DNA of 64,000 nucleotides from Natronococcus amylolyticus DSM 10524 (GTDB lineage: Archaea; Halobacteriota; Halobacteria; Halobacteriales; Natrialbaceae), in NCBI RefSeq assembly GCF_000337675.1, contig NZ_AOIB01000026.1:66580-130579 (forward strand). Direction: 5' to 3'. Numbering within the stretch: position 1 is the first letter of the stretch; the number at the start of each line of letters is the position of its first letter. Under the pieces are notes generated by a model. That model was not told where the DNA came from and did not search any database. It saw nothing but the letters and a program-made list of their open reading frames with translations. A program made the translations under genes and the position numbers. Shown here in pieces: positions 1 through 64,000 of this stretch.

Positions 1-1781
1 TCTCGGTCGGCAGCGACGGTGCGGACGTGGTCGCGACCGAACACGGGCTGGACTCGCCCGTCGAGAGCGCGATCTCGATAACGGCGCCGGAGTGGTCGGT
101 CGAGACGAACCTCCCGCTTCCCGGCACTCATCAGGCGACCAACGCCGGCGTCGCAGCGGTGCTGGCCGACCAGATCGCGTCGGTCGACCCCGACACGATC
201 GCACGCGGGCTGCGCAAGGCCCACTGGCCCGGTCGCTTCGAAGTCGTCTCGAGGTCGCCGATCGCGGTGTTAGACGGCGCGCACAACCCGGGTGCCTGCG
301 AGACGCTCGCGGATCTCCTCGACCGCTACGCGTACGACGAGCTCCACCTGGTCTTCGGCGCGATGACCGAGAAGGATCACGAGGGGATGGCCGAGGCCCT
401 TCCCGACCCCGACTCGGTCTTTCTCTGTCAGCCGAACGTCCCGCGAGCCGAGTCGCTCCCGGTCCTCGCCGACGCCTTCGAGGGACGGGCGGGTCGGATC
501 GATCAATCGGGATCGGTTCTCGAGGCGACCGAGCGCGCGCTCTCGCGGGCCGACGAGGACGACCTCGTGCTCGTCGCCGGCTCGCTGTACGCGGTCGCCG
601 AGGCGCGCGATCGCTGGTCTCGCCTCCAGGTTCCCAAGCGAACGAAGACGGAGCCCGAGGCCCAATCGGTACTCGAGGGGATGGGACTCGAGGAGTCGGT
701 CGTCGAGGCGACCGCCGAACGGGCCGTCGGCCGGACGGTCAAGACCTACCTCCGTGATCCGCAGGCCGAGCGGATCAGCCGAACGTTCGAGGCAATCGGC
801 GGGAGCTGTACGCTCTCGCCGACCGAGACTTCGACCCGTCGGATAACCACCGTGCTCTCGGGAACGAACGCCCAGTTCCAGGAGCTGATCGACGAACTCG
901 ACGGCGAGGAACTCGGGTTAGCTCACGTCTCGAGTCAGCTTCGGGGGATCGTCGAGGACGACGGACGCGAGGACGATGGCCGACTCCCGTGGAATCGGGA
1001 GACGGCCGTCATGGGCGTGCTGAACGTCACTCCCGATAGCTTCCACGACGGCGGCGAGTACGACGCGCTCGAGGACGCCGTCGCTCGCGCGGAGGCGATG
1101 CTCGAGGCAGGCGCCGACATCGTCGACGTGGGCGGCGAGAGCACCCGTCCCGGCGCCGACCCCGTCCCGGTCGCCGAGGAGATCGATCGTGTCGTTCCCG
1201 TTATCGAGGCGCTCGCCGACCTCGAGGTCCCGATCTCGGTCGACACGCGGAAGGCCGCCGTCGCCGACGCGGCCCTCGAGGCCGGCGCCGAGATCGTCAA
1301 CGACGTCTCCGGGCTCGAGGATCCGGAGATGCGCTTCGTCGCCGCAGACCACGACGCTACCCTCGTCATCACACACAGCCTGGATACGCCGGTCGATCCC
1401 GACCGAACGGTCGCCTACGACGACGTCGTCGAGGAGGTCGTCTACGACCTCCAGGAGACAGTCCTGCTGGCGGAACGGGCCGGCCTCGAGCGCGATCGGA
1501 TCGTCGTCGATCCCGGGTTCGGGTTCGGAAAGAACGCCGAGGAGTGCTTCGAGTTGCTTTCCCGACTGGACGAGTTTCGGGCGCTCGACTGTCCGGTTAT
1601 GGTCGGCCACTCCCACAAGTCGATGTTCGAACGGGTGGGCTGCGAGCCCGGCGAGCGACTCCCGCCGACGATCGCCGTTACGGCGATGGCGGCCGAGCGC
1701 GGCGCCGACGTCGTCCGGGTTCACGACGTCGCCGAGAACGACGCCGCGATTCGGACCGTTCGAGCGACCGACGACCGGTAA
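1..1781 (+). CDS. folCP: Bifunctional dihydrofolate synthase / dihydropteroate synthase (5'-truncated)
   Basis: The frame is open from the first bases of the window, so the N-terminus lies outside; about 590 residues are visible. The first ~200 residues are the C-terminal half of a FolC/Mur-ligase family enzyme (VLDGAHNPGA near residue 90), which would add glutamate to dihydropteroate. The last ~260 residues are a complete dihydropteroate synthase: MGVLNVTPDSF opens the barrel and VDVGGESTRPGA is the pterin/sulfonamide-site loop. About 110 residues of unassigned sequence join the two halves. A FolC-FolP fusion is typical of haloarchaea. It would carry out consecutive cytosolic folate steps. 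The stop is TAA at 1779-1781. Confidence 0.9.
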   Translation, partial: SVGSDGADVVATEHGLDSPVESAISITAPEWSVETNLPLPGTHQATNAGVAAVLADQIASVDPDTIARGLRKAHWPGRFEVVSRSPIAVLDGAHNPGACETLADLLDRYAYDELHLVFGAMTEKDHEGMAEALPDPDSVFLCQPNVPRAESLPVLADAFEGRAGRIDQSGSVLEATERALSRADEDDLVLVAGSLYAVAEARDRWSRLQVPKRTKTEPEAQSVLEGMGLEESVVEATAERAVGRTVKTYLRDPQAERISRTFEAIGGSCTLSPTETSTRRITTVLSGTNAQFQELIDELDGEELGLAHVSSQLRGIVEDDGREDDGRLPWNRETAVMGVLNVTPDSFHDGGEYDALEDAVARAEAMLEAGADIVDVGGESTRPGADPVPVAEEIDRVVPVIEALADLEVPISVDTRKAAVADAALEAGAEIVNDVSGLEDPEMRFVAADHDATLVITHSLDTPVDPDRTVAYDDVVEEVVYDLQETVLLAERAGLERDRIVVDPGFGFGKNAEECFELLSRLDEFRALDCPVMVGHSHKSMFERVGCEPGERLPPTIAVTAMAAERGADVVRVHDVAENDAAIRTVRATDDR

Positions 1782-1831
1782 TTTCCGTCGCTCTCGGACG
1801 GAGCGGCCCGAGAACCGACGACGAATAGCTT

Positions 1832-1844
1832 ATGGGACTCCCAT
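1832..1844. promoter_or_regulatory. 13-bp perfect palindrome upstream of the HTH-10 gene
   Basis: ATGGGA-C-TCCCAT is a perfect inverted repeat with outer GCT/AGC arms, about 105 bp before the regulator start at 1949. A further TGGGAC half-site occurs near 1853. It is a possible operator; function is inferred from position only. Confidence 0.4.
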
Positions 1845-1948
1845 GAGCAGTGTGGGACATGATCACCCGACTCATCAGCCACGGTTCTTCGAGCAGCCGC
1901 CGCGTCGTCCACGAACGCCCTCCCCACGATCGGTCCGACCGCTGAGCG

Positions 1949-2608
1949 ATGTCGATCACAGTCAAAGCGTACGCGGAACACGAGCACCTCGCGTTAGTGC
2001 CGACGTTGCGACGAGCCGACGACCTCGAGATCAAGGTCCTTACGCAGGCCAACACCGATCCGGGATCGCACGTCTTCCCGTTTCTCCTCGAGTACGACGA
2101 CGTCGGCGAACTCGAGGGGTTCCTCGAGGCGGATCCGACCGTCGACGACTACCACCTCGTCGACGAGGGCGAGGACACCCATATCTACTACATCGAACAC
2201 TCGGCGGAGACGAAGCTCCTGAGCCCCGTCGTCACGCAGGTAAACGGATTCATGTCCTCGGCCGAGACGAAGTGTCGAGGCTGGTTCGTCACCCTCCACC
2301 TCCCCGACCGGGAGGCGCTGACCACGATCTGGGAGTACTCCGAGGAGTACGACGTGAGTTTCGACATCGTCGAGGTATACGGCCGGGCCCGCAACGAGAC
2401 CGGCGTCGCCTACGGACTCACGGAGGAACAGGTCGAGGCGCTGACGGTGGCCTACGACTGTGGCTACTTCAGCGAGCCTCGAGAGATGGCCCTGAGCGAT
2501 ATCGCCGACGAGATCGGGCTCTCCTCGACGGCCATGAGCGGGCGGCTCCGACGCGGGATGCGGAACCTGATCTCCGCCGCGCTGATGGACGGAGAGGACA
2601 TCGAGTAG
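1949..2608 (+). CDS. HTH-10 (Bat-like) family transcriptional regulator
   Basis: A 219-residue cytosolic protein with the two-part layout of short Bat-like regulators. The N-terminal ~150 residues form an alpha/beta sensor-like domain. The C-terminal HTH_10 domain begins at LTEEQVEALTVAYDCGYF and contains an LSDIADEIGLSSTAMSGRL helix-turn-helix. Families of this type regulate transcription in haloarchaea, often of nearby genes; the target here is unknown. The start follows a short upstream reading frame by 3 nt. The palindrome at 1832-1844 may be its operator. Next-door genes do not point to a clear pathway. Confidence 0.85.
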   Translation: MSITVKAYAEHEHLALVPTLRRADDLEIKVLTQANTDPGSHVFPFLLEYDDVGELEGFLEADPTVDDYHLVDEGEDTHIYYIEHSAETKLLSPVVTQVNGFMSSAETKCRGWFVTLHLPDREALTTIWEYSEEYDVSFDIVEVYGRARNETGVAYGLTEEQVEALTVAYDCGYFSEPREMALSDIADEIGLSSTAMSGRLRRGMRNLISAALMDGEDIE

Positions 2609-2647
2609 GCGCCTCTCCGACGCAGTTGTAAAATAGGCGGCGAGCGA

Positions 2648-3370
2648 CTACTCGCTCGAGTCGACGATCTCGTTTCGAAGCGTGCCGACGCCCTCGTAGG
2701 TGATCTCGACGGTGTCGCCGGGTTCGACCAGCCCCGGGTTCGCGGGGCTGCCGAAGGCGACGACGTCGCCGGGACGGAACGTAAACCGCCTCGAGAGATA
2801 GGAGACGATCTCGTAGGGGTCGAACAGCATGAGCTCCGTGTTCGCGTCCTGGCGTCGCTCGTCACCGATGTCGGTGTGCATGTCGATTTCCCGCGGATCG
2901 AGGTCGGTCTCGAGCCACGGCCCCAGCGGGCCGGAGCCGTCGAACGCCTTTCTCGCCGTGCGACCCTGCTGGTCGAGGGCATCGACGTCGTTCATGATCG
3001 TGTAGCCGCGGACGACGTCGGGGACCTCGTCCTCGGAAACGTCGTGACAACGCTCGTCGATCACGGCCGCGAGCTCGCCGGCATAGGTCAGCTCCTCGGT
3101 GAACTCGGGGTACTCGATGGGCTCTTCGTGGGCCAAAAGCGACGCCGGCGGCTTGATGAAGAAGTCGGGCTCCTCGGGACGCTCGTACTCCATCTGGTCG
3201 AGCGTCTCGGCGTAGTTGCGCCCGACGCAGTACATTGCCGATGGCTCGCAGGGCGGGAGGAGGTCGCCGTCGACGCCGACCTCGTACTCGTCGCCGTCCG
3301 TGTGGACGACGCCGTCCTCGTACTGTCCGGTTACCGGTCCGTCGGCCGTCTCGATTCTCGCGAGTCGCAT
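2648..3370 (-). CDS. Fumarylacetoacetate hydrolase (FAH) family protein
   Basis: A 240-residue protein with the FAH fold: YCVGRNYAETL leads into the catalytic barrel, and FFIKPP, YAGELAAVID, GYTIMNDVDALDQQ and FGSPANPG are family motifs carrying the acidic metal ligands. Relatives hydrolyse or isomerise C-C bonds of beta-diketo acids (fumarylpyruvate, acylpyruvate, hydroxyheptadienedioate). Length is normal for the single-domain class. The exact substrate cannot be told from sequence. It is convergent with the upstream regulator and divergent from the rhodanese. Confidence 0.85.
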   Translation of the reverse strand: MRLARIETADGPVTGQYEDGVVHTDGDEYEVGVDGDLLPPCEPSAMYCVGRNYAETLDQMEYERPEEPDFFIKPPASLLAHEEPIEYPEFTEELTYAGELAAVIDERCHDVSEDEVPDVVRGYTIMNDVDALDQQGRTARKAFDGSGPLGPWLETDLDPREIDMHTDIGDERRQDANTELMLFDPYEIVSYLSRRFTFRPGDVVAFGSPANPGLVEPGDTVEITYEGVGTLRNEIVDSSE

Positions 3371-3476
3371 TGGCGGTGGTCGTCAGTCCAGCGGCGTATG
3401 TGTACCGATCCGGTTTCGGACGTGTCGGCTCGGACCGTGTTACCCTTTTCTCGCTGCTCGTCGGAGCACCCCTCGC

Positions 3477-4364
3477 ATGAGCGAGTACGACACCGACGTG
3501 TTGGTTTCGGCGGATTGGGTCGAAGACCACCTCGAGGAGTTCCAGGCCGACGATCCCGACTACCGTCTCGTGGAGGTCAACAGTCCCGAGTCGCCCGACG
3601 AGGGCGACTTCCCCTCGCGGTACGACGAGGGTCATATTCCGGGCGCGATCGGAATGCAGTGGGACGAGGACCTCTCCGATTCGGACCAGCGGGACATCCT
3701 CAAGAAGGAGGACTTCGAGCGAGTCGTCGGCGACCGCGGCATCGGCGAGGAGTCGACGGTCGTCTTCTACGGGAACGGCTGGATCCCCAACTGGTTCGCG
3801 CTCTTTGCCTACTGGGAGTTCAAGTACTACGGCCACGAGGACGCCCGCGTCCTCGACGGCGGGAAGGACTACTGGGTCAACGAGGACTACCCGCTAACCG
3901 ACGAGGAACCAGAGTTCGATGCCGTCGAGTACACCGCAAAGGGACCCTTCGAGAGCATCCGCGCCTACCAGGACGACGTCGACAAGGCTCGCGAGGCCGG
4001 CATCCCGATGGTCGACGTCCGCTCGCCCGAGGAGTTCTCGGGTGAGATTATCGCACCCGAAGGACTCCAGGAGACCGCCCAGCGCGGCGGCCATATCCCC
4101 GGCGCCTCGAACGTCCCCGTGAAGACGAACCTGCGCGACGACGGCCGATTCAAGGGACCCGACGAGCTCGAGGAACTGTACGCCGATTCGGGGATCGACG
4201 GCGACGAGAGCGTCGTCACCTACTGCCGAGTCGGCGAACGGTCGGCAATCGCCTGGTTCGCCCTGCACGAACTGCTCGGCTACGAGGACGTCCACAACTA
4301 CGACGGCTCCTGGACCGAGTGGGGGAATTTGATTCGGGCGCCGATAGAGAAGGGAGAGAATTGA
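3477..4364 (+). CDS. Tandem-rhodanese sulfurtransferase
   Basis: Two rhodanese domains in 295 residues. The N-terminal domain (about 10-140) has the fold signatures (EGHIPGAIGMQW, RVLDGGKDYW) but no cysteine at the loop position, where the sequence reads FYGNGWIPNW. The C-terminal domain (about 150-290) has the active loop TYCRVGERS, with the persulfide cysteine in CRVGERS. This active/inactive arrangement is normal for thiosulfate or 3-mercaptopyruvate sulfurtransferases. The ATG at 3477 was chosen because the upstream in-frame sequence is antisense to the FAH gene. A hairpin overlaps the stop codon. Confidence 0.88.
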   Translation: MSEYDTDVLVSADWVEDHLEEFQADDPDYRLVEVNSPESPDEGDFPSRYDEGHIPGAIGMQWDEDLSDSDQRDILKKEDFERVVGDRGIGEESTVVFYGNGWIPNWFALFAYWEFKYYGHEDARVLDGGKDYWVNEDYPLTDEEPEFDAVEYTAKGPFESIRAYQDDVDKAREAGIPMVDVRSPEEFSGEIIAPEGLQETAQRGGHIPGASNVPVKTNLRDDGRFKGPDELEELYADSGIDGDESVVTYCRVGERSAIAWFALHELLGYEDVHNYDGSWTEWGNLIRAPIEKGEN

Positions 4365-4496
4365 GCGAAGCGAAATTCTCCCGAAAAGCGAGCGGGGAGC
4401 GACAGCGACCCGCGAGCAGGGCGAGAGTGAGTGAATGCAACGAACGAACTCTCGGAAAAGTGAGCGGGGAACGAACGTGACCCGCGAGCAGGGCGA
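4351..4496. repeat. Hairpin and imperfect tandem repeat after the rhodanese gene
   Basis: GAGAATT and AATTCTC around the stop codon (about 4352-4382) form a possible terminator hairpin. Two copies of a ~52-bp unit, about 4371-4424 and 4445-4496, share GAGCGGGGA and CCCGCGAGCAGGGCGA. The rest of the gap up to 4688 shows no convincing gene. Confidence 0.5.
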
Positions 4497-4688
4497 CGAC
4501 CTTCTCCCGAGAACGGGATCGACACGAGGACGTCGCACCACCCAGTCCTCGAGCGGGGCGAGTGAGAGCTGCGCGAATTCGGTCCTGCGGGGCGCTCAGA
4601 CGGGTTCGTCGTTCGAGACCGCTATCGGCGACTCGAGCACCGATCGCTCGAGCGCCGTGCCGGGCACGACGAGTCGGCTACTCCCGAC

Positions 4689-4949
4689 TCACTCGGTGGG
4701 CTCGTCGTCGACCTCCCACTCGAGCGTGACGGTGATCTCCTCGCGTTCGCCGCCGAGCATCGGCGAGCGTTCCTCGACCTCGATTCCGTACTCGAGCGTC
4801 GAGGAGGGCGTCAGCGCCAGCGTCTTGTTGCCGACCTGTACGTCGATCGGGCCTGCGCCCTGTCCGCGGATCTCCCGAGCCAGATCCTGCAAGAGGTCGG
4901 CTGCTTCCTCGCGCGAGACGTCCTCCTCGTGGTCCGTCTTCTCTGCCAT
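4689..4949 (-). CDS. Amphi-Trp domain protein
   Basis: An 86-residue acidic protein resembling the amphi-Trp domain family common in haloarchaea. A helical N-terminus with EEAADLLQDLAREIRGQG is followed by beta strands (VQVGNKTLALTP, ITVTLEWEVDDE) ending in the tryptophan-containing strand. Function is not known to me. A TATA-like box (CGTATATCAG on the minus strand) lies about 27 bp upstream, which predicts a leaderless transcript and supports this start. Confidence 0.75.
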   Translation of the reverse strand: MAEKTDHEEDVSREEAADLLQDLAREIRGQGAGPIDVQVGNKTLALTPSSTLEYGIEVEERSPMLGGEREEITVTLEWEVDDEPTE

Positions 4950-4972
4950 GTACGTGTACCCACCGTCCGAAC

Positions 4973-4980
4973 TGATATAC
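4973..4980 (-). promoter_or_regulatory. TATA box of the amphi-Trp gene
   Basis: GTATATCA on the minus strand, centred about 27 bp before the ATG at 4949. This is the spacing expected for a leaderless archaeal transcript. Confidence 0.5.
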
Positions 4981-5015
4981 GTTGGCGACGAAGTGGCAGG
5001 CCCAGTATTGCGACC

Positions 5016-6023
5016 CTAGCGGAGCACGTCCTCGAGGTTCCGATACCGGATCGCCTCCCGCGCCGAGCGATCGAGGTCGAACCGGTCGAACAGCTCGAGT
5101 TGCGGGACCGCCTGGCCGGGATAGATGTAGTCGGTGCCGAAGATCAGCTGCTCCGAGTGTGCTTCGAGGAATACCTGTCCGAACGCGGGATCCCGTGTCA
5201 GCGCGTTCCAGCCCGAGATCCCCGAGAGGTCGCCGTAGAGGTTGTCGTATCGCTCGAGCAGCTCCGGGACGCGACCGGGCTCGTCGATCTCGCCGTCGGG
5301 GTAGTCCCCGAGATCAGCCTCCTCGACGTCGGTTGCGACGTGAGCCCACCAGCCGTGGGCGTGTGCGAGGAAGTCCACCTCCGGAAAGGAGGCGACGACG
5401 TCCTCGAGTCTCGGCAGTCCGACTTCGTCCATCATCGCCTTCTCGTCGGTGTGAAACAGGATCGGGAGCTCGTGCTCGGCGCCCAGCTCGTAGATCCGTT
5501 CGGCACGGGAGTCGTCGATCGCCACGCCGGCTTTCAGCTCGCCGAACCCCCGGGCGCCCCGCTCGACGTAGCGCTCGAGCAGCTCCTCGGCGGCGTCCTC
5601 GCCGTAGACGAGCGTTCGGGGATCGATCGTACAGAACGGGAGCAGGCGCTCCGGGTAGGGTTCGACCTGCTCGAGGATCCACGGGCTCGAGGCGAGCACG
5701 GGGTAGCTCTCGGGGGAGTCGAGCGCCAGCACGACCGCGCGGTCGATGCCGTTGTCGTCCATCCACGCCACGAGGTCGTCGGCCGAGAGCGGCTCTCGGC
5801 CCAGGGTCTCCTCGGGGATCAGGTGACAGTGGGCGTCGACGAGCGGCTCGTCCTCGAGGTCGTCGTCCCGCTGTGTCTGCCTCTGGTCCGCGCCGACGGA
5901 CCCAGTGCCGCCGATCGTTCCGGCCGCGGCGATCCCCGCGGCGCCCTCGAGCGTTCGGCGTCGCGTCGTCCGCCGATCGTCGGCTGTCGATCCGTCGTCC
6001 GCTCCGGGTCCGTGTTCGTCCAT
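5016..6023 (-). CDS. Tat-exported amidohydrolase-2 family protein
   Basis: A 335-residue TIM-barrel metal-dependent hydrolase. The N-terminus has twin arginines (TRRRTLEGAAGIAAAGTIGG) and a short hydrophobic stretch, so Tat export is likely although the signal is weak. VDAHCHLIPEE gives the HxH metal pair, LAHAHGWW a further histidine and IFGTDYIYPGQ the catalytic aspartate. Relatives include ACMSD-type decarboxylases and lactone hydrolases. Substrate is unknown. It stands divergent from dhaK with about 200 bp between. Confidence 0.8.
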   Translation of the reverse strand: MDEHGPGADDGSTADDRRTTRRRTLEGAAGIAAAGTIGGTGSVGADQRQTQRDDDLEDEPLVDAHCHLIPEETLGREPLSADDLVAWMDDNGIDRAVVLALDSPESYPVLASSPWILEQVEPYPERLLPFCTIDPRTLVYGEDAAEELLERYVERGARGFGELKAGVAIDDSRAERIYELGAEHELPILFHTDEKAMMDEVGLPRLEDVVASFPEVDFLAHAHGWWAHVATDVEEADLGDYPDGEIDEPGRVPELLERYDNLYGDLSGISGWNALTRDPAFGQVFLEAHSEQLIFGTDYIYPGQAVPQLELFDRFDLDRSAREAIRYRNLEDVLR

Positions 6024-6222
6024 ACGCGCTCTCCCACCGACGCCGTGAAAATCCCGAGGGGGACCGGTCGGGGTTCCGACCAGTTCCGTACCCGTTGTCT
6101 CGTCGATGATGCCTCGCCGGCGAATGGAGTTCTCGCCGTTCCCTCCAGGTCGATCGCTTCTCGAGCGACGTGGTTGCGAGCAAGCGTTATCATGCTATGT
6201 GTCCACGATATCCGTAGGAAGT

Positions 6223-7227
6223 ATGAAGAAGCTCATCAACGAACCGGATGCGGCCGTCGACGAGATGCTCGAGGGGATGGTCGCGGCCCACCCCGAACTG
6301 CGCCGGCTCGAGGGAACGGAGGTGGTCGTCCGTGCCGATGCTCCGGTCGAGGGAAAGGTCGGCATCGTCTCGGGCGGTGGCAGCGGTCACGAGCCGACCC
6401 ACGCAGGCTACATCGGGGACGGGATGCTCGACGGCGCGGCCGCGGGCGAGGTCTTCACCTCGCCGACGGCCGACCAGCTGAGCGAGATGATCCAGGCATG
6501 CGACGGCGGCGAGGGGGTGTTCTGCGTCGTCAAGAACTACGAGGGCGACGTGATGAACTTCGAGACGGCGATCGAGATGGCCGAGATGGAGGCCGATACC
6601 GACGTCGGGTACGTCGTCGTCGACGACGACGTCGCCGTCGAGGACTCGCTGTACACCTCGGGCCGTCGTGGAGTCGCCGGGACGATCTTCGTCCACAAGG
6701 CCGCCGGCGCGATGGCCCACCGGGGCGCCGACCTGGCGGAGATCGAACGCGTCGCCGAGAAAGTAACCGACCGCGTCGGAACGATGGGGACGGCGCTCAC
6801 CTCCTGTGTCACGCCCGAGAAGGGCGAGGCGACGTTCGACCTCGGCGAGGACGAGATCGAGCTCGGGATCGGCATCCACGGCGAACCGGGCACCGAACGC
6901 ACCGAGATCATGTCCGCCGACGAGATCACCGACCACCTCGCCGAGGCCGTCCTCGAGGACCTCGGGGTCGAGTCGGGCGCCGAGGTCGCGACGATCGTCA
7001 ACGGGATGGGTGGGACGCCGCTGATGGAGCTGTACGTCGTCAACCGCCGACTCCAGGCGTTGCTCGAGGATCGCGGCCTCGAGACCTGGAACGCCCGCGT
7101 CGGTGACTACATGACCTCCCTGGACATGATGGGGTGTTCGATCACGGTGCTCGAACTCGACGACGAGCTGAAGGAGCTGCTCGCGTACCCGGCCGAGACA
7201 CCCGGATTGACCGTGACGGAGGGCTGA
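6223..7227 (+). CDS. dhaK: Dihydroxyacetone kinase, substrate-binding subunit DhaK
   Basis: A 334-residue homolog of DhaK of the PTS-dependent dihydroxyacetone kinase. MKKLINEP starts the protein; SGGGSGHEPTHAGYIG is the substrate loop and GIGIHGEPGTER contains the histidine that binds dihydroxyacetone covalently in the family. The first of three genes; dhaL starts 9 nt after it. The product would convert dihydroxyacetone to DHAP, feeding glycolysis or glycerolipid metabolism. The ATG at 6223 matches the family N-terminus; upstream in-frame codons do not. Confidence 0.95.
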   Translation: MKKLINEPDAAVDEMLEGMVAAHPELRRLEGTEVVVRADAPVEGKVGIVSGGGSGHEPTHAGYIGDGMLDGAAAGEVFTSPTADQLSEMIQACDGGEGVFCVVKNYEGDVMNFETAIEMAEMEADTDVGYVVVDDDVAVEDSLYTSGRRGVAGTIFVHKAAGAMAHRGADLAEIERVAEKVTDRVGTMGTALTSCVTPEKGEATFDLGEDEIELGIGIHGEPGTERTEIMSADEITDHLAEAVLEDLGVESGAEVATIVNGMGGTPLMELYVVNRRLQALLEDRGLETWNARVGDYMTSLDMMGCSITVLELDDELKELLAYPAETPGLTVTEG

Positions 7228-7235
7228 ACTCCGGG

Positions 7236-7982
7236 ATGGACCGAGAAGCTCAGGCCGAGGCGATCCGCGAGGCGACGGCGGCGATGGCCGACCGGATGGC
7301 GGCTGAGAAGTCCGTTCTGACCGACCTCGACTCCGCGATCGGCGACGCCGACCACGGCGCGAACATGAACCGCGGGTTCCAGGCCGCCCTGGAGCGACTC
7401 GAGGACGCCGATGACGACCCCGCCACACTCGTCAAGACCGTCGGCGTCGCGCTCGTCTCGGAGGTCGGCGGCGCCGCCGGCCCGCTGTACGGCGGCTCGC
7501 TGATGAAAGCGAGCGGGGAACTCGAGGAGGGAGTTACCGCCGAGTCGTCGGTCGCGTTCGCCGAACGGTACCTCGAGACCGTCGAGGAGCGAGGGAAGGC
7601 GTCCGTCGGGGACAAGACGATGGTCGACGCGATCACGCCGGCGGTCCACACCTACAAGAAGTCGATCGAGGTCGACGACTGTGACCCCCTCGAGGCGCTC
7701 GGAAAGGCCGTCGACGCGGCCGAGCGCGGCGTGGCGTTTACGACCCCGATACGCGCCAAAAAGGGGCGGGCGTCCTATCTCGGCTGGCGCTCCGTCGGCC
7801 ACCAGGACCCCGGCGCGACGAGCACCCTCTACCTGCTTGAGGAGCTGCTCGAGGTCGCGAGGGAACACCTCGACGGCGACGTCGAAACCGACGCCGAAGC
7901 CGACGTCGACCCCGAGGAACTCGCGGAGCCGGCCGCCGGCGGAGAAGTTGACGAAAGCGCGAACAGCGACGGAGGGAGCTGA
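7236..7982 (+). CDS. dhaL: Dihydroxyacetone kinase, nucleotide-binding subunit DhaL
   Basis: A 248-residue DhaL homolog. The ADP/magnesium site is visible as DLDSAIGDADHGANMNRGF, followed by EVGGAAGPLYGGSLMKAS and the C-terminal GRASYLGWRSVGHQDPGA. In the family ADP stays bound and is rephosphorylated by DhaM. The acidic C-terminal tail (about 30 residues) is longer than in bacterial DhaL. Its stop overlaps the dhaM start by one base (TGATG), so the genes are translationally coupled. Confidence 0.95.
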   Translation: MDREAQAEAIREATAAMADRMAAEKSVLTDLDSAIGDADHGANMNRGFQAALERLEDADDDPATLVKTVGVALVSEVGGAAGPLYGGSLMKASGELEEGVTAESSVAFAERYLETVEERGKASVGDKTMVDAITPAVHTYKKSIEVDDCDPLEALGKAVDAAERGVAFTTPIRAKKGRASYLGWRSVGHQDPGATSTLYLLEELLEVAREHLDGDVETDAEADVDPEELAEPAAGGEVDESANSDGGS

Positions 7983-8368
7983 TGGTCGGCATCGTCGTGG
8001 TCTCACACAGCGAACGAGCCGCCGAGGGGATCCGCGAGATCGCCCGGGAGATGGGCGGCGACGTCCGGATCGAGGCCGTCGGCGGAACCGGGGACGGCCA
8101 AATCGGGACGACGCCGGAGCCGATCCGCGAGGCGGTCGAGGCGGCTGACGGGAGCGGCGAGGGCGTCGTCGTTCTCGTCGACCTCGGGAGCGCCGTGATG
8201 AACGCCGAACTCGCCCTCGAGGAGGCCGCCGTCGACGAGGCGGTCGTCGCGGACGCACCGGTCCTCGAGGGGGCGCTCAACGCGGCCGTCGCGGCGACCG
8301 CGCCGAACGCGACCGTCGAGGCGGTTCGCGAGGCTGCTGAAGAGGCGGCTGGCGTCTCGAAGCTGTAA
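7982..8368 (+). CDS. dhaM: Phosphotransfer subunit DhaM (mannose-type EIIA domain)
   Basis: A 128-residue protein consisting only of the EIIA-man domain. GIVVVSHSERAAEGI carries the phosphorylatable histidine (about residue 9) and VLVDLGSAVMNAELALE is the second conserved loop. It should pass phosphate from HPr to DhaL-bound ADP. No HPr or enzyme I gene is in this window, so they must be elsewhere for the system to work. Unlike the enterobacterial DhaM there are no fused HPr or EI-like domains. Confidence 0.93.
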   Translation: MVGIVVVSHSERAAEGIREIAREMGGDVRIEAVGGTGDGQIGTTPEPIREAVEAADGSGEGVVVLVDLGSAVMNAELALEEAAVDEAVVADAPVLEGALNAAVAATAPNATVEAVREAAEEAAGVSKL

Positions 8369-8399
8369 TCGTTCGTGGCTACCGGCGGCCGAGCGACCG

Positions 8400-8609
8400 T
8401 CAGCGTTCGACCAGAAGGAAGGTTCGAGAGCCGCGACGCTCGAGGGAGACGCGGTCGGTCTCGAGGTTCGCGTCGACGTAGGTCTGGATCTCGTCGAGGT
8501 GCAGTGAGGAGACGTCGACTCGGCGTCTGGGTGCCTCGACCGTCGCGGCGGCGTCGGTCGGCTCGGTTCGCTGGCTCCGGGCGTCGATCCGCAGTACGGT
8601 CTGGGACAT
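8400..8609 (-). CDS. Small hypothetical protein
   Basis: A 69-residue protein starting MSQTVLRIDARSQRTEP. The second half (SSLHLDEIQTYVDANLETD) looks like a regular alpha/beta sequence. I do not recognise the family. The composition is less acidic than its neighbours but shows normal third-position GC. It lies 101 bp downstream of and codirectional with the next small gene. The start was chosen at the ATG that begins the well-behaved coding stretch. Confidence 0.6.
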   Translation of the reverse strand: MSQTVLRIDARSQRTEPTDAAATVEAPRRRVDVSSLHLDEIQTYVDANLETDRVSLERRGSRTFLLVER

Positions 8610-8710
8610 ACCTATCGATCGGGCGGACAGCACGTCAATCCGAGCCGTCCGGAGTGAAAGTGAAAGTACGGGACGGCGGATCGGACGTCGAGTTCGACCG
8701 GCTCGACGGG

Positions 8711-9127
8711 CTACTCGAGAGGTTTGACCGAAACGGTCGTCGAGCCGTCGGCGGTCTCGAGCGCGACCGTCTCGACGATCGCCTCCCGCGCTCGCTCCCG
8801 CCACGCGTCGACCGCCTCGGCGTGGCGCTTTCGGACCTCCTCGGTTTCCCCCGACGGCGCCTCCTCGCGTTCGTCCTCGAGGGTCGGGTAGTTCGCGACT
8901 GTCTCGTCCTCGAGGAGCGTCTCGGGCTGGACGTGGACGGCGCCGGTCACGCGGGTGTCGTCGGCGCGGTAGACGTGAATCCGGGCCCGCATCCGACCGT
9001 GGAACGGGGGTGTCATGCGAAGGACCGCCGCTCCGGGATTCTCGCGTCCGTAAACGAAGGCGTCGACGACGTCGTCTCTCGAGACGGCGATCGAGCGAAT
9101 CGCCGACGGATCCGCATCGGCTGTCAT
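8711..9127 (-). CDS. Conserved-looking haloarchaeal protein of unknown function
   Basis: A 138-residue cytosolic acidic protein. It has an N-terminal alpha/beta part (SIAVSRDDVVDAFVYGRENPG, MRARIHVYRADD), a mid-region with alternating strands and a charged helix (EEVRKRHAEAVDAWRERAREA), then a final strand. No catalytic motif is evident. It may be cotranscribed with the small gene at 8400-8609. It is divergent from the antiporter gene. Confidence 0.65.
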   Translation of the reverse strand: MTADADPSAIRSIAVSRDDVVDAFVYGRENPGAAVLRMTPPFHGRMRARIHVYRADDTRVTGAVHVQPETLLEDETVANYPTLEDEREEAPSGETEEVRKRHAEAVDAWRERAREAIVETVALETADGSTTVSVKPLE

Positions 9128-9262
9128 CGACTCCCGGTACGGATTCAGCGGTGTTAACGGCGGCGGGTCGCCCTCGCATCAGCGCCGTCGGTCGACGTTT
9201 CGGGACCGACCCGGCAATGGAATAGCTAGTCCTTGATGTGTCGGGCGGGTAACGGTCGGACG

Positions 9263-11362
9263 ATGTGGCTCCATCGGGGCGCGGGTGCGCCGAACGTCGC
9301 TGCCGTCGCAGGAGAGTCGCCGATCTCGATCCCGTTCGACGATCCGATCCTCATCTTCGGACTCGCGATGGTGATCTTTCTTGTCGCTCCGCTGGTCCTC
9401 AAGCGCTATCGGCTGCCGGGGATCGTCGGGATCATCCTCGTCGGTGCGGCGATCGGCCCCAACGGCGTCCACCTGCTCGAGCGCGACGAGACGATCCAGC
9501 TGCTCGGCGAGGTCGGGCTGGTCTACCTGATGTTCGTCGCGGGCCTCGAGATCAACCTCAACCAGTTCGTCGAGTACAAGGACCGCAGCGTCGTCTTCGG
9601 GCTGCTCTCCTTTCTCATCCCGCAGGCCGTCGGCACGGTCGTGGGCGTCTACCTCCTCGATCTGACCCTCGCGGCGGCGTCGCTGTTCGCCGCCATCTTC
9701 GCCTCGCACACGCTGCTCGCCTATCCCGTGGTCAACCGTCTCGGAATCGCGAACAACGAGGCGGTGACCGCGACGATCGGCGGAACGATCCTGACCGACA
9801 CTCTCGCTCTGCTCGTGCTCGCGGTCGTCATCGCCTCCACCGACGGGGCGCTCGACGCCGCGTTCTGGCTCCAGCTCGGCGTCGGGCTGACCGTCTTCTT
9901 CGTCGGCATCTGGCTGCTCGTCCCCCGGCTCGGGCGCTGGTTCTTTCGCGGCCACGCAGAGGAGAGCTACTTCGAGTTCCTGTTCGTGATGGCCGTCCTC
10001 TTTCTCTGTGCGTTCCTGGCCGAGCTCGCCGGTGTCGAGCACATCGTCGGCGCCTTCCTGGCCGGGCTCGCGCTCAACCGCCTGGTTCCGGAGACGGGCC
10101 CGCTGATGAACCGCATCGAGTTCGTCGGCAACGCCCTCTTTATCCCCTTCTTCCTGCTGTCGGTCGGGATGCTCGTCGACGTTCGCGTCCTCCTCGCGGG
10201 CGCCGACACGCTGGTGATCGCCGGCTCGCTGATCGTCATGGTCTTCACGACGAAGTACGCCGCGGCGTGGGCGACCGGACGGCTCTACGGGTACGATCGC
10301 GACGAGATCCGGAGCATGTTCGGGCTCTCGGTCGGCCAGGCCGCCGCCGCGCTGGCGATCGTCCAGATCGGCTTCGACGCCGGCGTCCCCGGGTTCGGAC
10401 TCGAGATGATCAACGCGGTCGTGCTGATGATCCTCGTCGTCGCCCTCGTCAGTCCCGCCGTCGTCGAGCGCTCCGGCGGCATCCTCGCCCGGAACCGCGA
10501 GCAGCGACCCTACGATCCCAGCGAGACGCCACAGCGGATCCTCGTCCCGGTGTCGAGCGAGTCCCGACACGCCGAATCGCTGCTGGATCTCGCCTTCGCG
10601 ATCCGCGACCCGCGCGTCGGGGAGCCGGTGCGCGCGGTCTCGGTCGTTCGCCCGGAGTCGGTCGCGCGAACCCGATCCAGGGTCGACGCGGCCGAGGACC
10701 GGCTCGAGACCCTCGAGGAGTACGCCGCGGGTGCGGAGGTTCCCCTCGAGGGCCGCGCGCGGATCGATCACAACGTCGCCTCGGGGATCGTCCGCTCGGC
10801 GCTCGAGAACCGAATCACGTCGCTGGTCATCGGCTGGGACGGCGCCCGCTCGCGGGAACAGCGGGTGTTCGGCCACACGATCGATCAGGTGCTGCGTCGA
10901 ACCACCCAGCTGACGCTCGTCGGGCGGGTTCACGAACCGCTCAACACGACCCGTCGAATCGTCCTGGTCCTCCCGCCGGGGATCGACCGCAACGACGGCT
11001 TCCAGGAGGCGGTCCACACGGCGAAACTCGTCGCCGAGCGAACCGGAGCGCCGATCCGCGTCCTCGCGCTCGAGGACGATCCCGAACGGCTCGAGGGGCT
11101 GGCCGCCGCCGTCGAGCCAGACGGCTCGGGGGCGATCGAGTCGGTGGCAGACTGGACGGCCCTTCGCTCGCGGCTGCGCGAGAACGTTCGGGCCGAGGAT
11201 CTCGTCGTCTGCGTGAGCTCCCGCCGAGACGACCCCGGCTGGCATCCCGAGTTGCAGACGCTCCCCAAGCGCATCTCCCGGCTCACGGCGGGCAACTTCG
11301 TGATCATGTATCCCGCGACGGAAGAACGCGAGGACGATCGGCGGTTCCTCCGGCTCACGTAG
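9263..11362 (+). CDS. CPA2-family cation:proton antiporter with C-terminal Usp-like region
   Basis: About 699 residues. Residues ~30-410 contain roughly twelve hydrophobic segments of the Na+/H+ exchanger fold ([19 protein letters not shown], a family signature, and [15 protein letters not shown]). Residues ~430-690 form a soluble tail beginning [15 protein letters not shown] that resembles duplicated universal-stress-protein domains, probably a cytosolic nucleotide-binding regulatory part. It likely exchanges K+ or Na+ for protons across the membrane. The ATG at 9263 was preferred; an alternative lies at 9233. Confidence 0.9.
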
Positions 11363-11689
11363 CGACGCGGGTCGGGGTCGACGTTGGGGTCGAGGTCTGC
11401 AGGGGATCGACCCGGCCTCGTCGCTCGGCCGACCGGCGGTAAGTCGAAACCGTCCGAACGCCGGAGTCGACTCGAATGTCGTCGATCAGGCCGCAGATCA
11501 GCGCGTCGACCGAGCCAGCGAAGACGTGGGGACCCTCGCGTCACGACCGTTCGGCGGTATACGAGTAACACGAAGCAGGAAGGACACAGCACTAACATAA
11601 GAATATTTAACTTTTTCAAATAAAATCTACATCTCGGATTAATTGACAAACCGTTGAATTGATCACGGGATGGGGAAGATTGCTAACGG
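11363..11689. other. Intergenic region, partly AT-rich; possible gene remnant
   Basis: The part nearest the next gene (about 11565-11665) is markedly AT-rich and should hold its promoter (AAGAATATTTAAC). On the minus strand, about 11385-11530, one frame reads like the end of a real protein (VFAGSVDALICGLIDDIRVD) but has a TGA just upstream and no start, so it may be a decayed gene. No intact gene is seen. Confidence 0.4.
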
Positions 11690-13519
11690 ATGCCTGGAAC
11701 GACTATTGTCAGGTGTTGCGGGGGGAACGCTCACGAACAGGGGAGGGTCGATCGCGTCCTCGATTCCGTCTGCTTTACCGAGTCCTACGATCGCGAAACG
11801 GTGGTTCGGAACGCCGAGGGGACGGTCGCGTCCACCGGGTACGACACGTATCCGACCGAGGTCGTCGAAACCGACGAGTGGACGATCCTGCTGGAGGGTC
11901 GGATCTACGATCGCCGCGATACCGAGGCCGCGCTCCGGAACGTGGCGGCGTGGATCGACGAGGGGAACGTCGAGCGCTTGTCGGAGTGGGTGGCGACGCG
12001 TGACGGTGACTTTCTCATCACCGTCGTCGACCGCGCGAGCGGGAGTACCTGGGTCGTCAACGACGTTTTCGGACGGCTCCCGACCTACCGTACTACGGTC
12101 GGAGACACGACGATCGTCACCCGCGAGCTCAAAGTCGCCCGGCGGCTCGCGGCCGTCCTCGAGGGACGACCCGTCGGCGTCGACCGGCTCGGTCTCGGAC
12201 AGATGCTGCTGTTCGGTTACCCGCTTGGAACCCGGACGCCGTTCGACGGCATTCGACAGCTGCCGCCGGGCTCGCTGCTCGAGGTCGAGCGCGACGAGGT
12301 CACGTCGCTCCACGAGTTCCGGTTCGACCGCTACGAGAACGACGATCGGAGCGTCGCCGAGAACGCTCGCGCGCTGACGGACCGTTTCGTCGAGGCGTGT
12401 CGCCGACGCGCCGGAACGGTCGAGACCTCGATCGTCTCGCTGAGCGGCGGGCTCGACTCGCGCGCGGCTATCGCCGGCTATGACGCGGTGCTGGGCCGCG
12501 CGTCCGGGGGGACGCTGCTCGCCGCGACGTCGGTACGGGAGGACGGCGCTAACGCCGACGAAGCGAACGTTGCTCGTAAGGTCGCCCACTCCCTCGACGT
12601 GCCGTGGTCGTCGTACTTCGTCGACAGGACCGAGCGCCACCGGAAGGCCCTACTGGAGATGACTCAGGGGATGAACACCGTCGGCATGTCGCTGGGTCTC
12701 GACTTCGCCGAGCAGCTCGCCGCCGACCACCCGGGAGCGGCCCTGGTAACCGGCGACGGCGGGGACAAGATCTTCCCCGACCTCACGCCGCCGACTGCGG
12801 TCGACTCGAGGACGGAGCTCGTCGAGACGCTCGTCCGAACGAATCAGCAGTTCGCACCGGACGAGATCGAGGACGTGATCGGCCTCGACGCGGATCGCCT
12901 CGTCGACTCCGTCGCCGAGCGGATCGACGCCTACTCCGAGGCGACGCTCGAGGGGGCTCACGTCCACTTCCTGATCCGCGAGCGCGGCATCAACATGCTC
13001 AACCACGGCGAGGACCGGACCCGCCACCATCTCTGGACGACGACGCCGTTCTACGCGCCGGACCTGTTCGCGGCGGCGATGGCCTGCCCGCCCGAGCAGA
13101 AGGCGGGGACCGAGCTGTACCGCGAGTTTCTCTCCCTGCTCTCGAGGGAGCTCGCCGAGATCGAGTACGTCGATTTCGGCGTCCCGATCACCTCCGTCGA
13201 GTACAGGGCCAAGAAGTTCGCCTACGGCTGGCTCGGCGCGCGGCCGGCGCTGAAAGAACGCGTCCGCTCCCTCGTGGAGTCCCAGGGTAGTGGGGGCGGG
13301 ATCCACTCCCGGCAGCTGCTCGCCGAGGCCGTCGCCGATGCCGACGGGCTCGGTCGCCACTTCTCGGCCGAGGAAATCCAGCGGATCGCCTGGGACGGAA
13401 GCGGCCACCGCCCGCATCAGCGATACCAGCTGGCGACCCTCGTCGCCGCGCTCGACCCGATCGAATCACGCGTACGACAGCCAACACAGGCTCGGCCCGT
13501 GATGCAGAAACGGCACTGA
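11690..13519 (+). CDS. Asparagine-synthase-like ATP-dependent ligase
   Basis: A 609-residue protein with the two-domain AsnB layout. The N-terminal ~200 residues resemble a class II glutaminase (VNDVFGRLPTYRT matches the family's core strand), but the chain begins MPGTTIVRCCGG, so there is no Cys at position 2 to act as the N-terminal nucleophile. The C-terminal domain has the PP-loop SLSGGLDSRAAIAGY and VTGDGGDKIF, as expected for acyl-adenylate formation. It could make an amide with free ammonia or another amine. No glycan or biosynthetic partners flank it. A long AT-rich promoter region precedes it. Confidence 0.8.
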   Translation: MPGTTIVRCCGGNAHEQGRVDRVLDSVCFTESYDRETVVRNAEGTVASTGYDTYPTEVVETDEWTILLEGRIYDRRDTEAALRNVAAWIDEGNVERLSEWVATRDGDFLITVVDRASGSTWVVNDVFGRLPTYRTTVGDTTIVTRELKVARRLAAVLEGRPVGVDRLGLGQMLLFGYPLGTRTPFDGIRQLPPGSLLEVERDEVTSLHEFRFDRYENDDRSVAENARALTDRFVEACRRRAGTVETSIVSLSGGLDSRAAIAGYDAVLGRASGGTLLAATSVREDGANADEANVARKVAHSLDVPWSSYFVDRTERHRKALLEMTQGMNTVGMSLGLDFAEQLAADHPGAALVTGDGGDKIFPDLTPPTAVDSRTELVETLVRTNQQFAPDEIEDVIGLDADRLVDSVAERIDAYSEATLEGAHVHFLIRERGINMLNHGEDRTRHHLWTTTPFYAPDLFAAAMACPPEQKAGTELYREFLSLLSRELAEIEYVDFGVPITSVEYRAKKFAYGWLGARPALKERVRSLVESQGSGGGIHSRQLLAEAVADADGLGRHFSAEEIQRIAWDGSGHRPHQRYQLATLVAALDPIESRVRQPTQARPVMQKRH

Positions 13520-13530
13520 GAACGCGTCGA

Positions 13531-14301
13531 CTACCCTTCGGGCTCGCCGTCGGCCACCCCGAGCCCGGGCTCGAGCACCTGCGCCCGAACGTCGGTCGAG
13601 ACGCCGTAGGCCGCGTCCTCGAGCGAGTCGGGGCATTCTACGTCGCTGTCGGGTCTGTAGTGGGCCCGCAGCGAGGCTCGAACGGCGTCACGAACGCAGG
13701 CTCGAGTCGACGCCCCGACGGTTGTCGCGCTCCCGGAAAACGCCGCTGGCTCGCCGCCGGGGTCGTGGCCGACGATGATCGCGTCGGTCGTCGTTCCCGG
13801 AAATCCCGTCTCGGCGAGCAGCGTCGCCGCCTTCGCCTCCGCGGCGACCGCGAGGAGGTTCGCCAGTGCCCCGTCGGCGAGCCGGCGGTCGGCGTACACG
13901 ACGACGTTGACGGTTCCGGTGGGCGACCCGGAGTCCGAATCTCCGGCGCTCGAGGACTCGAGCGAGCCACCCGACGGCTCCATCGGCAGCGCCGCGGGGT
14001 TCGAGATCCCCGCGGTCGCGTACGCGGTCACCGGGCCGCAGTGTGCGCCCCGTGCGTCGGCGACGTCGACGCCCGTAAACAGCACGGGACCCGGATCCTC
14101 GAAGCCGGCCCGCTCGAGCCGTTCGTCGGCGTACGCCTCGAGGTCGGTTCGACCCCATCCCTCGGGTACCGAGACGTTGTACGCGCAGGCGGCCCGCTGG
14201 CGCCCGCCGTTCCACCCCGTCGAGAGCCACTCGGTTTCCGGTCGGGCGAGCCGTAAGACGCCGTCCCGTCTGCGGCTCTCGAGGTGGGGTCCGTCGCTCA
14301 C
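13531..14301 (-). CDS. cbiZ: Adenosylcobinamide amidohydrolase CbiZ
   Basis: A 256-residue CbiZ homolog. LSTGWNGGRQRAACAYNVSVP opens the fold; ATAGISNPAALP and TTTDAIIVG are family motifs. CbiZ cleaves the aminopropanol side chain of adenosylcobinamide to give cobyric acid, allowing salvage of incomplete corrinoids. The GTG start (14299-14301) overlaps the cobD stop as GTGA, supporting coupling; another in-frame GTG lies at 14310. It is the last gene of the cobalamin operon. It contains a Ser/Gly-rich insert near residues 125-145. Confidence 0.92.
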   Translation of the reverse strand: MSDGPHLESRRRDGVLRLARPETEWLSTGWNGGRQRAACAYNVSVPEGWGRTDLEAYADERLERAGFEDPGPVLFTGVDVADARGAHCGPVTAYATAGISNPAALPMEPSGGSLESSSAGDSDSGSPTGTVNVVVYADRRLADGALANLLAVAAEAKAATLLAETGFPGTTTDAIIVGHDPGGEPAAFSGSATTVGASTRACVRDAVRASLRAHYRPDSDVECPDSLEDAAYGVSTDVRAQVLEPGLGVADGEPEG

Positions 14302-15326
14302 GGCGGACACCCCAGCGCCTCGAGGAGTCGATCGTTCGCCTCGCGGTCCTTGACCGCCACCCGGACGTGGGAGTCCAGTCCCCGGAACGTCGTCGCGTCC
14401 CGGATCGCGACCCCGTTCTCGCGAGCGCGCTCGAGGACGTCCGCCACGCACCGATCGCCGACGTCACACAGGAGGTAGGGAGCGTCCGAGGGGGCGACCT
14501 CGAAGCGGGCCGAAAGCGCCTCCCACATCCGCTCGCGCTCGCGGGCGACCCGGGTGCGGGTCTCGCGGACGAACTCGTCCTGGCGCAGACAGTAGGCGCC
14601 GACCCGCGCGGCGGGCGTTCCCAGCGACCAGGTCCGACGGGCTGTCTCGAGGTCGTCCCGTAGCTCACCGCTCGCGACCGCAAAGCCCGCCCGTAGCCCG
14701 GGGAGACCAAACAGTTTCGTGAGCGAGCGCGCGACGACGACGTCCTCGCTGTCGAACTCTGTGACCGACGAGAGGTCGGTAAACCCGAGGAACGCCTCGT
14801 CGACCAGCAGGGTCGTTCCGGCCTTGCCACAACGGGTGGCAAACGCCGCGAGCGCGTCGGTGTCGGCCGCCTCTCCCGTGGGATTGTTCGGCGTGCAGAC
14901 GACCGCCAGCGCGCAGTCCGCGAGCGCGTCGGTCCCGATCTCGAGTACGTTGTCAGCGTGGACGAACGCAGGTGTCGCACCCTGCAGCTGAACCTCGCGG
15001 GCGTACTCGCCGAAGCTGGGGTAGGGGACCAGTGCGCTGTCGCCGGGCTCGAGGATGCACTCCATCGTCAGTCGGATCGCGGCTAACCCGCCCGGCGTCG
15101 GGATCACGCGCTCGGGATCGCAGCCGACGAACTCGGCCCCGGCCGCCCGGTAATCTGGGTAGGCGTCGTCGGGGTAGCGTCGACTCGCCTCGAGGGCGTC
15201 CCGGTAGACCCGTTCCGTCCCGTCGGGCGTCTCGGGGTTCGTGTTCGCCGAGAAGTCCAGGATCTCGCGGTCGGGCTCGCCGCCGTGGGGCACCCGCTCG
15301 GCGGTGCGGATCGCGTCAGGATCCAT
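14298..15326 (-). CDS. cobD: Threonine-phosphate decarboxylase / class I aminotransferase CobD
   Basis: A 342-residue fold-type I PLP enzyme. FSANTNPETPDG is the CobD-type N-terminal motif, VVCTPNNPTGEAADT the cofactor loop and VARSLTKLFGLPGLRAG includes the PLP lysine. It should make (R)-1-amino-2-propanol phosphate for CbiB. The ATG at 15324-15326 gives the family N-terminus and overlaps the cobT end by 11 nt. Confidence 0.92.
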   Translation of the reverse strand: MDPDAIRTAERVPHGGEPDREILDFSANTNPETPDGTERVYRDALEASRRYPDDAYPDYRAAGAEFVGCDPERVIPTPGGLAAIRLTMECILEPGDSALVPYPSFGEYAREVQLQGATPAFVHADNVLEIGTDALADCALAVVCTPNNPTGEAADTDALAAFATRCGKAGTTLLVDEAFLGFTDLSSVTEFDSEDVVVARSLTKLFGLPGLRAGFAVASGELRDDLETARRTWSLGTPAARVGAYCLRQDEFVRETRTRVARERERMWEALSARFEVAPSDAPYLLCDVGDRCVADVLERARENGVAIRDATTFRGLDSHVRVAVKDREANDRLLEALGCPP

Positions 15327-16359
15327 GCGTTCCCTCCGGGCGCTCGGCCCGTTCATCGATCGCTCCGTCGCGCTCGTCGTCGATCCCGAGTCGCCGGCAG
15401 ACCTCCTCGAGCCGATCCCTGACCGCACCCATCTTGCCGTCAGAGACGAGCGAGAGCGCGCCGCCCATCGCGACACCCTCCTTCGCCTCGCCCGCACAGT
15501 AACGGGCCATCGCGACGTGATCGTGCCCGTCGAAGCCGGGGTCGGTGACCGTCAGCTCACAGTCGAGGCGGGCACACGCTTTGGGGAGAGCCTCCTCCTG
15601 TTCGTCGGCGACGAATGAGGTCGTCGCGATCCGAATCGACTCGTCGATTCCGGCGTGTCGGAGGAGGGCCGCGACCGCGACCATTTGAGTTCCGCCGGCG
15701 AGGATCACTCGAGCCCCGTCCTCGAGCGCCCCGGCTGCGATCCCGGCGACGGCGGCCTGGACGGGGTCGCCGACGACCCGAATCGCCCGCAGGGGGTCGT
15801 CCTCGCAGTCGCCCGGCTCGAGTCCGCTCGCCTCGAGGCCGCGCTCGACGACGCGTCGCTTTCGCTCGAGGGGGTTCTCGGGCAGCGACGAGGACACCCC
15901 AGCGGGCTCGCCGAGGGCGGTCAGTGCGCCGAGGGCGGTCGTCGTCCCACCCGGGATCGTCTCGCCGAGCAGGAGTTCCTCGTCCGAAAGCTCGCGGCCG
16001 TACTCCCGTGCGCGCTCAAAGAGCCCTTCGGCCCCGCGGACGGCAACGGGGTCGCGGACGTCGGCTCCGGGCTCGGCCTCGAGATCGACCGTCGGCACGG
16101 CGGTCGGCTCCGCGAGACCCGCGTCGACGACCGTCAGGTCGAAGCCAACGGCCTCCCGAACCGCGCGGGTCACCGCCGCGGGCGTCGGACAGCCCGTCGG
16201 ACTCACGGGTACGACGGGCGCGGCGATCGGCTCGCCGTGAGCGAGGATCTCGGCGTCGGCCGCGGGCGTGTGGGCCATCAGCTCCGGGGCCGCGCCCGCG
16301 GCGCTGATCCCGTCGATCAGCGCCGTCTCGGTCGTCCCCGCGGTCAGGACTACTCGCAT
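15316..16359 (-). CDS. cobT: Archaeal CobT-like nicotinate-nucleotide phosphoribosyltransferase
   Basis: A 347-residue protein of the archaeal CobT family, distinct in length and detail from the bacterial enzyme. MRVVLTAGTTETALIDGIS starts it; LLGETIPGGTTTALGAL and VILAGGTQMVAVAALLRHAG form the substrate pocket. It probably activates the lower-ligand base to its ribotide for CobS. Its start lies inside the end of cobY (10-nt overlap). Confidence 0.88.
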   Translation of the reverse strand: MRVVLTAGTTETALIDGISAAGAAPELMAHTPAADAEILAHGEPIAAPVVPVSPTGCPTPAAVTRAVREAVGFDLTVVDAGLAEPTAVPTVDLEAEPGADVRDPVAVRGAEGLFERAREYGRELSDEELLLGETIPGGTTTALGALTALGEPAGVSSSLPENPLERKRRVVERGLEASGLEPGDCEDDPLRAIRVVGDPVQAAVAGIAAGALEDGARVILAGGTQMVAVAALLRHAGIDESIRIATTSFVADEQEEALPKACARLDCELTVTDPGFDGHDHVAMARYCAGEAKEGVAMGGALSLVSDGKMGAVRDRLEEVCRRLGIDDERDGAIDERAERPEGTHGS

Positions 16360-16925
16360 CGGTCCTCCGCGATGCGGGCGTCTTCGAGTCGGTTCACGTT
16401 CACCGCCAGTCGCGGGTCGTAGCTCACCTGTGTCATGGATTCCTCCGCGGTGCCGACGACGTTGACCCCGGTCGGTGCGAGGTGAGGGGCGTCCTCGAGT
16501 CGGGTGTCGACGCCGACCCCCAGACGGCGCTTCAGCGCTGCGGGGACGCAGACGGTCCTCGAGGCTTCGCACTCGCCGTGGATCGCGAGGACCCGATCGA
16601 CGACCGCGTCCTCGAGCAGCGGGAGGTCGGCCGCGACCGATAGCACGGGTGGCTCGACCGCGGGATCCTCGAGGGCCGAGAGCAGGTCGGTCACGTACCC
16701 CTCGCCCTCGGTTTCGATCGTCCGGACGGCGTCGGTTCGCTCGAGATAGTCGGCCGTCTCGGGGGCGTTCGGCGAGACGACCGCGAAGGCCGTCTCGATC
16801 CGACTCACCTCGAGGCCAGCCAGCACGCGATCGACCATCGGCGTCCCGGCGATCGGGTGCAACGGCTTCTCGTAGGGGCTCTCGAGGCGGGTCCCCCTCC
16901 CGCCGCACATCAGGAGAGCGTCCAC
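16350..16925 (-). CDS. cobY: GTP:adenosylcobinamide-phosphate guanylyltransferase CobY
   Basis: A 191-residue nucleotidyltransferase with the MobA-like signature LMCGGRGTRLESPYEKPL at the N-terminus and VAADLPLLEDAVVDRV in the core. CobY is the archaeal replacement for CobU's guanylyltransferase activity and makes adenosyl-GDP-cobinamide. The GTG start (16923-16925) overlaps the cobS end by 16 nt. No kinase domain is present, as expected for CobY. Confidence 0.92.
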   Translation of the reverse strand: MDALLMCGGRGTRLESPYEKPLHPIAGTPMVDRVLAGLEVSRIETAFAVVSPNAPETADYLERTDAVRTIETEGEGYVTDLLSALEDPAVEPPVLSVAADLPLLEDAVVDRVLAIHGECEASRTVCVPAALKRRLGVGVDTRLEDAPHLAPTGVNVVGTAEESMTQVSYDPRLAVNVNRLEDARIAEDRCE

Positions 16926-17665
16926 GCGATCACCCCCGCGTGCAGTCCGACGACGCGGCCGATCTCGGTGGCCGCACCGAAGACGTCGCCGCTGACGCCG
17001 CCGAGGTTGCGCCGCGCCCAGAGCCAGGGGAGCGCGACCCCGACGAGCGCCCCCGGAACGGCAAGCGCTGCGGGATGGGGCCAAAGGAGTACTGCGGCTC
17101 CGAGGACGAAGACCGCGGGCGCGATGAATTGACCCGAGGCTGTCGCTTCGGTCAGCTGGCTCCCCATCCCCTCGTGGCTCGCGGTCCCGAAGCAGGCCAT
17201 CGCGGCCAGCCCGAGCCTGGCGCCGACCTCCGCGGCGATTGCGCCGCCGACGGCCGTCACTGGCGGGAGCTCGGCGACGCCGAGAGCGCCGAGCGCGAGC
17301 CCCGCAACGGTCAGCGAGACGGCCAGGAGCGCGCCCACTCCGGTAGTCGTATCCTTCAATACCTCCCGACGGCGCTCGAGATCCCCGTGAACGACGAGGG
17401 CGTCGCCCAGGTCCGCGACCCCGTCGAGGTTGTGGATCCCCACGACGACGTAGACCGCGAGCAGGTAGCCCAGCGCGACCGTTGGCGCCGCGAGGACGTC
17501 GGCGGCCAACAGCGGGATCGCGGCCAGCGCGCCGACGACGAGCCCGACGAGCGGGAACGTCGCCGGGCGCGAGCGGAAGGTCTCCCAGTCGCCCTCGCGG
17601 TGGCCGACGGGGAGTCGCGTGAGAAAGGCGAGGGCGCCCCGACAGGCGCCGAGCCAGGTCCTCAC
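16910..17665 (-). CDS. cobS: Adenosylcobinamide-GDP ribazoletransferase CobS
   Basis: A 251-residue integral membrane protein with about six hydrophobic segments. FLTRLPVG and the acidic site VGIHNLDGVADLGDAL are CobS signatures, and RREVLKDTTTGVGAL is also typical. It joins alpha-ribazole (phosphate) to AdoCbi-GDP at the membrane. The GTG start makes a GTGA overlap with the cbiB stop. Confidence 0.93.
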   Translation of the reverse strand: MRTWLGACRGALAFLTRLPVGHREGDWETFRSRPATFPLVGLVVGALAAIPLLAADVLAAPTVALGYLLAVYVVVGIHNLDGVADLGDALVVHGDLERRREVLKDTTTGVGALLAVSLTVAGLALGALGVAELPPVTAVGGAIAAEVGARLGLAAMACFGTASHEGMGSQLTEATASGQFIAPAVFVLGAAVLLWPHPAALAVPGALVGVALPWLWARRNLGGVSGDVFGAATEIGRVVGLHAGVIAWTLS

Positions 17666-18618
17666 GCGACCACCCCCGCGCCCGCGGTCGACAGGAGCGC
17701 CTCGAGCGCAACTCCCAGTGCGATCGCGAGGACGGCCGCGACCAGCGCCGCGCGGAAGACCAGTCTCGTCGCCCGCTCGCCGTCCTCGAGGGTCGGGAGC
17801 GCGGCGTCGGGGTTCAGATCGTAAACGCCAGGTTTGCGGAGCCGAACCGGGAGCGCGCAGGCCAGCGTCGCCATCGGCCACCCCGAGTTCGGCGACGGGG
17901 GCGTCCGGGCCCACGCTCGAGCGCGGACGAGTGCCCCGGGGTCGGCCGCGGCGACGGCGATCGTGACGGCGCTCAGCCTGGACGGGAGCCACATCACGAG
18001 ATCGTCGAGGCGCGCGCTCGCCGTTCCGAGGGGTTTCGAGGGGTAGCCGAGCATCGAGTCTAGCGTGTTGACGCCTTTGATCCAGGCCGCTGCGGCGGCC
18101 GCGGCGGGCAGCGAGAACGGGGCGAGGACGGCGAAGGGAAGCAGCGTCGCGACCAGCCCGTCCGCGAGGTTCTCGGCCGCGCTCTCGAGAGCCGCGCTGC
18201 GGAGTTCGGCGGGCGAAAGGTCCTCGGTGTCGCGTCCGACGAGGCCCCGAATCCCCTCGCGGGCCGTCTCGAGGTCGTCCGCGGTCGCGGCGACGACCTC
18301 GCTCGTGAGCTCAAGCAGCATTCGCAGGCTGGTCGTGAGGTAGAGGACGAGTCCGGCGATGGCTGCGCCCGCAACGGGGTCGACGGCCGCCGCGACGAGG
18401 ACGAACCCGCCCGCGGCGACGGCGGGAATCAGCGGGATGACGAGCGCGATCGGGACGCCCAGCAGTCGCTGGACGCGGTCGTCGTCGCTCCAGGGGCGAT
18501 CGAGCGCCCCCACGAGCCGGCCGAGCCACGCGACGGGGTGGGCCGCGTTCGGCGGCTCCCCGACCAGGCGATCGAGGCCGAGGGCGAACCCGACCAGCGC
18601 GGCCGTCGTCAGCGTCAT
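17662..18618 (-). CDS. cbiB: Adenosylcobinamide-phosphate synthase CbiB
   Basis: A 318-residue membrane protein. The N-terminus (GFALGLDRLVGEPPNAAHPV) and VKGVNTLDSMLGYPSKPLGT-like core segment are classic CbiB motifs. It attaches aminopropanol phosphate to adenosylcobyric acid. It lies 55 bp downstream of the HAD gene, and the next five genes overlap head to tail. Confidence 0.94.
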   Translation of the reverse strand: MTLTTAALVGFALGLDRLVGEPPNAAHPVAWLGRLVGALDRPWSDDDRVQRLLGVPIALVIPLIPAVAAGGFVLVAAAVDPVAGAAIAGLVLYLTTSLRMLLELTSEVVAATADDLETAREGIRGLVGRDTEDLSPAELRSAALESAAENLADGLVATLLPFAVLAPFSLPAAAAAAAWIKGVNTLDSMLGYPSKPLGTASARLDDLVMWLPSRLSAVTIAVAAADPGALVRARAWARTPPSPNSGWPMATLACALPVRLRKPGVYDLNPDAALPTLEDGERATRLVFRAALVAAVLAIALGVALEALLSTAGAGVVA

Positions 18619-18673
18619 ACGGATAAGGTTGGTCGTGCGTCGCTCGCGTTTCCGTTCGTGTTCGCGCTTGCGC

Positions 18674-19312
18674 TCACGGTTCGATACCTCCCTCGAGGCT
18701 CGCCAGCGTTTCGGGGACGTCAGTGAGGGGGACGTCCTCGAGCAGGATCGCGGTGCCGCCGACGTCCTCGATCCCGCCGTCGGTTCGGGGGTCGTCGCCG
18801 ACGTGGATCAGTTCCGATGGCGCGACGCCGAGCTCGTCGGCCGTCAGTTCGAAGATTTCGGGAGCGGGTTTGCGCCAGCCGCAGGCGACACTCGTAACGA
18901 CAGCGTCGAACCCGTCCCGCTCGAGGTCGGCACGGATGAGCGTCCGGGCGACGAGTTCGGGCACGCTGCAGTTCGAGCAGATCGCTACGGGCCCACGGGT
19001 GCGGGCGGCCGCGACGGCCTCGAGCGCTCCCGCTCGAGTCTCGACGTCGGGGTCGAACGCCGCGACGACCGCGTGTCTGACGACGTTGTTCTCGAACTCG
19101 ACCCCGCGGCTCGCGAGTGCGCGGCTGACGTGGGCCGGAAGCGGTACCTCCGCGTTCTCGGGGGGGTCGACGTGCGGGCTCGCGTAGGCGTCGGCCCAGT
19201 CGGTGGGGACGTCGACGCCGCGAGAGTCGAGTTCGTCGGCGACGGCCTCCGCTGGCGTCGCGGGCTGATCGACGTCGACGAGCGTGCCGAAGAGGTCGAA
19301 CGAGACTGCCAC
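18674..19312 (-). CDS. HAD-superfamily hydrolase heading the cobalamin operon
   Basis: A 212-residue HAD phosphatase. FDLFGTLVDVD holds the nucleophile loop, ICSNCS the second motif, WRKPAPEIF the lysine and HVGDDPRTDGG the acidic metal loop. A helical cap lies between. Its place 55 bp before cbiB suggests a role in the pathway; alpha-ribazole phosphate or adenosylcobalamin phosphate dephosphorylation would fit since no cobC or cobZ is seen here. That role is inference; it could equally be a general phosphatase. Confidence 0.82.
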   Translation of the reverse strand: MAVSFDLFGTLVDVDQPATPAEAVADELDSRGVDVPTDWADAYASPHVDPPENAEVPLPAHVSRALASRGVEFENNVVRHAVVAAFDPDVETRAGALEAVAAARTRGPVAICSNCSVPELVARTLIRADLERDGFDAVVTSVACGWRKPAPEIFELTADELGVAPSELIHVGDDPRTDGGIEDVGGTAILLEDVPLTDVPETLASLEGGIEP

Positions 19313-19381
19313 GTTCGCGTAACGAGCACAAGCTGACTTTACTCTCGCGGTCGGCGTGCGGAGTCGGCTCGGGATCCGGAG

Positions 19382-20581
19382 TTACTCGAGCCCGATGATG
19401 TTCGACTCGAGATCCCGGGGATAGTAGGTGAGCCACTCGATTCCCCCCTCGGTGACGGCGATCGTGTCTGAGTGGCGGTAGCCGTAGCTGTCGGTGTAGA
19501 GCCCGGGCTCGATCGTCCAGACGTGACCCGGCCGGATCACGGCGTCCTCGTCGTCGTAGCTCGTGTGCTCGCTCTCGCAGTGGTCGCCCCACCCCTCGTC
19601 GATATACGGTGGTTCGTGGCCCGCGAGGCCGATGTTGTGGCCGACGTGGTGCTGGGCGAGGTCGGCCACGCCCTGCTCCTCGAAGTACGCCTCGACGGTG
19701 CGGTCGACGTCGGCGATCGGGACGCCGGGGCCGAGCGCGTCGATCGCGATCTCCTGGGCCTCCTTCATGAGCTCGAAGTAGTGGATCTGCTCGTCGCTTG
19801 GCTCGCCGACGAACATCGTCCGCTCGAGTTCCGAGTGGTAGCCGTCGACGTTGGCCGTCGCACCGGTCACGAGGACGTCGCCATCCTCCAATCGTCGGTT
19901 CGCCGTGTGACCGTGGGGGAGCCGGCTCTGCTCGCCCGTGATGTAGCCCGCGCTGACGGGGCCGGAGCCGCGGGTTCGGGGGACGTAGCGGTCGCCCAGC
20001 GTATCGAGCATCACCCGCGAGGCGTCGGTGGAGGCGCGCTGACTCACCGTCGCGGGATGGACGCCGGGCTCGGTGTAGTCGGCGAGGTAGCGGTGGCCAA
20101 GGTTCGCCCACTTCGCGGACTCCCGGATGAGGTCGATCTCTGCGTCCGACTTCTCCCAGCGCAGGCGAGGGACCCAGCTCTGGGTGTCGATCTCGAGAAA
20201 CTCGCTCAAGGCGGGACCCTGATATCCCATCGTCCCCGGCGCGCCGTCGGCGTCGGCGGCGACCCTGGTAACGTCGAGGTCCTCGAGCATCCCGACGACG
20301 GTCCCGATCGGGCGGCCGCCGGGGTAGTCGCGGTAGTGATGAACCGTCTCGATCCGCGGGTTCTCCTCGACGCGCTCGACCTCGAGTCGCGGGACCGTAA
20401 TCGCGATCCGCTCGTCGGTCACCGCGAGCGCGACCGGGCGCTCGGTCTGGATGTGGTCGAAGCCGGTCAGGTACTCGATGCTCGTCGCGCCGAACCAGAC
20501 GCCCGCGTCGGCCTCGATCCCCTCGAGCCGCGATCGGACGTCGGACAGCCGTCGCTCGAACTCCGCCGGAGGAACGTGCAT
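19382..20581 (-). CDS. M24 (Xaa-Pro peptidase/creatinase-fold) protein with altered metal site
   Basis: A 399-residue two-domain protein: a creatinase-like N-terminal domain (about 1-150) and a pita-bread catalytic domain. Compared with the five metal ligands of aminopeptidase P, the histidine (VGHNIGLAGHE) and one glutamate (WTIEPGLY) remain. The DxG aspartate is replaced (LVTGATANVDGYHSE), the second aspartate is Glu (SELERT) and the last glutamate is Ser (YRHSDTIAV). A dinuclear metallopeptidase is therefore doubtful; a creatinase-like hydrolase is possible. ATG at 20581 chosen over one nine codons upstream. Confidence 0.83.
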   Translation of the reverse strand: MHVPPAEFERRLSDVRSRLEGIEADAGVWFGATSIEYLTGFDHIQTERPVALAVTDERIAITVPRLEVERVEENPRIETVHHYRDYPGGRPIGTVVGMLEDLDVTRVAADADGAPGTMGYQGPALSEFLEIDTQSWVPRLRWEKSDAEIDLIRESAKWANLGHRYLADYTEPGVHPATVSQRASTDASRVMLDTLGDRYVPRTRGSGPVSAGYITGEQSRLPHGHTANRRLEDGDVLVTGATANVDGYHSELERTMFVGEPSDEQIHYFELMKEAQEIAIDALGPGVPIADVDRTVEAYFEEQGVADLAQHHVGHNIGLAGHEPPYIDEGWGDHCESEHTSYDDEDAVIRPGHVWTIEPGLYTDSYGYRHSDTIAVTEGGIEWLTYYPRDLESNIIGLE

Positions 20582-20630
20582 ACTACAGCAAGGTGGGAGC
20601 GACGGCAAAAACGTTCAGGACGGTGCTGCC

Positions 20631-21242
20631 TCAGTCGATTCGAGCGAACGCCAGGTTGCCGGAGATGTTCTTGATGTAGATATCGACGACGTCGCCCTCC
20701 TCGGCGCCGGGGACGAAGATCGTGTAGTTGCCCTTCTCCGCGACACCGTCGCCCTTCCGGCCCGTGCCGGTGATCTCGACGGTGTAGGTCTGGCCCTCCT
20801 CGACGGCGTCGGCCTGCTGTTGCTGCTGGCTGCTCGTCGAGCGCTTGGTCACGGGACGGAACGCACCACAGGCGTCACAGCGAAGCATCGGGGTGCGGTT
20901 CTCCCGGACGAGGCGGGTGTCGGGCAGGCCACACTCCGAACACAGCACGTACTCGTCGACGTAGGCGTCGACCGCCGCACTGAAGTCCTGCTCGGAGAAG
21001 GTCCCGTTGTACCGGCCACGGCCGCTCTCGAACTTGCCGCTGGTCCCCAGTTCGCGCTGGACGAACCGGTGAAGGTGTTCGTCCTCGCGCGAGAGGACGT
21101 CGGCGATATCGCCGAGGTTCGTAAACCGCGTAAACGCACCGTCCTTCTGGGCGTGGGGGTCCGGAATCTCCAGTCGACTCTCGTCGCCGCCGATATCCGG
21201 AACCTCGTCCATCGCACGGTCGAGACTCGATTCGTAATCCAT
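20631..21242 (-). CDS. Translation initiation factor aIF2 subunit beta with C-terminal TRAM domain
   Basis: About 203 residues starting MDYESSLDRAMDEVPD. The central aIF2-beta domain is followed by a zinc ribbon with CSECGLPDTRL and CDACGAFRPV. A glutamine stretch (SSQQQQQ) links to a C-terminal ~60-residue TRAM domain (VEITGTGRKGDGVAEKGNYT), the fusion usual in haloarchaea. It helps deliver initiator tRNA to the small subunit and may bind RNA through TRAM. An ATG four codons upstream is less like the family N-terminus. Confidence 0.93.
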   Translation of the reverse strand: MDYESSLDRAMDEVPDIGGDESRLEIPDPHAQKDGAFTRFTNLGDIADVLSREDEHLHRFVQRELGTSGKFESGRGRYNGTFSEQDFSAAVDAYVDEYVLCSECGLPDTRLVRENRTPMLRCDACGAFRPVTKRSTSSQQQQQADAVEEGQTYTVEITGTGRKGDGVAEKGNYTIFVPGAEEGDVVDIYIKNISGNLAFARID

Positions 21243-21308
21243 ACTCGAGTCCAAACGTCGCTGACGTAAATCCGTTCTGTTCTCGGCGCCCGCGGCCGAA
21301 TCGGACGC

Positions 21309-21695
21309 TCAGAGGGCGTCGCCGCCGCTCTCGCTGACCGATCCCTGTCCCTCCTCGTCGAGACCCTCGAGGTCGCGCTCGGGGTTGGCCTCGCGGGCGT
21401 CGCCGGCCTCGCCCGTGAGTTCGCCGTAGACGGCCTCGCGAACCTCCTCGGGCGAGTCGTACTCCTCGCCGGCCAGCCGGTCGAAGACGCTGCCGAGTGA
21501 CTCCGTCTCGTTGGGCATGTCGATCGGCTCGCTGCCGTACTCGGTCGCGAGCTCCTCGCTCGAGACGGGGTACTCGAGCGATCCCAGGTCGCGCTCGACC
21601 GCCTCGAGGATCGACTCGGCCTCGTCGGCCCGTTCGGACTTGCGTTGTTCGGCCCGGTCCTGTGCGCGGTCACGACTCGGTCCGTCGTCGCTCAT
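21309..21695 (-). CDS. DUF5789-like haloarchaeal protein
   Basis: A 128-residue highly acidic soluble protein. A charged N-terminal helix (RDRAQDRAEQRKSERADEAE) precedes the conserved part LEYPVSSEELATEYGSEPID...SLGSVFDRLAGEEYDSPEEV. This resembles the DUF5789 haloarchaeal family; function is unknown to me. It is upstream of aIF2-beta in the same direction, 66 bp away. Confidence 0.7.
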   Translation of the reverse strand: MSDDGPSRDRAQDRAEQRKSERADEAESILEAVERDLGSLEYPVSSEELATEYGSEPIDMPNETESLGSVFDRLAGEEYDSPEEVREAVYGELTGEAGDAREANPERDLEGLDEEGQGSVSESGGDAL

Positions 21696-22199
21696 GCGCG
21701 GTCGTACGACGAGCCCCGACAAAAGCGGCCGGCCGGCGAGGGCGGGGCCGTCCAGCCCGGCTCCGCCCCGGTTTCCACTCCGCCGGGAAACCGTCACCAC
21801 CACCTACCCCGACTACAGTTCGACGTCTCGATATATAACGATTTTCCACAAACAATTCGGGTCGGTAATAGGGCCGTTGCACCTTCGATGAACGAGTCCT
21901 TGTAAGGACGATCTCGTAGACTAAGTTCTAAGCGCATTCTCCTCTTTCACCATAGCGAATCACCAAAAGGGTCGAATGTGGACTCAATAGCAAGTCTGCC
22001 TCGAGGGGATTCCGGGTGAATGACGAAATTCTGGCTCTATTCAGTCAATCTGGATAGTGAGGTTAGGAATTCGCTCTCCCCAATTTGAACTCGCCGAGAC
22101 AGTCCGGGATGCTCGCTTCGCTGCGCTTCCGGGCTGTGACTCGTCTGCTCAAATCGGGTCGGTTGGACGTTTGACTGCTCACGTTGTTCGCAGTAAAAG
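21696..22199. other. Intergenic region downstream of tRNA-Tyr with tRNA-like scar
   Basis: About 500 bp without a convincing gene. CTCCCCAATTTGAAC (22076-22090) matches the T-arm side of the adjacent tRNA-Tyr at 14 of 15 bases. An inverted GCTCAAATCGG lies at 22147-22157. Between them ACAGTCCGGGA and TTCCGGGCTGT can form an 11-pair hairpin. The pattern resembles remains of an integration site at the tRNA 3' side. Confidence 0.4.
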
Positions 22200-22273
22200 T
22201 CCGCCCTCCCCGATTTGAACGGGGGGCAAGTCGATCTACAGTCGACTGCTCTACCAGTCTGAGCTAAGGGCGG
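22200..22273 (-). tRNA. tRNA-Tyr (GUA)
   Basis: The 74-nt minus-strand gene folds as a cloverleaf. The acceptor is CCGCCCT/AGGGCGG with discriminator A, and begins C1-G72 as in archaeal tRNA-Tyr. The D stem is GCTC/GAGC and the anticodon stem GTCGA/TCGAC with loop CTGTAGA, so the anticodon is GTA. The T arm is CCCCG-TTCAAAT-CGGGG. No intron and no encoded CCA are seen. A T4 run follows as a terminator. Confidence 0.95.
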
Positions 22274-22388
22274 GCGCATCTCAACGTAGTTCCCGAGGGA
22301 GACATAAGGGTTATCATTCGAGGCGGGTTCGGTTCTCGCTGACCAGATAATTGATATAGGTGGGATGACAAGGATCGCTCGAGAGAGG

Positions 22389-22910
22389 ATGAGCAAGATC
22401 ACGTTCCGCGCGGACGATGACCTCGTCGCCCGCCTCGAGGAACTCGAGGCCTCCAAGAGCGAGGTCATGCGCGAGGCCCTGCGGGCCTACCTCGAGGGAT
22501 CGTCGGACTCGCCTGACCGAACAGGCGAGACGGCGATCGACGACCTCGTCCGCGAGCGCGTCGACGACCTCCTCACGGAGCGACTCGCCGAGCTCCGGGC
22601 CCAGCGTCCGTCGGAGCGTGGACAGGACGTCAACGTGACGATCTCGCTCGAGGACGGGACGCGTAACGCCACTGACGCCCGCGTGTCGGCGGTGTCGGAC
22701 ACCGATTCCGACGCCGACCGCGGCTCCGAACCCAACTGTGCACAGTGTGGTGAGACGGTCAGTCCCGACCACGTCTACTGCCCGAACTGCGGCGAGAAAA
22801 CCGCCCGACGGCTGTTCTGTGACTGCGGGGACGAACTTCGCTCGGACTGGGCGTTCTGTCCGGGCTGTGGCCGCCGGACACCGGCTGCCGACGTTCTCGA
22901 CTCCACATAA
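22389..22910 (+). CDS. cdrL: Long ribbon-helix-helix regulator with double zinc ribbon (CdrL-like)
   Basis: A 173-residue protein. An N-terminal RHH/CopG DNA-binding domain (ITFRADDDLVARLEELEASKSEVMR) is followed by a charged linker and a C-terminal double zinc ribbon with CAQCGETV...CPNCGEK and CDCGDEL...CPGCGRR. In haloarchaea the long and short RHH proteins next to ftsZ2 are known as CdrL and CdrS. The ATG at 22389 is favoured because a TATA-like ATAATTGATATA lies at about 22347-22358. Confidence 0.8.
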   Translation: MSKITFRADDDLVARLEELEASKSEVMREALRAYLEGSSDSPDRTGETAIDDLVRERVDDLLTERLAELRAQRPSERGQDVNVTISLEDGTRNATDARVSAVSDTDSDADRGSEPNCAQCGETVSPDHVYCPNCGEKTARRLFCDCGDELRSDWAFCPGCGRRTPAADVLDST

Positions 22911-22950
22911 GGACTCGTGTAATACACAGAACCTCGTGTCGGACGAAAGC

Positions 22951-22958
22951 TTTAATAT
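22951..22958 (+). promoter_or_regulatory. Putative TATA box of cdrS-ftsZ2
   Basis: TTTAATAT is the only strong AT-rich box between cdrL and cdrS. It predicts transcription starting near 22978-22984, just where the inverted-repeat leader begins, leaving a ~130-nt leader. Confidence 0.5.
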
Positions 22959-22983
22959 CTTCGACAGTCTCGCATTTAGTCGC

Positions 22984-23100
22984 GTAAGACGGTTGTCTTA
23001 CACCAGCCGGCGAACGCCGGAAACCGCCCGATGTCGGGCGGATTGGGTGTAAGACACCGTGCGTCTGACAGGGGCGCACACCGTCTTACCCCCAACGGGG
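22984..23100 (+). promoter_or_regulatory. Structured leader/operator with nested inverted repeats before cdrS
   Basis: GTAAGAC-GGTT-GTCTTAC (22984-23001), CCGGCG-AA-CGCCGG (23007-23020), CCGCCCGA-TG-TCGGGCGG (23024-23041) and GTAAGAC...GTCTTAC (23049-23089, with an inner GTGCG/CGCAC stem) follow each other. GTCTTACACC (22995-23004) can alternatively pair with GGTGTAAGAC (23046-23055), enclosing the two GC hairpins. CCCC-AAC-GGGG (23090-23100) sits before the start codon. It may be an operator array for the RHH proteins, an RNA switch, or both. Confidence 0.65.
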
Positions 23101-23109
23101 AATACAACA

Positions 23110-23289
23110 ATGGAGCGTGTGACACTGCGAATCCCGAAACAGCAGATCGAGGAGGTCGAACAGTTAGTCGACTCGGGCGAGTTCCCGAATCGGAGCGAGG
23201 CGATCCGCTCGGCCGTCCGTGAGATGGTCAACGAACAGTCCGACGGTCGGACCGAACAGACCGGCAAACGCAACTGGGCCAAGGTGTAA
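23110..23289 (+). CDS. cdrS: Short ribbon-helix-helix regulator CdrS
   Basis: A 59-residue RHH protein: [20 protein letters not shown] forms the DNA-contacting strand and first helix, then [18 protein letters not shown]. It is the small regulator that precedes ftsZ2 in haloarchaea and is reported to control cell-division genes. Its stop is two bases before the ftsZ2 ATG, so the two are one operon. It may act on the GTAAGAC repeats just upstream, as an autoregulator. Confidence 0.9.
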
Positions 23290-23291
23290 CG

Positions 23292-24464
23292 ATGCAGGAT
23301 ATCGTCCAAGATGCACTCGAGAACGCCGAGGAGGAGGCCCGGGAGATGGAAGCCGAGATGGACGGCGACGAGTTCGGGGAGCCCCGAATCGTCATCGTCG
23401 GCGCCGGCGGTGCCGGCAACAACACCATCAATCGGCTGTACAACATCGGCGTCGACGGCGCCGACACGGTCGCGATCAACACGGACAAACAGCACCTGAA
23501 GATGATTGAGGCCGACACGAAGATCCTGGTCGGCAAGTCGCTGACCAACGGGCTCGGCGCCGGCGGCGATCCGTCGATGGGCGAGCGCGCCACCGAGATG
23601 GCCCAGAGCACCGTCAAGGAAGTGCTCGGCGACGCGGACCTCGTGTTCGTTACGGCCGGCATGGGCGGTGGGACCGGCACCGGTGCCGCCCCCGTCGTCG
23701 CGAAGATCGCCAAGGAGCAGGGCGCGATCGTCGTCGGCATGGTCTCGACACCGTTCAACGTCGAGCGTGCCCGCACGGTAAAAGCCGAGGAGGGCCTCGA
23801 GAAGCTGCGTAACGAGGCCGACTCGATCATCGTGCTCGACAACAACCGCCTGCTCGACTACGTCCCGAACCTCCCGATCGGCAAGGCGTTCTCGGTGATG
23901 GACCAGATCATCGCCGAGACCGTCAAGGGAATCTCGGAGACCATCACCCAGCCGTCGCTGATCAACCTGGACTACGCGGACATGTCCACGATCATGAATC
24001 AAGGCGGCGTCGCCGTAATGTTGGTTGGCGAGACCCAGGACAAGAACAAGACCGACGAGGTCGTCAAGGACGCGATGAACCACCCGCTGCTGGACGTCGA
24101 CTACCGCGGCGCGAGCGGCGGACTCGTCCACATCACCGGCGGCCCCGACCTCACGCTGAAAGAGGCCGAGGGCATCGCCGACAACATCACCGAGCGCCTC
24201 GAGGCCTCGGCGAACGTGATCTGGGGCGCCCGGATCCAGGAGAACTACAAGGGCAAGGTGCGGGTCATGGCGATCATGACCGGCGTCCAGAGCGCCCAGG
24301 TGCTCGGCCCGTCGACCCAGAAGCAGGCCGACCGCTCCCGCGCCAGCATCGAGGGCGCCGGCGACGGCGACTTCGACGCGAGCAACAACGTCAAACACGG
24401 TGCGAAGAGCGACGGCGGCCGGAACGAACTCGAGCGCCAGAACGGCGTCGACGTCATCCGGTAG
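23292..24464 (+). CDS. ftsZ2: Cell division protein FtsZ2
   Basis: A 390-residue tubulin-like GTPase. The N-terminal extension [20 protein letters not shown] is typical of haloarchaeal FtsZ2. [11 protein letters not shown], the tubulin signature [11 protein letters not shown] and the T7-loop region [15 protein letters not shown] are intact. FtsZ2 works with FtsZ1 in mid-cell constriction. The C-terminal tail (about 340-390) is the variable region. It is cotranscribed with cdrS. Confidence 0.96.
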
Positions 24465-24478
24465 TCGGGCACACCCCT

Positions 24479-24650
24479 GACACACCACCAGCGGATCCCG
24501 CTGACGACGCGCGACCGGACCGACACCGACACACCACGGTTCGGTCGCGTTTGCGATCGACACACCACGCGACGGCCGTCTGACACACCACGGCTCGGCC
24601 GTCGCCACGATTGACACGACGCGACCCCGCACCGGCAACCGACACACCAC
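24479..24650. repeat. Five copies of GACACACCAC downstream of ftsZ2
   Basis: Exact copies lie at 24479, 24528, 24559, 24582 and 24641. The copies at 24528 and 24582 extend to GACACACCACGGYTCGGYCG. Spacing is irregular (49, 31, 23 and 59 bp), so this is not a CRISPR array. The rest of the 24465-24785 gap between convergent ftsZ2 and ncsA shows no gene. Confidence 0.75.
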
Positions 24651-24785
24651 ACCAGCCGGTCGCCGGGTATCGCTTCTCGAAGGAGTACTTGTCTCGAGTG
24701 ACGACGCCGGATTCGAGCGACTCGTCGCTCGAGGGGGCGTTTACTGGTGTAACTCGTGGCGCGAACGATGTCGCGTCTTACGAAC

Positions 24786-25760
24786 TCAGGCCAGCGACTC
24801 GAGCAGTCCGCACTTCCGACAGACCTCCCGCGTCGTCGTCGAGCCGCACTCGGCACACTCCCTGAGGTCGGGACCGCCGTCGTCGTCCTCGGCCTCGCCT
24901 GCGCGGTCGTCGGCGACGATGCCGGCCAGCTCCTCGTACCCCGAGAGGATCGAGTGGCGGGTTCCGGGGTGGTTCTCCTCGAGATCGTACAGGAGCTGCT
25001 GGATCTCGCCGCGGTAGGCCTCGCTGGCGTGGGGACACTCCGTGATGTGAGCGGGGAGGTCCTCGACGTGGGCGTACAGCGCGACCTCCTTTTCTGGAAC
25101 GTCCCGCAGCGGTTTCGCCCGCGGGACGAACTCCTCCTGCTCGCCGCGCTCCGAGACCGGCCCCAGGCTCGCGTCGAAGTGCTTGGCCATCTGGGCGACG
25201 TCGCCCTCGAGGAAGTTCATCAGCGCAGTCTGGGCCTCGTCGTCGAGATTGTGGCCCGTCAGCAGGAGGTCGGCCTCGAGTTCCTCGGCGTACGTCGAGA
25301 GCAGATCCCGCCGGAAGACTCCACAGTAGGCACAGGCCGCCATGTTCTCGGGGTCGTCCTCGACGACGTCGTCCATTCGGATTCCGAACTCCTCCTCGTA
25401 GCTGACGACCTCGTGGCGAATCTCGAGTTCGTCGGCGAGGTCGACGCAGGCCTCGAGGCTCTTGTCACGGTAGCCCTCGATCCCCTCGTGGATCGTCAGT
25501 CCGACGAGTTCGATGCGTGGATCCTCGGCGAACGTGTCGTGGAGGATCTGCGTGAGCACGACGCTGTCCTTCCCGCCCGAGAGTCCGATCACCCAGGTTA
25601 GCGGATCGTCGGGTGTCACGTCGTGTGGAACGAGGTCGTCCCGGCGCACCCGTCGGCGCACTCGCTTCTCGACCGACTCCCGGAAGTGGTGTTCGCAGAG
25701 GTGTGCCCCCGAGTAGGCGGCGTGCATGATCGCCTCCCCCTCACACCGGTTACAATCCAT
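24786..25760 (-). CDS. ncsA: tRNA 2-thiolation enzyme NcsA (TtuA/Ncs6 family)
   Basis: A 324-residue adenylating sulfurtransferase. An N-terminal zinc ribbon (MDCNRCEGEAIMH...CEHHF), the PP-loop VIGLSGGKDSVV, the pair CAYCGVFRR and a C-terminal ribbon (CAECGST, CRKCGLL) follow the family plan. It activates tRNA uridine and transfers sulfur, using a ubiquitin-like SAMP as sulfur carrier in haloarchaea. It converges with ftsZ2. Confidence 0.92.
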   Translation of the reverse strand: MDCNRCEGEAIMHAAYSGAHLCEHHFRESVEKRVRRRVRRDDLVPHDVTPDDPLTWVIGLSGGKDSVVLTQILHDTFAEDPRIELVGLTIHEGIEGYRDKSLEACVDLADELEIRHEVVSYEEEFGIRMDDVVEDDPENMAACAYCGVFRRDLLSTYAEELEADLLLTGHNLDDEAQTALMNFLEGDVAQMAKHFDASLGPVSERGEQEEFVPRAKPLRDVPEKEVALYAHVEDLPAHITECPHASEAYRGEIQQLLYDLEENHPGTRHSILSGYEELAGIVADDRAGEAEDDDGGPDLRECAECGSTTTREVCRKCGLLESLA

Positions 25761-25811
25761 CGGCGGCAGTTACCAGCGAGCGCGTATGTCGGTTTCGGCT
25801 TTTCGGCTCGT

Positions 25812-26531
25812 TCAGGCAGGGACCGTCTCGCGCGCCTCGACCGCGTCGGCGCCCTCCTCGAGCGCCTCGAGCAAGAGCTCGACGTAGCGCTCCCGTCCCG
25901 GCGAGGAGAACAGCTCGTGGCCGCCGTTGTACAGGACGACGTGCTCGGCGGGCACCCGGTGGCCGATCGGCCGAAGGCTGATAACGGGGTCGGTGAGCGA
26001 GCAGAAGACGACGGCGTCGTGATCGATCGTCAGCAGGTTCTCCTGGGCGTGGCGCGTCTCGCGGACGAACGTGGGCGAAACCCACCGCGGGATCGTCGCG
26101 AGCTGATGGTCGGTCGCCTCCTGTCCGAGGGCCTCCCGGTCGAACTCGCCCGCGGGGAGACAGGGGAACGTCGACGGAACCCTGGAAGCCCCCCCGAGCA
26201 GCGGCTCGGAGTAGCGCTCGCCGTACCCCCAGAACGGGCTCAGGTAGACGTGGTTGTCCGCGCCGTCTAACGCCTGGCCGATGAGCGCGCCCGCGCTGTG
26301 ACCGAGCAGCTGGTACTCCTCGAGATCGAGGACGTACTCGGCGATCGGCTCGAGCCAGTCGGCTTTGAAGTCGTCGATGTTCGTCGGGAGCTCGAAGGCG
26401 TGGACCCGGTAGCCGGCCTCGGTCAGCTTCCCGATGAGCCAGCTGACGTTCTCGTGGGTCCAGCGGTTCCCCCAGCCCATGACGAAGACGAGCTCCTCCT
26501 CGCCGTCCTCGTTGAAGACGCGGTGTCGCAT
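25812..26531 (-). CDS. Alpha/beta-fold hydrolase
   Basis: A 239-residue alpha/beta hydrolase. LVFVMGWGNRW is the oxyanion strand, LLGHSAGALIGQ the nucleophile elbow with Ser, FCSLTDPVI the acid region and NGGHELF the catalytic histidine. There is no signal peptide. Substrate is unknown. The ATG at 26529-26531 is favoured over one seven codons upstream because a TATA box is centred 27 bp before it. Confidence 0.85.
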   Translation of the reverse strand: MRHRVFNEDGEEELVFVMGWGNRWTHENVSWLIGKLTEAGYRVHAFELPTNIDDFKADWLEPIAEYVLDLEEYQLLGHSAGALIGQALDGADNHVYLSPFWGYGERYSEPLLGGASRVPSTFPCLPAGEFDREALGQEATDHQLATIPRWVSPTFVRETRHAQENLLTIDHDAVVFCSLTDPVISLRPIGHRVPAEHVVLYNGGHELFSSPGRERYVELLLEALEEGADAVEARETVPA

Positions 26532-26553
26532 ACGGATCCGTTCGTCGGACACC

Positions 26554-26562
26554 GATAAAAAT
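26554..26562 (-). promoter_or_regulatory. TATA box of the alpha/beta hydrolase gene
   Basis: The minus strand reads ATTTTTATC here, centred about 27 bp before the chosen ATG. It supports a leaderless transcript and the shorter N-terminus. Confidence 0.5.
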
Positions 26563-26712
26563 CTGCGCTCTTGACACGACCTGCCGACTCCGCCCGTCGG
26601 GGCGGCGACCGAGCGCCGCCTCGAGGAGCCACCGCTTCTCGGTCAGTGACAACTCCCGGACACCGAGAGAGCGTTTGCTAACGACTTTCGTTCCCCGTCC
26701 TCGAGAGATCGT

Positions 26713-27186
26713 ATGCTCGATGCGCTTCGCTCGCGACTCTATCGCCTCGGATTCAACCTGTTTCCGGCCTACCGTCGAACGGGCGGCCGAGTCACGTACA
26801 TCGCCCCCGACTGGCGGGAGGTTCGGGTGAAACTGCCGCTCTCCTGGCGCACGAAGAACTACGTCGGAACGACGTTCGGAGGCAGCATGTACGCCGCGGT
26901 CGACCCGTTTTACATGATGATGCTCCTCAAGAATCTCGGCGACGAGTACGTCGTCTGGGACAAGGAGGCCGAGATTCGCTTCAAGAAGCCGGGTCGGGAG
27001 ACGCTGTACGCGCGGTGTACGATCACCGACGAGGAGATCGCGGCGATCGAGGCCGAGCTGGCGACCGAGGGAACGGAGTCGGTCGACCGCCACTACACCG
27101 TCGACCTCGTCGACAGCGAGGGGACGGTCCACGCGACGGTTCGTAATACGGTGTACGTGACGACCGATCGGGAGAAGAAGGCCTGA
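26713..27186 (+). CDS. DUF4442-like hotdog-fold protein
   Basis: A 157-residue protein like the DUF4442 hotdog family, possibly a thioesterase. LFPAYRRTGGRVTYIAPDW, TFGGSMYAAVDPFYMMML and KEAEIRFKKPGRETL are the recognisable parts. Relatives bind acyl thioesters, but no catalytic assignment is safe. It is upstream of the next gene in the same direction, about 80 bp away. Confidence 0.8.
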   Translation: MLDALRSRLYRLGFNLFPAYRRTGGRVTYIAPDWREVRVKLPLSWRTKNYVGTTFGGSMYAAVDPFYMMMLLKNLGDEYVVWDKEAEIRFKKPGRETLYARCTITDEEIAAIEAELATEGTESVDRHYTVDLVDSEGTVHATVRNTVYVTTDREKKA

Positions 27187-27264
27187 CTCGTGACGGGTCC
27201 ACGGTCGCCGATTCGAGCCGGGACTGAGAAACCGTTTTGCGACTTCGGACCCGACGTCGACGCA

Positions 27265-27915
27265 ATGAGCGAGTTTCCCCGCGAGGAGGCGGTCGATCGA
27301 CTCGAGGCGCTGGTCGAAACCGTCGAACGCGAGCGCACGCCCGTTCCGGTCCGCGAGATCTGGGCGTTCGGCGACATCGCGCTCGGGCTCGATCCCGTCG
27401 AGCGACTCGACGTCTACCTGACGAAGGACGTGTTGATGCGCGACGACAGCTCGTCAGCTGCGGTCGGCGAGGAGCACGGCATCGAGGGCGTCGGACAGTC
27501 GGTTCGAGCCGACTGGGCGGCCGAGTACCCCGAGTACCTGCGCGCGAACGCCAACGGCCACGCCGCTCCCGAGAAGTGTCTGGCCGCCCAGCTACTCGGC
27601 GAGAACGAACCGATCCACCTCGAGGTCTGTAACGCCGGGTTCGAGGACAACGTCACCCAGCGACTGCGCGGCGCGACGCTCCGGGAGGATTACACCCAGC
27701 TGCTGGATCCCCGCGGCGTCTGTCTCTGGGTCGACGGTACCCGGAGCGACGAGGCGTTCCGCAAGCTTCGGGAGAGCGATCTCGCCCTGCCGACGCTGTC
27801 GGCCGCCCTCGAGATGCTCGGCATGGAGGAGGAAGAAGCCGGTGAGGCCGCCCGGGAGGTCCACGCCTGGCGCGAGCAACAGGAGGGCGTGACGGTGCGG
27901 GGCGACGTCGTCTGA
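27265..27915 (+). CDS. Haloarchaeal protein of unknown function
   Basis: A 216-residue acidic protein. The N-terminal part (VPVREIWAFGDIALGLDPVERLDVYLTKD) looks like a nucleotidyltransferase-like strand-helix core, and LDPRGVCLWVDGTRSDEAFRKL and ALEMLGMEEEEAGEAAREVHAW lie in the C-terminal half. I do not know its function. The start at MSEFPREEA avoids a 25-residue stretch without coding character. Confidence 0.75.
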   Translation: MSEFPREEAVDRLEALVETVERERTPVPVREIWAFGDIALGLDPVERLDVYLTKDVLMRDDSSSAAVGEEHGIEGVGQSVRADWAAEYPEYLRANANGHAAPEKCLAAQLLGENEPIHLEVCNAGFEDNVTQRLRGATLREDYTQLLDPRGVCLWVDGTRSDEAFRKLRESDLALPTLSAALEMLGMEEEEAGEAAREVHAWREQQEGVTVRGDVV

Positions 27916-27961
27916 ACGCCGTCATACGAACTATTTTGTCGTCTCCATCGGAGATGTCGGT

Positions 27962-28156
27962 ATGAACACGTCGTCGTTGACGACGGGCCTCGACACCGCC
28001 CGTCTCGCGGTGTTTGCGAACGTCGCGCTCGTGCTCACGGGATCGGTGCTGGCGCTCGTGAACGTCCTCGATCTCTGGACCGGGATCGTCGTGGTCTGTG
28101 CCGGGTTGATCGGAGTCTACGTCTCGCTACTCGGCCGAAGCGAGGAGTCGGACTGA
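27962..28156 (+). CDS. Small two-span membrane protein
   Basis: 64 residues with two hydrophobic segments (ARLAVFANVALVLTGSVLAL and LWTGIVVVCAGLIGVYVSLL) and an acidic end. No family recognised. It lies 46 bp after the preceding gene and may be cotranscribed with it. Confidence 0.65.
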   Translation: MNTSSLTTGLDTARLAVFANVALVLTGSVLALVNVLDLWTGIVVVCAGLIGVYVSLLGRSEESD

Positions 28157-28510
28157 CGAGGGTCAGCGATCGAGCGGTCGAAGCTATCGCTGTGAACCTT
28201 CCGTTGGACGTGTGATTTCGAACCTGTTATTTGCACGAGCAACTCTGCTGGGGAGGACGTGAGAATCCGTTAGCTTCTGTCAGTATTACCGCGAAAGCCC
28301 CTGCCGTTCTCGGGCGTTCTGCCTCGCTGCGCGCGCTCCTTACAGCCGCGTGCTTACGTCGTCGGAACGCCCGAGAACGCCAGCCCCCTTTCAGTCCCAC
28401 CCCGTGGTGGTTGGTTGGCGCTGCAGACGTATCACCGGCTGTTCCCTTCGCTTACCCACGTAACAACCAGCCACTCACCGAACCGACACACACCGCCGTT
28501 CCACTGCCGA
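28157..28510. repeat. Gene-free gap with an extragenic palindromic element
   Basis: GTTCTCGGGCGTTC (28306-28319) and GAACGCCCGAGAAC (28365-28378) are exact inverted repeats, extending to 19 bp with one mismatch (28301-28319/28365-28383). GAAAG and CTTTC flank them. The element spans about 28290-28400 and looks like a dispersed haloarchaeal extragenic palindrome. No gene is seen in the rest of the gap. Confidence 0.6.
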
Positions 28511-29317
28511 CTACTGCGCCTCGGCTACTCGCCCAACCGTCACGAAGAACGGAATCGCTTCACGCCGACGATACGTCCGCTCTTCCATCTGCTCGATCAC
28601 GTCCCGGCCCATCGACCGCCACTCGCTGCGGAGGGCGTCGTACTCCTCGTTCGTCAGGTCGCCCTCGAGCATCGTCTCCCGGTCGTCGGCCAGCCCCGCA
28701 CCCGTTGCCTTCCGCTGGGCGATCGTCAACGCCGCCTCGCCGTAGGGGGGCTCGATCGTCCGCTCGTGGTCGTACTGGCGGGTCTCGAGCACCTCGAGCC
28801 CTGCCTCCGTAAACGCCTCGCGGGCATCGGCTCCGAGCGTGACGTCAGTTCCGACCCCCTCGAGGTAGGCCCGTCGGGCCTGGTCCTCGAGTCGCTCCTC
28901 GCTCGCGACGCTCGAGTCGACCGCGACGGCGCCGTTGTCGGGTTCGACGGCCGCGACGAGATCGCTCGAGACGCGGGCGAACTCCCGGATCGCCGCCTCG
29001 GGATCGGGCAGGTTGATCAGGAGCGCCTGACAGACGACGAGGTCGAAGCTGTCGTCGGCGAAGGGGAGCCGAAGGGCGTCGCCAGCGACGACCGGAACGT
29101 GCTCGCCAGCGAACTCGAGTAAGTCCGTGTCGGCGTCACAACCCACCACCTCGCCGGGACACTCGGCGGCGAGCACGCGGCTCAGCTCGCCGGTACCACA
29201 GCCGACGTCGAGCACGCGCTCGCGGGAGTCGAGGGCGAGGGGCTCAAGCGCCTGCCGGGAGTCGTCCCACATCCCCTCGCGGGTCCGCTCGAGGTAGGCT
29301 TCGGAGAACTCGCGCAC
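28511..29317 (-). CDS. Class I SAM-dependent methyltransferase
   Basis: A 268-residue methyltransferase. VLDVGCGTGELSRVLA is the SAM-binding motif I, VVGCDADTD the acidic ribose-binding strand, VVAGDALRLPFADDSFDLVV motifs II/III. The C-terminal third is helical and acidic. The substrate could be a small molecule or quinone precursor; nothing nearby decides. It ends close to the palindromic element and is upstream-adjacent to endonuclease IV. Confidence 0.85.
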   Translation of the reverse strand: MREFSEAYLERTREGMWDDSRQALEPLALDSRERVLDVGCGTGELSRVLAAECPGEVVGCDADTDLLEFAGEHVPVVAGDALRLPFADDSFDLVVCQALLINLPDPEAAIREFARVSSDLVAAVEPDNGAVAVDSSVASEERLEDQARRAYLEGVGTDVTLGADAREAFTEAGLEVLETRQYDHERTIEPPYGEAALTIAQRKATGAGLADDRETMLEGDLTNEEYDALRSEWRSMGRDVIEQMEERTYRRREAIPFFVTVGRVAEAQ

Positions 29318-29380
29318 GGCTTCTCGTAGTGCCAGCGGGAGTAAAAACGGGTCGGTTCCGAGCGTCGTCGAATCGGGCGT

Positions 29381-30253
29381 TTACGTGTCCTCGCGGAGCT
29401 CCTTCGTCTTCTCGATGTTCCAGGCGAAGCCCTTGCCGTCCTCGGTGGGCGTCTCGAGGGCAAACGGCAGCTCCCGCAGATCGGGGTGGTTGACGATGGC
29501 GCGGATGCCGTCCTCGCCGATGTACCCCTCGCCGATGAGGGCGTGTTCGTCCTTGTGGGTGCCGACATCGTGTTTCGAGTCGTTGAGGTGGATGTACTCG
29601 AGGTGCTCGAGGCCGACCTCGTCGTCGAACCGGGAGACGGTTTCGTCGACGGCCTCGGGCGTGGTGAGGTCGTTGCCCGCGACGAGCGTATGGGCGGTGT
29701 CGATGCAGATGCCGATCTCCTCGTCCGTGCGGTCGATGATCCCTGCGAGGTGGGCGAACTCACCACCCAGCTTGGTGCCGCTGCCGGCGTCGGACTCGAT
29801 GAGGATCTGCACGCCGTCGGGGACGTCGAGTTCGTCGACCAGACTCGCCGCGTTGTCGAGGCCGCCCTCGACGCCGGCACCCGTATGCGCGCCCAGATGG
29901 ACGTTTACGTACGGAATGCCCAGCGTCTCGGCGGCGTCGAGTTCGGCCTGCATGCTCTCTTTGGACTTCTCGCGGAGGTCGTCTTTCGGCGTACAGAGGT
30001 TGACCAGGTACGAGGAGTGGATCACCCACGGCCCCTCGAGCAGATCGTCGCTCTCCTCGCGAAAGCCCGCGGCGGCCTCGTCGCTGATCTCGGGCTGGGC
30101 CCAGACCTGTGGCGACGTGGTAAAGACCTGTCCACAGTTGCCACCGAAGGCGACCTGGCGGTGAACCGCGTTACGGATGTCGCCGTAGGGCGGTGTTTCG
30201 TCGTCGGAGGAGACGCGCGAGCCGGAGATCGAGACGTGTGCGCCGACCTTCAT
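29381..30253 (-). CDS. nfo: Deoxyribonuclease IV (AP endonuclease, Nfo)
   Basis: A 290-residue TIM-barrel zinc enzyme. [11 protein letters not shown] is the family start; [60 protein letters not shown] and FALETP supply the His, Glu and Asp zinc ligands. It incises DNA 5' to abasic sites in base-excision repair. Length is normal. It precedes the methyltransferase on the same strand with a 63-bp gap. Confidence 0.95.
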
Positions 30254-30367
30254 GGCTGGCAGTCAGTACCGGTTCGTGATAGGGGTAACGGACGACGCTA
30301 CGCGCTTCGGCGCTCGCGCCTCGGCGAGCGAAGCACCTCGAGTCGGGTCTCGAGGAACGGAACCGTC

Positions 30368-31204
30368 CTACTGCCCGCTGGCCTCGAGGACCTCCCGATC
30401 GCGAACCCAGGCGTCCACGCCGTACTTCCGGTCGGCGAGATCGCGGGCCGCCTCGAGTTCGTCCTCGTGCCACTCGCCGTCCGTCGCTCCGCACCACTCC
30501 CGCAGGGAGTCGGCGACGGTTTCGACGGCAGTCTCGCGGTCGAGGCTCGTCTGCTCGCGGATGCTCGTCACTCGGTTGACGAACGTCTCCGCAGTCACGT
30601 CGCTGTCGAAGACGTCGACGTGGTGGTTTGGCTCGAGGTCGTACGACAGCGAGCCGTGCTGGATCACGACGTCTCGCTGTCGGTACTGGGCGTTACCGCT
30701 GAGTTTCTTCGCGTCCTCGCCCGAACTCGCGGGTGCGACCACGTCGTGGGCCGGATTGATATCCCGTAGATAGCAGGAGGGGTAGTAGATCGACGCCTGT
30801 TCGGCGCCCGCGAAGTCGGCGTCGATCCCCATGCGGTCGAACGCCTCGAGAATCGGTTCGCAGAACAGCGCGTAACAGTCCATCAGATCTCCCGGTACCT
30901 CCTCGGCGGGCGCGACGATCGTGTAGGAGATGTCGGCGTAGCGGTCGTGGTAGATCCCGCCGCCGCCGGTCTGCCTGCGGGTGACGTCGATCCCCGCCCG
31001 TTCGCAGTATTCCCAGTCGACCGAGTCGGGATCCTGCCGGTAGCCAAGCGAGAGCGTGCTCGGCTCCCAGGAGTAGACGCGAACCGTCCGGAGGTCGTCC
31101 TCGAGCGCGGTTCGGCCGGCGATCTCCTCGAGGGCCATCTGTGTCGCTCCCTCGCGGGGCTCGTCGGCGATGAGCCGCCAGTCGCGGTCGGCAAGCGTGG
31201 TCAT
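30368..31204 (-). CDS. Lipoate-protein ligase family (LplA-type) protein
   Basis: A 278-residue BirA/LplA-fold protein. WEPSTLSLGYRQDPDSV, VTRRQTGGGGIYH (the RRxxGGG lipoyl/biotinyl loop) and AKKLSGNAQYRQRDVVIQHGSL (the conserved lysine region) are all present, so it is probably active. It may ligate lipoate to E2 or GcvH proteins, or transfer octanoyl groups. A family role in lipoylation is sure; the exact reaction is not. Confidence 0.87.
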   Translation of the reverse strand: MTTLADRDWRLIADEPREGATQMALEEIAGRTALEDDLRTVRVYSWEPSTLSLGYRQDPDSVDWEYCERAGIDVTRRQTGGGGIYHDRYADISYTIVAPAEEVPGDLMDCYALFCEPILEAFDRMGIDADFAGAEQASIYYPSCYLRDINPAHDVVAPASSGEDAKKLSGNAQYRQRDVVIQHGSLSYDLEPNHHVDVFDSDVTAETFVNRVTSIREQTSLDRETAVETVADSLREWCGATDGEWHEDELEAARDLADRKYGVDAWVRDREVLEASGQ

Positions 31205-31278
31205 GTCGTGTGGATCGACCGCGCGGGTGAAAGCGGTTGCGACGGACGGCGGTGAAGGTCGGTCGCTCGCGTGCCGTC

Positions 31279-32418
31279 CTATGAACTCGTCTGAACATCC
31301 GTGACCGCGTCGGAGAGGTTGTCGTCGTGCTCAGCGAGGTACTCCCAGTCGGGAAAGGCGATGCTTTCGGCCTCCTCGGTCGTCGTCGGCAGATCTTCCT
31401 CGAGCCCCTCGGCGTACTCGATGTCCTCGCTGCTGAACGCCAGCGGCGCGTGTTCGGACCACTCCGACTGGACCTCGGCGTCGAGCAGGAAGTTGAGGAA
31501 CTCCTCGGCCTCGTCCCGGTGATTCGTGCCCTCGACGACACACCAGTTGTTGAACCAGCCGGTGGTCTCCTCGGGCATCGTGTAGGTTATCCCGTCGTAA
31601 TCGTCGATGTCGTACGCGACCGAGGCGTAGTACCACTGGGCGACGTCGATGACGTCGTTCTCGAAGTCCTGCCAGACGTCTTCGCCCGAACTGGCCCACC
31701 CCTCGACGTTCCAGGACTCGAACTCCGCGAGCACGTCGTCGTGGAGTTCCTCGTTGTGCATCTCCTCGGCACCCTCGGCGTCGTCCATCCCGATCGCGGC
31801 GGCGTAGAGGGGGTACCACCAGAACCCGGTGTCGACGCCGACGCCGTCGCTGTCCCGGGCGGCCGAGGAGAACTCGCTCCAGCTCTCGGGTTCGACATCG
31901 GCGTCCTCGCGGTGGAGAACGGCACACGGCGAGCCGTCGACCGGTACTCCGTACTCGGTCTCGCGCATCTCCCGGTAGAACTCCATCACGCCGTCGAGGT
32001 TCGGGACGTTCTCTTCACGAATCGGCTCGAAGAGGTCGTCTTGGCGACCGTAGTAGTAGAAGTTTCCCTCGGCAACCGTAACGTCGAACGGCGGCTCGTC
32101 CTCTGGGGCGTTCCGGATGTCCGTGAGGATGTCGTCCCAGCCACGCTGAATTTCGAGGTCGGTGTCGTGTTCGTCCTCGTAGCGAGGGACGACGGACTCC
32201 TCGAACCGATCGGCGTAGTGACCGCTCCAGACGCTTACGCGCAGGGAGTCGGTTCCGTCGGCCAGCTCCGCACAGCCGGCGAGTGCGGTGGCCGAGCCGG
32301 CGACTGCAGCCGTCAGGAAACGGCGTCTCGAGGTCACTCCCTCGTTCGATGGAACCGATGAAACGCGTTCCGATTCGGCATCAGTGGACTCCACATCCCG
32401 TTTGGGGTATGCGGCCAT
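31279..32418 (-). CDS. Tat lipoprotein, PotD-like ABC transporter substrate-binding protein
   Basis: About 379 residues from the ATG at 32418. TSRRRFLTAAVAGSATALAGC is a twin-arginine signal followed by a lipobox (LAGC), so the mature protein should be lipid-anchored outside the cell. The body (VSVWSGHYADRFEESVVPRY, YGVPVDGSPCAVLHR, GWFNNWCVVEGT) resembles spermidine/putrescine or thiamine binding proteins. No permease or ATPase gene is adjacent, so it is an orphan here. The ligand is undetermined. Confidence 0.82.
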   Translation of the reverse strand: MAAYPKRDVESTDAESERVSSVPSNEGVTSRRRFLTAAVAGSATALAGCAELADGTDSLRVSVWSGHYADRFEESVVPRYEDEHDTDLEIQRGWDDILTDIRNAPEDEPPFDVTVAEGNFYYYGRQDDLFEPIREENVPNLDGVMEFYREMRETEYGVPVDGSPCAVLHREDADVEPESWSEFSSAARDSDGVGVDTGFWWYPLYAAAIGMDDAEGAEEMHNEELHDDVLAEFESWNVEGWASSGEDVWQDFENDVIDVAQWYYASVAYDIDDYDGITYTMPEETTGWFNNWCVVEGTNHRDEAEEFLNFLLDAEVQSEWSEHAPLAFSSEDIEYAEGLEEDLPTTTEEAESIAFPDWEYLAEHDDNLSDAVTDVQTSS

Positions 32419-32581
32419 GGCTGGGAAGGTTGCATCGATGCACACGGATAATAGCTCGGCCGGAACGAGGGCCGATCCTCGTCGAACCGGGCGAGGAGTT
32501 CTGCACAGATCCGCCATACGGGTTTTGTATCGCACTATGTCGTATACGGGAGCGGGTAGTGTCGTCGGAACGCGTCACGAC

Positions 32582-32590
32582 GTTTTTACG
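32582..32590 (+). promoter_or_regulatory. TATA box of rio2
   Basis: GTTTTTACG is centred about 28 bp before the ATG at 32614, the spacing of a leaderless transcript. Confidence 0.5.
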
Positions 32591-32613
32591 TACACGGCGG
32601 GTACGGCGACTAT

Positions 32614-33516
32614 ATGGTGCGGAACGTCGCCGAGTTACTGCCGGAGCTCGAGGAAGAGGACTTCTATCTCCTCTCGGGCGTGGAGCAGGGTATGCGCTTC
32701 TCGGAGTGGGTCCAGCGGGAGAAGATCCCGAAGTTCGCCAATCTGACCGAGGAAGAGGTCGACTACCGCCTCGAGCGCTGTCTCAAACGTGGGCTCGTCG
32801 AGAAGAAGACGATCCAGTACGAGGGGTACACCCTCCAGTTCGAGGGGTACGACGCGCTCGCGCTGCGAGCGCTCGTCGAGCGAGAGACGATAAGCGAGTT
32901 CGGCTCGCCGCTGGGGGTCGGCAAGGAGAGCGACGTCTACGAGGTTCGCTCCTACAAACCCCTGGCCCTGAAGTACCATCGCGAGGGGTACACGAACTTC
33001 CGGGAGGTCCACAAGGAACGCGACTACACCTCCGACAAGGACCACGTCTCCTGGATGTACACCGCGCGCAAGGCGGCCGAGCGCGAACACGACATCCTCG
33101 AGGAGCTCTACCCGGACGTCGCCGTTCCCCGGCCGATCGATCAGAACCGCCACGCCATCGTCATGGAGAAGATGGACGGCGTCGAGCTCTCCCGGACGAG
33201 ACTCGAGCCCGATCAGGTGCTCGGCGTGTTCGACCTGCTCGTCACCGAGATCGCGGGCGCGTACGAGGCGGGGTACGTTCACGCCGACATGAGCGAGTAC
33301 AACGTCTTCGTCAACGAGGAGGGTGTGAAGGTGTTCGATTGGCCCCAGGCGGTTCCGACCGACCACGCCAACGCCGACGAGTTCTTACAGCGCGACCTCG
33401 AGAACGTGCTCGGTTACTTTCGGCGGAAGTATCCCCAGTACGTTCCCGACGACCTCGAGAGCGACGATCTGGCGGCCTCGATCGCCGACGGATCCTTCGA
33501 GTCGGTCCGCGAGTAG
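32614..33516 (+). CDS. rio2: RIO-type serine/threonine protein kinase Rio2
   Basis: A 300-residue atypical kinase. An N-terminal winged-helix domain (about 1-90) is specific to Rio2. Then come the nucleotide loop GVGKESDVYEV, LALKYHREGYTNF with the lysine, the catalytic YVHADMSEYNVFV and the metal loop VKVFDWPQAV. Rio2 acts in 40S/30S ribosome maturation as an ATPase/kinase. The family length is normal. Confidence 0.95.
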   Translation: MVRNVAELLPELEEEDFYLLSGVEQGMRFSEWVQREKIPKFANLTEEEVDYRLERCLKRGLVEKKTIQYEGYTLQFEGYDALALRALVERETISEFGSPLGVGKESDVYEVRSYKPLALKYHREGYTNFREVHKERDYTSDKDHVSWMYTARKAAEREHDILEELYPDVAVPRPIDQNRHAIVMEKMDGVELSRTRLEPDQVLGVFDLLVTEIAGAYEAGYVHADMSEYNVFVNEEGVKVFDWPQAVPTDHANADEFLQRDLENVLGYFRRKYPQYVPDDLESDDLAASIADGSFESVRE

Positions 33517-33704
33517 CGGTTCTTTCGTCCCGAGTGTGGTCGGCCTCGAGGAGCGGTCAGCGTCCGTCTCGCAGAAGTATAAACTTCATGTAGTTATACA
33601 AAACTACCACCGGTCCCGATTTCCGCCGGTTCCCTCCGACCAAGAGATAGTCACGGTACGGGGGCAATGAGAGGGTTATTCTGGCAGAAGCTCCTACTTC
33701 TCCT

Positions 33705-34241
33705 ATGGTAGAGAATGACACTCAATTGATCGACGGCGTCGGTCGCTGGGGCGGCGGCTTCACCGGCGGTCTGGCCGGCGGTATCGCGATGGGAGTGCTC
33801 CTCCATCTCGGCGGGAACCAGATCGAACTGCTCGGCGGCCTCGCACCGATTCCGGCCGCGGACGTCGGCGCGGGCTGGACGATCCACCTGATACTCAGTG
33901 TGCTGTTCGGGCTGACGTTCGCGGCGATCGTCACGAGGCCGTCGATCCAGGACGTCGTCGGCAGCTTTCGGGAGTATCTCATCGCCGGAATCGTCTTCGG
34001 AACGGTGCTCGGCATCGTCGCCGGGGGACTGATCTTTCCGGCCGCGATGGCGCGGGCCGGGATCGGAGCCTTCCCGCTGCCGTTCTTGCCCGTCCCCGGA
34101 ATGGCGGCGGAGTTGTTCGCAGCGCTCCTGTTTGCGGTCGGTCACCTCGTCTACGGACTGGTCCTCGGCGCGGTGTTCGCGGCCGTCAACGGGATCGCTC
34201 CCGAGGCGATCCGCGGCCGGGTCCCGGTTTCCGATCGGTAG
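33705..34241 (+). CDS. Four-span integral membrane protein
   Basis: A 178-residue membrane protein. Four hydrophobic segments are visible: residues ~15-35 (GGFTGGLAGGIAMGVLLHLG), ~52-75, ~88-110 and ~130-160. Glycine-rich helix packing motifs (GGxxGGLAGG) occur in the first. The function is unknown; similar proteins are sometimes named histidine kinases by mistake, but no kinase motif is present. Confidence 0.75.
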   Translation: MVENDTQLIDGVGRWGGGFTGGLAGGIAMGVLLHLGGNQIELLGGLAPIPAADVGAGWTIHLILSVLFGLTFAAIVTRPSIQDVVGSFREYLIAGIVFGTVLGIVAGGLIFPAAMARAGIGAFPLPFLPVPGMAAELFAALLFAVGHLVYGLVLGAVFAAVNGIAPEAIRGRVPVSDR

Positions 34242-34462
34242 CCGACTCGGCGTCACGGACCGTCGATCGCCCCGGTCCCCGTCTCGGTGCTCAGTCGTTG
34301 TCGTCCCGTTCTCTTATTATCGCTCGAGTTCGACCTCGGGAACGTCGCGTACCGGACGGCTGGCTCGAGAGGAGATCCGTTTCTTGGCCGTGGGCTCCGC
34401 CACGGTGGTGAAAGCGGACATCGACGCAGCTCCCGGTAACGCCGCGGCGGACTCACGATACT

Positions 34463-35611
34463 ATGCGAATCACCGACTACGAACTGTTCGAGGTCCCGCC
34501 CCGCTGGCTATTCTTGAAGGTGACGACGAGCGACAGCACCGTCGGCTGGGGGGAACCGATCGTCGAGGGCCGGGCGAAAACGGTCAAGACGGCGGTCGAG
34601 GAACTGCTCGAGAACTACCTGCTCGGCGAGGATCCGAGCGCGATCGAGGACCACTGGCAGGCGATGTACCGTGGCGGCTTCTACCGGGGCGGACCGGTCC
34701 TCATGTCGGCCATCGCTGGCGTCGACCAGGCGCTGTGGGATATCAAGGGCAAGCGCTTCGACGCACCGGTGTACGAGTTACTCGGCGGGAAGGCCCGCGA
34801 CCGCGTTCGCGTCTACCAGTGGATCGGCGGGGATCGCCCGCGGGACGTCGGTGGCGCGGCCCGCGAGAAGGTCGAGGCAGGGTTCAGCGCGCTGAAGATG
34901 AACGCAACGCCCGAAATTCGACCCGTCGATAACCCTCGTGCCGTCGAGGAGGCCGTCGACCGCATCGCTGCGGTCCGGGAAGCCGTCGGCAGCGAGGTCG
35001 ACATCGGCGTCGACTTCCACGGTCGCGTTTCGAAACCGATGGTCCGTCGGCTGGCTCGAGCGCTCGAGCCGTACGACCCGATGTTCATCGAAGAGCCAGT
35101 TCTCCCCGAACACAACGACGCGCTCGCCGACATCCGGGCAGCGACGACGATCCCGATCGCGACCGGTGAGCGCATGTACTCCCGGTGGGACTTCAAGGAA
35201 ATCTTCGAGTCGAACGCTGTAGACGTGATCCAGCCCGACCTCTCTCACGCGGGCGGGATCACCGAGGTCAAAAAGATCGCCGCGATGGCCGAGGCCTACG
35301 ACGTCTCCGTGGCACCGCACTGCCCGCTCGGACCGATCGCACTCGCCTCCTGCATCCAGGTCGACGCCTGTTCGCCGAACGCGCTCATCCAGGAACAGAG
35401 CCTGGACATCCACTACAACGAGGGTGGCGACGTCCTCGACTACCTCGAGGACCCCTCGGTCTTCGAGTACCGGGACGGCTACGTTTCCCTTCCAGACGGC
35501 CCGGGACTGGGGATCGAAATCGACGAGGACGCCGTCCGCGAACGGGCCGGCGCCGTCGACTGGCACAATCCCGTCTGGCGCCACGACGACGGTAGCGTCG
35601 CCGAGTGGTAG
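34463..35611 (+). CDS. Galactonate dehydratase-like enolase-superfamily enzyme
   Basis: A 382-residue member of the mandelate racemase/galactonate dehydratase branch. The metal ligands appear in GVDFHGR, MFIEEPV and ATGERMYS; VAPHCPLGP carries the general acid/base histidine. The N-terminal capping domain has YRGGFYRGGPVL. D-galactonate or another sugar acid is the likely substrate. The neighbouring TIM-barrel isomerase gene supports a sugar-acid pathway. Confidence 0.85.
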   Translation: MRITDYELFEVPPRWLFLKVTTSDSTVGWGEPIVEGRAKTVKTAVEELLENYLLGEDPSAIEDHWQAMYRGGFYRGGPVLMSAIAGVDQALWDIKGKRFDAPVYELLGGKARDRVRVYQWIGGDRPRDVGGAAREKVEAGFSALKMNATPEIRPVDNPRAVEEAVDRIAAVREAVGSEVDIGVDFHGRVSKPMVRRLARALEPYDPMFIEEPVLPEHNDALADIRAATTIPIATGERMYSRWDFKEIFESNAVDVIQPDLSHAGGITEVKKIAAMAEAYDVSVAPHCPLGPIALASCIQVDACSPNALIQEQSLDIHYNEGGDVLDYLEDPSVFEYRDGYVSLPDGPGLGIEIDEDAVRERAGAVDWHNPVWRHDDGSVAEW

Positions 35612-35688
35612 CTGCCGAGTGCGTCCACCGGATCGCGTACCGCCGCCAGTACCGGTAGTTCATTACCGGGTCGGTGTGTGAACTACCT

Positions 35689-36429
35689 ATGTCCAAAACC
35701 GCGATCAACCTCTACAGCGTTCGCGACCTCGAGGACTCGACGACCGACGTCCTCGAGCGCGTCGCTGGCGCGGGCTACGACGGCATCCAGTTCGCCGGGG
35801 AGTACTCGCCGCTACACGACGATCCCGACGAGATCGTCGAAACTCTCGAGACGTGCGGACTCGAGGTCGCGCCGCCCCACGTCGGGATCGAGACGCTCGA
35901 GGACGACCGGGACGCCGTCCGCGGGGCCTACGCACCGCTCGAGATCGAGGGCGTCGTCGTTCCGTGGCTCGACCCCGAGCAGTTCGAATCCGAGGAAGCG
36001 GTCGACAACACTGCCGAACGCCTCGACGCACTGGCCGACGAACTCGCGGCCGACGGCTGGACGCTGTCCTACCACAACCACGACCACGAGTACGTAGAGC
36101 TCGGCGAGGAGTCGGCGTTCGAGCGCTTCCTCGAGGCGAGTGACATCGGAATCGAACTCGACGTCGGCTGGGCGCTCGCGGCCGGCGACGACCCCGCCCA
36201 GCGCCTCCGGGAACTCGAGGGACGAGTCGGGACTGTCCACCTGAAAGACATGGACGTCAGTGGAGCGGAGCCGACGTTCGCCGAGCTCGGCGAGGGCGAC
36301 GTCGACGTGCGGGCCTGTATCGACGCCGCCACGGACGCCGGCGCGGAGTGGCTCGTCTACGAGCACGACGACCCCGACGATCCCGCCGCGTCGCTCGAAC
36401 ACGGCGCGGCGTTTCTGGACGAACTGTAG
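35689..36429 (+). CDS. Sugar phosphate isomerase/epimerase family (AP endonuclease 2 fold)
   Basis: A 246-residue TIM-barrel protein. INLYSVRDL starts the barrel, GYDGIQFAGEYSPL, LSYHNHDHEYV, GIELDVGWALAAG and VHLKDMDVSGAEP are the ligand loops with His, Glu and Asp. Relatives isomerise ketoses or act on inosose. It follows the dehydratase by 77 bp in the same direction and may use a related sugar. It converges with the first subtilase. Confidence 0.83.
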   Translation: MSKTAINLYSVRDLEDSTTDVLERVAGAGYDGIQFAGEYSPLHDDPDEIVETLETCGLEVAPPHVGIETLEDDRDAVRGAYAPLEIEGVVVPWLDPEQFESEEAVDNTAERLDALADELAADGWTLSYHNHDHEYVELGEESAFERFLEASDIGIELDVGWALAAGDDPAQRLRELEGRVGTVHLKDMDVSGAEPTFAELGEGDVDVRACIDAATDAGAEWLVYEHDDPDDPAASLEHGAAFLDEL

Positions 36430-36465
36430 CGGGATCGGAGAACGAAGAGCCGTGCGGTCGCCCGT

Positions 36466-37995
36466 CTACCCGTCGCTTCCGGGAGCGATCTCGATCTCGT
36501 CGAAGCTGGCCAGATCGCCCGCTTCGGCCCGTTCGACGGCGTCGAGCGCGTCGACGTAGCCGGCGCCGACCGATTCTGCGGTGTAGTCGTCGTGGACGTC
36601 CTCGATAGCCGTCGCCTCGAGCGTCGTCAGCACGTCCATCGGGTCGGGGTACTCGCCGTGGGACTCGTAGTAGGCGTCGACGGCCAGCGTCGCACAGCCC
36701 GCGGTGACGGGACAGGACATGCTCGTCCCCGACATGGGTCCGTAGTACAGCTCCTCGTCCGGCTCGGCGACGTTGAGCGGATCGGCGGGATTGAGCGTAC
36801 TCACCACGTCGCCACCCTTCGCGGCGACGCCGTTACGGTAGATCCCCAGTGGGCCGTCGATCTCGTCCTCGTCGGCTCCCCCGTACAGCGTGGTGAGGTT
36901 CTCGTAGGCCGACTCGCGGTCGTAGTTGTCGTGGTCCCAGGAGCCGTCCTGGGGACGCCCGCGCGAGGAGAAGTCGGTTACAGTTTGATCGGCTTCGGTC
37001 GCCGCGACGCCGAGGACGTGGGGCGCTTTCGTATACTGGCTCAGCGTCCCCTTCTCGGGGCCGCTGTTACCCGCCGAGAACACCGGCAGGACTCCATCCT
37101 CGTGGGCCTCCCAGGTGGCGACGTTCATCGGGTCGTCGGGGACGAACGGTCGGTCGTCATCGACGGGGCCGTAGGAGTTCGAGACGACCTGAACGTCGTG
37201 GTCGCCCTCGCGCTGGCGCCGGAGCAGGTCGTCGTAGGCCGCGACGGTGTAGACGACCAACAGCCCGCCGGCGCCGCAGGCGTAGACCGTGAGGTCGGCG
37301 TCGGGGGCCATCCCGGCGTACTCGCCGTCGCTCTTCGAGCCGTCGCCGCCGACGCTGCCCGCGCAGTGGGTGCCGTGGCCGCTGTTGTCGCTGTCGACGA
37401 GGCCGACGTCCTGCCACCACAGCGGGTCGGTGACCTCGGGGACGCCGACGTACTGGTAGTTGGCCTGCAGGTTCGATTCGAGGTCGGGATGGGCGCCGTC
37501 GACGCCCGAGTCGACGACGACGGTGTGGGCGTTCTCGCCGGTGTAGGCGGTCTCGAGGCCATCGCCCGCCACCACTTGATCCGCTCCCGTATCAGTGCGG
37601 GCGTCGTCGTTGTGGTACTCGAGTTCGTAGTTCGAGGAGACGTACCGGACTTCCGCCCAGCCCGCGACCCGCTCGATCAGCGGACCGGTGAGTTCGGCGT
37701 AGGCCATCGGGAGGACGGCGAACCGGCCGACGAGGACGTCGAGATCGAGCAACCGGTCGGCGTCCTCGTTGGTTTCGAAGACGACGATCGTCTCCTGGCT
37801 CTCCTCGCTCTCGAGGTCGAGCGCGTCGTCGACGAGCGTGTCGCCGACGCTGGTAAGTCCGTCCACGATATCGCCGACCAACGCGCTCGCGCTACCCGTG
37901 AAGCCGATTCCGCCAGCGATCCCGGCGACGCCGGTTCCCGCGAGGAACCGTCGCCGCGTCGACTCGTCGGTCGTCGGTTGTGACTGTCGCGTCAT
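36466..37995 (-). CDS. Tat-exported S8 family serine peptidase (subtilase 1)
   Basis: 509 residues. TRRRFLAGTGVAGIAGGIGF is a Tat signal. An I9-like propeptide follows (ETIVVFETNEDADRLL...VRYVSSNYELEY). The triad is Asp in VVVDSGVDGAHPD, His in GHGTHCAGS and Ser in SGTSMSCPVTAG, with the oxyanion Asn in SAGNSGPE. It is probably an extracellular protease. It shares extended sequence with the subtilases at 38131 and 43091, so these are duplicates. Its own AT-rich upstream (GTATAAAATAC at 38071-38081) suggests an extra promoter. Confidence 0.93.
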   Translation of the reverse strand: MTRQSQPTTDESTRRRFLAGTGVAGIAGGIGFTGSASALVGDIVDGLTSVGDTLVDDALDLESEESQETIVVFETNEDADRLLDLDVLVGRFAVLPMAYAELTGPLIERVAGWAEVRYVSSNYELEYHNDDARTDTGADQVVAGDGLETAYTGENAHTVVVDSGVDGAHPDLESNLQANYQYVGVPEVTDPLWWQDVGLVDSDNSGHGTHCAGSVGGDGSKSDGEYAGMAPDADLTVYACGAGGLLVVYTVAAYDDLLRRQREGDHDVQVVSNSYGPVDDDRPFVPDDPMNVATWEAHEDGVLPVFSAGNSGPEKGTLSQYTKAPHVLGVAATEADQTVTDFSSRGRPQDGSWDHDNYDRESAYENLTTLYGGADEDEIDGPLGIYRNGVAAKGGDVVSTLNPADPLNVAEPDEELYYGPMSGTSMSCPVTAGCATLAVDAYYESHGEYPDPMDVLTTLEATAIEDVHDDYTAESVGAGYVDALDAVERAEAGDLASFDEIEIAPGSDG

Positions 37996-38130
37996 GTGGT
38001 ATCTACCCTCGCAATTTCTGTTATCCCTACTTCATTTTTTGCCTTTCAGTCGCTTGCTCTTATGAAGATAGTATAAAATACAACAAAAGTCTACGGATAA
38101 GCTGGCTCAGATCGTTGGGTTCCGGTCCGA

Positions 38131-39627
38131 CTACTCGCCGCCAGGTGCGATTGTGGCCTCGCCGAAGTCGGCGAGGTCGTCTGCCTCCGCCCGTTCGACC
38201 GCGGCGTAGACGTCGGCGAACCCGGCACCGACCGATTCCGCGGTGTAGTCGTCGTGGACGTCCTCGACGGCCGTCGCCTCGAGCGTCTTCAGCACGTCGA
38301 TCGCGTCGGGGTACTCGCCGTGGGTCTCGTAGTAGGCGTCGACGACCAGCGTCGCACAGCCGGCGACGCCGGGACAGGCCATACTCGTCCCCGAGAGGCG
38401 GCCGTAGAAGATCTCCTCGTCGGTTTCGGTCGCCTGCAGCGCGTGGGTGGGGTTGAGCGTGCTCATCACGCTTCCGCCCTTCGCGGCGACGCCGTTGCGG
38501 TAGACTCCCAGCGGGCCGTCCGGGTCGTCGCCCGAGTAGAACGCCTGGTGGTTCTCGAAGGCCGTCTCGCGGTCGTAGTTGGTCACTCCATCGAAGTCGG
38601 GGGACCGTCCGCGCGAGGAGAAGTCGGTTACCGTCTGGTCGGCCTCGGTCGCCGCCACACCCAGGACGTGGGGGCCGCGGGTGTAGAAGTTAAGCGTGTT
38701 CGTCTCGGGGCCGTCGTTGCCGGCGGCGAACACGGGCAGGATGTCGGCCTCGAACGCGTGCCAGGTGGCGACGTTGCCCGGATCGTTCGGGTCGTAGTCC
38801 TCGTCCTCGGCCAGCCCGTACGAGTTCGACACGACCTGGATATCGGTCTCGCCCGACTGCTTGCGCTCGATCATGTGGTCATAGGCCGCGACGATCGTGA
38901 CGAGCGTCAGCGAGAGGTTCGCCGAGTAGGAGGTCAGCGCCGTGTCGGGAGCGATCCCCTTGTACTCGCCGTCGCTCTCGGTGCCGTCGCCGCCGACGGT
39001 GCCACAACAGTGGGTCCCGTGCCCGTTGTCGTCGGTGTTCACGGGCCCGAGGTCCTCCCAGAGGACGTCCTGCTCGAGCGGATCGCCGACCCACTGCCAG
39101 TTCGCTTCGAGGTTCCCTTCGAGGTCGGGGTGGGCGCCATCGACGCCGGTGTCGATGACGGCCGTGTGAACGTTCTCGCCGGTGTAGGCCGTCTCGAGGT
39201 CCTCGCCGTCCTGGACGCGGTCGGCACCGGTCGTCTCCCGGCTGTCGTCGTTGAAGTACTCCAGGTCGCGGTTCGCGGAGACGTACCTGACCTCGTCCCA
39301 GTCGGCGACCGCGAGCAGCTGCTCGCCCGTGAGTTCGGTGTAGCCGACCGGGAGGACCGCGAAGGAGTGATACCCCAGAGCGAGGTCCAGTTCCGCGAGG
39401 CGGTCGACCTGGTCGTTCTCCTCGAAGACGACGAGGGTCTCCTGGAGGGCGTCGCTCGCGGTGTCGAGCGTCTCGTCGACGATCGTCTCGTCGGCCGCCG
39501 CGCTCCCGGCGAAGGGGAGCGTCGTCGCGAGACCGGCGGCGCCGACGCCGGCGACGAATCGTCTGCGGGTCGATGCACTGGCTGCGTCGGTTCGCGTCTC
39601 GGTGGTCGAGTTTGTGGTGTCTGTCAT
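38131..39627 (-). CDS. Tat-exported S8 family serine peptidase (subtilase 2)
   Basis: 498 residues. STRRRFVAGVGAAGLATTLPF is the twin-arginine signal; the I9-like segment ETLVVFEENDQVDRLAEL follows. The triad lies in AVIDTGVDGAHPD, GHGTHCCGTVGG and SGTSMACPGVAG, with AAGNDGPE as the oxyanion loop. Three cysteines around the active site are shared with its neighbours. It is 85 bp after the M14 gene and 135 bp before subtilase 1. Confidence 0.93.
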   Translation of the reverse strand: MTDTTNSTTETRTDAASASTRRRFVAGVGAAGLATTLPFAGSAAADETIVDETLDTASDALQETLVVFEENDQVDRLAELDLALGYHSFAVLPVGYTELTGEQLLAVADWDEVRYVSANRDLEYFNDDSRETTGADRVQDGEDLETAYTGENVHTAVIDTGVDGAHPDLEGNLEANWQWVGDPLEQDVLWEDLGPVNTDDNGHGTHCCGTVGGDGTESDGEYKGIAPDTALTSYSANLSLTLVTIVAAYDHMIERKQSGETDIQVVSNSYGLAEDEDYDPNDPGNVATWHAFEADILPVFAAGNDGPETNTLNFYTRGPHVLGVAATEADQTVTDFSSRGRSPDFDGVTNYDRETAFENHQAFYSGDDPDGPLGVYRNGVAAKGGSVMSTLNPTHALQATETDEEIFYGRLSGTSMACPGVAGCATLVVDAYYETHGEYPDAIDVLKTLEATAVEDVHDDYTAESVGAGFADVYAAVERAEADDLADFGEATIAPGGE

Positions 39628-39712
39628 GGTCGTGTTCGGGTATCGGTTGGTCGTTTCTCGGTTCGATCGATCGTGTCGCCGACTCGCAACCGGGATCGTC
39701 CCGGCAGTTCGG

Positions 39713-42700
39713 TTACGTGTCCTCCGCGACGACGGTCACCTCTCGGTCGGTCCCCTCGAGGTCGATCCACTCCCGGTCGGTCAGCGTGGCGTCGTCGTCG
39801 GTATCGCGCGAGACGGCGATCGGACCGAACTCGTAGACGTCGCTGTCCAGGACGTCGTCGGGTGCCTCGGCGAAGTGGGTCAGCTCCTCGTAGGCGTCCT
39901 GGGGATCGTCGACGCCGAAGTAGACGTGGGTGCCGCCGTCCGTCGCCGGCGTCGTCGCCTCGACGTCGCCGTGGTCCTCGTCGACGTCCCAGTTCTCGGG
40001 CACCGTATCGCGGACGAGGACGGGCTCGTCCTCAGGCTCGAGGACCTCGACGTCGAGTTCGGTGCGGTTGGTCTGGCCGCCCGTGAAGACGGAGCCGGAG
40101 TCATCGCGCTCGCCTGTGGCCTCGAACTCGGGTTCGGGCTGGGCGACGGGAGCCGGATCCTGGTCGGCGTCGCCGATCGTCCGCTCGAGGTCGCCGTCGA
40201 CGAACCGGCGCTGTTCCATCCCGAGGGCGTTGACGAACGCCGTGAGCCCGAAGTACGCGAGCACGTAGTTTTTGAGCCCGAACGGGTGGAGCTCCTCCTG
40301 GCTGGCCGGCGGCAGGAGGCCGCCGATCGCGTGGATGCCCTGCCACTCCTCGTCGTCGGTGAAGATCGAGCCCGCGCTCACCAGATCGTCGGTCGTGCCG
40401 GCGACCGCACCGCCCGACGCTTCGAACGCGTCCGCGTCGAGCAGCGTCATCGGGGCGTCGTCGGCGTAGGGGTAGCCCAGTGGCGCCACCTTCCAGGTCA
40501 TCCGCTGGATCGGTCGGGTGTCGGTCAGCAGCGGGTGGTCCTCGTCTTTGTCCTCGAGGTGACTGACGCCGAACGTCTCGTCGGTGACGTCGTCGTCGCC
40601 GATCTCGGAGGCGGTCTCCATGTCGGCCAGCAGGTGGAGGCCGGTGTCGGTCACGACGAGGTTGCCGCCCGCGTCGACGAACTCGTCGACGTTTGCGACG
40701 TACCCCTCGGGGTCGTCGCCGCGGTCGTCGTGGACGATCACGAGGTGGTCGGCGTCGACGCCCGCTTCGGCGACCTCCTCGGGGGTGAGCGCCTCGGTCG
40801 CGACCAGTTCGTTGTCGGTATCGAAGTCCTCGAAGAAGGCGAGCGGCGTCACCTCGTACGCCTCCTGTTCGAACCCGAGCGCGTCGCGCGGATCGGGGTG
40901 GTCGTACTCGGACTGGAGGGTGCCGACGTTGACGTCCATCGCGACCGGGTTCTCGGCCATCAGGCTCGTGATCTCGAGGCTCCACTCGCCGGCGTCGGGC
41001 TCTCGAATCACGAACGGCTCGAAGTCGTGGTGGGCCTCGCCGCCGGTCTCGGAGGGGCGGTAGGCGCGGACTTCCTCGCCGTCGGGATCGAAGAGGACGA
41101 CGTCGGCCAGGTCCTGCTCGGCGTGGGCGTGGACCGAGAGGGTGTGCAGCCCCTCCGCGACGTCGAAGGCGACGGTTCCGGTCTCCTCGGGGTCGACCTC
41201 GGCCTCGTACTGCTCGCTCGAGAGGTCGGTGGTGGTCTCCTCGTTATCTGGATCGTCCTGCAGGAACTCGAGGTCCTCGGAGCTGCGGGTGAGGGTATCG
41301 CTCGTGACGTAGGCAACCGTCTCGCCCTCGCCGTCGGCGGTCGCGACCTCGCTGTCGACGTCCCGCAGCGCGTACTCGGTCATCGTCCGCATCGATTCCA
41401 TGTAGCCCTCGACCCACATCTCGGCCAGGGCGGGTTCGTACTTGTTCCCGCCGACCATGTGGCTGTACGCCATCTCGAAGGCCATCGTCGTCATGTCCAG
41501 GCCGCCCCGTTCCTCCGAGGCGCCCATGAAGCCGATCAGCCCGCCAGTGATGGTGTAGCCGATCGTGTCCCAGATCGTCGAGTAGTCGTAGGCGGTCTCG
41601 GGGAGTACCGGGAAGCCCATCGCATCGGTGTTGAAGTCGTCCGTCGCCGCCTCCTGTGCGTCGGCGAGCCCCTCCCATTCGTCGAGTTTCTCCTCGAGAC
41701 TCTCCTCTAAGACCTGATTCATCTCGTAGAGATCGTGGAACTCGTCCTGGGTGTACTCGATCTGGTTGATCAGCCCCAGGATGAAATCGGAGTTCCACAG
41801 CATCGCGTGGAGGTCGGCGCCGTGGGTGAGGTTGTCGTACTGGCGGAAGTGCTCGACGGCCCCCATCGCGTCCGGCACCGTGTTGATGATGTCGTGAGGG
41901 TTGTCCTCGGCCCAGCGGCTCTCGTCGGGTTCACCAGGGTGGTGGGCCGGGTCGATCCACCCGATGCTGGGGTACTGGCGGTTGGTGTCGAACACCTGGG
42001 AGTTGCCCCGCTCGTACTGCGGCCAGGCGGGGAGGCGGGTGTCGTCCCGCCCCTCGCCGGCGACCTGCCAGCCGCTGTCGTACTGCGGATCGCGAGCCAC
42101 CCAGCCGTCGGGGTTCACCGAGAGGATGATGAGCACGCACTCCTCGAGCAGCCGCTCGTACTCGGTCTCTCGGCCGGTCACGATGCGCTCGATGAAGCGG
42201 TAACAGGCCTCGGGACCGGCGCGCTCGAGGCCGTGTATCGAGGCCTCGAACACCACCTTCTGTCGGTCGGCGAACTCGTCGCTCTCGCGGAACTCCGCAA
42301 CGGTGTCGTACCCTTCGGGCGGTTTCGTCAGTTCGGCGACGTGGAGGTCCTTCGGGTCGTGCCGGTCGGTGAAGTTGTTGGTGTGGCCGGGGCTCTGGTC
42401 GTAGGTGACGTCGTGAGGGTTGTCCGCGTCGGCGAGCGCGTAGAAGTTGAGCGTGTCCGCGTGCTCTGCCTCGAGGTGGTCCATCCCGTCGATCATCTGC
42501 TCGTAGTGGATGAAGTCGACGGAGCGATAGGGCGCCGGGAAGACGCCGAGCGGGTACTCACCCAGTCGCCAGAACGGGTTCGAGCCCGGCGTGTAGCTCA
42601 ACTCTTCGGTGCTCGGGAGGTCGAGGGCCTCCTCGACCTGCGCCGTCGTCAGCTGCGCGTAGACGGCCGGCGGACTCTCGAGGACGAGGTCGTCGTTCGT

Positions 42701-43039
42701 CGCCGCCTCGAGGTCGAGGCCGAGGCCCAGCAGGTCATCGATCGCCGATTCGTCCTCGAGGCGAATCAGCGTCGCGACCGCGTAGTCGTCGGGTGTGTGG
42801 TTGACGACGTACTCGTACTCGTCGGTCATCGCCGAATCCACGAGGTCGGCGACGGCGTTGCCGGGCAGGGTCAGCGCCGCGCCGACGGCCGCGGCCAGCT
42901 TGCCGAACTGCCGGCGGTCGATGGAGACGCCGTCGAACGCGCCTGCGTCCGGGACCTCGTGGCCGTGACCGTGGCCGCGGTGGTCGTGTTGGTCGTCGGT
43001 TTCGCTTCCTCGGTCGGTGGATGGATCGTGCTTGCTCAT
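39713..43039 (-). CDS. Tat-exported M14 family zinc carboxypeptidase, multi-domain
   Basis: A 1108-residue secreted protein. The N-region before the Tat motif is histidine-rich (HDHRGHGHGHE); DRRQFGKLAAAVGAALTLPG is the signal. The M14 domain has the zinc pair in SIHGLERAGPE (HxxE), a second histidine in THGADLHAML and a candidate catalytic Glu in MAFEMAYSH. A long beta-rich region follows with a glutamine-amidotransferase-like part (about 700-900), then a ~133-residue C-terminal module nearly the same as in the large subtilase at 44688. It likely trims peptides outside the cell. Confidence 0.88.
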   Translation of the reverse strand: MSKHDPSTDRGSETDDQHDHRGHGHGHEVPDAGAFDGVSIDRRQFGKLAAAVGAALTLPGNAVADLVDSAMTDEYEYVVNHTPDDYAVATLIRLEDESAIDDLLGLGLDLEAATNDDLVLESPPAVYAQLTTAQVEEALDLPSTEELSYTPGSNPFWRLGEYPLGVFPAPYRSVDFIHYEQMIDGMDHLEAEHADTLNFYALADADNPHDVTYDQSPGHTNNFTDRHDPKDLHVAELTKPPEGYDTVAEFRESDEFADRQKVVFEASIHGLERAGPEACYRFIERIVTGRETEYERLLEECVLIILSVNPDGWVARDPQYDSGWQVAGEGRDDTRLPAWPQYERGNSQVFDTNRQYPSIGWIDPAHHPGEPDESRWAEDNPHDIINTVPDAMGAVEHFRQYDNLTHGADLHAMLWNSDFILGLINQIEYTQDEFHDLYEMNQVLEESLEEKLDEWEGLADAQEAATDDFNTDAMGFPVLPETAYDYSTIWDTIGYTITGGLIGFMGASEERGGLDMTTMAFEMAYSHMVGGNKYEPALAEMWVEGYMESMRTMTEYALRDVDSEVATADGEGETVAYVTSDTLTRSSEDLEFLQDDPDNEETTTDLSSEQYEAEVDPEETGTVAFDVAEGLHTLSVHAHAEQDLADVVLFDPDGEEVRAYRPSETGGEAHHDFEPFVIREPDAGEWSLEITSLMAENPVAMDVNVGTLQSEYDHPDPRDALGFEQEAYEVTPLAFFEDFDTDNELVATEALTPEEVAEAGVDADHLVIVHDDRGDDPEGYVANVDEFVDAGGNLVVTDTGLHLLADMETASEIGDDDVTDETFGVSHLEDKDEDHPLLTDTRPIQRMTWKVAPLGYPYADDAPMTLLDADAFEASGGAVAGTTDDLVSAGSIFTDDEEWQGIHAIGGLLPPASQEELHPFGLKNYVLAYFGLTAFVNALGMEQRRFVDGDLERTIGDADQDPAPVAQPEPEFEATGERDDSGSVFTGGQTNRTELDVEVLEPEDEPVLVRDTVPENWDVDEDHGDVEATTPATDGGTHVYFGVDDPQDAYEELTHFAEAPDDVLDSDVYEFGPIAVSRDTDDDATLTDREWIDLEGTDREVTVVAEDT

Positions 43040-43090
43040 AGTCTCTGGAGTTCGCGTCTGGTCGGTTGGTCGGTCGGTTCGGTGCCGTCG

Positions 43091-44572
43091 CTACTCTCCG
43101 CCGGCCAGTTCGATCTCGTCGAACGTCGCCAGGTCGCCGTCCTCGACCCGCTGTGCGGCCGCCAGCGCGTCGACGTAGCCCGCACCGGCGTTGGTCGTCG
43201 TGTAGTCGGCCGTCCCGTTCGCGTCCTCGAGTTCGTCGGTCGCCGCGAGATCCGCGGTCGCCTCGAGCGTCGAGATCACGTCGATCGGGTCGGGGACCTC
43301 GCCGTGGTGTTCGAGGTAGGCGTCGAGCGCGAGGGCGGCACAGCCGACGGCGACGGGACAGGCCATGCTCGTTCCACTCAACAGACCGTACCACAGCTCG
43401 TCGTCGTCCTCCAGCGCCCACAGCGGTTGGGCGGGATTCAGCGTGCTCATCACGTCGGCGCCCTTCGCGGCGACGCTCGGACGGTGGAGCCCGAGCGGGC
43501 CGTCGATCTCGTCCTCCGGAACGCCCGAGTAGAAGTCGGCGACGTTCTCGAAGGCCGTCTCGCGGTCGTGGTTGCCCTCGACGTCACCCCGCGAGGAGAA
43601 GTCGGTGACCGACTGATCCGCGTGGGTGGCGGCGACGTTCATCACGTACGGCGCCTGCTTGCGCTGGCCGAGCGTGTCGTTCTCGGGCCCGTCGTTGCCC
43701 GCCGAGAACGCGACGAGGACGTCGGCCTCGTAGGCGTACCAGGTGGCGACGTTCAGCGGATCCCAGGGATCGAACTCGCCGGGGCCGGCGCCGTAGGAGT
43801 TCGACGCGAGGTGGATCTCGTGTTCGCCGTCCTCTTGGAGCGCGAGCAGGTGGTCGTACGCCGACGTGGCCTTCAGCAGCGTGACCGACGCGTTCGTCGA
43901 GTACGACGTCAGCGTGACGTCGGGCGCCATCCCGCGGTACTCACCGTCGCTCTCGGATCCGTCGGCGCCGATGCTTCCGCTGCAGTGGGTGCCGTGGCCG
44001 ACGTCGTCGCTGTTCGTGAGGCCGAGATCGACCCAGACGTCCTCGTCGCCGCTCTCGTCGAGCGGGTTCCCGACCCACTGCCAGTTCGCTTCGAGGTTCT
44101 CCTCGAGGTCCGGGTGGGCGCCATCAATACCCGTGTCGATAACGGCCGCGTGGACGTTCTCGCCGGTGTAGGGCGTCTCGAGGTCCTCACCCTCCTGGAC
44201 GTCGCGGGCACGGGTGTCGGGTCTGGCGTCGTCGTGCTCCCAGTCAAGTTCGACGTTCGGCGAGACGCGCCGGACCTCGTCCCAGCCGGCGACGGTCTCG
44301 AGCTGATCGCCTGAGAGCAGGCTGTAGCCGATCGGGAGCGTCTCGTAGCCGTAGAACCCCTCCGCGAGGTCCAGCTCCGCGAGGCGATCGACGTCGTCGA
44401 CGTCCTCGAAGACGACCAGCGTCTCCTGGAGGTCGTCGGTGTCGGTCTCGAGGCCCTCCGCGAGGGTCGCGGCAGCGCTCCCGCTGAGCGCGACCGCCCC
44501 GGCGCCGGCTGCGCCGACGAGCCGGAGGACCTGGCGTCGGTTCGATACTGTCGAGTGTTGGGTGGGTGGCAT
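43091..44572 (-). CDS. Tat-exported S8 family serine peptidase (subtilase 3)
   Basis: 493 residues from the ATG at 44572 (an upstream in-frame ATG would add a basic, non-coding-looking 44 residues). SNRRQVLRLVGAAGAGAVAL is the Tat signal, followed by an I9-like segment. The triad: AVIDTGIDGAHPD, GHGTHCSGSIG, SGTSMACPVAVG; oxyanion SAGNDGPE. It resembles subtilases 1 and 2 throughout. It is 115 bp after the large subtilase and 51 bp before the M14 gene, so one operon is plausible. Confidence 0.92.
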   Translation of the reverse strand: MPPTQHSTVSNRRQVLRLVGAAGAGAVALSGSAAATLAEGLETDTDDLQETLVVFEDVDDVDRLAELDLAEGFYGYETLPIGYSLLSGDQLETVAGWDEVRRVSPNVELDWEHDDARPDTRARDVQEGEDLETPYTGENVHAAVIDTGIDGAHPDLEENLEANWQWVGNPLDESGDEDVWVDLGLTNSDDVGHGTHCSGSIGADGSESDGEYRGMAPDVTLTSYSTNASVTLLKATSAYDHLLALQEDGEHEIHLASNSYGAGPGEFDPWDPLNVATWYAYEADVLVAFSAGNDGPENDTLGQRKQAPYVMNVAATHADQSVTDFSSRGDVEGNHDRETAFENVADFYSGVPEDEIDGPLGLHRPSVAAKGADVMSTLNPAQPLWALEDDDELWYGLLSGTSMACPVAVGCAALALDAYLEHHGEVPDPIDVISTLEATADLAATDELEDANGTADYTTTNAGAGYVDALAAAQRVEDGDLATFDEIELAGGE

Positions 44573-44687
44573 TCGGTTTCGTGATCGGTGGGATCGATTC
44601 ACACGGCGCACTCGAGCGCCCGTGGTGTGGCGGTTCCGTCGGTTCGGGAAGAAGGGCGTTATCCGGTCGAACGCCCGGTCGGGACGA

Positions 44688-47399
44688 TCAGGTTTCCTCG
44701 GCAACGACGGTAACCGTCCGGTCCGTACCGCTGATCGTGGTCCACTCGCGGTCGGTGAGCGTGCCGTCGTCGTCCGTGTCGGTGGTGACGGCGATCGGTC
44801 CGAACGTGTCCCGTCCGGAGTCCTCGATCTCGTCGGGCGCCTCGGCGAAGTGAGTCAGCTCCTCGTAGGCGTCCTGGGGGTCGTCGACGCCGAAGTAGAC
44901 GTGGGTGCCGCCGCCGAAGGCGGGAGTCGTCGCCTCGACGTCGCCGTGGTCCTCGTCGACGTCCCAATCTTCGGGCACCGTATCCCGGACCATGACCTCC
45001 TCGCCGTCGGGGTGGCGGACCTCGACGTCGAGTTCGGTGCGGTTCGTCTGGCCGCCGGTGAACACGGAGGCGTCGTCCTCGCGCTCGCCCTCGACGAGCA
45101 GCCCCGCTTCGTCGAACGCGGTCTCGAGGTCGAGGTGGGCCCGGCAGTCGAAGCCGTTGACCAGTCCGGGGACGTTCACCAGCTTCGCGACGACGTAGAA
45201 CACGCGCTCGCCGCCGTTGTTCTCGAGGTCGTCCGGGGAGACCGTCGTCGAGACCGCGGCGTCGCCCTCGATACCGGCGTCGCTGTCGACGATCGTCGGA
45301 TCACCGGTCTGCTCGTCGGGGTTCTGGGCGTCGTAGAGGAAGAGATCGACGTGTGGGTCGCCCTTGGTCGCACTCTCGTTCCCGCCGCTGTAGTGGCTGA
45401 AGGCGACCTCGGCGTCGATCTCGCCAGGATCGCTCACGCGGACGTGTCCGGCGATCGCCCGTTCGTCCTCGGGGACGGCGAGGCCGACGGTTCCCGAGAC
45501 GGCGTCGTCGGTGAGATCGCGGGTCGCGGCGTCGATTGCGGGGCCGACGTTCGCCCGGCCGTATCCCTCGAACTGGTCGCGGCCGCCGTGGGTGTACCGG
45601 GGCGCCTTCGCCCGGTGGTAGGGGGCCGCGGTCAGCGCCGTCTCGCTCGCGGTCGCCAGCAGGGTCTGTTTGAGCCGGAAGACGTCGTCCCGGTCGGCGC
45701 CGGCCGGCTCGTCGAGTGCGATCGCCTCGGGTGCGTCGAACTCCATCGCTTCCGCGACGACGCCGGCGATCCCCGCCAGGGAGGGCGCTGCCATCGAGGT
45801 CCCGGCCTTTCCGGTATAATCGCGGACACCGTCGCTCCCGTCGCCCTCGGTGTTCGCGCCGGCCAGCGGCGACTCCAGCGACGTGTCGAGGCTGACGTCC
45901 CCCAGGGCGTCGAGGACGGAGTCGGCGAGGTCGACCTCGTAGTCGGCGGGGCCGGTGATCGCGTCGTCGAAGGTGGTCTTCGGCTCGAGATCGCTCTCGT
46001 CTACCTCGTCGAGCTCGGAGACGGGCTCGAGTTCGGCGTCGGCGACGTCGTCTTCGGGTTCGGTCTCGGTGACGTCGTCTTCGGGCTCGCCCTGCAGTGC
46101 GGCGATGTCGGGGACGTTCAACGTCCCGCCGGGGGCGGTGACGTCGGGTTTCATGTAGGGCTCGTCGTGTTCGTCGATGCCAGCGATCCCCCCGGAGGAG
46201 TACGCCGAGATCCCGTCACGGGCGCCGGTCGCGACGACCGAGATCGCCTCGCGGACGACCGCTGGTGCGGCGTTTCCGGAAGCCGGCGTGGCGTCGTTGC
46301 CGGCCGCCGCGACCGAGAGGATCCCCGCGTCCGCCAGGTTTCCGATGGCCTCGGGGACGTCGTCGAGGCGTCCGCCGGCCGCGCCGAGCGGGACGCCGCC
46401 GACGTATCCCCAGGACATGTTCACCGCGCGGACGTTGAGCTCCTCGGCAAACTCCTCCGCGTAGTCACCCATCTCGACGGTCGGGTCGCCGAGTCCCGAC
46501 AGCGAGACGATGCCAGCGTCGGGCGCGATGCCGGCGTGCATCGAGCGGTCGCCGTCTTCGGTCCGGTCGCCGACGGTGTCGGTCGGATCGACGAACGCGC
46601 CGACGGCCACGCGCTCGACGGTCCCCGACGAGACGAGTTCGCCCTCCTGGGCGCGGACGTGGACGGTGTAGGTCTCCTCGCCGTCGTCGTGGACCGTCGG
46701 CGTCTGGGCGACGACGTTTTCCTCGAGGCTCGTGCCCACGAGGTCGCTGGAGGTCGTGATCTCCTCGCCGTCGGGACCCTCGATCGCGATCTCGACGAGT
46801 TCGCCGTAGACGCTGGCGAAGACGCCGCTGTGGGCCTCGGCGTCGACCTCGTAGGAGAGGGTATCGCCGAGGACGAGCGTCGTCCGGGGTTCGTCCTCCT
46901 GGTATTGGCTCCCGTCGAACCCGCTTGCCCGCCCGGTGCCGGCCATGATCGAGGCGACGTGGGTCCCGTGGCCGTTGGAGTCCCGCGGCCGGGAGTACTC
47001 GCCGTAGCGATCGAAGTCGTTGTGCCAGGCGACGAGTTTCGTCGTGTTCGAGGTGGTGTTTCCACCGGTGTTAGCGAACGGATTGCCGTCGATCTCGAAC
47101 CCGTCTTCCGTCGAGACCGTCGCCCCGCTCCAGGGACCGAGATCGGGGTGGCGCGAGTCGGTGCCGCTGTCTGTCAGTGCGAGCGTTCGGTCGGCTCGCC
47201 CGCGATACCCTCGGTTCCAGGCCTGTAGGGCCTCGCGTACCCGTACGTTCGCGAACGCCGTATCGACGTCCTCGCTGGCTCCGACGGTGGACACGCCGGC
47301 ACCGGTTCCGAGCAGCCCGGCTCCGACGAGCGCACTGGTTCCCGCGACGAATTTTCGCCGCGTCGTGCCTGTTGTGTTTTCAGAGTTGTCTTGCGACAT
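44688..47399 (-). CDS. Large Tat-exported S8 family serine peptidase with C-terminal module
   Basis: 903 residues. TTRRKFVAGTSALVGAGLLG is the Tat signal. Asp lies in LTDSGTDSRHPDL, His in GHGTHVASIMAG (after a loop), Ser in GTSMAAPSLAG. Two inserts are seen: a ~90-residue beta segment after the histidine and an acidic stretch (DDVTETEPEDDVADAE). The last ~133 residues repeat the M14 C-terminal module. Its promoter box at 47436-47450 lies at the end of the Bat gene. Confidence 0.92.
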   Translation of the reverse strand: MSQDNSENTTGTTRRKFVAGTSALVGAGLLGTGAGVSTVGASEDVDTAFANVRVREALQAWNRGYRGRADRTLALTDSGTDSRHPDLGPWSGATVSTEDGFEIDGNPFANTGGNTTSNTTKLVAWHNDFDRYGEYSRPRDSNGHGTHVASIMAGTGRASGFDGSQYQEDEPRTTLVLGDTLSYEVDAEAHSGVFASVYGELVEIAIEGPDGEEITTSSDLVGTSLEENVVAQTPTVHDDGEETYTVHVRAQEGELVSSGTVERVAVGAFVDPTDTVGDRTEDGDRSMHAGIAPDAGIVSLSGLGDPTVEMGDYAEEFAEELNVRAVNMSWGYVGGVPLGAAGGRLDDVPEAIGNLADAGILSVAAAGNDATPASGNAAPAVVREAISVVATGARDGISAYSSGGIAGIDEHDEPYMKPDVTAPGGTLNVPDIAALQGEPEDDVTETEPEDDVADAELEPVSELDEVDESDLEPKTTFDDAITGPADYEVDLADSVLDALGDVSLDTSLESPLAGANTEGDGSDGVRDYTGKAGTSMAAPSLAGIAGVVAEAMEFDAPEAIALDEPAGADRDDVFRLKQTLLATASETALTAAPYHRAKAPRYTHGGRDQFEGYGRANVGPAIDAATRDLTDDAVSGTVGLAVPEDERAIAGHVRVSDPGEIDAEVAFSHYSGGNESATKGDPHVDLFLYDAQNPDEQTGDPTIVDSDAGIEGDAAVSTTVSPDDLENNGGERVFYVVAKLVNVPGLVNGFDCRAHLDLETAFDEAGLLVEGEREDDASVFTGGQTNRTELDVEVRHPDGEEVMVRDTVPEDWDVDEDHGDVEATTPAFGGGTHVYFGVDDPQDAYEELTHFAEAPDEIEDSGRDTFGPIAVTTDTDDDGTLTDREWTTISGTDRTVTVVAEET

Positions 47400-47435
47400 G
47401 GAGTAACAGAGGGAGATTACAATAAAGAATCGTGA

Positions 47436-47450
47436 ACCAAATCGGTTAGG
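47436..47450 (-). promoter_or_regulatory. Shared upstream box, copy 1
   Basis: ACCAAATCGGTTAGG begins 37 bp from the start of the large subtilase. The copy before the LVIVD gene (51927-51941) has the same spacing and 13 of 15 identical bases, and bases toward the gene also match in part. It overlaps the regulator's stop codon. Confidence 0.6.
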
Positions 47451-49455
47451 CCATCAGTTCGGCCAGGTCGACCGGCGGCTGGTGATCGAAGTACGCGCTA
47501 ATGAGTTTGCGCTGGCACGTCCGGAGGTGCTCGTGGAAGGTCGGCTCCGTGATCCCGAGGACCTCGGCGACCTCGCCGCTGTTCGCCCCGCGCGGCCAGT
47601 CGAAAAAGCCCGAGAGATACGCGGCCCGCAACACCTCCCGCTGGCGATCTGTCAGGGCATCGTCGAACGCCTCCCTGACCACCGCATCCGAGGGCTCGGT
47701 CCGCTCGCGCTCGCGCTGGGCGACGAGTTCGGTTCGGTCGTAGTACTCCTCGAGGCCGTCGACGACCGCACGGACGTCGGCGTCGTAGGGGAGTTCGACG
47801 ACGAACCGTCCCTCGCCGTCGTCGGCGTCCGCCTCCCGGACGACGCCCCCGTAATCGGCGATGGTTCCGGACACCGACGGCTCCGGGCCGGTCAACCGAA
47901 AGACACACTCCTTCCCGTGGTCCGCTACGACGGTCGCCTCGACGTCCGGGTCGTCGCCGACAGTCGAAAGCACCGTCTCGCAGTTTGCACCGCTTATGGT
48001 GATGAACGCGGCGACTTCCCCGTCGCCGGTCGGCGAGACCCCCTCGACGGTCAGCTCACAGCCGAGTTCCGCCGACAGCGCCACGTAGCCGATCGACCGA
48101 TCGCGGGTCAGGAACTCGAGTTCGATAACTGAGTTGGTGACGAGCGCGCGCCGTCGCTCGGCCGCGCTGATCGCGTACGCGACGGTCTCGCCGAGATCGG
48201 CGAGCACGGCCTGTTCGTCCTTATCGAAGGCCTCCGGACGCGGCGCGTACACGCAAAGCACCCCGTAGGTCGTTTCGCGATAGCGAAGCGGCACCGCGAT
48301 CGCCGACCGGAAACCACGCTCCAGGGCCGCCTCGCGCCACGGTTCGAACTCGGGGTCCTCAGCGATGCGCAGTGCGGTCTGAATCTCGCCCGTTCGGATC
48401 GCGGTCGCCGCCGTGATGTGATCGCCCCGCTGTGCTTCGACATCGGGACGGTCCTCGAGATACCCCTTTTCGATTCCCGCCCACGCCCGCGGCGTGACGT
48501 GGTCGCTTGCGGCACCCTGTTCACCGATCCACGCGAACCGGTACGGTTCCTTTTTGGCCAGGTGGGTGCATACCGCCTCCTCGATTTCTTCGCGGGTCGA
48601 GGCCCGAACGAGCGCCTGGTTGACCTCCCGGATGACCGCGTTAATGTGGTTCACCGTTCGCAACTGCTCGGCCTGTTCGGCCAGGGCATGCTGGCGGCGT
48701 TTGCGATCCGTTATGTCCCGCCCGATTCCGCTGATCCGAGCGCCCTCCTCGGTGTCGAGCAGCGCGCCCGTGAACTCGTAGGGGATCTCCTCGCCGTCCT
48801 TGGTTACGAGATCCGCTTCCGTTCGGACGCTCCCGCTCTCGAGGACCCGTCGGACCGCTGCCTCGATCGCCGCTACGTCCTCGTCGGCGACGAAGTCGGA
48901 CGGCGACATCGACGCGATTTCGTCACCGTCGTACCCGGTCACCTCGGGCAGCCGGTCGTTCCACTGGAGCAGGTTGCCGTCCGGATCGAAGACGAAAAAC
49001 AGATCGTTCGACCGTCGGAGTGCCTCCCGAGTGAACTTCGCCTCTCGGGTATCGATCGCGGCTCTGAGCGCAGTCGCGAGATGTGCCACCGTCGCGTTCC
49101 GGTCGTCCCCCCAGTGTACGCACCGATCGACTCCGGCCGAGAGCGCTCGTTCTGCCGTCCGGTTGTCCTCGTAGAGGACGATCCACGCGCTGGCCGGGAC
49201 CTCCCGTTTCTTTTCGGCAATACGCGAATCGACAACGTCGGGGCCACAGACGATACAGTCGATCCGGTCGGCTCGAGTCCCGATCTCGGATAGCTCCGAA
49301 CGGAGTGTTACGTTGATCCCGCGTTCCCCGTCGAGTCGTTTTCCGAGGGCCTCGACGTCCGGGTTTCTGGATACGAGCGCCGTAGTGATCGTTCGGTGGT
49401 CGCGACTGGGTCGACACCCGAGATGACGATCGCCAGTTCGATCGGAACTCTTCAC
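47446..49455 (-). CDS. Bat-type multi-domain regulator (pseudo-receiver-PAS-GAF-BAT-HTH_10)
   Basis: About 669 residues with a likely GTG start at 49453-49455. A receiver-like N-terminal domain reads DCIVCGPDVV where a phospho-Asp is expected, so it is probably not phosphorylated. A PAS domain (NDLFFVFDPDGNLLQWN, about 150-265), a GAF domain (ALVRASTREEIEEAV, about 280-430), a bacterioopsin-activator domain and a C-terminal HTH_10 (LTDRQREVLRAAYLSGFFDW) follow. It lies between two genes sharing the same upstream box, so it may control the peptidase island. The start codon is uncertain. Confidence 0.85.
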   Translation of the reverse strand: MKSSDRTGDRHLGCRPSRDHRTITTALVSRNPDVEALGKRLDGERGINVTLRSELSEIGTRADRIDCIVCGPDVVDSRIAEKKREVPASAWIVLYEDNRTAERALSAGVDRCVHWGDDRNATVAHLATALRAAIDTREAKFTREALRRSNDLFFVFDPDGNLLQWNDRLPEVTGYDGDEIASMSPSDFVADEDVAAIEAAVRRVLESGSVRTEADLVTKDGEEIPYEFTGALLDTEEGARISGIGRDITDRKRRQHALAEQAEQLRTVNHINAVIREVNQALVRASTREEIEEAVCTHLAKKEPYRFAWIGEQGAASDHVTPRAWAGIEKGYLEDRPDVEAQRGDHITAATAIRTGEIQTALRIAEDPEFEPWREAALERGFRSAIAVPLRYRETTYGVLCVYAPRPEAFDKDEQAVLADLGETVAYAISAAERRRALVTNSVIELEFLTRDRSIGYVALSAELGCELTVEGVSPTGDGEVAAFITISGANCETVLSTVGDDPDVEATVVADHGKECVFRLTGPEPSVSGTIADYGGVVREADADDGEGRFVVELPYDADVRAVVDGLEEYYDRTELVAQRERERTEPSDAVVREAFDDALTDRQREVLRAAYLSGFFDWPRGANSGEVAEVLGITEPTFHEHLRTCQRKLISAYFDHQPPVDLAELMA

Positions 49456-49799
49456 GCTAGCGGATATATATCGGGAAACTGCAAATTCCTTACGATCATT
49501 TATTGAAGAATCCGGTACACCCGACTCCTCTGTTCGTTCGGTTTCCCGATGCCACTCACGGGATAAAGAAGGCGGACCCTCCGTAAGCATTTGATCGCGA
49601 TTCCGCCGTAACCAGGCCGGAGCGAGTCCGGAGGGTTCCACCTACCGTGGCGACTGAAACAATTTACACATTGCCCACGGACAGCGCCCGACGAGTCGAG
49701 GAGAACACTTGATATGGGCGAGCGCCTCCCCGCGTTTACCCCATCGCCGCCCGAAACGGTCAACAACCCGGGCAAGAGCGCGGTTCTTCCCACCTCCGC
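49456..49799. other. Intergenic region upstream of the Bat-type gene
   Basis: About 340 bp between codirectional genes. AT-rich patches at 49463-49472 (GATATATATC) and 49495-49505 (TCATTTATTGA) are candidate TATA boxes for the Bat gene; the second gives a better distance to the GTG start. A weak inverted repeat, ACCCTCCG/CGGAGGGT, lies at 49576-49636. No gene is seen. Confidence 0.45.
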
Positions 49800-51890
49800 C
49801 TACGTCTCGAGCCCGACGACGGTCTTCGTGACGGTCTCGCCGTTCTCCTTCCGCCAGCCGAAGTTGTTGACGCTGACGCCACCACCGTACTCGCCCGCCG
49901 GGTCGGGACGGGCGTACTCGACCGGCCCGACCGTGTACGAACCGGTGTCGATCAGCTCGGTCGGCACCTCGACGAAGTACCGCACCGTCCCCTCTTCGAC
50001 GGTTTCGTCGGCAGTCACGACTTTGCGCTTCCCGTCACTGATCTCGTCGACGCTGACGTCGCCGCCGACGACCTCCCAGTCGCCCGGGATACGGTCGCGG
50101 ACCCGGACCGGTTCGTCGCTGTCGACGTGGATCCGCACCTGACTGGTCTGGCCCGCCGTGAACAGCGAGCCGTCGGCCTCACGTTCGACGTCGAGATCGA
50201 TCGGCGTGTCCTCGCCGACGGTCACGTCGTCGTGGGCGATCGCCTGCGTCCCCTCGTTGATCCCGCCGGCGAAGGCCACGCCGTTGCGAGCGACCGCACA
50301 CCAGTGGAACGGCGTTCCCGTCGAGAGGGCGCCGAGGGCGGCGTCGTCGGGAATATCGGGCCCGACCCGGCTGTACCCGGTCTCCTCGAGCCCGGAGTCG
50401 TCGGTGATCTCCAGAAACCGTGTCCCCGCGTGGTAGTGCCCAAGGACGACGGTCCCGTCGGCGTCGATGTCGAGGTTGTGCGCGCTCAGGTTGAAGTCGT
50501 CGAACCCCTCGTACTCCTGGTCATCGTCCTCGGCCTCCGCTTCGAAGCCGGGCGTCTCGTCGAACGTCTGCTCGTCCGACTCGAAGAGGATCCAGTAGTC
50601 CAGTTCCGTTTGCCCGTTGTCCTCGTACATCTCGAAGGCGGTTCGGGTCGCGGGCTCGACGCCGTCCTCGCGCAGCGTCGACGAGGCCCCCAGATAGACC
50701 GGGTCGTCGCGCTCGCCGGCGAGGACGGCGTCGATCGGGTCGGCGTCGACGAGGTAGTAGTGACCGCTCTCGCCGTCGTTGCGGATCCCGTCGTCCTCGT
50801 GGCTCGAGGGGTTCTCGTGGCCCGCGACGAAGACGCGCTTGTCGTTCAACAGCGTCGGCGCCGGTACCGTGTGATGGGCGCGGTCCTGTTCGAAGACGCC
50901 GAGCTCCTCGATATCTTTGGGATCGCTCACGTCGAGCAGCCGGGTGCCGGCGTTCCAGTTCGCGAGGTAGGCGACGGGCGTTCCGAACCGGGGGTCGTCC
51001 TGGACGACGATATCGTGAGCGTAGGCCTCGCCGCCGTCGGTGTCGGTTTCCGTCCCCGGCTGGGCGAGTTCGGCCGAGTAGTTCCACCAGTTGACGAACT
51101 CGAGCGTTCCGGCCTCGCGATCGAACTCAAAGACGTTGATGCCGCCGGTGACGCCGTCCTCGCCGTGGGTCGTAAAGACGTACTCCCCGCCGCCGATCTG
51201 GTGGTACCAGGCGTTGTGCGGACCGAGGGTCCATACCGACAGCGACGACTGCGTGACGAACTCGGGGTTGCCCGGATCGGAGATGTCGACGACCTCGAGC
51301 GCCGCGCCGTCGGCACCACCGGCGTCCGCGTCGTCGTCGTCGAGGTCGAGTTCGGTCTCGTCGAACAGCGCTGTGAACGGCTGCTTCGAGATGAACGCGT
51401 ACTGCCCGTCGTCCGTGAGCTTGACGTCCATGCAGGCGGCGCCGTCGTTTCGGTTGCCGAAAAAGGAGAGGACGTTGAGTTCGGCCGACTCGAGGGCCGC
51501 CTGGCTCTCGGCGCGCGTGAACTGCCCGATATCGAGGACGGCCATCCCCCGACCCGGCGTCTCGTCGCGCGAGGAAAACACCGAGAGCACCGCGATGTCG
51601 TCGTGGAGACGTAACTCGGTGAGGCCGCCGTAGTGTGGCTCGTCGGGGGAGCCGGCCATCGACGCCGAGCCGATCTCGCCGAGGCTGTGGTAGCCGACGA
51701 CGTCGGTGTTGGCGGCGGCGTCGGCGCGGTTCCCGTCGAACTGGTCGCCGTGGGGGCCGTCGGTCGTGTACTTGTGACCGCTCGCGATGCCGCCGACCGC
51801 ACTGACTCCCAGCGCGCCCGCAGCCGCCGTCAGTACCGCGCGTCTGGTCGTTCCTGTGAGCGTGTCGTTCGAAAGAGTGTCTCGCGGCAT
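49800..51890 (-). CDS. Tat-exported LVIVD-repeat-type protein with C-terminal module
   Basis: A 696-residue secreted protein. TTRRAVLTAAAGALGVSAVG is the Tat signal. The body repeats propeller-like segments such as MAVLDIGQF, LEVVDISDPGNPEF, TRLLDVSDPKDIEEL and TRFLEITDD, so a beta-propeller is likely. The last ~128 residues (LFTAGQTSQVRIHVDSDEPV...VRDRIPGDWEV) are a divergent copy of the module at the ends of the M14 and large subtilase proteins. No catalytic site was found; an adhesion, binding or scaffold role is possible. Confidence 0.85.
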   Translation of the reverse strand: MPRDTLSNDTLTGTTRRAVLTAAAGALGVSAVGGIASGHKYTTDGPHGDQFDGNRADAAANTDVVGYHSLGEIGSASMAGSPDEPHYGGLTELRLHDDIAVLSVFSSRDETPGRGMAVLDIGQFTRAESQAALESAELNVLSFFGNRNDGAACMDVKLTDDGQYAFISKQPFTALFDETELDLDDDDADAGGADGAALEVVDISDPGNPEFVTQSSLSVWTLGPHNAWYHQIGGGEYVFTTHGEDGVTGGINVFEFDREAGTLEFVNWWNYSAELAQPGTETDTDGGEAYAHDIVVQDDPRFGTPVAYLANWNAGTRLLDVSDPKDIEELGVFEQDRAHHTVPAPTLLNDKRVFVAGHENPSSHEDDGIRNDGESGHYYLVDADPIDAVLAGERDDPVYLGASSTLREDGVEPATRTAFEMYEDNGQTELDYWILFESDEQTFDETPGFEAEAEDDDQEYEGFDDFNLSAHNLDIDADGTVVLGHYHAGTRFLEITDDSGLEETGYSRVGPDIPDDAALGALSTGTPFHWCAVARNGVAFAGGINEGTQAIAHDDVTVGEDTPIDLDVEREADGSLFTAGQTSQVRIHVDSDEPVRVRDRIPGDWEVVGGDVSVDEISDGKRKVVTADETVEEGTVRYFVEVPTELIDTGSYTVGPVEYARPDPAGEYGGGVSVNNFGWRKENGETVTKTVVGLET

Positions 51891-52468
51891 GGACTAACAG
51901 ACGGGAAAAACGATCAACAATCGTTGACCAAATCCATTAGGGGCAATCGTTTGCCGGGAAACACCAACGACCGCTTCGGGGAGTGCGAGACCGCCACTCG
52001 AACGGTTATCGGACTCGGTCTTCGAGCCGAAGTCGCAACCAGCTCACACCCTGTCCGTTCAACCACCGGCCGAAGCCGACCACGTGTTTGATGGTATGGA
52101 TGGCTGTCACGCCCATATCTCGTCGGGCCGATTCTTCTGTCTCCCCCCTGTCGACCGACGAGAGAGCTATTGGTGAATTTATTACCGTTTACGCTGTCGA
52201 ACCGGCGGGGCTGACGCCGTTTCTGCACGGTGAAACGCTCGAATCGAAACGTTCTGAGGACGGGACGACGCGAGAGCGCAGCTGCGTGCGTTGCAAAAAC
52301 AAAACATCGGGGCTACCCGGGAGAAGCCATACGCCGCTGATTTCGCCGCTGCTTCGGCTCGGCCGGACCCTTCGGCTCCCGTTCGGCTGCAGTCCCCGAG
52401 GGTACCTGGTCAACACTTCGCACTGACGAACGATGATAGTCAATCTCATAACTAACTTGGGTGATGGT
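51891..52468. other. Intergenic region upstream of the LVIVD gene
   Basis: The first 60 bp hold the promoter of the LVIVD gene, including the box at 51927-51941. The rest (about 51960-52430) has no gene with convincing codon use on either strand and no clear IS remnant. Confidence 0.45.
51927..51941 (-). promoter_or_regulatory. Shared upstream box, copy 2
   Basis: ACCAAATCCATTAGG begins 37 bp from the start of the LVIVD gene, the same distance as copy 1 from the large subtilase. Flanking AATCGT is also shared. It is likely an activator site for the Bat-type or another regulator. Confidence 0.6.
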
Positions 52469-52678
52469 ATGAGTACAGTTAGCATGAGCGAGACACCACT
52501 CGAGTATCAACGGGACGTACTCGAGACCGTCGTCGACGAGGCGGTCAGCGAGGGGATGACGTCGAAGGACGAGGCTCAGCAGCTACGACACCGGGTCGAG
52601 TCGCTCGAATCGATGCAGTCGGTCGATCGGCTCTGGGACGATCTCTCCCAGGAGTACGAACTGCTCGAGCCGGCGTGA
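52469..52678 (+). CDS. Small acidic hypothetical protein
   Basis: 69 residues from the ATG at 52469 (alternatives at 52433 and 52484). LEYQRDVLETVVDEAVSEGM and KDEAQQLRHRVESLESMQSV suggest a helical, perhaps coiled-coil, protein. No family recognised. The composition is acidic like other proteins here. Confidence 0.6.
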   Translation: MSTVSMSETPLEYQRDVLETVVDEAVSEGMTSKDEAQQLRHRVESLESMQSVDRLWDDLSQEYELLEPA

Positions 52679-52899
52679 GCGGCTCGAGGGCAGGAGAGAC
52701 ATCGGTCGTAGGGAACAGCAGACGCGGGCGACCTCGTCGCGGTTCGAAGCGTTTATACTCGGCAGTCCGATAGATCAGGATAACTCGCTGGGTCGCGGGC
52801 GCCGGCGGGCACCTGTTCGGTATCGACGCCCACAGGTCGGGATGTGATCCGCGGGGCCGGCCCGCTGGGTTGAACCAGGAAACGCCCGCAGTGATCACG

Positions 52900-53490
52900 A
52901 TGGCAAAGAGCTTCTACTCCCACATCAAGGACGCGTGGAAGGACCCCGACGACGGCAAACTCGGTGAACTGCAGTGGCAGCGCAAACAGGAGTGGCGCGA
53001 CCAGGGTGCGATCGAGCGAATCGATCGTCCGACCCGACTCGACAAGGCCCGCGAACTCGGCTACAAGGCCAAGCAGGGCATTATCGTCACTCGCGTCTCC
53101 GTCCGCAAGGGGACGGCCCGAAAACAGCGACACAAGGCTGGTCGCCGAACCAAGCGCCAGGGTGTCAACCGGATCGGCCGGCGCAAGAACATCCAGCGCA
53201 TCGGTGAGGAACGGGTCTCCCGGAAGTACCCCAACCTGCGGGTGCTCAACAGCTACTGGGTCGGCGAGGACGGCTCGCAGAAATGGTTCGAAGTGATCCT
53301 CGTGGATCCCGAACACCCCGCGATCCAGAACGACGACGACCTCAACTGGATCTGCGACGACGCCCACACCAACCGCGCGTTCCGCGGCCTCACGAACGCC
53401 GGCAAGGCAAACCGCGGGCTGAACAACCGCGGCAAGGGCGCCGAGAAGGTCCGCCCGTCCAACACGGGCGGCCAGGGCCGCGCGAAGTAA
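52900..53490 (+). CDS. rpl15e: Large-subunit ribosomal protein L15e
   Basis: A 196-residue basic protein with the L15e signature throughout: MAKSFYSHIKDAWKDPDDG, VSVRKGTARKQRHKAGRRTK, RKYPNLRVLNSYWVGEDG and a glycine/lysine-rich end. It is part of the 50S subunit, as in eukaryotes. A hairpin lies 48 bp downstream. Confidence 0.96.
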   Translation: MAKSFYSHIKDAWKDPDDGKLGELQWQRKQEWRDQGAIERIDRPTRLDKARELGYKAKQGIIVTRVSVRKGTARKQRHKAGRRTKRQGVNRIGRRKNIQRIGEERVSRKYPNLRVLNSYWVGEDGSQKWFEVILVDPEHPAIQNDDDLNWICDDAHTNRAFRGLTNAGKANRGLNNRGKGAEKVRPSNTGGQGRAK

Positions 53491-53537
53491 CGCCGGCTCG
53501 AACCCGATTTTCGATTCTTTGAACGTCGATAGCCACG

Positions 53538-53585
53538 GCTCTGCGAGCGGGACGAAATCGTCCCACGATCCCCCGCTCGCAGAGC
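53538..53585 (+). terminator. Strong hairpin downstream of L15e
   Basis: GCTCTGCGAGCGGG (53538-53551) and CCCGCTCGCAGAGC (53572-53585) form a perfect 14-bp stem. A nested GGGACGAAATCGTCCC (53549-53564) competes for three bases. It could end the L15e transcript; no long T run follows. Confidence 0.5.
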
Positions 53586-53652
53586 GAGAATCGCCCTACT
53601 GCGTGACCGTTCGTGGGGTGTACTTATTTGGGATGATACTGTACACCAAGCC

Positions 53653-54087
53653 ATGGCGAAACGAATCCTCGTTCCGATCGACGACTCGGACCGCTCGACA
53701 CAGGCCCTCGAGTTCGCGCTCGAGGAACATCCCGAAGCGTCGGTGACGGCACTCCACGTCCTCGATCCGGGCGACTTCTACGCGGCGACGGGGATCGAGG
53801 GCGGGGCAATGGCGAACTACGACGAGATCCAGGATCACCACGAGACGCGAGCCGAGAACATCCTCGAGGACGCGGCCGAACACGCGAGTCAGCTCGGCGC
53901 GACCATCGAAACGGACAAGATCGTCGGCGGGATCTCCCGGTCGATCGTCGACTACGCCGAGGACAACGAGTTCGACCAGATCGTCGTCGGCAGCCACGGA
54001 CGAACCGGCGCCAGCCGAATTCTCCTGGGAAGCGTCGCCGAGACCATCGCCAGACGCTCCCCGGTTCCGGTGACGATCGTCCGCTGA
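53653..54087 (+). CDS. Universal stress protein (UspA family)
   Basis: 144 residues with the Usp fold. RILVPIDDSDRSTQALE starts it, ALHVLDPGDFY follows, and the nucleotide loop VVGSHGRTGASRILLGSVAE matches the G-2x-G-9x-G(S/T) ATP-binding pattern. It is cytosolic and probably binds ATP. An AT-rich box (ACTTATTTGG) lies about 30 bp upstream. Confidence 0.92.
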   Translation: MAKRILVPIDDSDRSTQALEFALEEHPEASVTALHVLDPGDFYAATGIEGGAMANYDEIQDHHETRAENILEDAAEHASQLGATIETDKIVGGISRSIVDYAEDNEFDQIVVGSHGRTGASRILLGSVAETIARRSPVPVTIVR

Positions 54088-54208
54088 AGCCGGCCCTTGC
54101 GGCTTCGTGTTCCGGAAACCGCTTGCAGGACGTAGCCGCACCTGTGTCTACGATTTTCACACCGTCGAACATACGAACCATTAGGTCGCGGCCTGGAGAG
54201 AGCGTCGT

Positions 54209-54637
54209 ATGGAAGCCGATCCGACTCGCATCGCGATGGTGTGCGTGCAAAACGCCGGCCGCAGCCAGATGGCGACCGTCTACGCCGAGCGTGAGCGCGA
54301 GGCCCGCGGGCTCGAGGGTGAGGTCGAGATCGTCTCCGGAGGAACCCACCCCGCCGAGTCGGTCCACGACGTCGTCCGCGAGGCGATGGCCAAGGAAGGG
54401 TTCGATCTCTCCGATCGAACGCCACAGGAGGTCTCCGATGCGGAGCTCAAGGCCTGCGACTACGTCGTGACGATGGGGTGTTCGACTCTCGAGCTCGATG
54501 CCGACACCGACATCCGGGACTGGGACCTCGAGGATCCTCACGGGAAGGAGCTCGAGCGGGTTCACGAGATCCGCGAGGACGTGCAGGACCGCGTCGAGGC
54601 GCTGTTCGACGAGCTCGAGGCCGAGCGAAACGAATAG
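54209..54637 (+). CDS. Low-molecular-weight phosphatase / arsenate reductase-like protein
   Basis: 142 residues. The P-loop VCVQNAGRSQMA is of the CX5R(S/T) type and DWDLEDPHG carries the conserved DP aspartate. This fits the LMW-PTP fold shared by ArsC-type arsenate reductases. The second-cysteine resolution mechanism is not clear (CDYVVTMGC is near). No ars genes are adjacent, so phosphatase or arsenate reduction are both open. Confidence 0.82.
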   Translation: MEADPTRIAMVCVQNAGRSQMATVYAEREREARGLEGEVEIVSGGTHPAESVHDVVREAMAKEGFDLSDRTPQEVSDAELKACDYVVTMGCSTLELDADTDIRDWDLEDPHGKELERVHEIREDVQDRVEALFDELEAERNE

Positions 54638-54658
54638 TTGACCGGAGAGAACGGGCAG

Positions 54659-55369
54659 TTAGACGGAAACCAGCGAACCGATCGGCGCGTCCGTTCGGTC
54701 GCGGGCGCGTTCGATCCCGTCGTCGCCGGCCGCGATGAGCGCGAAGACGCCGGCGACGTCGGCGTCGGCGGTCTCGACGATGTCGAGCAGGAGTTCCTGG
54801 GTCTCGCCCGAGCGGATGAGGTCGTCGACGACGAGGACGGACTCGCCCTCATCGATCGCCGCGGCTGGCAGGTAGTAGGTGAGCTCGATCCCCGACTGGA
54901 GGCGTTCGCGGGCCTCGATGAACTCCTCGACTGCGGTCTCCTTGGTCTTTTTCGCGTAGGCACAGCGGGTGCCGTAGTAGCTCGCCAGCGCGCTCGCGAG
55001 CGTGATCCCGTCGGTCGCGGCGGTCAGGACGACGTCCGGGCGGTCGAACTCGAAGGCGTTGGCGACGACCGGTGCGGCGAGGTCGAGAAACGGCTGGTCG
55101 AACACCGTCGCCGTGTTGTCGACGTACCCCTCGTCGTCGACGCTGATTCGGGCGTCCAGTTCGTCGGCCAGCGCCTCGCGGCCGAGGTCGTCGACGACCT
55201 CGCGGGCACGCTCGGTGCCGGGCAGGACGTGGCCGTTGACGTACCGGTTGAGGTCGCCCGCGGGAAGACCCGTCTCGGCGGCGAGCTCGTCATAGGTGCG
55301 CGTCTCCTTCAACATTCCCAGAACGTCGACCGCCCGAAGCTGGAGGGCGGCCTTCTCGGCGCGGTTCAT
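54659..55369 (-). CDS. gfcR: PRTase-like transcriptional regulator GfcR
   Basis: 236 residues. An N-terminal helix-turn-helix (YDELAAETGLPAGDLNRYVN) is joined to an orotate-phosphoribosyltransferase-like domain with the PRPP loop VLVVDDLIRSGET. This is the plan of GfcR, the haloarchaeal regulator of glucose/fructose catabolism. The ATG at 55367-55369 overlaps the palindrome CATACTAGTATG, a possible autoregulatory operator. Confidence 0.88.
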   Translation of the reverse strand: MNRAEKAALQLRAVDVLGMLKETRTYDELAAETGLPAGDLNRYVNGHVLPGTERAREVVDDLGREALADELDARISVDDEGYVDNTATVFDQPFLDLAAPVVANAFEFDRPDVVLTAATDGITLASALASYYGTRCAYAKKTKETAVEEFIEARERLQSGIELTYYLPAAAIDEGESVLVVDDLIRSGETQELLLDIVETADADVAGVFALIAAGDDGIERARDRTDAPIGSLVSV

Positions 55370-55396
55370 ACTAGTATGCACGATGCTGCAAGTATG
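55367..55396 (-). promoter_or_regulatory. Palindrome and half-sites at the gfcR start
   Basis: CATACTAGTATG (55367-55378) is a perfect 12-bp palindrome whose last three bases are the gfcR start codon. A further AGTATG lies at 55391-55396 on the plus strand. It contains CTAG, which is rare in haloarchaeal DNA. Confidence 0.5.
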
Positions 55397-55545
55397 GGTA
55401 TTTCGGTCTGTTTTGGTGTGAGATAAGCCCACAAACATGGTATCCACTGCGGGCGAGCGAGCCGAACGGCTGTCGCGCTCGATCCCGCCAAAACCGCATC
55501 GGGGCCGCGTGTCGGTCGGTTCCCGAGATGCCGTCGAGCGCCCGA

Positions 55546-57495
55546 TCAGCCCTGCAGGAAGTCGGGTTCGGAACGCTTCTCCGCGCGCTCGGCCTCAAGG
55601 TGCTCCCTGAACTCGTCGATCTCGACGTCGTACTCCTGGTCCTCGAAGCGATCGCGAACCGAGATGTTGCCGTCGTCCTCCTCGTTGTCGCCGACGATGA
55701 TCTGGTAGGGTACTCGATCGTCGTGGGCCGCGCGGATCTTCCGTTCTAAGGTGCTGTCGCGCTGGTCGACCTCGACGCGGAACTCCTCGAACTCGTTTGC
55801 GACGCGGTGGGCGTAGCCGAGGTTATCGTCCGAAATCGGCAGTACGCGGACCTGCTCGGGCGCGAGCCACAGCGGGAACCGGCCCTCGAAGTGCTCGATG
55901 AGCATCATGAAGAACCGTTCGTAGCTGCCGTACAGCGCCCGGTGGATCATCACGGGCTGGTGGTGGTCGTTGTCCTTGCCGACGTAATCGAGGTCGAAGC
56001 GCTCGGGCATGTTGAAGTCGAGCTGGACCGTGGGGCCGTCCCAGGAGCGCCCGATCGCGTCCTCGAACGCGAAGTCGATCTTCGGCCCGTAGAAGGCGCC
56101 GTCGCCCTCCTCGATCTCGTACTCGTGGGCGCGGGCCTCGAGGACTTCCTCGAGTTGGTCCTCGGCGCGGTCCCAGATCTCGTCGCTGCCGACGGACTTC
56201 TCGGGTCTCGTTGCCAGCGCCATCTCGTAGTCGAGGTCGAACGTCTCGAGGACCTCCGTGATCATGTCCATGATCTCCTCGACCTCGCTGCGGATCTGGT
56301 CGGGGCGGATGAACAGGTGGCCGTCGTCGATCGTAAACGCCCAGACCCGCGAGAGCCCGGAGAGTTCGCCGCGCTGTTCCTTCCGATACACTTTGCCGTT
56401 CTCCGCGTAACGAATCGGCAGGTCGCGGTACGACCAGGACTGGTCCTGGAAGATGGCGGCGTGGCCCGGACAGTTCATCGGCTTCAGGCCGAACTCGTCG
56501 TCGCCGACGTCGAAGATGAACATGTCGTCGGCGTAGTTCTCGTAGTGGCCCGAGCGGTGCCAGAGATCCGTCTTGAACACGTGGGGCGTCTCGACGTAGT
56601 CGTAGCCCGCATCCCCGTTGAGGTCCTCGACGAAGTCCTCCAGCTCCTTCAGCACCGTCTTCCCGGCGGGGTGATACAGCGGCAGTCCGGGGCCGGTGAC
56701 GTCCTGGATCGAGAACAGGTTCATCTCCGAGCCGATTCGGCGGTGGTCCCGTTTCTCGGCTTCCTCCTTGCGCTCGATGAACTCCTCGAGGTTGCTCTCG
56801 TCCTCGAACGCCGTCCCGTAGATGCGCGTCTGCATCTCGTTTTCCTCGTCGCCGCGCCAGTAGGCGCCCGCGATCTCGAGGAGCTTGACGACGCCGATCT
56901 CGCCCGTCGAGTCGACGTGGGGACCCGCACAGAGGTCCTCCCACTCGCCCTGTTTGTAGAAGCTCACGGTGTCTCCCTCGTCGGCGAGCTCCTCGAGCAG
57001 CTCGAGCTTGTACGGTTCGTCGGCCAGTCGCTGTTCGGCCTCCACGATCGAGACGTCCTCGCGTTCGATCTCGTAGTCCTCGGCGACGATCTCCTCGATC
57101 TCGCGTTCTAGCTCCGCAAGGTCGTCCTCGTCGATCTCGAGGTTGTCGAAGTCGTAGTAGAAGCCCTCGTCCGTCGGCGGGCCGATCGCGAGCTTGACCT
57201 CCTCGTCGTCGTACAGTCGCTCGACGGCCTGCGCGAGACAATGTGAGGCCGAGTGACGCATCACGCGAAGGTACTCCTCGGAGCCGTCCGTGACGATCTC
57301 GAGTTCGGCACCGTCGTAGACGGGTTCCTCCTTGGCGACGAGTTCACCGTCGAGCTTGCCGGCGGCGGTGTCGCTTCCGAGCCCGGGCCCGATCTCGTAG
57401 GCGCAGTCCTCGACCGTCGCGCCGGCGTCGACCTCGAGTTCGGATCCGTCTGGCAGTACGACCGCTATCCGTTGCTGTGAATCTGATTCTGACAT
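55546..57495 (-). CDS. thrS: Threonyl-tRNA synthetase (bacterial type)
   Basis: 649 residues. Domains in order: TGS (about 8-70), editing domain with [15 protein letters not shown] (HxxxH) and CAGPHVD, class II core with motif 2 [14 protein letters not shown], zinc ligands ([24 protein letters not shown]) and an anticodon-binding end. This is the bacterial-type ThrRS found in haloarchaea, not the archaeal type with a DTD-like editing domain. The ATG at 57493-57495 was chosen from the TGS start. Confidence 0.95.
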
Positions 57496-57811
57496 GGCTG
57501 TAATCGGTTGGGGAACTTCGTGAGAAGTTCGGACGGGCGTCCGCGCACGCCGCTCGCCGGTGGATCGACACGCCGAGCGGTAGGTAGTGGTTAGAAGCGG
57601 GCGAGAGCCCCTGTAAAGCGGACACCTACCATCGTAGATACGAGTTGTCTCGAGCGGGATAAAAGCGTTGTGATGGTGTGCGCTCGGACCGCACCGGGCC
57701 TCGAGCGATCGGTGTCGATGCCCCGCCAACGTCGACAAATCCGCGGACAGTCGTGTGTATTATTAGGTAATATTCGCTAGTTATATCTTCGCTCGAATCG
57801 AACTACCGCCG
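57496..57811. promoter_or_regulatory. Divergent promoter region between thrS and tenA
   Basis: About 316 bp with no gene. TATTA-n5-TAATA (57758-57772) sits 8 bp before a TATA-like TTATATC (57781-57787), which is about 28 bp before the tenA ATG. It is a candidate operator, perhaps for thiamine-dependent control. No TPP-riboswitch core was recognised. Confidence 0.45.
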
Positions 57812-58471
57812 ATGGCATTCAGCGACGACCTCCTCGAGCACGGCAGTCACGTCTGGGAGGCACAGCTCGAGCACCCCTTCGTGGTCGAACTCGCCGAGGG
57901 AACGCTCGACGAGGACGCGTTCGAACACTGGGTGAAACAGGACTACCGGTACCTACTCGACTACGCGCGGCTGTTCTCGATTGCGGGCGGGAAGGCTCGC
58001 GACGAGGCGACGATGACTCACCTGCTGGGCGTCGCCCACCAGGTGCTGGACCACGAGATGAAGCTCCACCGCGAGTTCGCCGCCGACTACGGCATTTCGA
58101 GGGAGGAACTCGAGCGCGTCGAGAAGGCACCGACCTGCGTCGCGTACACGAGCTTTCTCGTGCGAACGGCCCACGAGGGCTCGATCGCCGAGATCGCCGG
58201 GGCGCTGTACCCCTGCATGCAGGGCTACCTCGACGTCGCCGAGCATATGGACGAAATCGCGTCCGAAGAGCACCGCTACACGCCGTTCATCGAGATGTAC
58301 ACGAGCGACGAGTTCCGGGAGGCGACCGACTGGTGTCGCGAGTTTGTCGATCGCTGCGGCGAACGCTACCCCGGCGAGCACGAGGCGATGCGCGAGGCGT
58401 TCCTGACGAGCGCCAAACTCGAGTACCGGTTCTGGGAGATGGCCTACACGCGGGAGGGGTGGGAGCTGTGA
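57812..58471 (+). CDS. tenA: TenA family aminopyrimidine aminohydrolase, cysteine type
   Basis: A 219-residue all-helical TenA protein. EHWVKQDYRYLLDYARL is the core motif and LYPCMQGYLDVAEHM carries the catalytic cysteine. It would release the pyrimidine of degraded thiamine for salvage. The next gene overlaps as GTGA. An ATG at 57812 follows a well-spaced TATA box. Confidence 0.9.
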   Translation: MAFSDDLLEHGSHVWEAQLEHPFVVELAEGTLDEDAFEHWVKQDYRYLLDYARLFSIAGGKARDEATMTHLLGVAHQVLDHEMKLHREFAADYGISREELERVEKAPTCVAYTSFLVRTAHEGSIAEIAGALYPCMQGYLDVAEHMDEIASEEHRYTPFIEMYTSDEFREATDWCREFVDRCGERYPGEHEAMREAFLTSAKLEYRFWEMAYTREGWEL

Positions 58472-59217
58472 GCGACGTCCCCGCCAGCTACGACGAGTAC
58501 GCCGCTGGCGTCGACGAACCCCGGTTTACCGACTGGCTTCGGGAGCGGTCGGAGCCGGCGTGGACCGACGCGGTGACGCACCCGTTCACCCGCGAACTCG
58601 GTGCGGGAACGCTCGAGGAGGACGCCTACGCGACCTACCTCGTGCAGGACTACGCCTTCCTCGAGGCGCTGGTCGGTACCTTCGGCTTCGCGGTCGGCCA
58701 GGCGCCGGGGATCGAGGCGAAGCGCCCGCTGATCGAGTTCCTCGAGACCGTTACGAGTACCGAGAACGACTACTTCCAGCGGTCGTTCGACGCGCTGGAC
58801 GTCCCCGAATCGCGACGGGACGACCCCGCCCGGTCGCCGACTGCGGCCGCGCTGGTCGACCTGCTGGGGCGCGCGGCTCGCGAGGGCGGGTACGCCGAGA
58901 CGCTGGCCGTGCTGGTCCCTGCGGAGTGGATCTACCGCGAGTGGGCGACCGCGGTCGCGACGGAGTACGGCGATTCCAACACCGAGCCGCCGAGCGACGG
59001 GGCCGACCTCCCGTTCTACTACGCCGAGTGGATCGACCTCCACGCGGTGCCCTCGTTCGTCGCGTTCGTCGACGAGCTGCGCGACCAGCTGGATGCGGTC
59101 GGAGCAGAGTGCGCGACACGACGACAGGCGCGAGTCGAGCGACTGTTTCGGCGGACGGTAGATCTCGAGGTCGACTTCTTCGACGAGTGCTACGAAGCGG
59201 ACTCGGGGAGCGGGTAA
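58468..59217 (+). CDS. TenA family protein, glutamate type (TenA_E)
   Basis: A 249-residue second TenA paralog. The motif YLVQDYAFLEALVGTFGF is shared, but the cysteine position reads LVPAEWIYREWA, with Glu as in TenA_E enzymes of thiamine salvage. The GTG start overlaps the previous stop (GTGA), so the two are coupled. It is longer at the C-terminus than the first. A different salvage substrate is likely. Confidence 0.85.
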   Translation: MSDVPASYDEYAAGVDEPRFTDWLRERSEPAWTDAVTHPFTRELGAGTLEEDAYATYLVQDYAFLEALVGTFGFAVGQAPGIEAKRPLIEFLETVTSTENDYFQRSFDALDVPESRRDDPARSPTAAALVDLLGRAAREGGYAETLAVLVPAEWIYREWATAVATEYGDSNTEPPSDGADLPFYYAEWIDLHAVPSFVAFVDELRDQLDAVGAECATRRQARVERLFRRTVDLEVDFFDECYEADSGSG

Positions 59218-59273
59218 GACGCTGCCTCGCACGGACCGGTACTCGTTTCCACCTCGACCGTAACGGGTAGCGT

Positions 59274-59975
59274 ATGACAGCCAACGTCGTGCTCTTCGAC
59301 CTCGACGACACCCTCTACCCGTACGCGCCGTGTCGGGACGCCGGTCTCGAGGCGGCCCGCGAAACAGCCTCCGATCTGGGCTACGACTTCGACGCGACCG
59401 CGTTCGACGAGTTCTACCAGACCGGCCGTCGTGAGGTCAAGCGCGAACTCTCCGGCACCGCAGCGACCCACGAACGGTTCATCTACTTCAAGCGCGCGGT
59501 GGAAGAACACACCGGCGAGCCCCGGGCTGGCGACGCCCTGGCGCTCGGCGAGGCGTTCTGGGAGGGGTACCTCGAGGAGATGGAACTCTTTCCGGGCGTC
59601 GAGGAGACCCTCGAGACCCTCCGGAGTGAGGGGGTGGACGTCGCGATCACGACCAACCTGACGACCCGCATCCAGCTCGCGAAGATCGAGAAGCTTGGGC
59701 TTGAGAAGCGAATCGACGTCCTCGTCACCTCGGAGGAGACGGGTCGGGAGAAGCCGGGCTCGGTCATGTTCACCCTGCCGCTGGCGCGGCTGGACCGACG
59801 AGTATCGGAGGCGGTTATGGTTGGCGATAACGTCGGCGCCGACGTCGTCGGGGCCAACGCCGTGGGGCTCGAGACGGTGCTGTGGAACGCCGAGCCCGAC
59901 GAGTCGCTCGAGGGACGGCGAAAACCCGACCACAGGATAGATGCCTTCGGGGAGCTAACGGAGCTGGTACTGTGA
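59274..59975 (+). CDS. HAD-superfamily hydrolase
   Basis: 233 residues. [13 protein letters not shown] is motif I with Dx[13 protein letters not shown] motif II and [14 protein letters not shown] motif IV. A helical cap lies at residues ~20-100. It is probably a phosphatase; substrate unknown. It follows the tenA pair by 56 bp and its stop overlaps the aldolase start (GTGA). Confidence 0.85.
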
Positions 59976-60613
59976 TCCTCGAGTCCGAGCGCCGACAGGT
60001 CGTCGCACACGCCGCCGAGCTGGCCGAGCTGACCCCCGCACGGACGGGGAACCTGAGCGTCCGGGAGGGCACGGACGGCGACGCGTTCGCGATCACGCCG
60101 ACGGGCGTTCCCTACGACAGCTTCGACGTCGAAGAGACGCCCGTGGTCGGCGTCGACGGCGAGCAGCGCGAGGGCGAGATGACCCCCAGCAGCGAGGTGC
60201 CGATGCACAGCGCGATCTACCGCCGCGAGGACGTCGGCGCCATCGTCCACACTCACTCCCCGTGGTCGACGGCGCTTGCGGTCGCCCACCAGCCGCTGCC
60301 GCCGATCCACTACATGATCGTCGCGGTCGGCAAGGAGGTTCCCGTCGCCGAGTACGCCCCCTACGGCTCCGATCAGCTGGCCGCAAACATCGTCGAAGCG
60401 ATGGACGAGGCTGGCTCGACCGCCTCGTTCATCGAGAATCACGGGCTCGTAGTGACGTCGCCCGACCTCGAGACGGCCCTCGAGAACACCCACCACGTCG
60501 AGAGTCTGGCTCGACTGTATCTCGAGACGCGTTCGGCTGGTCTCGAGCCCCGACGGCTCTCCGGCGAGCAGTTAGAGACAGTGCTCGAGAAGTTCGAATC
60601 CTACGGCCAATAA
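59972..60613 (+). CDS. Class II aldolase family protein (fuculose-phosphate aldolase-like)
   Basis: 213 residues with a GTG start that overlaps the HAD stop. [34 protein letters not shown] (zinc His pair) and ENHGLVV match the class II aldolase/epimerase fold. It could split a 1-phospho-ketose to DHAP and an aldehyde, the coupled HAD acting on a product or substrate. Which sugar is not known. Confidence 0.87.
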
Positions 60614-60723
60614 GTGGCTCCAGCGTGATCAGCCGGCTCGAACGACACCCGACCCCGCCGCCCCTGGGGAACGAGCCGATACTGTGGGAATACCTTTTGT
60701 GCTTCCCAGCACTAAGCTCCATC

Positions 60724-60975
60724 ATGAGCAAAACGGCGGAAGCCGACGATCGGGGTCGGATCGTTATTCCCCACGAGATTCGGGAGAAACACGGCAGCCG
60801 GTATCGCGTCGTCGAACTCGACAATCGGATCGAGCTGATCCCGCTCGAGGACGATCCGATCGAGGGGCTTCGAGACGCTGTCGGGGGCGCGTTCGAAGGC
60901 AACTCTGTCGAAGAGATCAAGCGAGCGTCACGCGAGGCCGCTCGAGAGGACGCCCTCGACGAAGTGACTCGATGA
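60724..60975 (+). CDS. vapB: AbrB/SpoVT-family antitoxin (VapB-like)
   Basis: An 83-residue protein. The N-terminal DNA-binding part MSKTAEADDRGRIVIPHEIR is the looped-hinge AbrB fold. The acidic C-terminus (ASREAAREDALDEVTR) would bind the toxin. Its stop overlaps the next start as ATGA, the classic antitoxin-toxin layout. Confidence 0.87.
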   Translation: MSKTAEADDRGRIVIPHEIREKHGSRYRVVELDNRIELIPLEDDPIEGLRDAVGGAFEGNSVEEIKRASREAAREDALDEVTR

Positions 60976-61352
60976 TCTACGCCGACACGGACTTCTTTAT
61001 CGCACTGGTAAAGGACGACGACTGGCTCCAGAGCAACGCGGCGGAGATCGCCGTCGAGAACGAGGGTGACATCTACACGTCGCGTGCGACGCTGCTCGAG
61101 TTGCTCGTGATCTCCGACCGCTTCGAGTTCGATCGGATGCGTGCACTCACCTACGCGCTCGAGATCGCGTCGGTTCCCGAAGACGAGGACGTCCTCTTTC
61201 AGGCGGCGGACTACATGGACGAACACGGACTCACCGCGTTCGACGCGTATCACGTCGCCTACGCGGGTGACGACGCCATCGCATCGTCGGACAAGGCGTT
61301 CGACGACGTCGCAAAAGAACGAATCGCAATCGAAGACCGAGGCTCGGAGTGA
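60972..61352 (+). CDS. vapC: PIN-domain toxin (VapC-like)
   Basis: A 126-residue PIN domain. The acidic metal residues appear as Asp in IYADTDFFIALV, Glu in TSRATLLELLV, Asp in LTAFDAYHVA and the end motif ASSDKAFDDV. VapC toxins cut RNA, often tRNA. It is paired with the AbrB-like antitoxin by a 4-nt overlap. Confidence 0.88.
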   Translation: MIYADTDFFIALVKDDDWLQSNAAEIAVENEGDIYTSRATLLELLVISDRFEFDRMRALTYALEIASVPEDEDVLFQAADYMDEHGLTAFDAYHVAYAGDDAIASSDKAFDDVAKERIAIEDRGSE

Positions 61353-61394
61353 GGACGATCCCGTCTTCGTACGGCTCGGTCAGTACCGGCCCGT

Positions 61395-61886
61395 TCACAG
61401 CTCTCTGACGAGAACGAGGTCGTCGACCGACTGTCCGGCGAGGTCGACGGTGCGTTTTTCGTGTCGTTCGAACCCGTGAGCGTCGTAAAACGAGCGGGCG
61501 AGATCGTTCTCGGCCATCACCGCCAGCCAGTCACCCTCGTGTCCAGCCTGCCGGAGTTCGCCGAACACCTGCTGTAACAACGTCGTGCCGATTCCCTCGC
61601 CCCAGTACGCTGGCAGGACGTAGATTCGGCCGATGATCGCATCGACGGGACCGTTATCGCTCGGTCCGCCCTAGGCGAATCCAACTACATCGTCGTCGAT
61701 AGCGACGAACATCGGCGCGTCCTCGCGTTCGATAGCGTCCGGGAGTTGTATCTTGCTGTACCACTTCTCGAGCAGCGCTTCGACAGCTTCCTCGCCGATA
61801 ATCTCGCCGTGAGCCTCGTGCCACGCCCGCCGCGCGACTCGCTGTACTGCACCGGCGTCTTCGGCAACAGCCGTTCGAATTTCCAT
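61395..61886 (-). pseudogene. GNAT N-acetyltransferase interrupted by one TAG
   Basis: The frame from the ATG at 61886 to the stop at 61395 would give 163 residues of a GNAT enzyme. A single TAG at 61671-61673 interrupts it after DDDVVGFA; the frame continues without a shift (GGPSDNGPVDAIIGRIYVLP, then WGEGIGTTLLQQVF, the acetyl-CoA loop). A C-to-T change in CAG would explain the TAG. The remainder looks intact, so the event is recent or a sequencing error. Downstream residues include NDLARSFYDAHGFE. Confidence 0.8.
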
Positions 61887-61977
61887 CGCTGGTTGCGGTA
61901 ACTGTCGGTCGAACTATACGATTTCCGGTCCAGAAGTCGACACGTGGCCCGGGCGATCACTCCCCCGGCTGAACGCC

Positions 61978-62505
61978 TCACTCCCGCTCCGCCAGCAGTT
62001 CCTCGGCCGTGACGAGCGCCTCCATCTCGAGCCCCGCGTCTTCGACGTTCTCACGACCGCCCTCCTGGCGGTCGACGACGACCAGCGCGCGCTCGACGGT
62101 CGCGCCCGCCTCGCGCAGCGCCTCGACGGCCTCGACCAGGCTCGTCCCGGTGGTGACGATGTCCTCGAGGACGACGACCTCCTCGCCCTCCTCGAGACGG
62201 CCCTCGACCAGGTTCGACGTGCCGTACTCCTTGCGCTGCTTGCGGACGATCACGTAGGGGGCGCCCGCCGCGACGCTCGTGGCCGCGGCCAGGGGAACCG
62301 CGCCGAGGGCGACGCCCGCGAGCTTGTCGTCGGGCTCGAGTCGCTCGGCGAACGCTTCGGCGATCGCCTCGAGACAGTCGGGATCGGTCTCGAAGAGGTA
62401 CTTGTCGACGTAGTACTCGCTCGTGCCGCCGTGGGAGAGTTCGAACTCGCCGAACTGGACGGCGTCGGCCGCGCGCAGGGCGTCGATGAGCTCCTGGTTC
62501 GTCAT
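61978..62505 (-). CDS. pyrE: Orotate phosphoribosyltransferase
   Basis: 175 residues. [20 protein letters not shown] is the N-terminal orotate-binding region, [14 protein letters not shown] the flexible loop and [18 protein letters not shown] the PRPP motif. It makes orotidine monophosphate in pyrimidine synthesis. The ATG at 62503-62505 ([14 protein letters not shown]) matches family starts. This is a different protein from GfcR at 54659, which adds an HTH. Confidence 0.93.
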
Positions 62506-62627
62506 TGCGAGAAGGGGCGCGTCCCACCGAAATAAGCGGTCTGGTCCCGAGCGCCCGACGGTCCGACTTACCCGCACCGAGTTCCGGTTCGCCGACGGTT
62601 TTGTCGGCGGGTATCGTCGGTCGGGGT

Positions 62628-64000
62628 ATGGACCTCGCGATCACGAACGTCCTCGCGCTGACGATGCGCGACGATCGACTGGGAATTCTCGAGGACGCGA
62701 CGATCGGAATCGACGACGGTCGGCTCGCGTACGTCGGCTCGAGCGACTCGTTCGACGACGAAGCGGAGCGAACGATCGACGGCGACGGCCGCGTCGCGAC
62801 GCCCGGCCTGGTGAACGTCCACGCCCACACCGACCTGACGCTGCTGCGAGGTGGCGCACAGGACGTCCCCGAGATCGAGTGGATGAACCATGCCCTCGGG
62901 CCGCTGTCGGCGGCGATGGAGCCGGAAGACCGCGTCGCGGGCGCCCGGCTGGGCGTGCTCGAGGCGCTTCGCTCGGGCGTGACGACCGTCGGCGAGTACG
63001 CCCACGACGTCGAACGGCTCGTCGACGAAGCTCACGAGCCGATGGGTGTCCGCACCGTCGCGACGGAGACGATCAACGCCGTCGACGGGCCGACCGACGA
63101 TCTGGGTCCGGACGAGCCGTATCCGCTCAGCGAGGAGCAGGGCTGGAGTGGGCTCGAGCGCAACGAGGCCCTGTTCGACGCCTGCGCCGACCGCGAGCGC
63201 GTCTCGGCGTTGTACGGGCCGCAGGCGCTGGACATGGTTCCCCAGGAACTGCTCGAGGAGATCCGCGAGCGCGCCGAACGCCACGATCGCGGGATCCACA
63301 TGCACGTCGCCCAGGGCGAGCGCGAGCAGCGCCAGATCGAAGCCCGGTACGGAACGGGCGAGACGACGGTGAGCGTCCTCGAGGAGCTCGAACTCGTTTC
63401 CGACCGATTGCTCGCGGCCCACCTCCACGGTGCGACTAACGAGGAGCGCGCCCGGCTGGCCGATGCGGGCGTCCGGATGGCCGCGAATCCGAGTTCGATC
63501 GCGGCGATCGACGGGATCACGCCACCGATCGTCGAGTACCGAAACTCGAGGGGCATCGCGGGCATCGGTACCGACCAGGCGCCCGGACCGGGTGGCCACG
63601 ACTTCCTCCGGGAGCTCCGGACGACGGCGCTGCTCGCGAAGACCAAGCGAACCGATCCGACGGCGTTTCCGGCCTGGGAGGCCCTTCGTGTCGGCACGAT
63701 CGAGGGCGCCCGCGCGCTGGGGATCGACGAGGAGGTGGGGTCGCTCGAGGAGGGAAAACGAGCCGATCTCGTCCTGTTCGACCTCGGCCACCCGTCGACG
63801 GCCCCCGTCGTCTCCGAACCGCTGCATACGGCCGTGCCGAACCTCGTCTACGGCGCAAACGGGGGCGTCGTCGACACCGTGCTGATCGAGGGCGAGGTCG
63901 TCCTCGAGGGCGGAGAGCTTCGGACCGCTGATGAGGGAGAGATCCTCGAGGAGGCGACCGAGCGCGCGACCGACGTGTTCGCTCGAGCCGGTGACGCGTG
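62628..64000 (+). CDS. Amidohydrolase of the SAH/MTA deaminase-TrzN type (3'-truncated)
   Basis: At least 457 residues; the gene runs off the window. [14 protein letters not shown] is the HxH metal pair, [11 protein letters not shown] and [12 protein letters not shown] carry later ligands and [12 protein letters not shown] the Asp. The plan fits the chlorohydrolase / S-adenosylhomocysteine or methylthioadenosine deaminase group. The final region returns to the small beta domain ([16 protein letters not shown]). It diverges from pyrE with about 120 bp between. Confidence 0.85.

Follow-up and report, generated by a model that had tools for sequence, protein, structure and literature searches.

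A predicted Ig-like domain at the C-terminus of unrelated Tat-exported proteins in Natronococcus amylolyticus and other haloarchaea

Why do three secreted proteins with unrelated bodies, encoded within a single gene island, end in the same domain, and what might that domain do for them? The question is raised by a stretch of 64,000 nucleotides from Natronococcus amylolyticus DSM 10524 (contig NZ_AOIB01000026.1, positions 66,580 to 130,579), referred to here as the window. The three proteins are an M14 zinc carboxypeptidase (39713–43039; Pfam PF00246, 5.5e-12; twin-arginine signal RRQFGKLAAAVGAALTLPGNAVA), a long subtilase designated S8L (44688–47399; PF00082, 3.6e-28; signal TTRRKFVAG) and an LVIVD beta-propeller protein (49800–51890; PF08309, E 0.0013, which is below cut-off; signal TTRRAVLTA). 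These and all other window features described below are encoded on the minus strand. In the direction of transcription the island runs from the LVIVD protein to a PAS-GAF-BAT-HTH_10 regulator of the bacterio-opsin-activator type (47446–49641; identified by Pfam), S8L, the short subtilase S8c (43091–44572; PF00082, 8.8e-33), the M14 carboxypeptidase, the short subtilase S8b (38131–39627; PF00082, 2.4e-34) and a third short paralogue, S8a (36466–37995; 61% amino acid identity to S8b). This order, together with gaps of approximately 50–160 bases, is consistent with an operon. None of the three short subtilases carries the domain, and S8c likely starts at the ATG at 44572 (the listed ORF extends to 44704). 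Assignment of the LVIVD carrier to choice-of-anchor B (TIGR04312) was rejected, as it scored 18 bits against a cut-off of 100, the best relative reaching 27.5.

That one C-terminal module of approximately 130 residues is common to the three proteins was the original prediction, and this was borne out by blastp. The tails correspond to residues 976–1108 of the M14 carboxypeptidase (39716–40114), residues 771–903 of S8L (44691–45089) and, in a diverged form, residues ~569–696 of the LVIVD protein (49803–50186). Those of the M14 carboxypeptidase and S8L are identical at 105 of 133 positions (79%, E 1e-63), those of the M14 and LVIVD proteins at 34 of 102 (33%, E 4e-12), and the S8L and LVIVD tails match with an E-value of 1e-12; with every pair at 4e-12 or better, chance similarity was ruled out. 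The bodies preceding the tails are unrelated, belonging to the different Pfam folds M14, S8 and LVIVD (the last below cut-off), so that the claim of three unrelated folds with the same tail also held. Conserved residues of the tail include FTxGQT, RDxxPxxW and GP, and acidic residues (D+E) make up 32% of the M14 tail vs 22% of its body and 29% of the S8L tail vs 19% of its body. A tblastn search of the whole window with the tails gave no match better than E 0.08 beyond the three sites, and no further copies were found in the 4.4 Mb genome.

The AlphaFold model of the M14 tail, built with 44 relatives, is all-beta (pLDDT 92, pTM 0.85), and the AF2 model of the LVIVD tail repeats its strand order with less confidence (pLDDT 79, pTM 0.69). 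Foldseek matches of the two models overlap, with Clostridium perfringens cohesin-like modules, YcnI and integrin/adhesin Ig-like domains occurring at TM ~0.5, and the comparison of predicted structures that had been proposed as a check thus returned a common predicted fold for the two copies. On these models, we confidently predict the tail to be a self-standing domain, an Ig-like beta-sandwich of approximately 120–133 residues. Sequence searches of Pfam, NCBIfam and the PDB returned no family or member claiming the tail copies of the window; the domain is a real family, uncatalogued in Pfam and NCBIfam. Weak Pfam matches were obtained among 44 tails to DUF11 (PF01345; 4 of 44, best E 0.0035) and NEW3 (PF10633; 7 of 44, best E 0.002), with no match of the window M14 tail to either at E ≤ 10. 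Membership of DUF11 was rejected, as its gathering cut-off was not reached, and DUF11 and NEW3 occur as repeats in surface proteins whereas the tail is a single C-terminal copy on enzymes. One genome outside Halobacteria (locus L134) encodes a DUF11/BatD/bMG10-like protein with repeats that the tail profile matches at E 7e-8. In our reading the tail belongs to this Ig-like superfamily, as a member unnamed in the databases searched here.

A profile search of 292 Halobacteria genomes, one per species and evenly drawn, identified the tail in 24 of them (two of the matches being weak), and outside the class Halobacteria the profile matches were weak. From this search and from GTDB contigs 139 distinct carriers were gathered, which are related sequences and not independent events. 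They comprise S8L (46), LVIVD proteins (27), M14 carboxypeptidases (24), short S8 subtilases (18), S15 X-Pro dipeptidyl peptidases (15), purple acid phosphatases (4) and fragments (5), and with six carrier families the module is not specific to the three proteins of the window, contrary to what had been supposed. All 139 carriers have a single copy of the tail, which ends within two residues of the C-terminus in 117, and a second carrier lies within 4 kb for 76.

Restriction of the module to Tat-exported proteins had been set beforehand as support for a targeting role, and a twin-arginine signal was identified in all 125 intact carriers (116 by a strict filter and the other nine by eye); among neighbouring long ORFs of the same loci a Tat motif was present in 79 of 505. 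This restriction does not in itself make the tail the targeting or anchoring signal originally suggested: the Tat signal already explains export, the window genome encodes three M14 paralogues that have a Tat signal of this kind but no tail, and 117 of the 139 carriers have no C-terminal hydrophobic/basic anchor of the archaeosortase type. Lipoproteins are frequent among the Tat substrates of haloarchaea (PMC2945643); a lipobox cysteine following the twin arginine was found in none of the 139 carriers. Lipid or transmembrane anchoring of the window carriers was rejected, given the lack of both a lipobox and a C-terminal transmembrane end. Approximately 17 carriers, mostly LVIVD proteins, possess an extra C-terminal extension of 11–71 residues that is often hydrophobic and basic. 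Archaeosortase signals of the PGF-CTERM type are likewise C-terminal on exported haloarchaeal proteins, but consist of a tripartite motif, transmembrane segment and basic end, an ending that the window carriers do not have. Such a signal was rejected because the window carriers end with the module, as nearly do most of the 139, and no NCBIfam match was obtained. Because Tat exports the carriers in folded form, the tail would act after export or in folding.

Of all carrier families, S8L shows the strictest link to the module: it was found in 20 of the 292 genomes, all 20 of them tail-positive. Homologues of the M14 carboxypeptidase occur in 58 genomes, and tailed forms are present in 10 of the 14 that have S8L (in one of these, G251, the tail stands in a separate short frame) vs none of the 44 that lack it (Fisher 2e-8, a test that ignores shared ancestry). 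With weak matches set aside and ancestry again ignored, a carrier other than S8L was present in 14 of the 20 S8L genomes vs 2 of the 272 others. These 272 genomes are almost all tail-less, though many keep M14 or short subtilase homologues. S8L adjoins a short subtilase in 15 of its 20 genomes. Genomes devoid of the tail encode short subtilases too, and elsewhere some of these enzymes are carriers, while others have a Tat signal but no tail. The long subtilase may be a functional partner of the tail, or may simply have been its DNA donor. That the tail tracks S8L did not form part of the original prediction.

Judging from the nucleotide sequence, the near-identity of the M14 and S8L tails arises from duplication of the tail together with the downstream short subtilase. 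The similarity extends past the stop codon, with self blastn giving a 1.88 kb match (72% over 1884 columns) between 38270–40114, which covers the M14 module, the gap and S8b, and 43254–45089, which covers the S8L module, the gap and S8c. The match spans the tail from its first codon, the stop, the intergenic gap and most of the following short subtilase gene, and because it runs from the tail into the short subtilase, the repeated unit consists of the two together, with a breakpoint at the tail start. For the second copy, junction analysis against a sister genome provided further evidence. In two sister genomes, those of Natronococcus sp. A-GB1 (locus L006) and A-GB7 (locus L007), the block S8L-S8c-M14-S8b has shrunk to S8L-S8b, and in L006 the M14/S8b copy replaces the S8L copy as best match within ~150 bases past the tail. 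We take this switch as a sign that the two unit copies recombined, the collapse having occurred at the 3' edge of the tail. The identical fraction of four-fold sites is 0.64 in the tail vs 0.58 in the short subtilases, values that hardly differ; recent conversion of one near-identical tail by the other was thus ruled out, and the higher protein identity of the tail than of the subtilases reflects constraint. The tail tree requires ~21 carrier changes vs 75 if shuffled, and the S8L and M14 tails of Natrialbaceae form one clade (support 92), matching the prediction from duplication. A phage origin was rejected, there being no phage match. That two of the module copies belong to one duplicated unit is likewise an observation additional to the original prediction.

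The tail probably brings enzymes together on a surface or on a substrate. The reading that we tentatively prefer is that of a docking domain co-localising digestive enzymes after export. The enzymes would fold in the cytosol, leave by Tat with the tail at the C-terminus and be docked by it at one place, either the cell envelope or a putative common partner. There, complementary cuts would be pooled, the subtilases cutting inside chains, the M14 carboxypeptidase from the C-terminus and the S15 enzyme as an X-Pro dipeptidyl peptidase, along with the propeller and the phosphatase, and peptides would be freed close to the cell. The tail would spread because it forms a recombining repeated unit with the downstream short subtilase, by which it could be fused to new upstream enzymes. 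Docking at one place is favoured by the resemblance of the carrier set to a nutrient-scavenging set. Against it, tail-less M14 paralogues and tail-less short subtilases, likewise with Tat signals, manage without the module, an anchoring module would make the extra, often hydrophobic and basic extension of ~17 carriers superfluous, the Fisher test ignores shared ancestry, and S8L may be a mere tail donor. The cohesins of C. perfringens (2vo8, 2jh2) and Archaeoglobus fulgidus (2xdh) are the best or near-best Foldseek matches of both models (TM 0.4–0.5, E 6e-4 to 9e-4), and cohesin modules of C. perfringens are likewise appended to secreted enzymes, but identity to the tail is <20%, the TM values are moderate, and YcnI and integrin domains score similarly. 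Dockerin (PF00404) is absent from the window genome and from 15 of the 20 module-positive genomes tested, which also counts against docking, and a cohesin-dockerin pair was rejected for want of this partner in the window genome. Neither sortase-type nor dockerin-type systems are supported. It seems improbable that the tail is an assembly tag through which a putative common receptor gathers the carriers into a surface-bound protein-degrading complex, a functional archaeal counterpart of the cellulosome.

Genuine rivals to docking are substrate binding, the nearest, and a stabilising passenger, with a processing tag behind them. A tail that takes hold of protein that is large or salted out, or of another polymer, and raises the local enzyme concentration is possible, if doubtful; the majority of carriers are peptidases with a shared target material, and polymer binding is common among Ig-like and jelly-roll domains. 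The precedent is found in the same kind of organism, where the halolysins SptA, R4 and Nep are exported subtilases with a likewise C-terminal, beta-rich extension, that of SptA helping activity on protein substrates and binding insoluble substrate (PMC3158780). The halolysin extension, however, carries a disulfide and is described for halolysins only, whereas cysteine is present in 3 of the 139 tails and the tail profile scores at best ~1 bit against the Cys-containing halolysin-like protein of the genome (L162), so that identity with this extension was rejected; moreover, the carriers that are LVIVD propellers or purple acid phosphatases are not proteases. An unlikely reading is that the tail is a haloadapted Ig-like cap that aids folding or resists proteolysis and was spread by recombination without any common partner. 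The conserved motifs do resemble core and turn motifs of the DUF11 type, the M14 and S8L tails are very acidic and the tail-plus-subtilase unit is prone to recombination, but confinement to Tat carriers, near-confinement to S8L-positive genomes and conserved clustering exceed the needs of a generic cap, and the tail is missing from almost all S8L-less genomes even where M14 or short subtilase homologues are kept. Still less probable is a sorting or processing tag removed after export by a dedicated protease, as PorU does in type IX secretion, the candidate here being the neighbouring short subtilase, which was duplicated with the tail and adjoins S8L in 15 of 20 genomes. In Bacteroidetes the type IX C-terminal domain, of about 65–80 residues, serves outer-membrane passage; haloarchaea have no outer membrane, and Por/Spr machinery is not expected in a monoderm archaeon. 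The type IX domain has the layout of the tail, an Ig-like beta-sandwich at the extreme end of unlike secreted proteins (PMC4804311). Short subtilases also occur in tail-less genomes and in part bear the tail themselves, none adjoins the S15 and phosphatase carriers or many of the LVIVD carriers, and no conserved cleavage motif was seen.

C-terminal accessory domains are common on secreted enzymes. The present tail stands out in having no entry in Pfam or NCBIfam, in spanning six unrelated families within one archaeal group and in its tie to a single long subtilase. It offers a way into the question of how exported digestive enzymes are kept of use to the archaeon that makes them, a marker by which further members can be located, and a case of a domain moved between enzymes via a tail-plus-protease repeat.

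The gene neighbourhood of the carriers is itself recurrent. Their commonest non-carrier neighbours are the PAS-GAF-BAT-HTH_10 regulator (19 loci) and the short subtilase (18 loci), and an S8a-like gene directly follows S8L in locus L009. Further haloarchaea have the island genes in compact orders of their own, such as the S8L-M14-short S8-LVIVD arrangement of locus L010, and compact orders also occur on plasmids of Haladaptatus and Halocatena.

The commonest neighbour of the proteins carrying the C-terminal module was a PAS-GAF-BAT-HTH_10 regulator (19 loci), which in the window lies within the carrier cluster (47446-49641), and it is likely that the exoenzyme set is under its control. A winged-helix transcription regulator was also found repeatedly adjoining module carriers, at 14 loci (among them L008:10115-10855, L095:9551-10186, L100:16390-17916, L102:17006-18490, and L110:7534-9327). 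Several versions of this regulator look like membrane proteins: their N-terminus is signal-like, and they combine a lengthy Asp/Thr-rich region with a hydrophobic segment and a pair of HTH domains; the outside part could therefore serve as bait for the proteases.

The genome of the window also encodes, elsewhere, three M14 paralogues (34-36% identical) which have Tat signals and lack the tail (C18, C30, and C34; L139-L141), and these represent natural controls for the tail. Many LVIVD carriers extend 29-45 residues beyond the module (e.g., L029:5094-7229, L047:6306-8426, L100:8897-10927, and L109:9402-11429, with others too), with a Gly/Ala-rich hydrophobic stretch followed by a basic one, as in GTIGGTAGVFYHQRE. 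The extra C-tail is perhaps a separate membrane anchor.

Adjoining the carrier cluster is a conserved gene (window 52870-53490) whose product reads like ribosomal protein L15e, and this same gene also flanks carriers in the sister Natronococcus genomes (L006 and L007) and in L009, L035, and L080. At the place of the short subtilase S8a of the window, L006 has ~4.9 kb without a window match (L006:10012-14895). Elsewhere in the window, two adjacent direct repeats of ~74 bases with 80% identity occur at 4351-4496.
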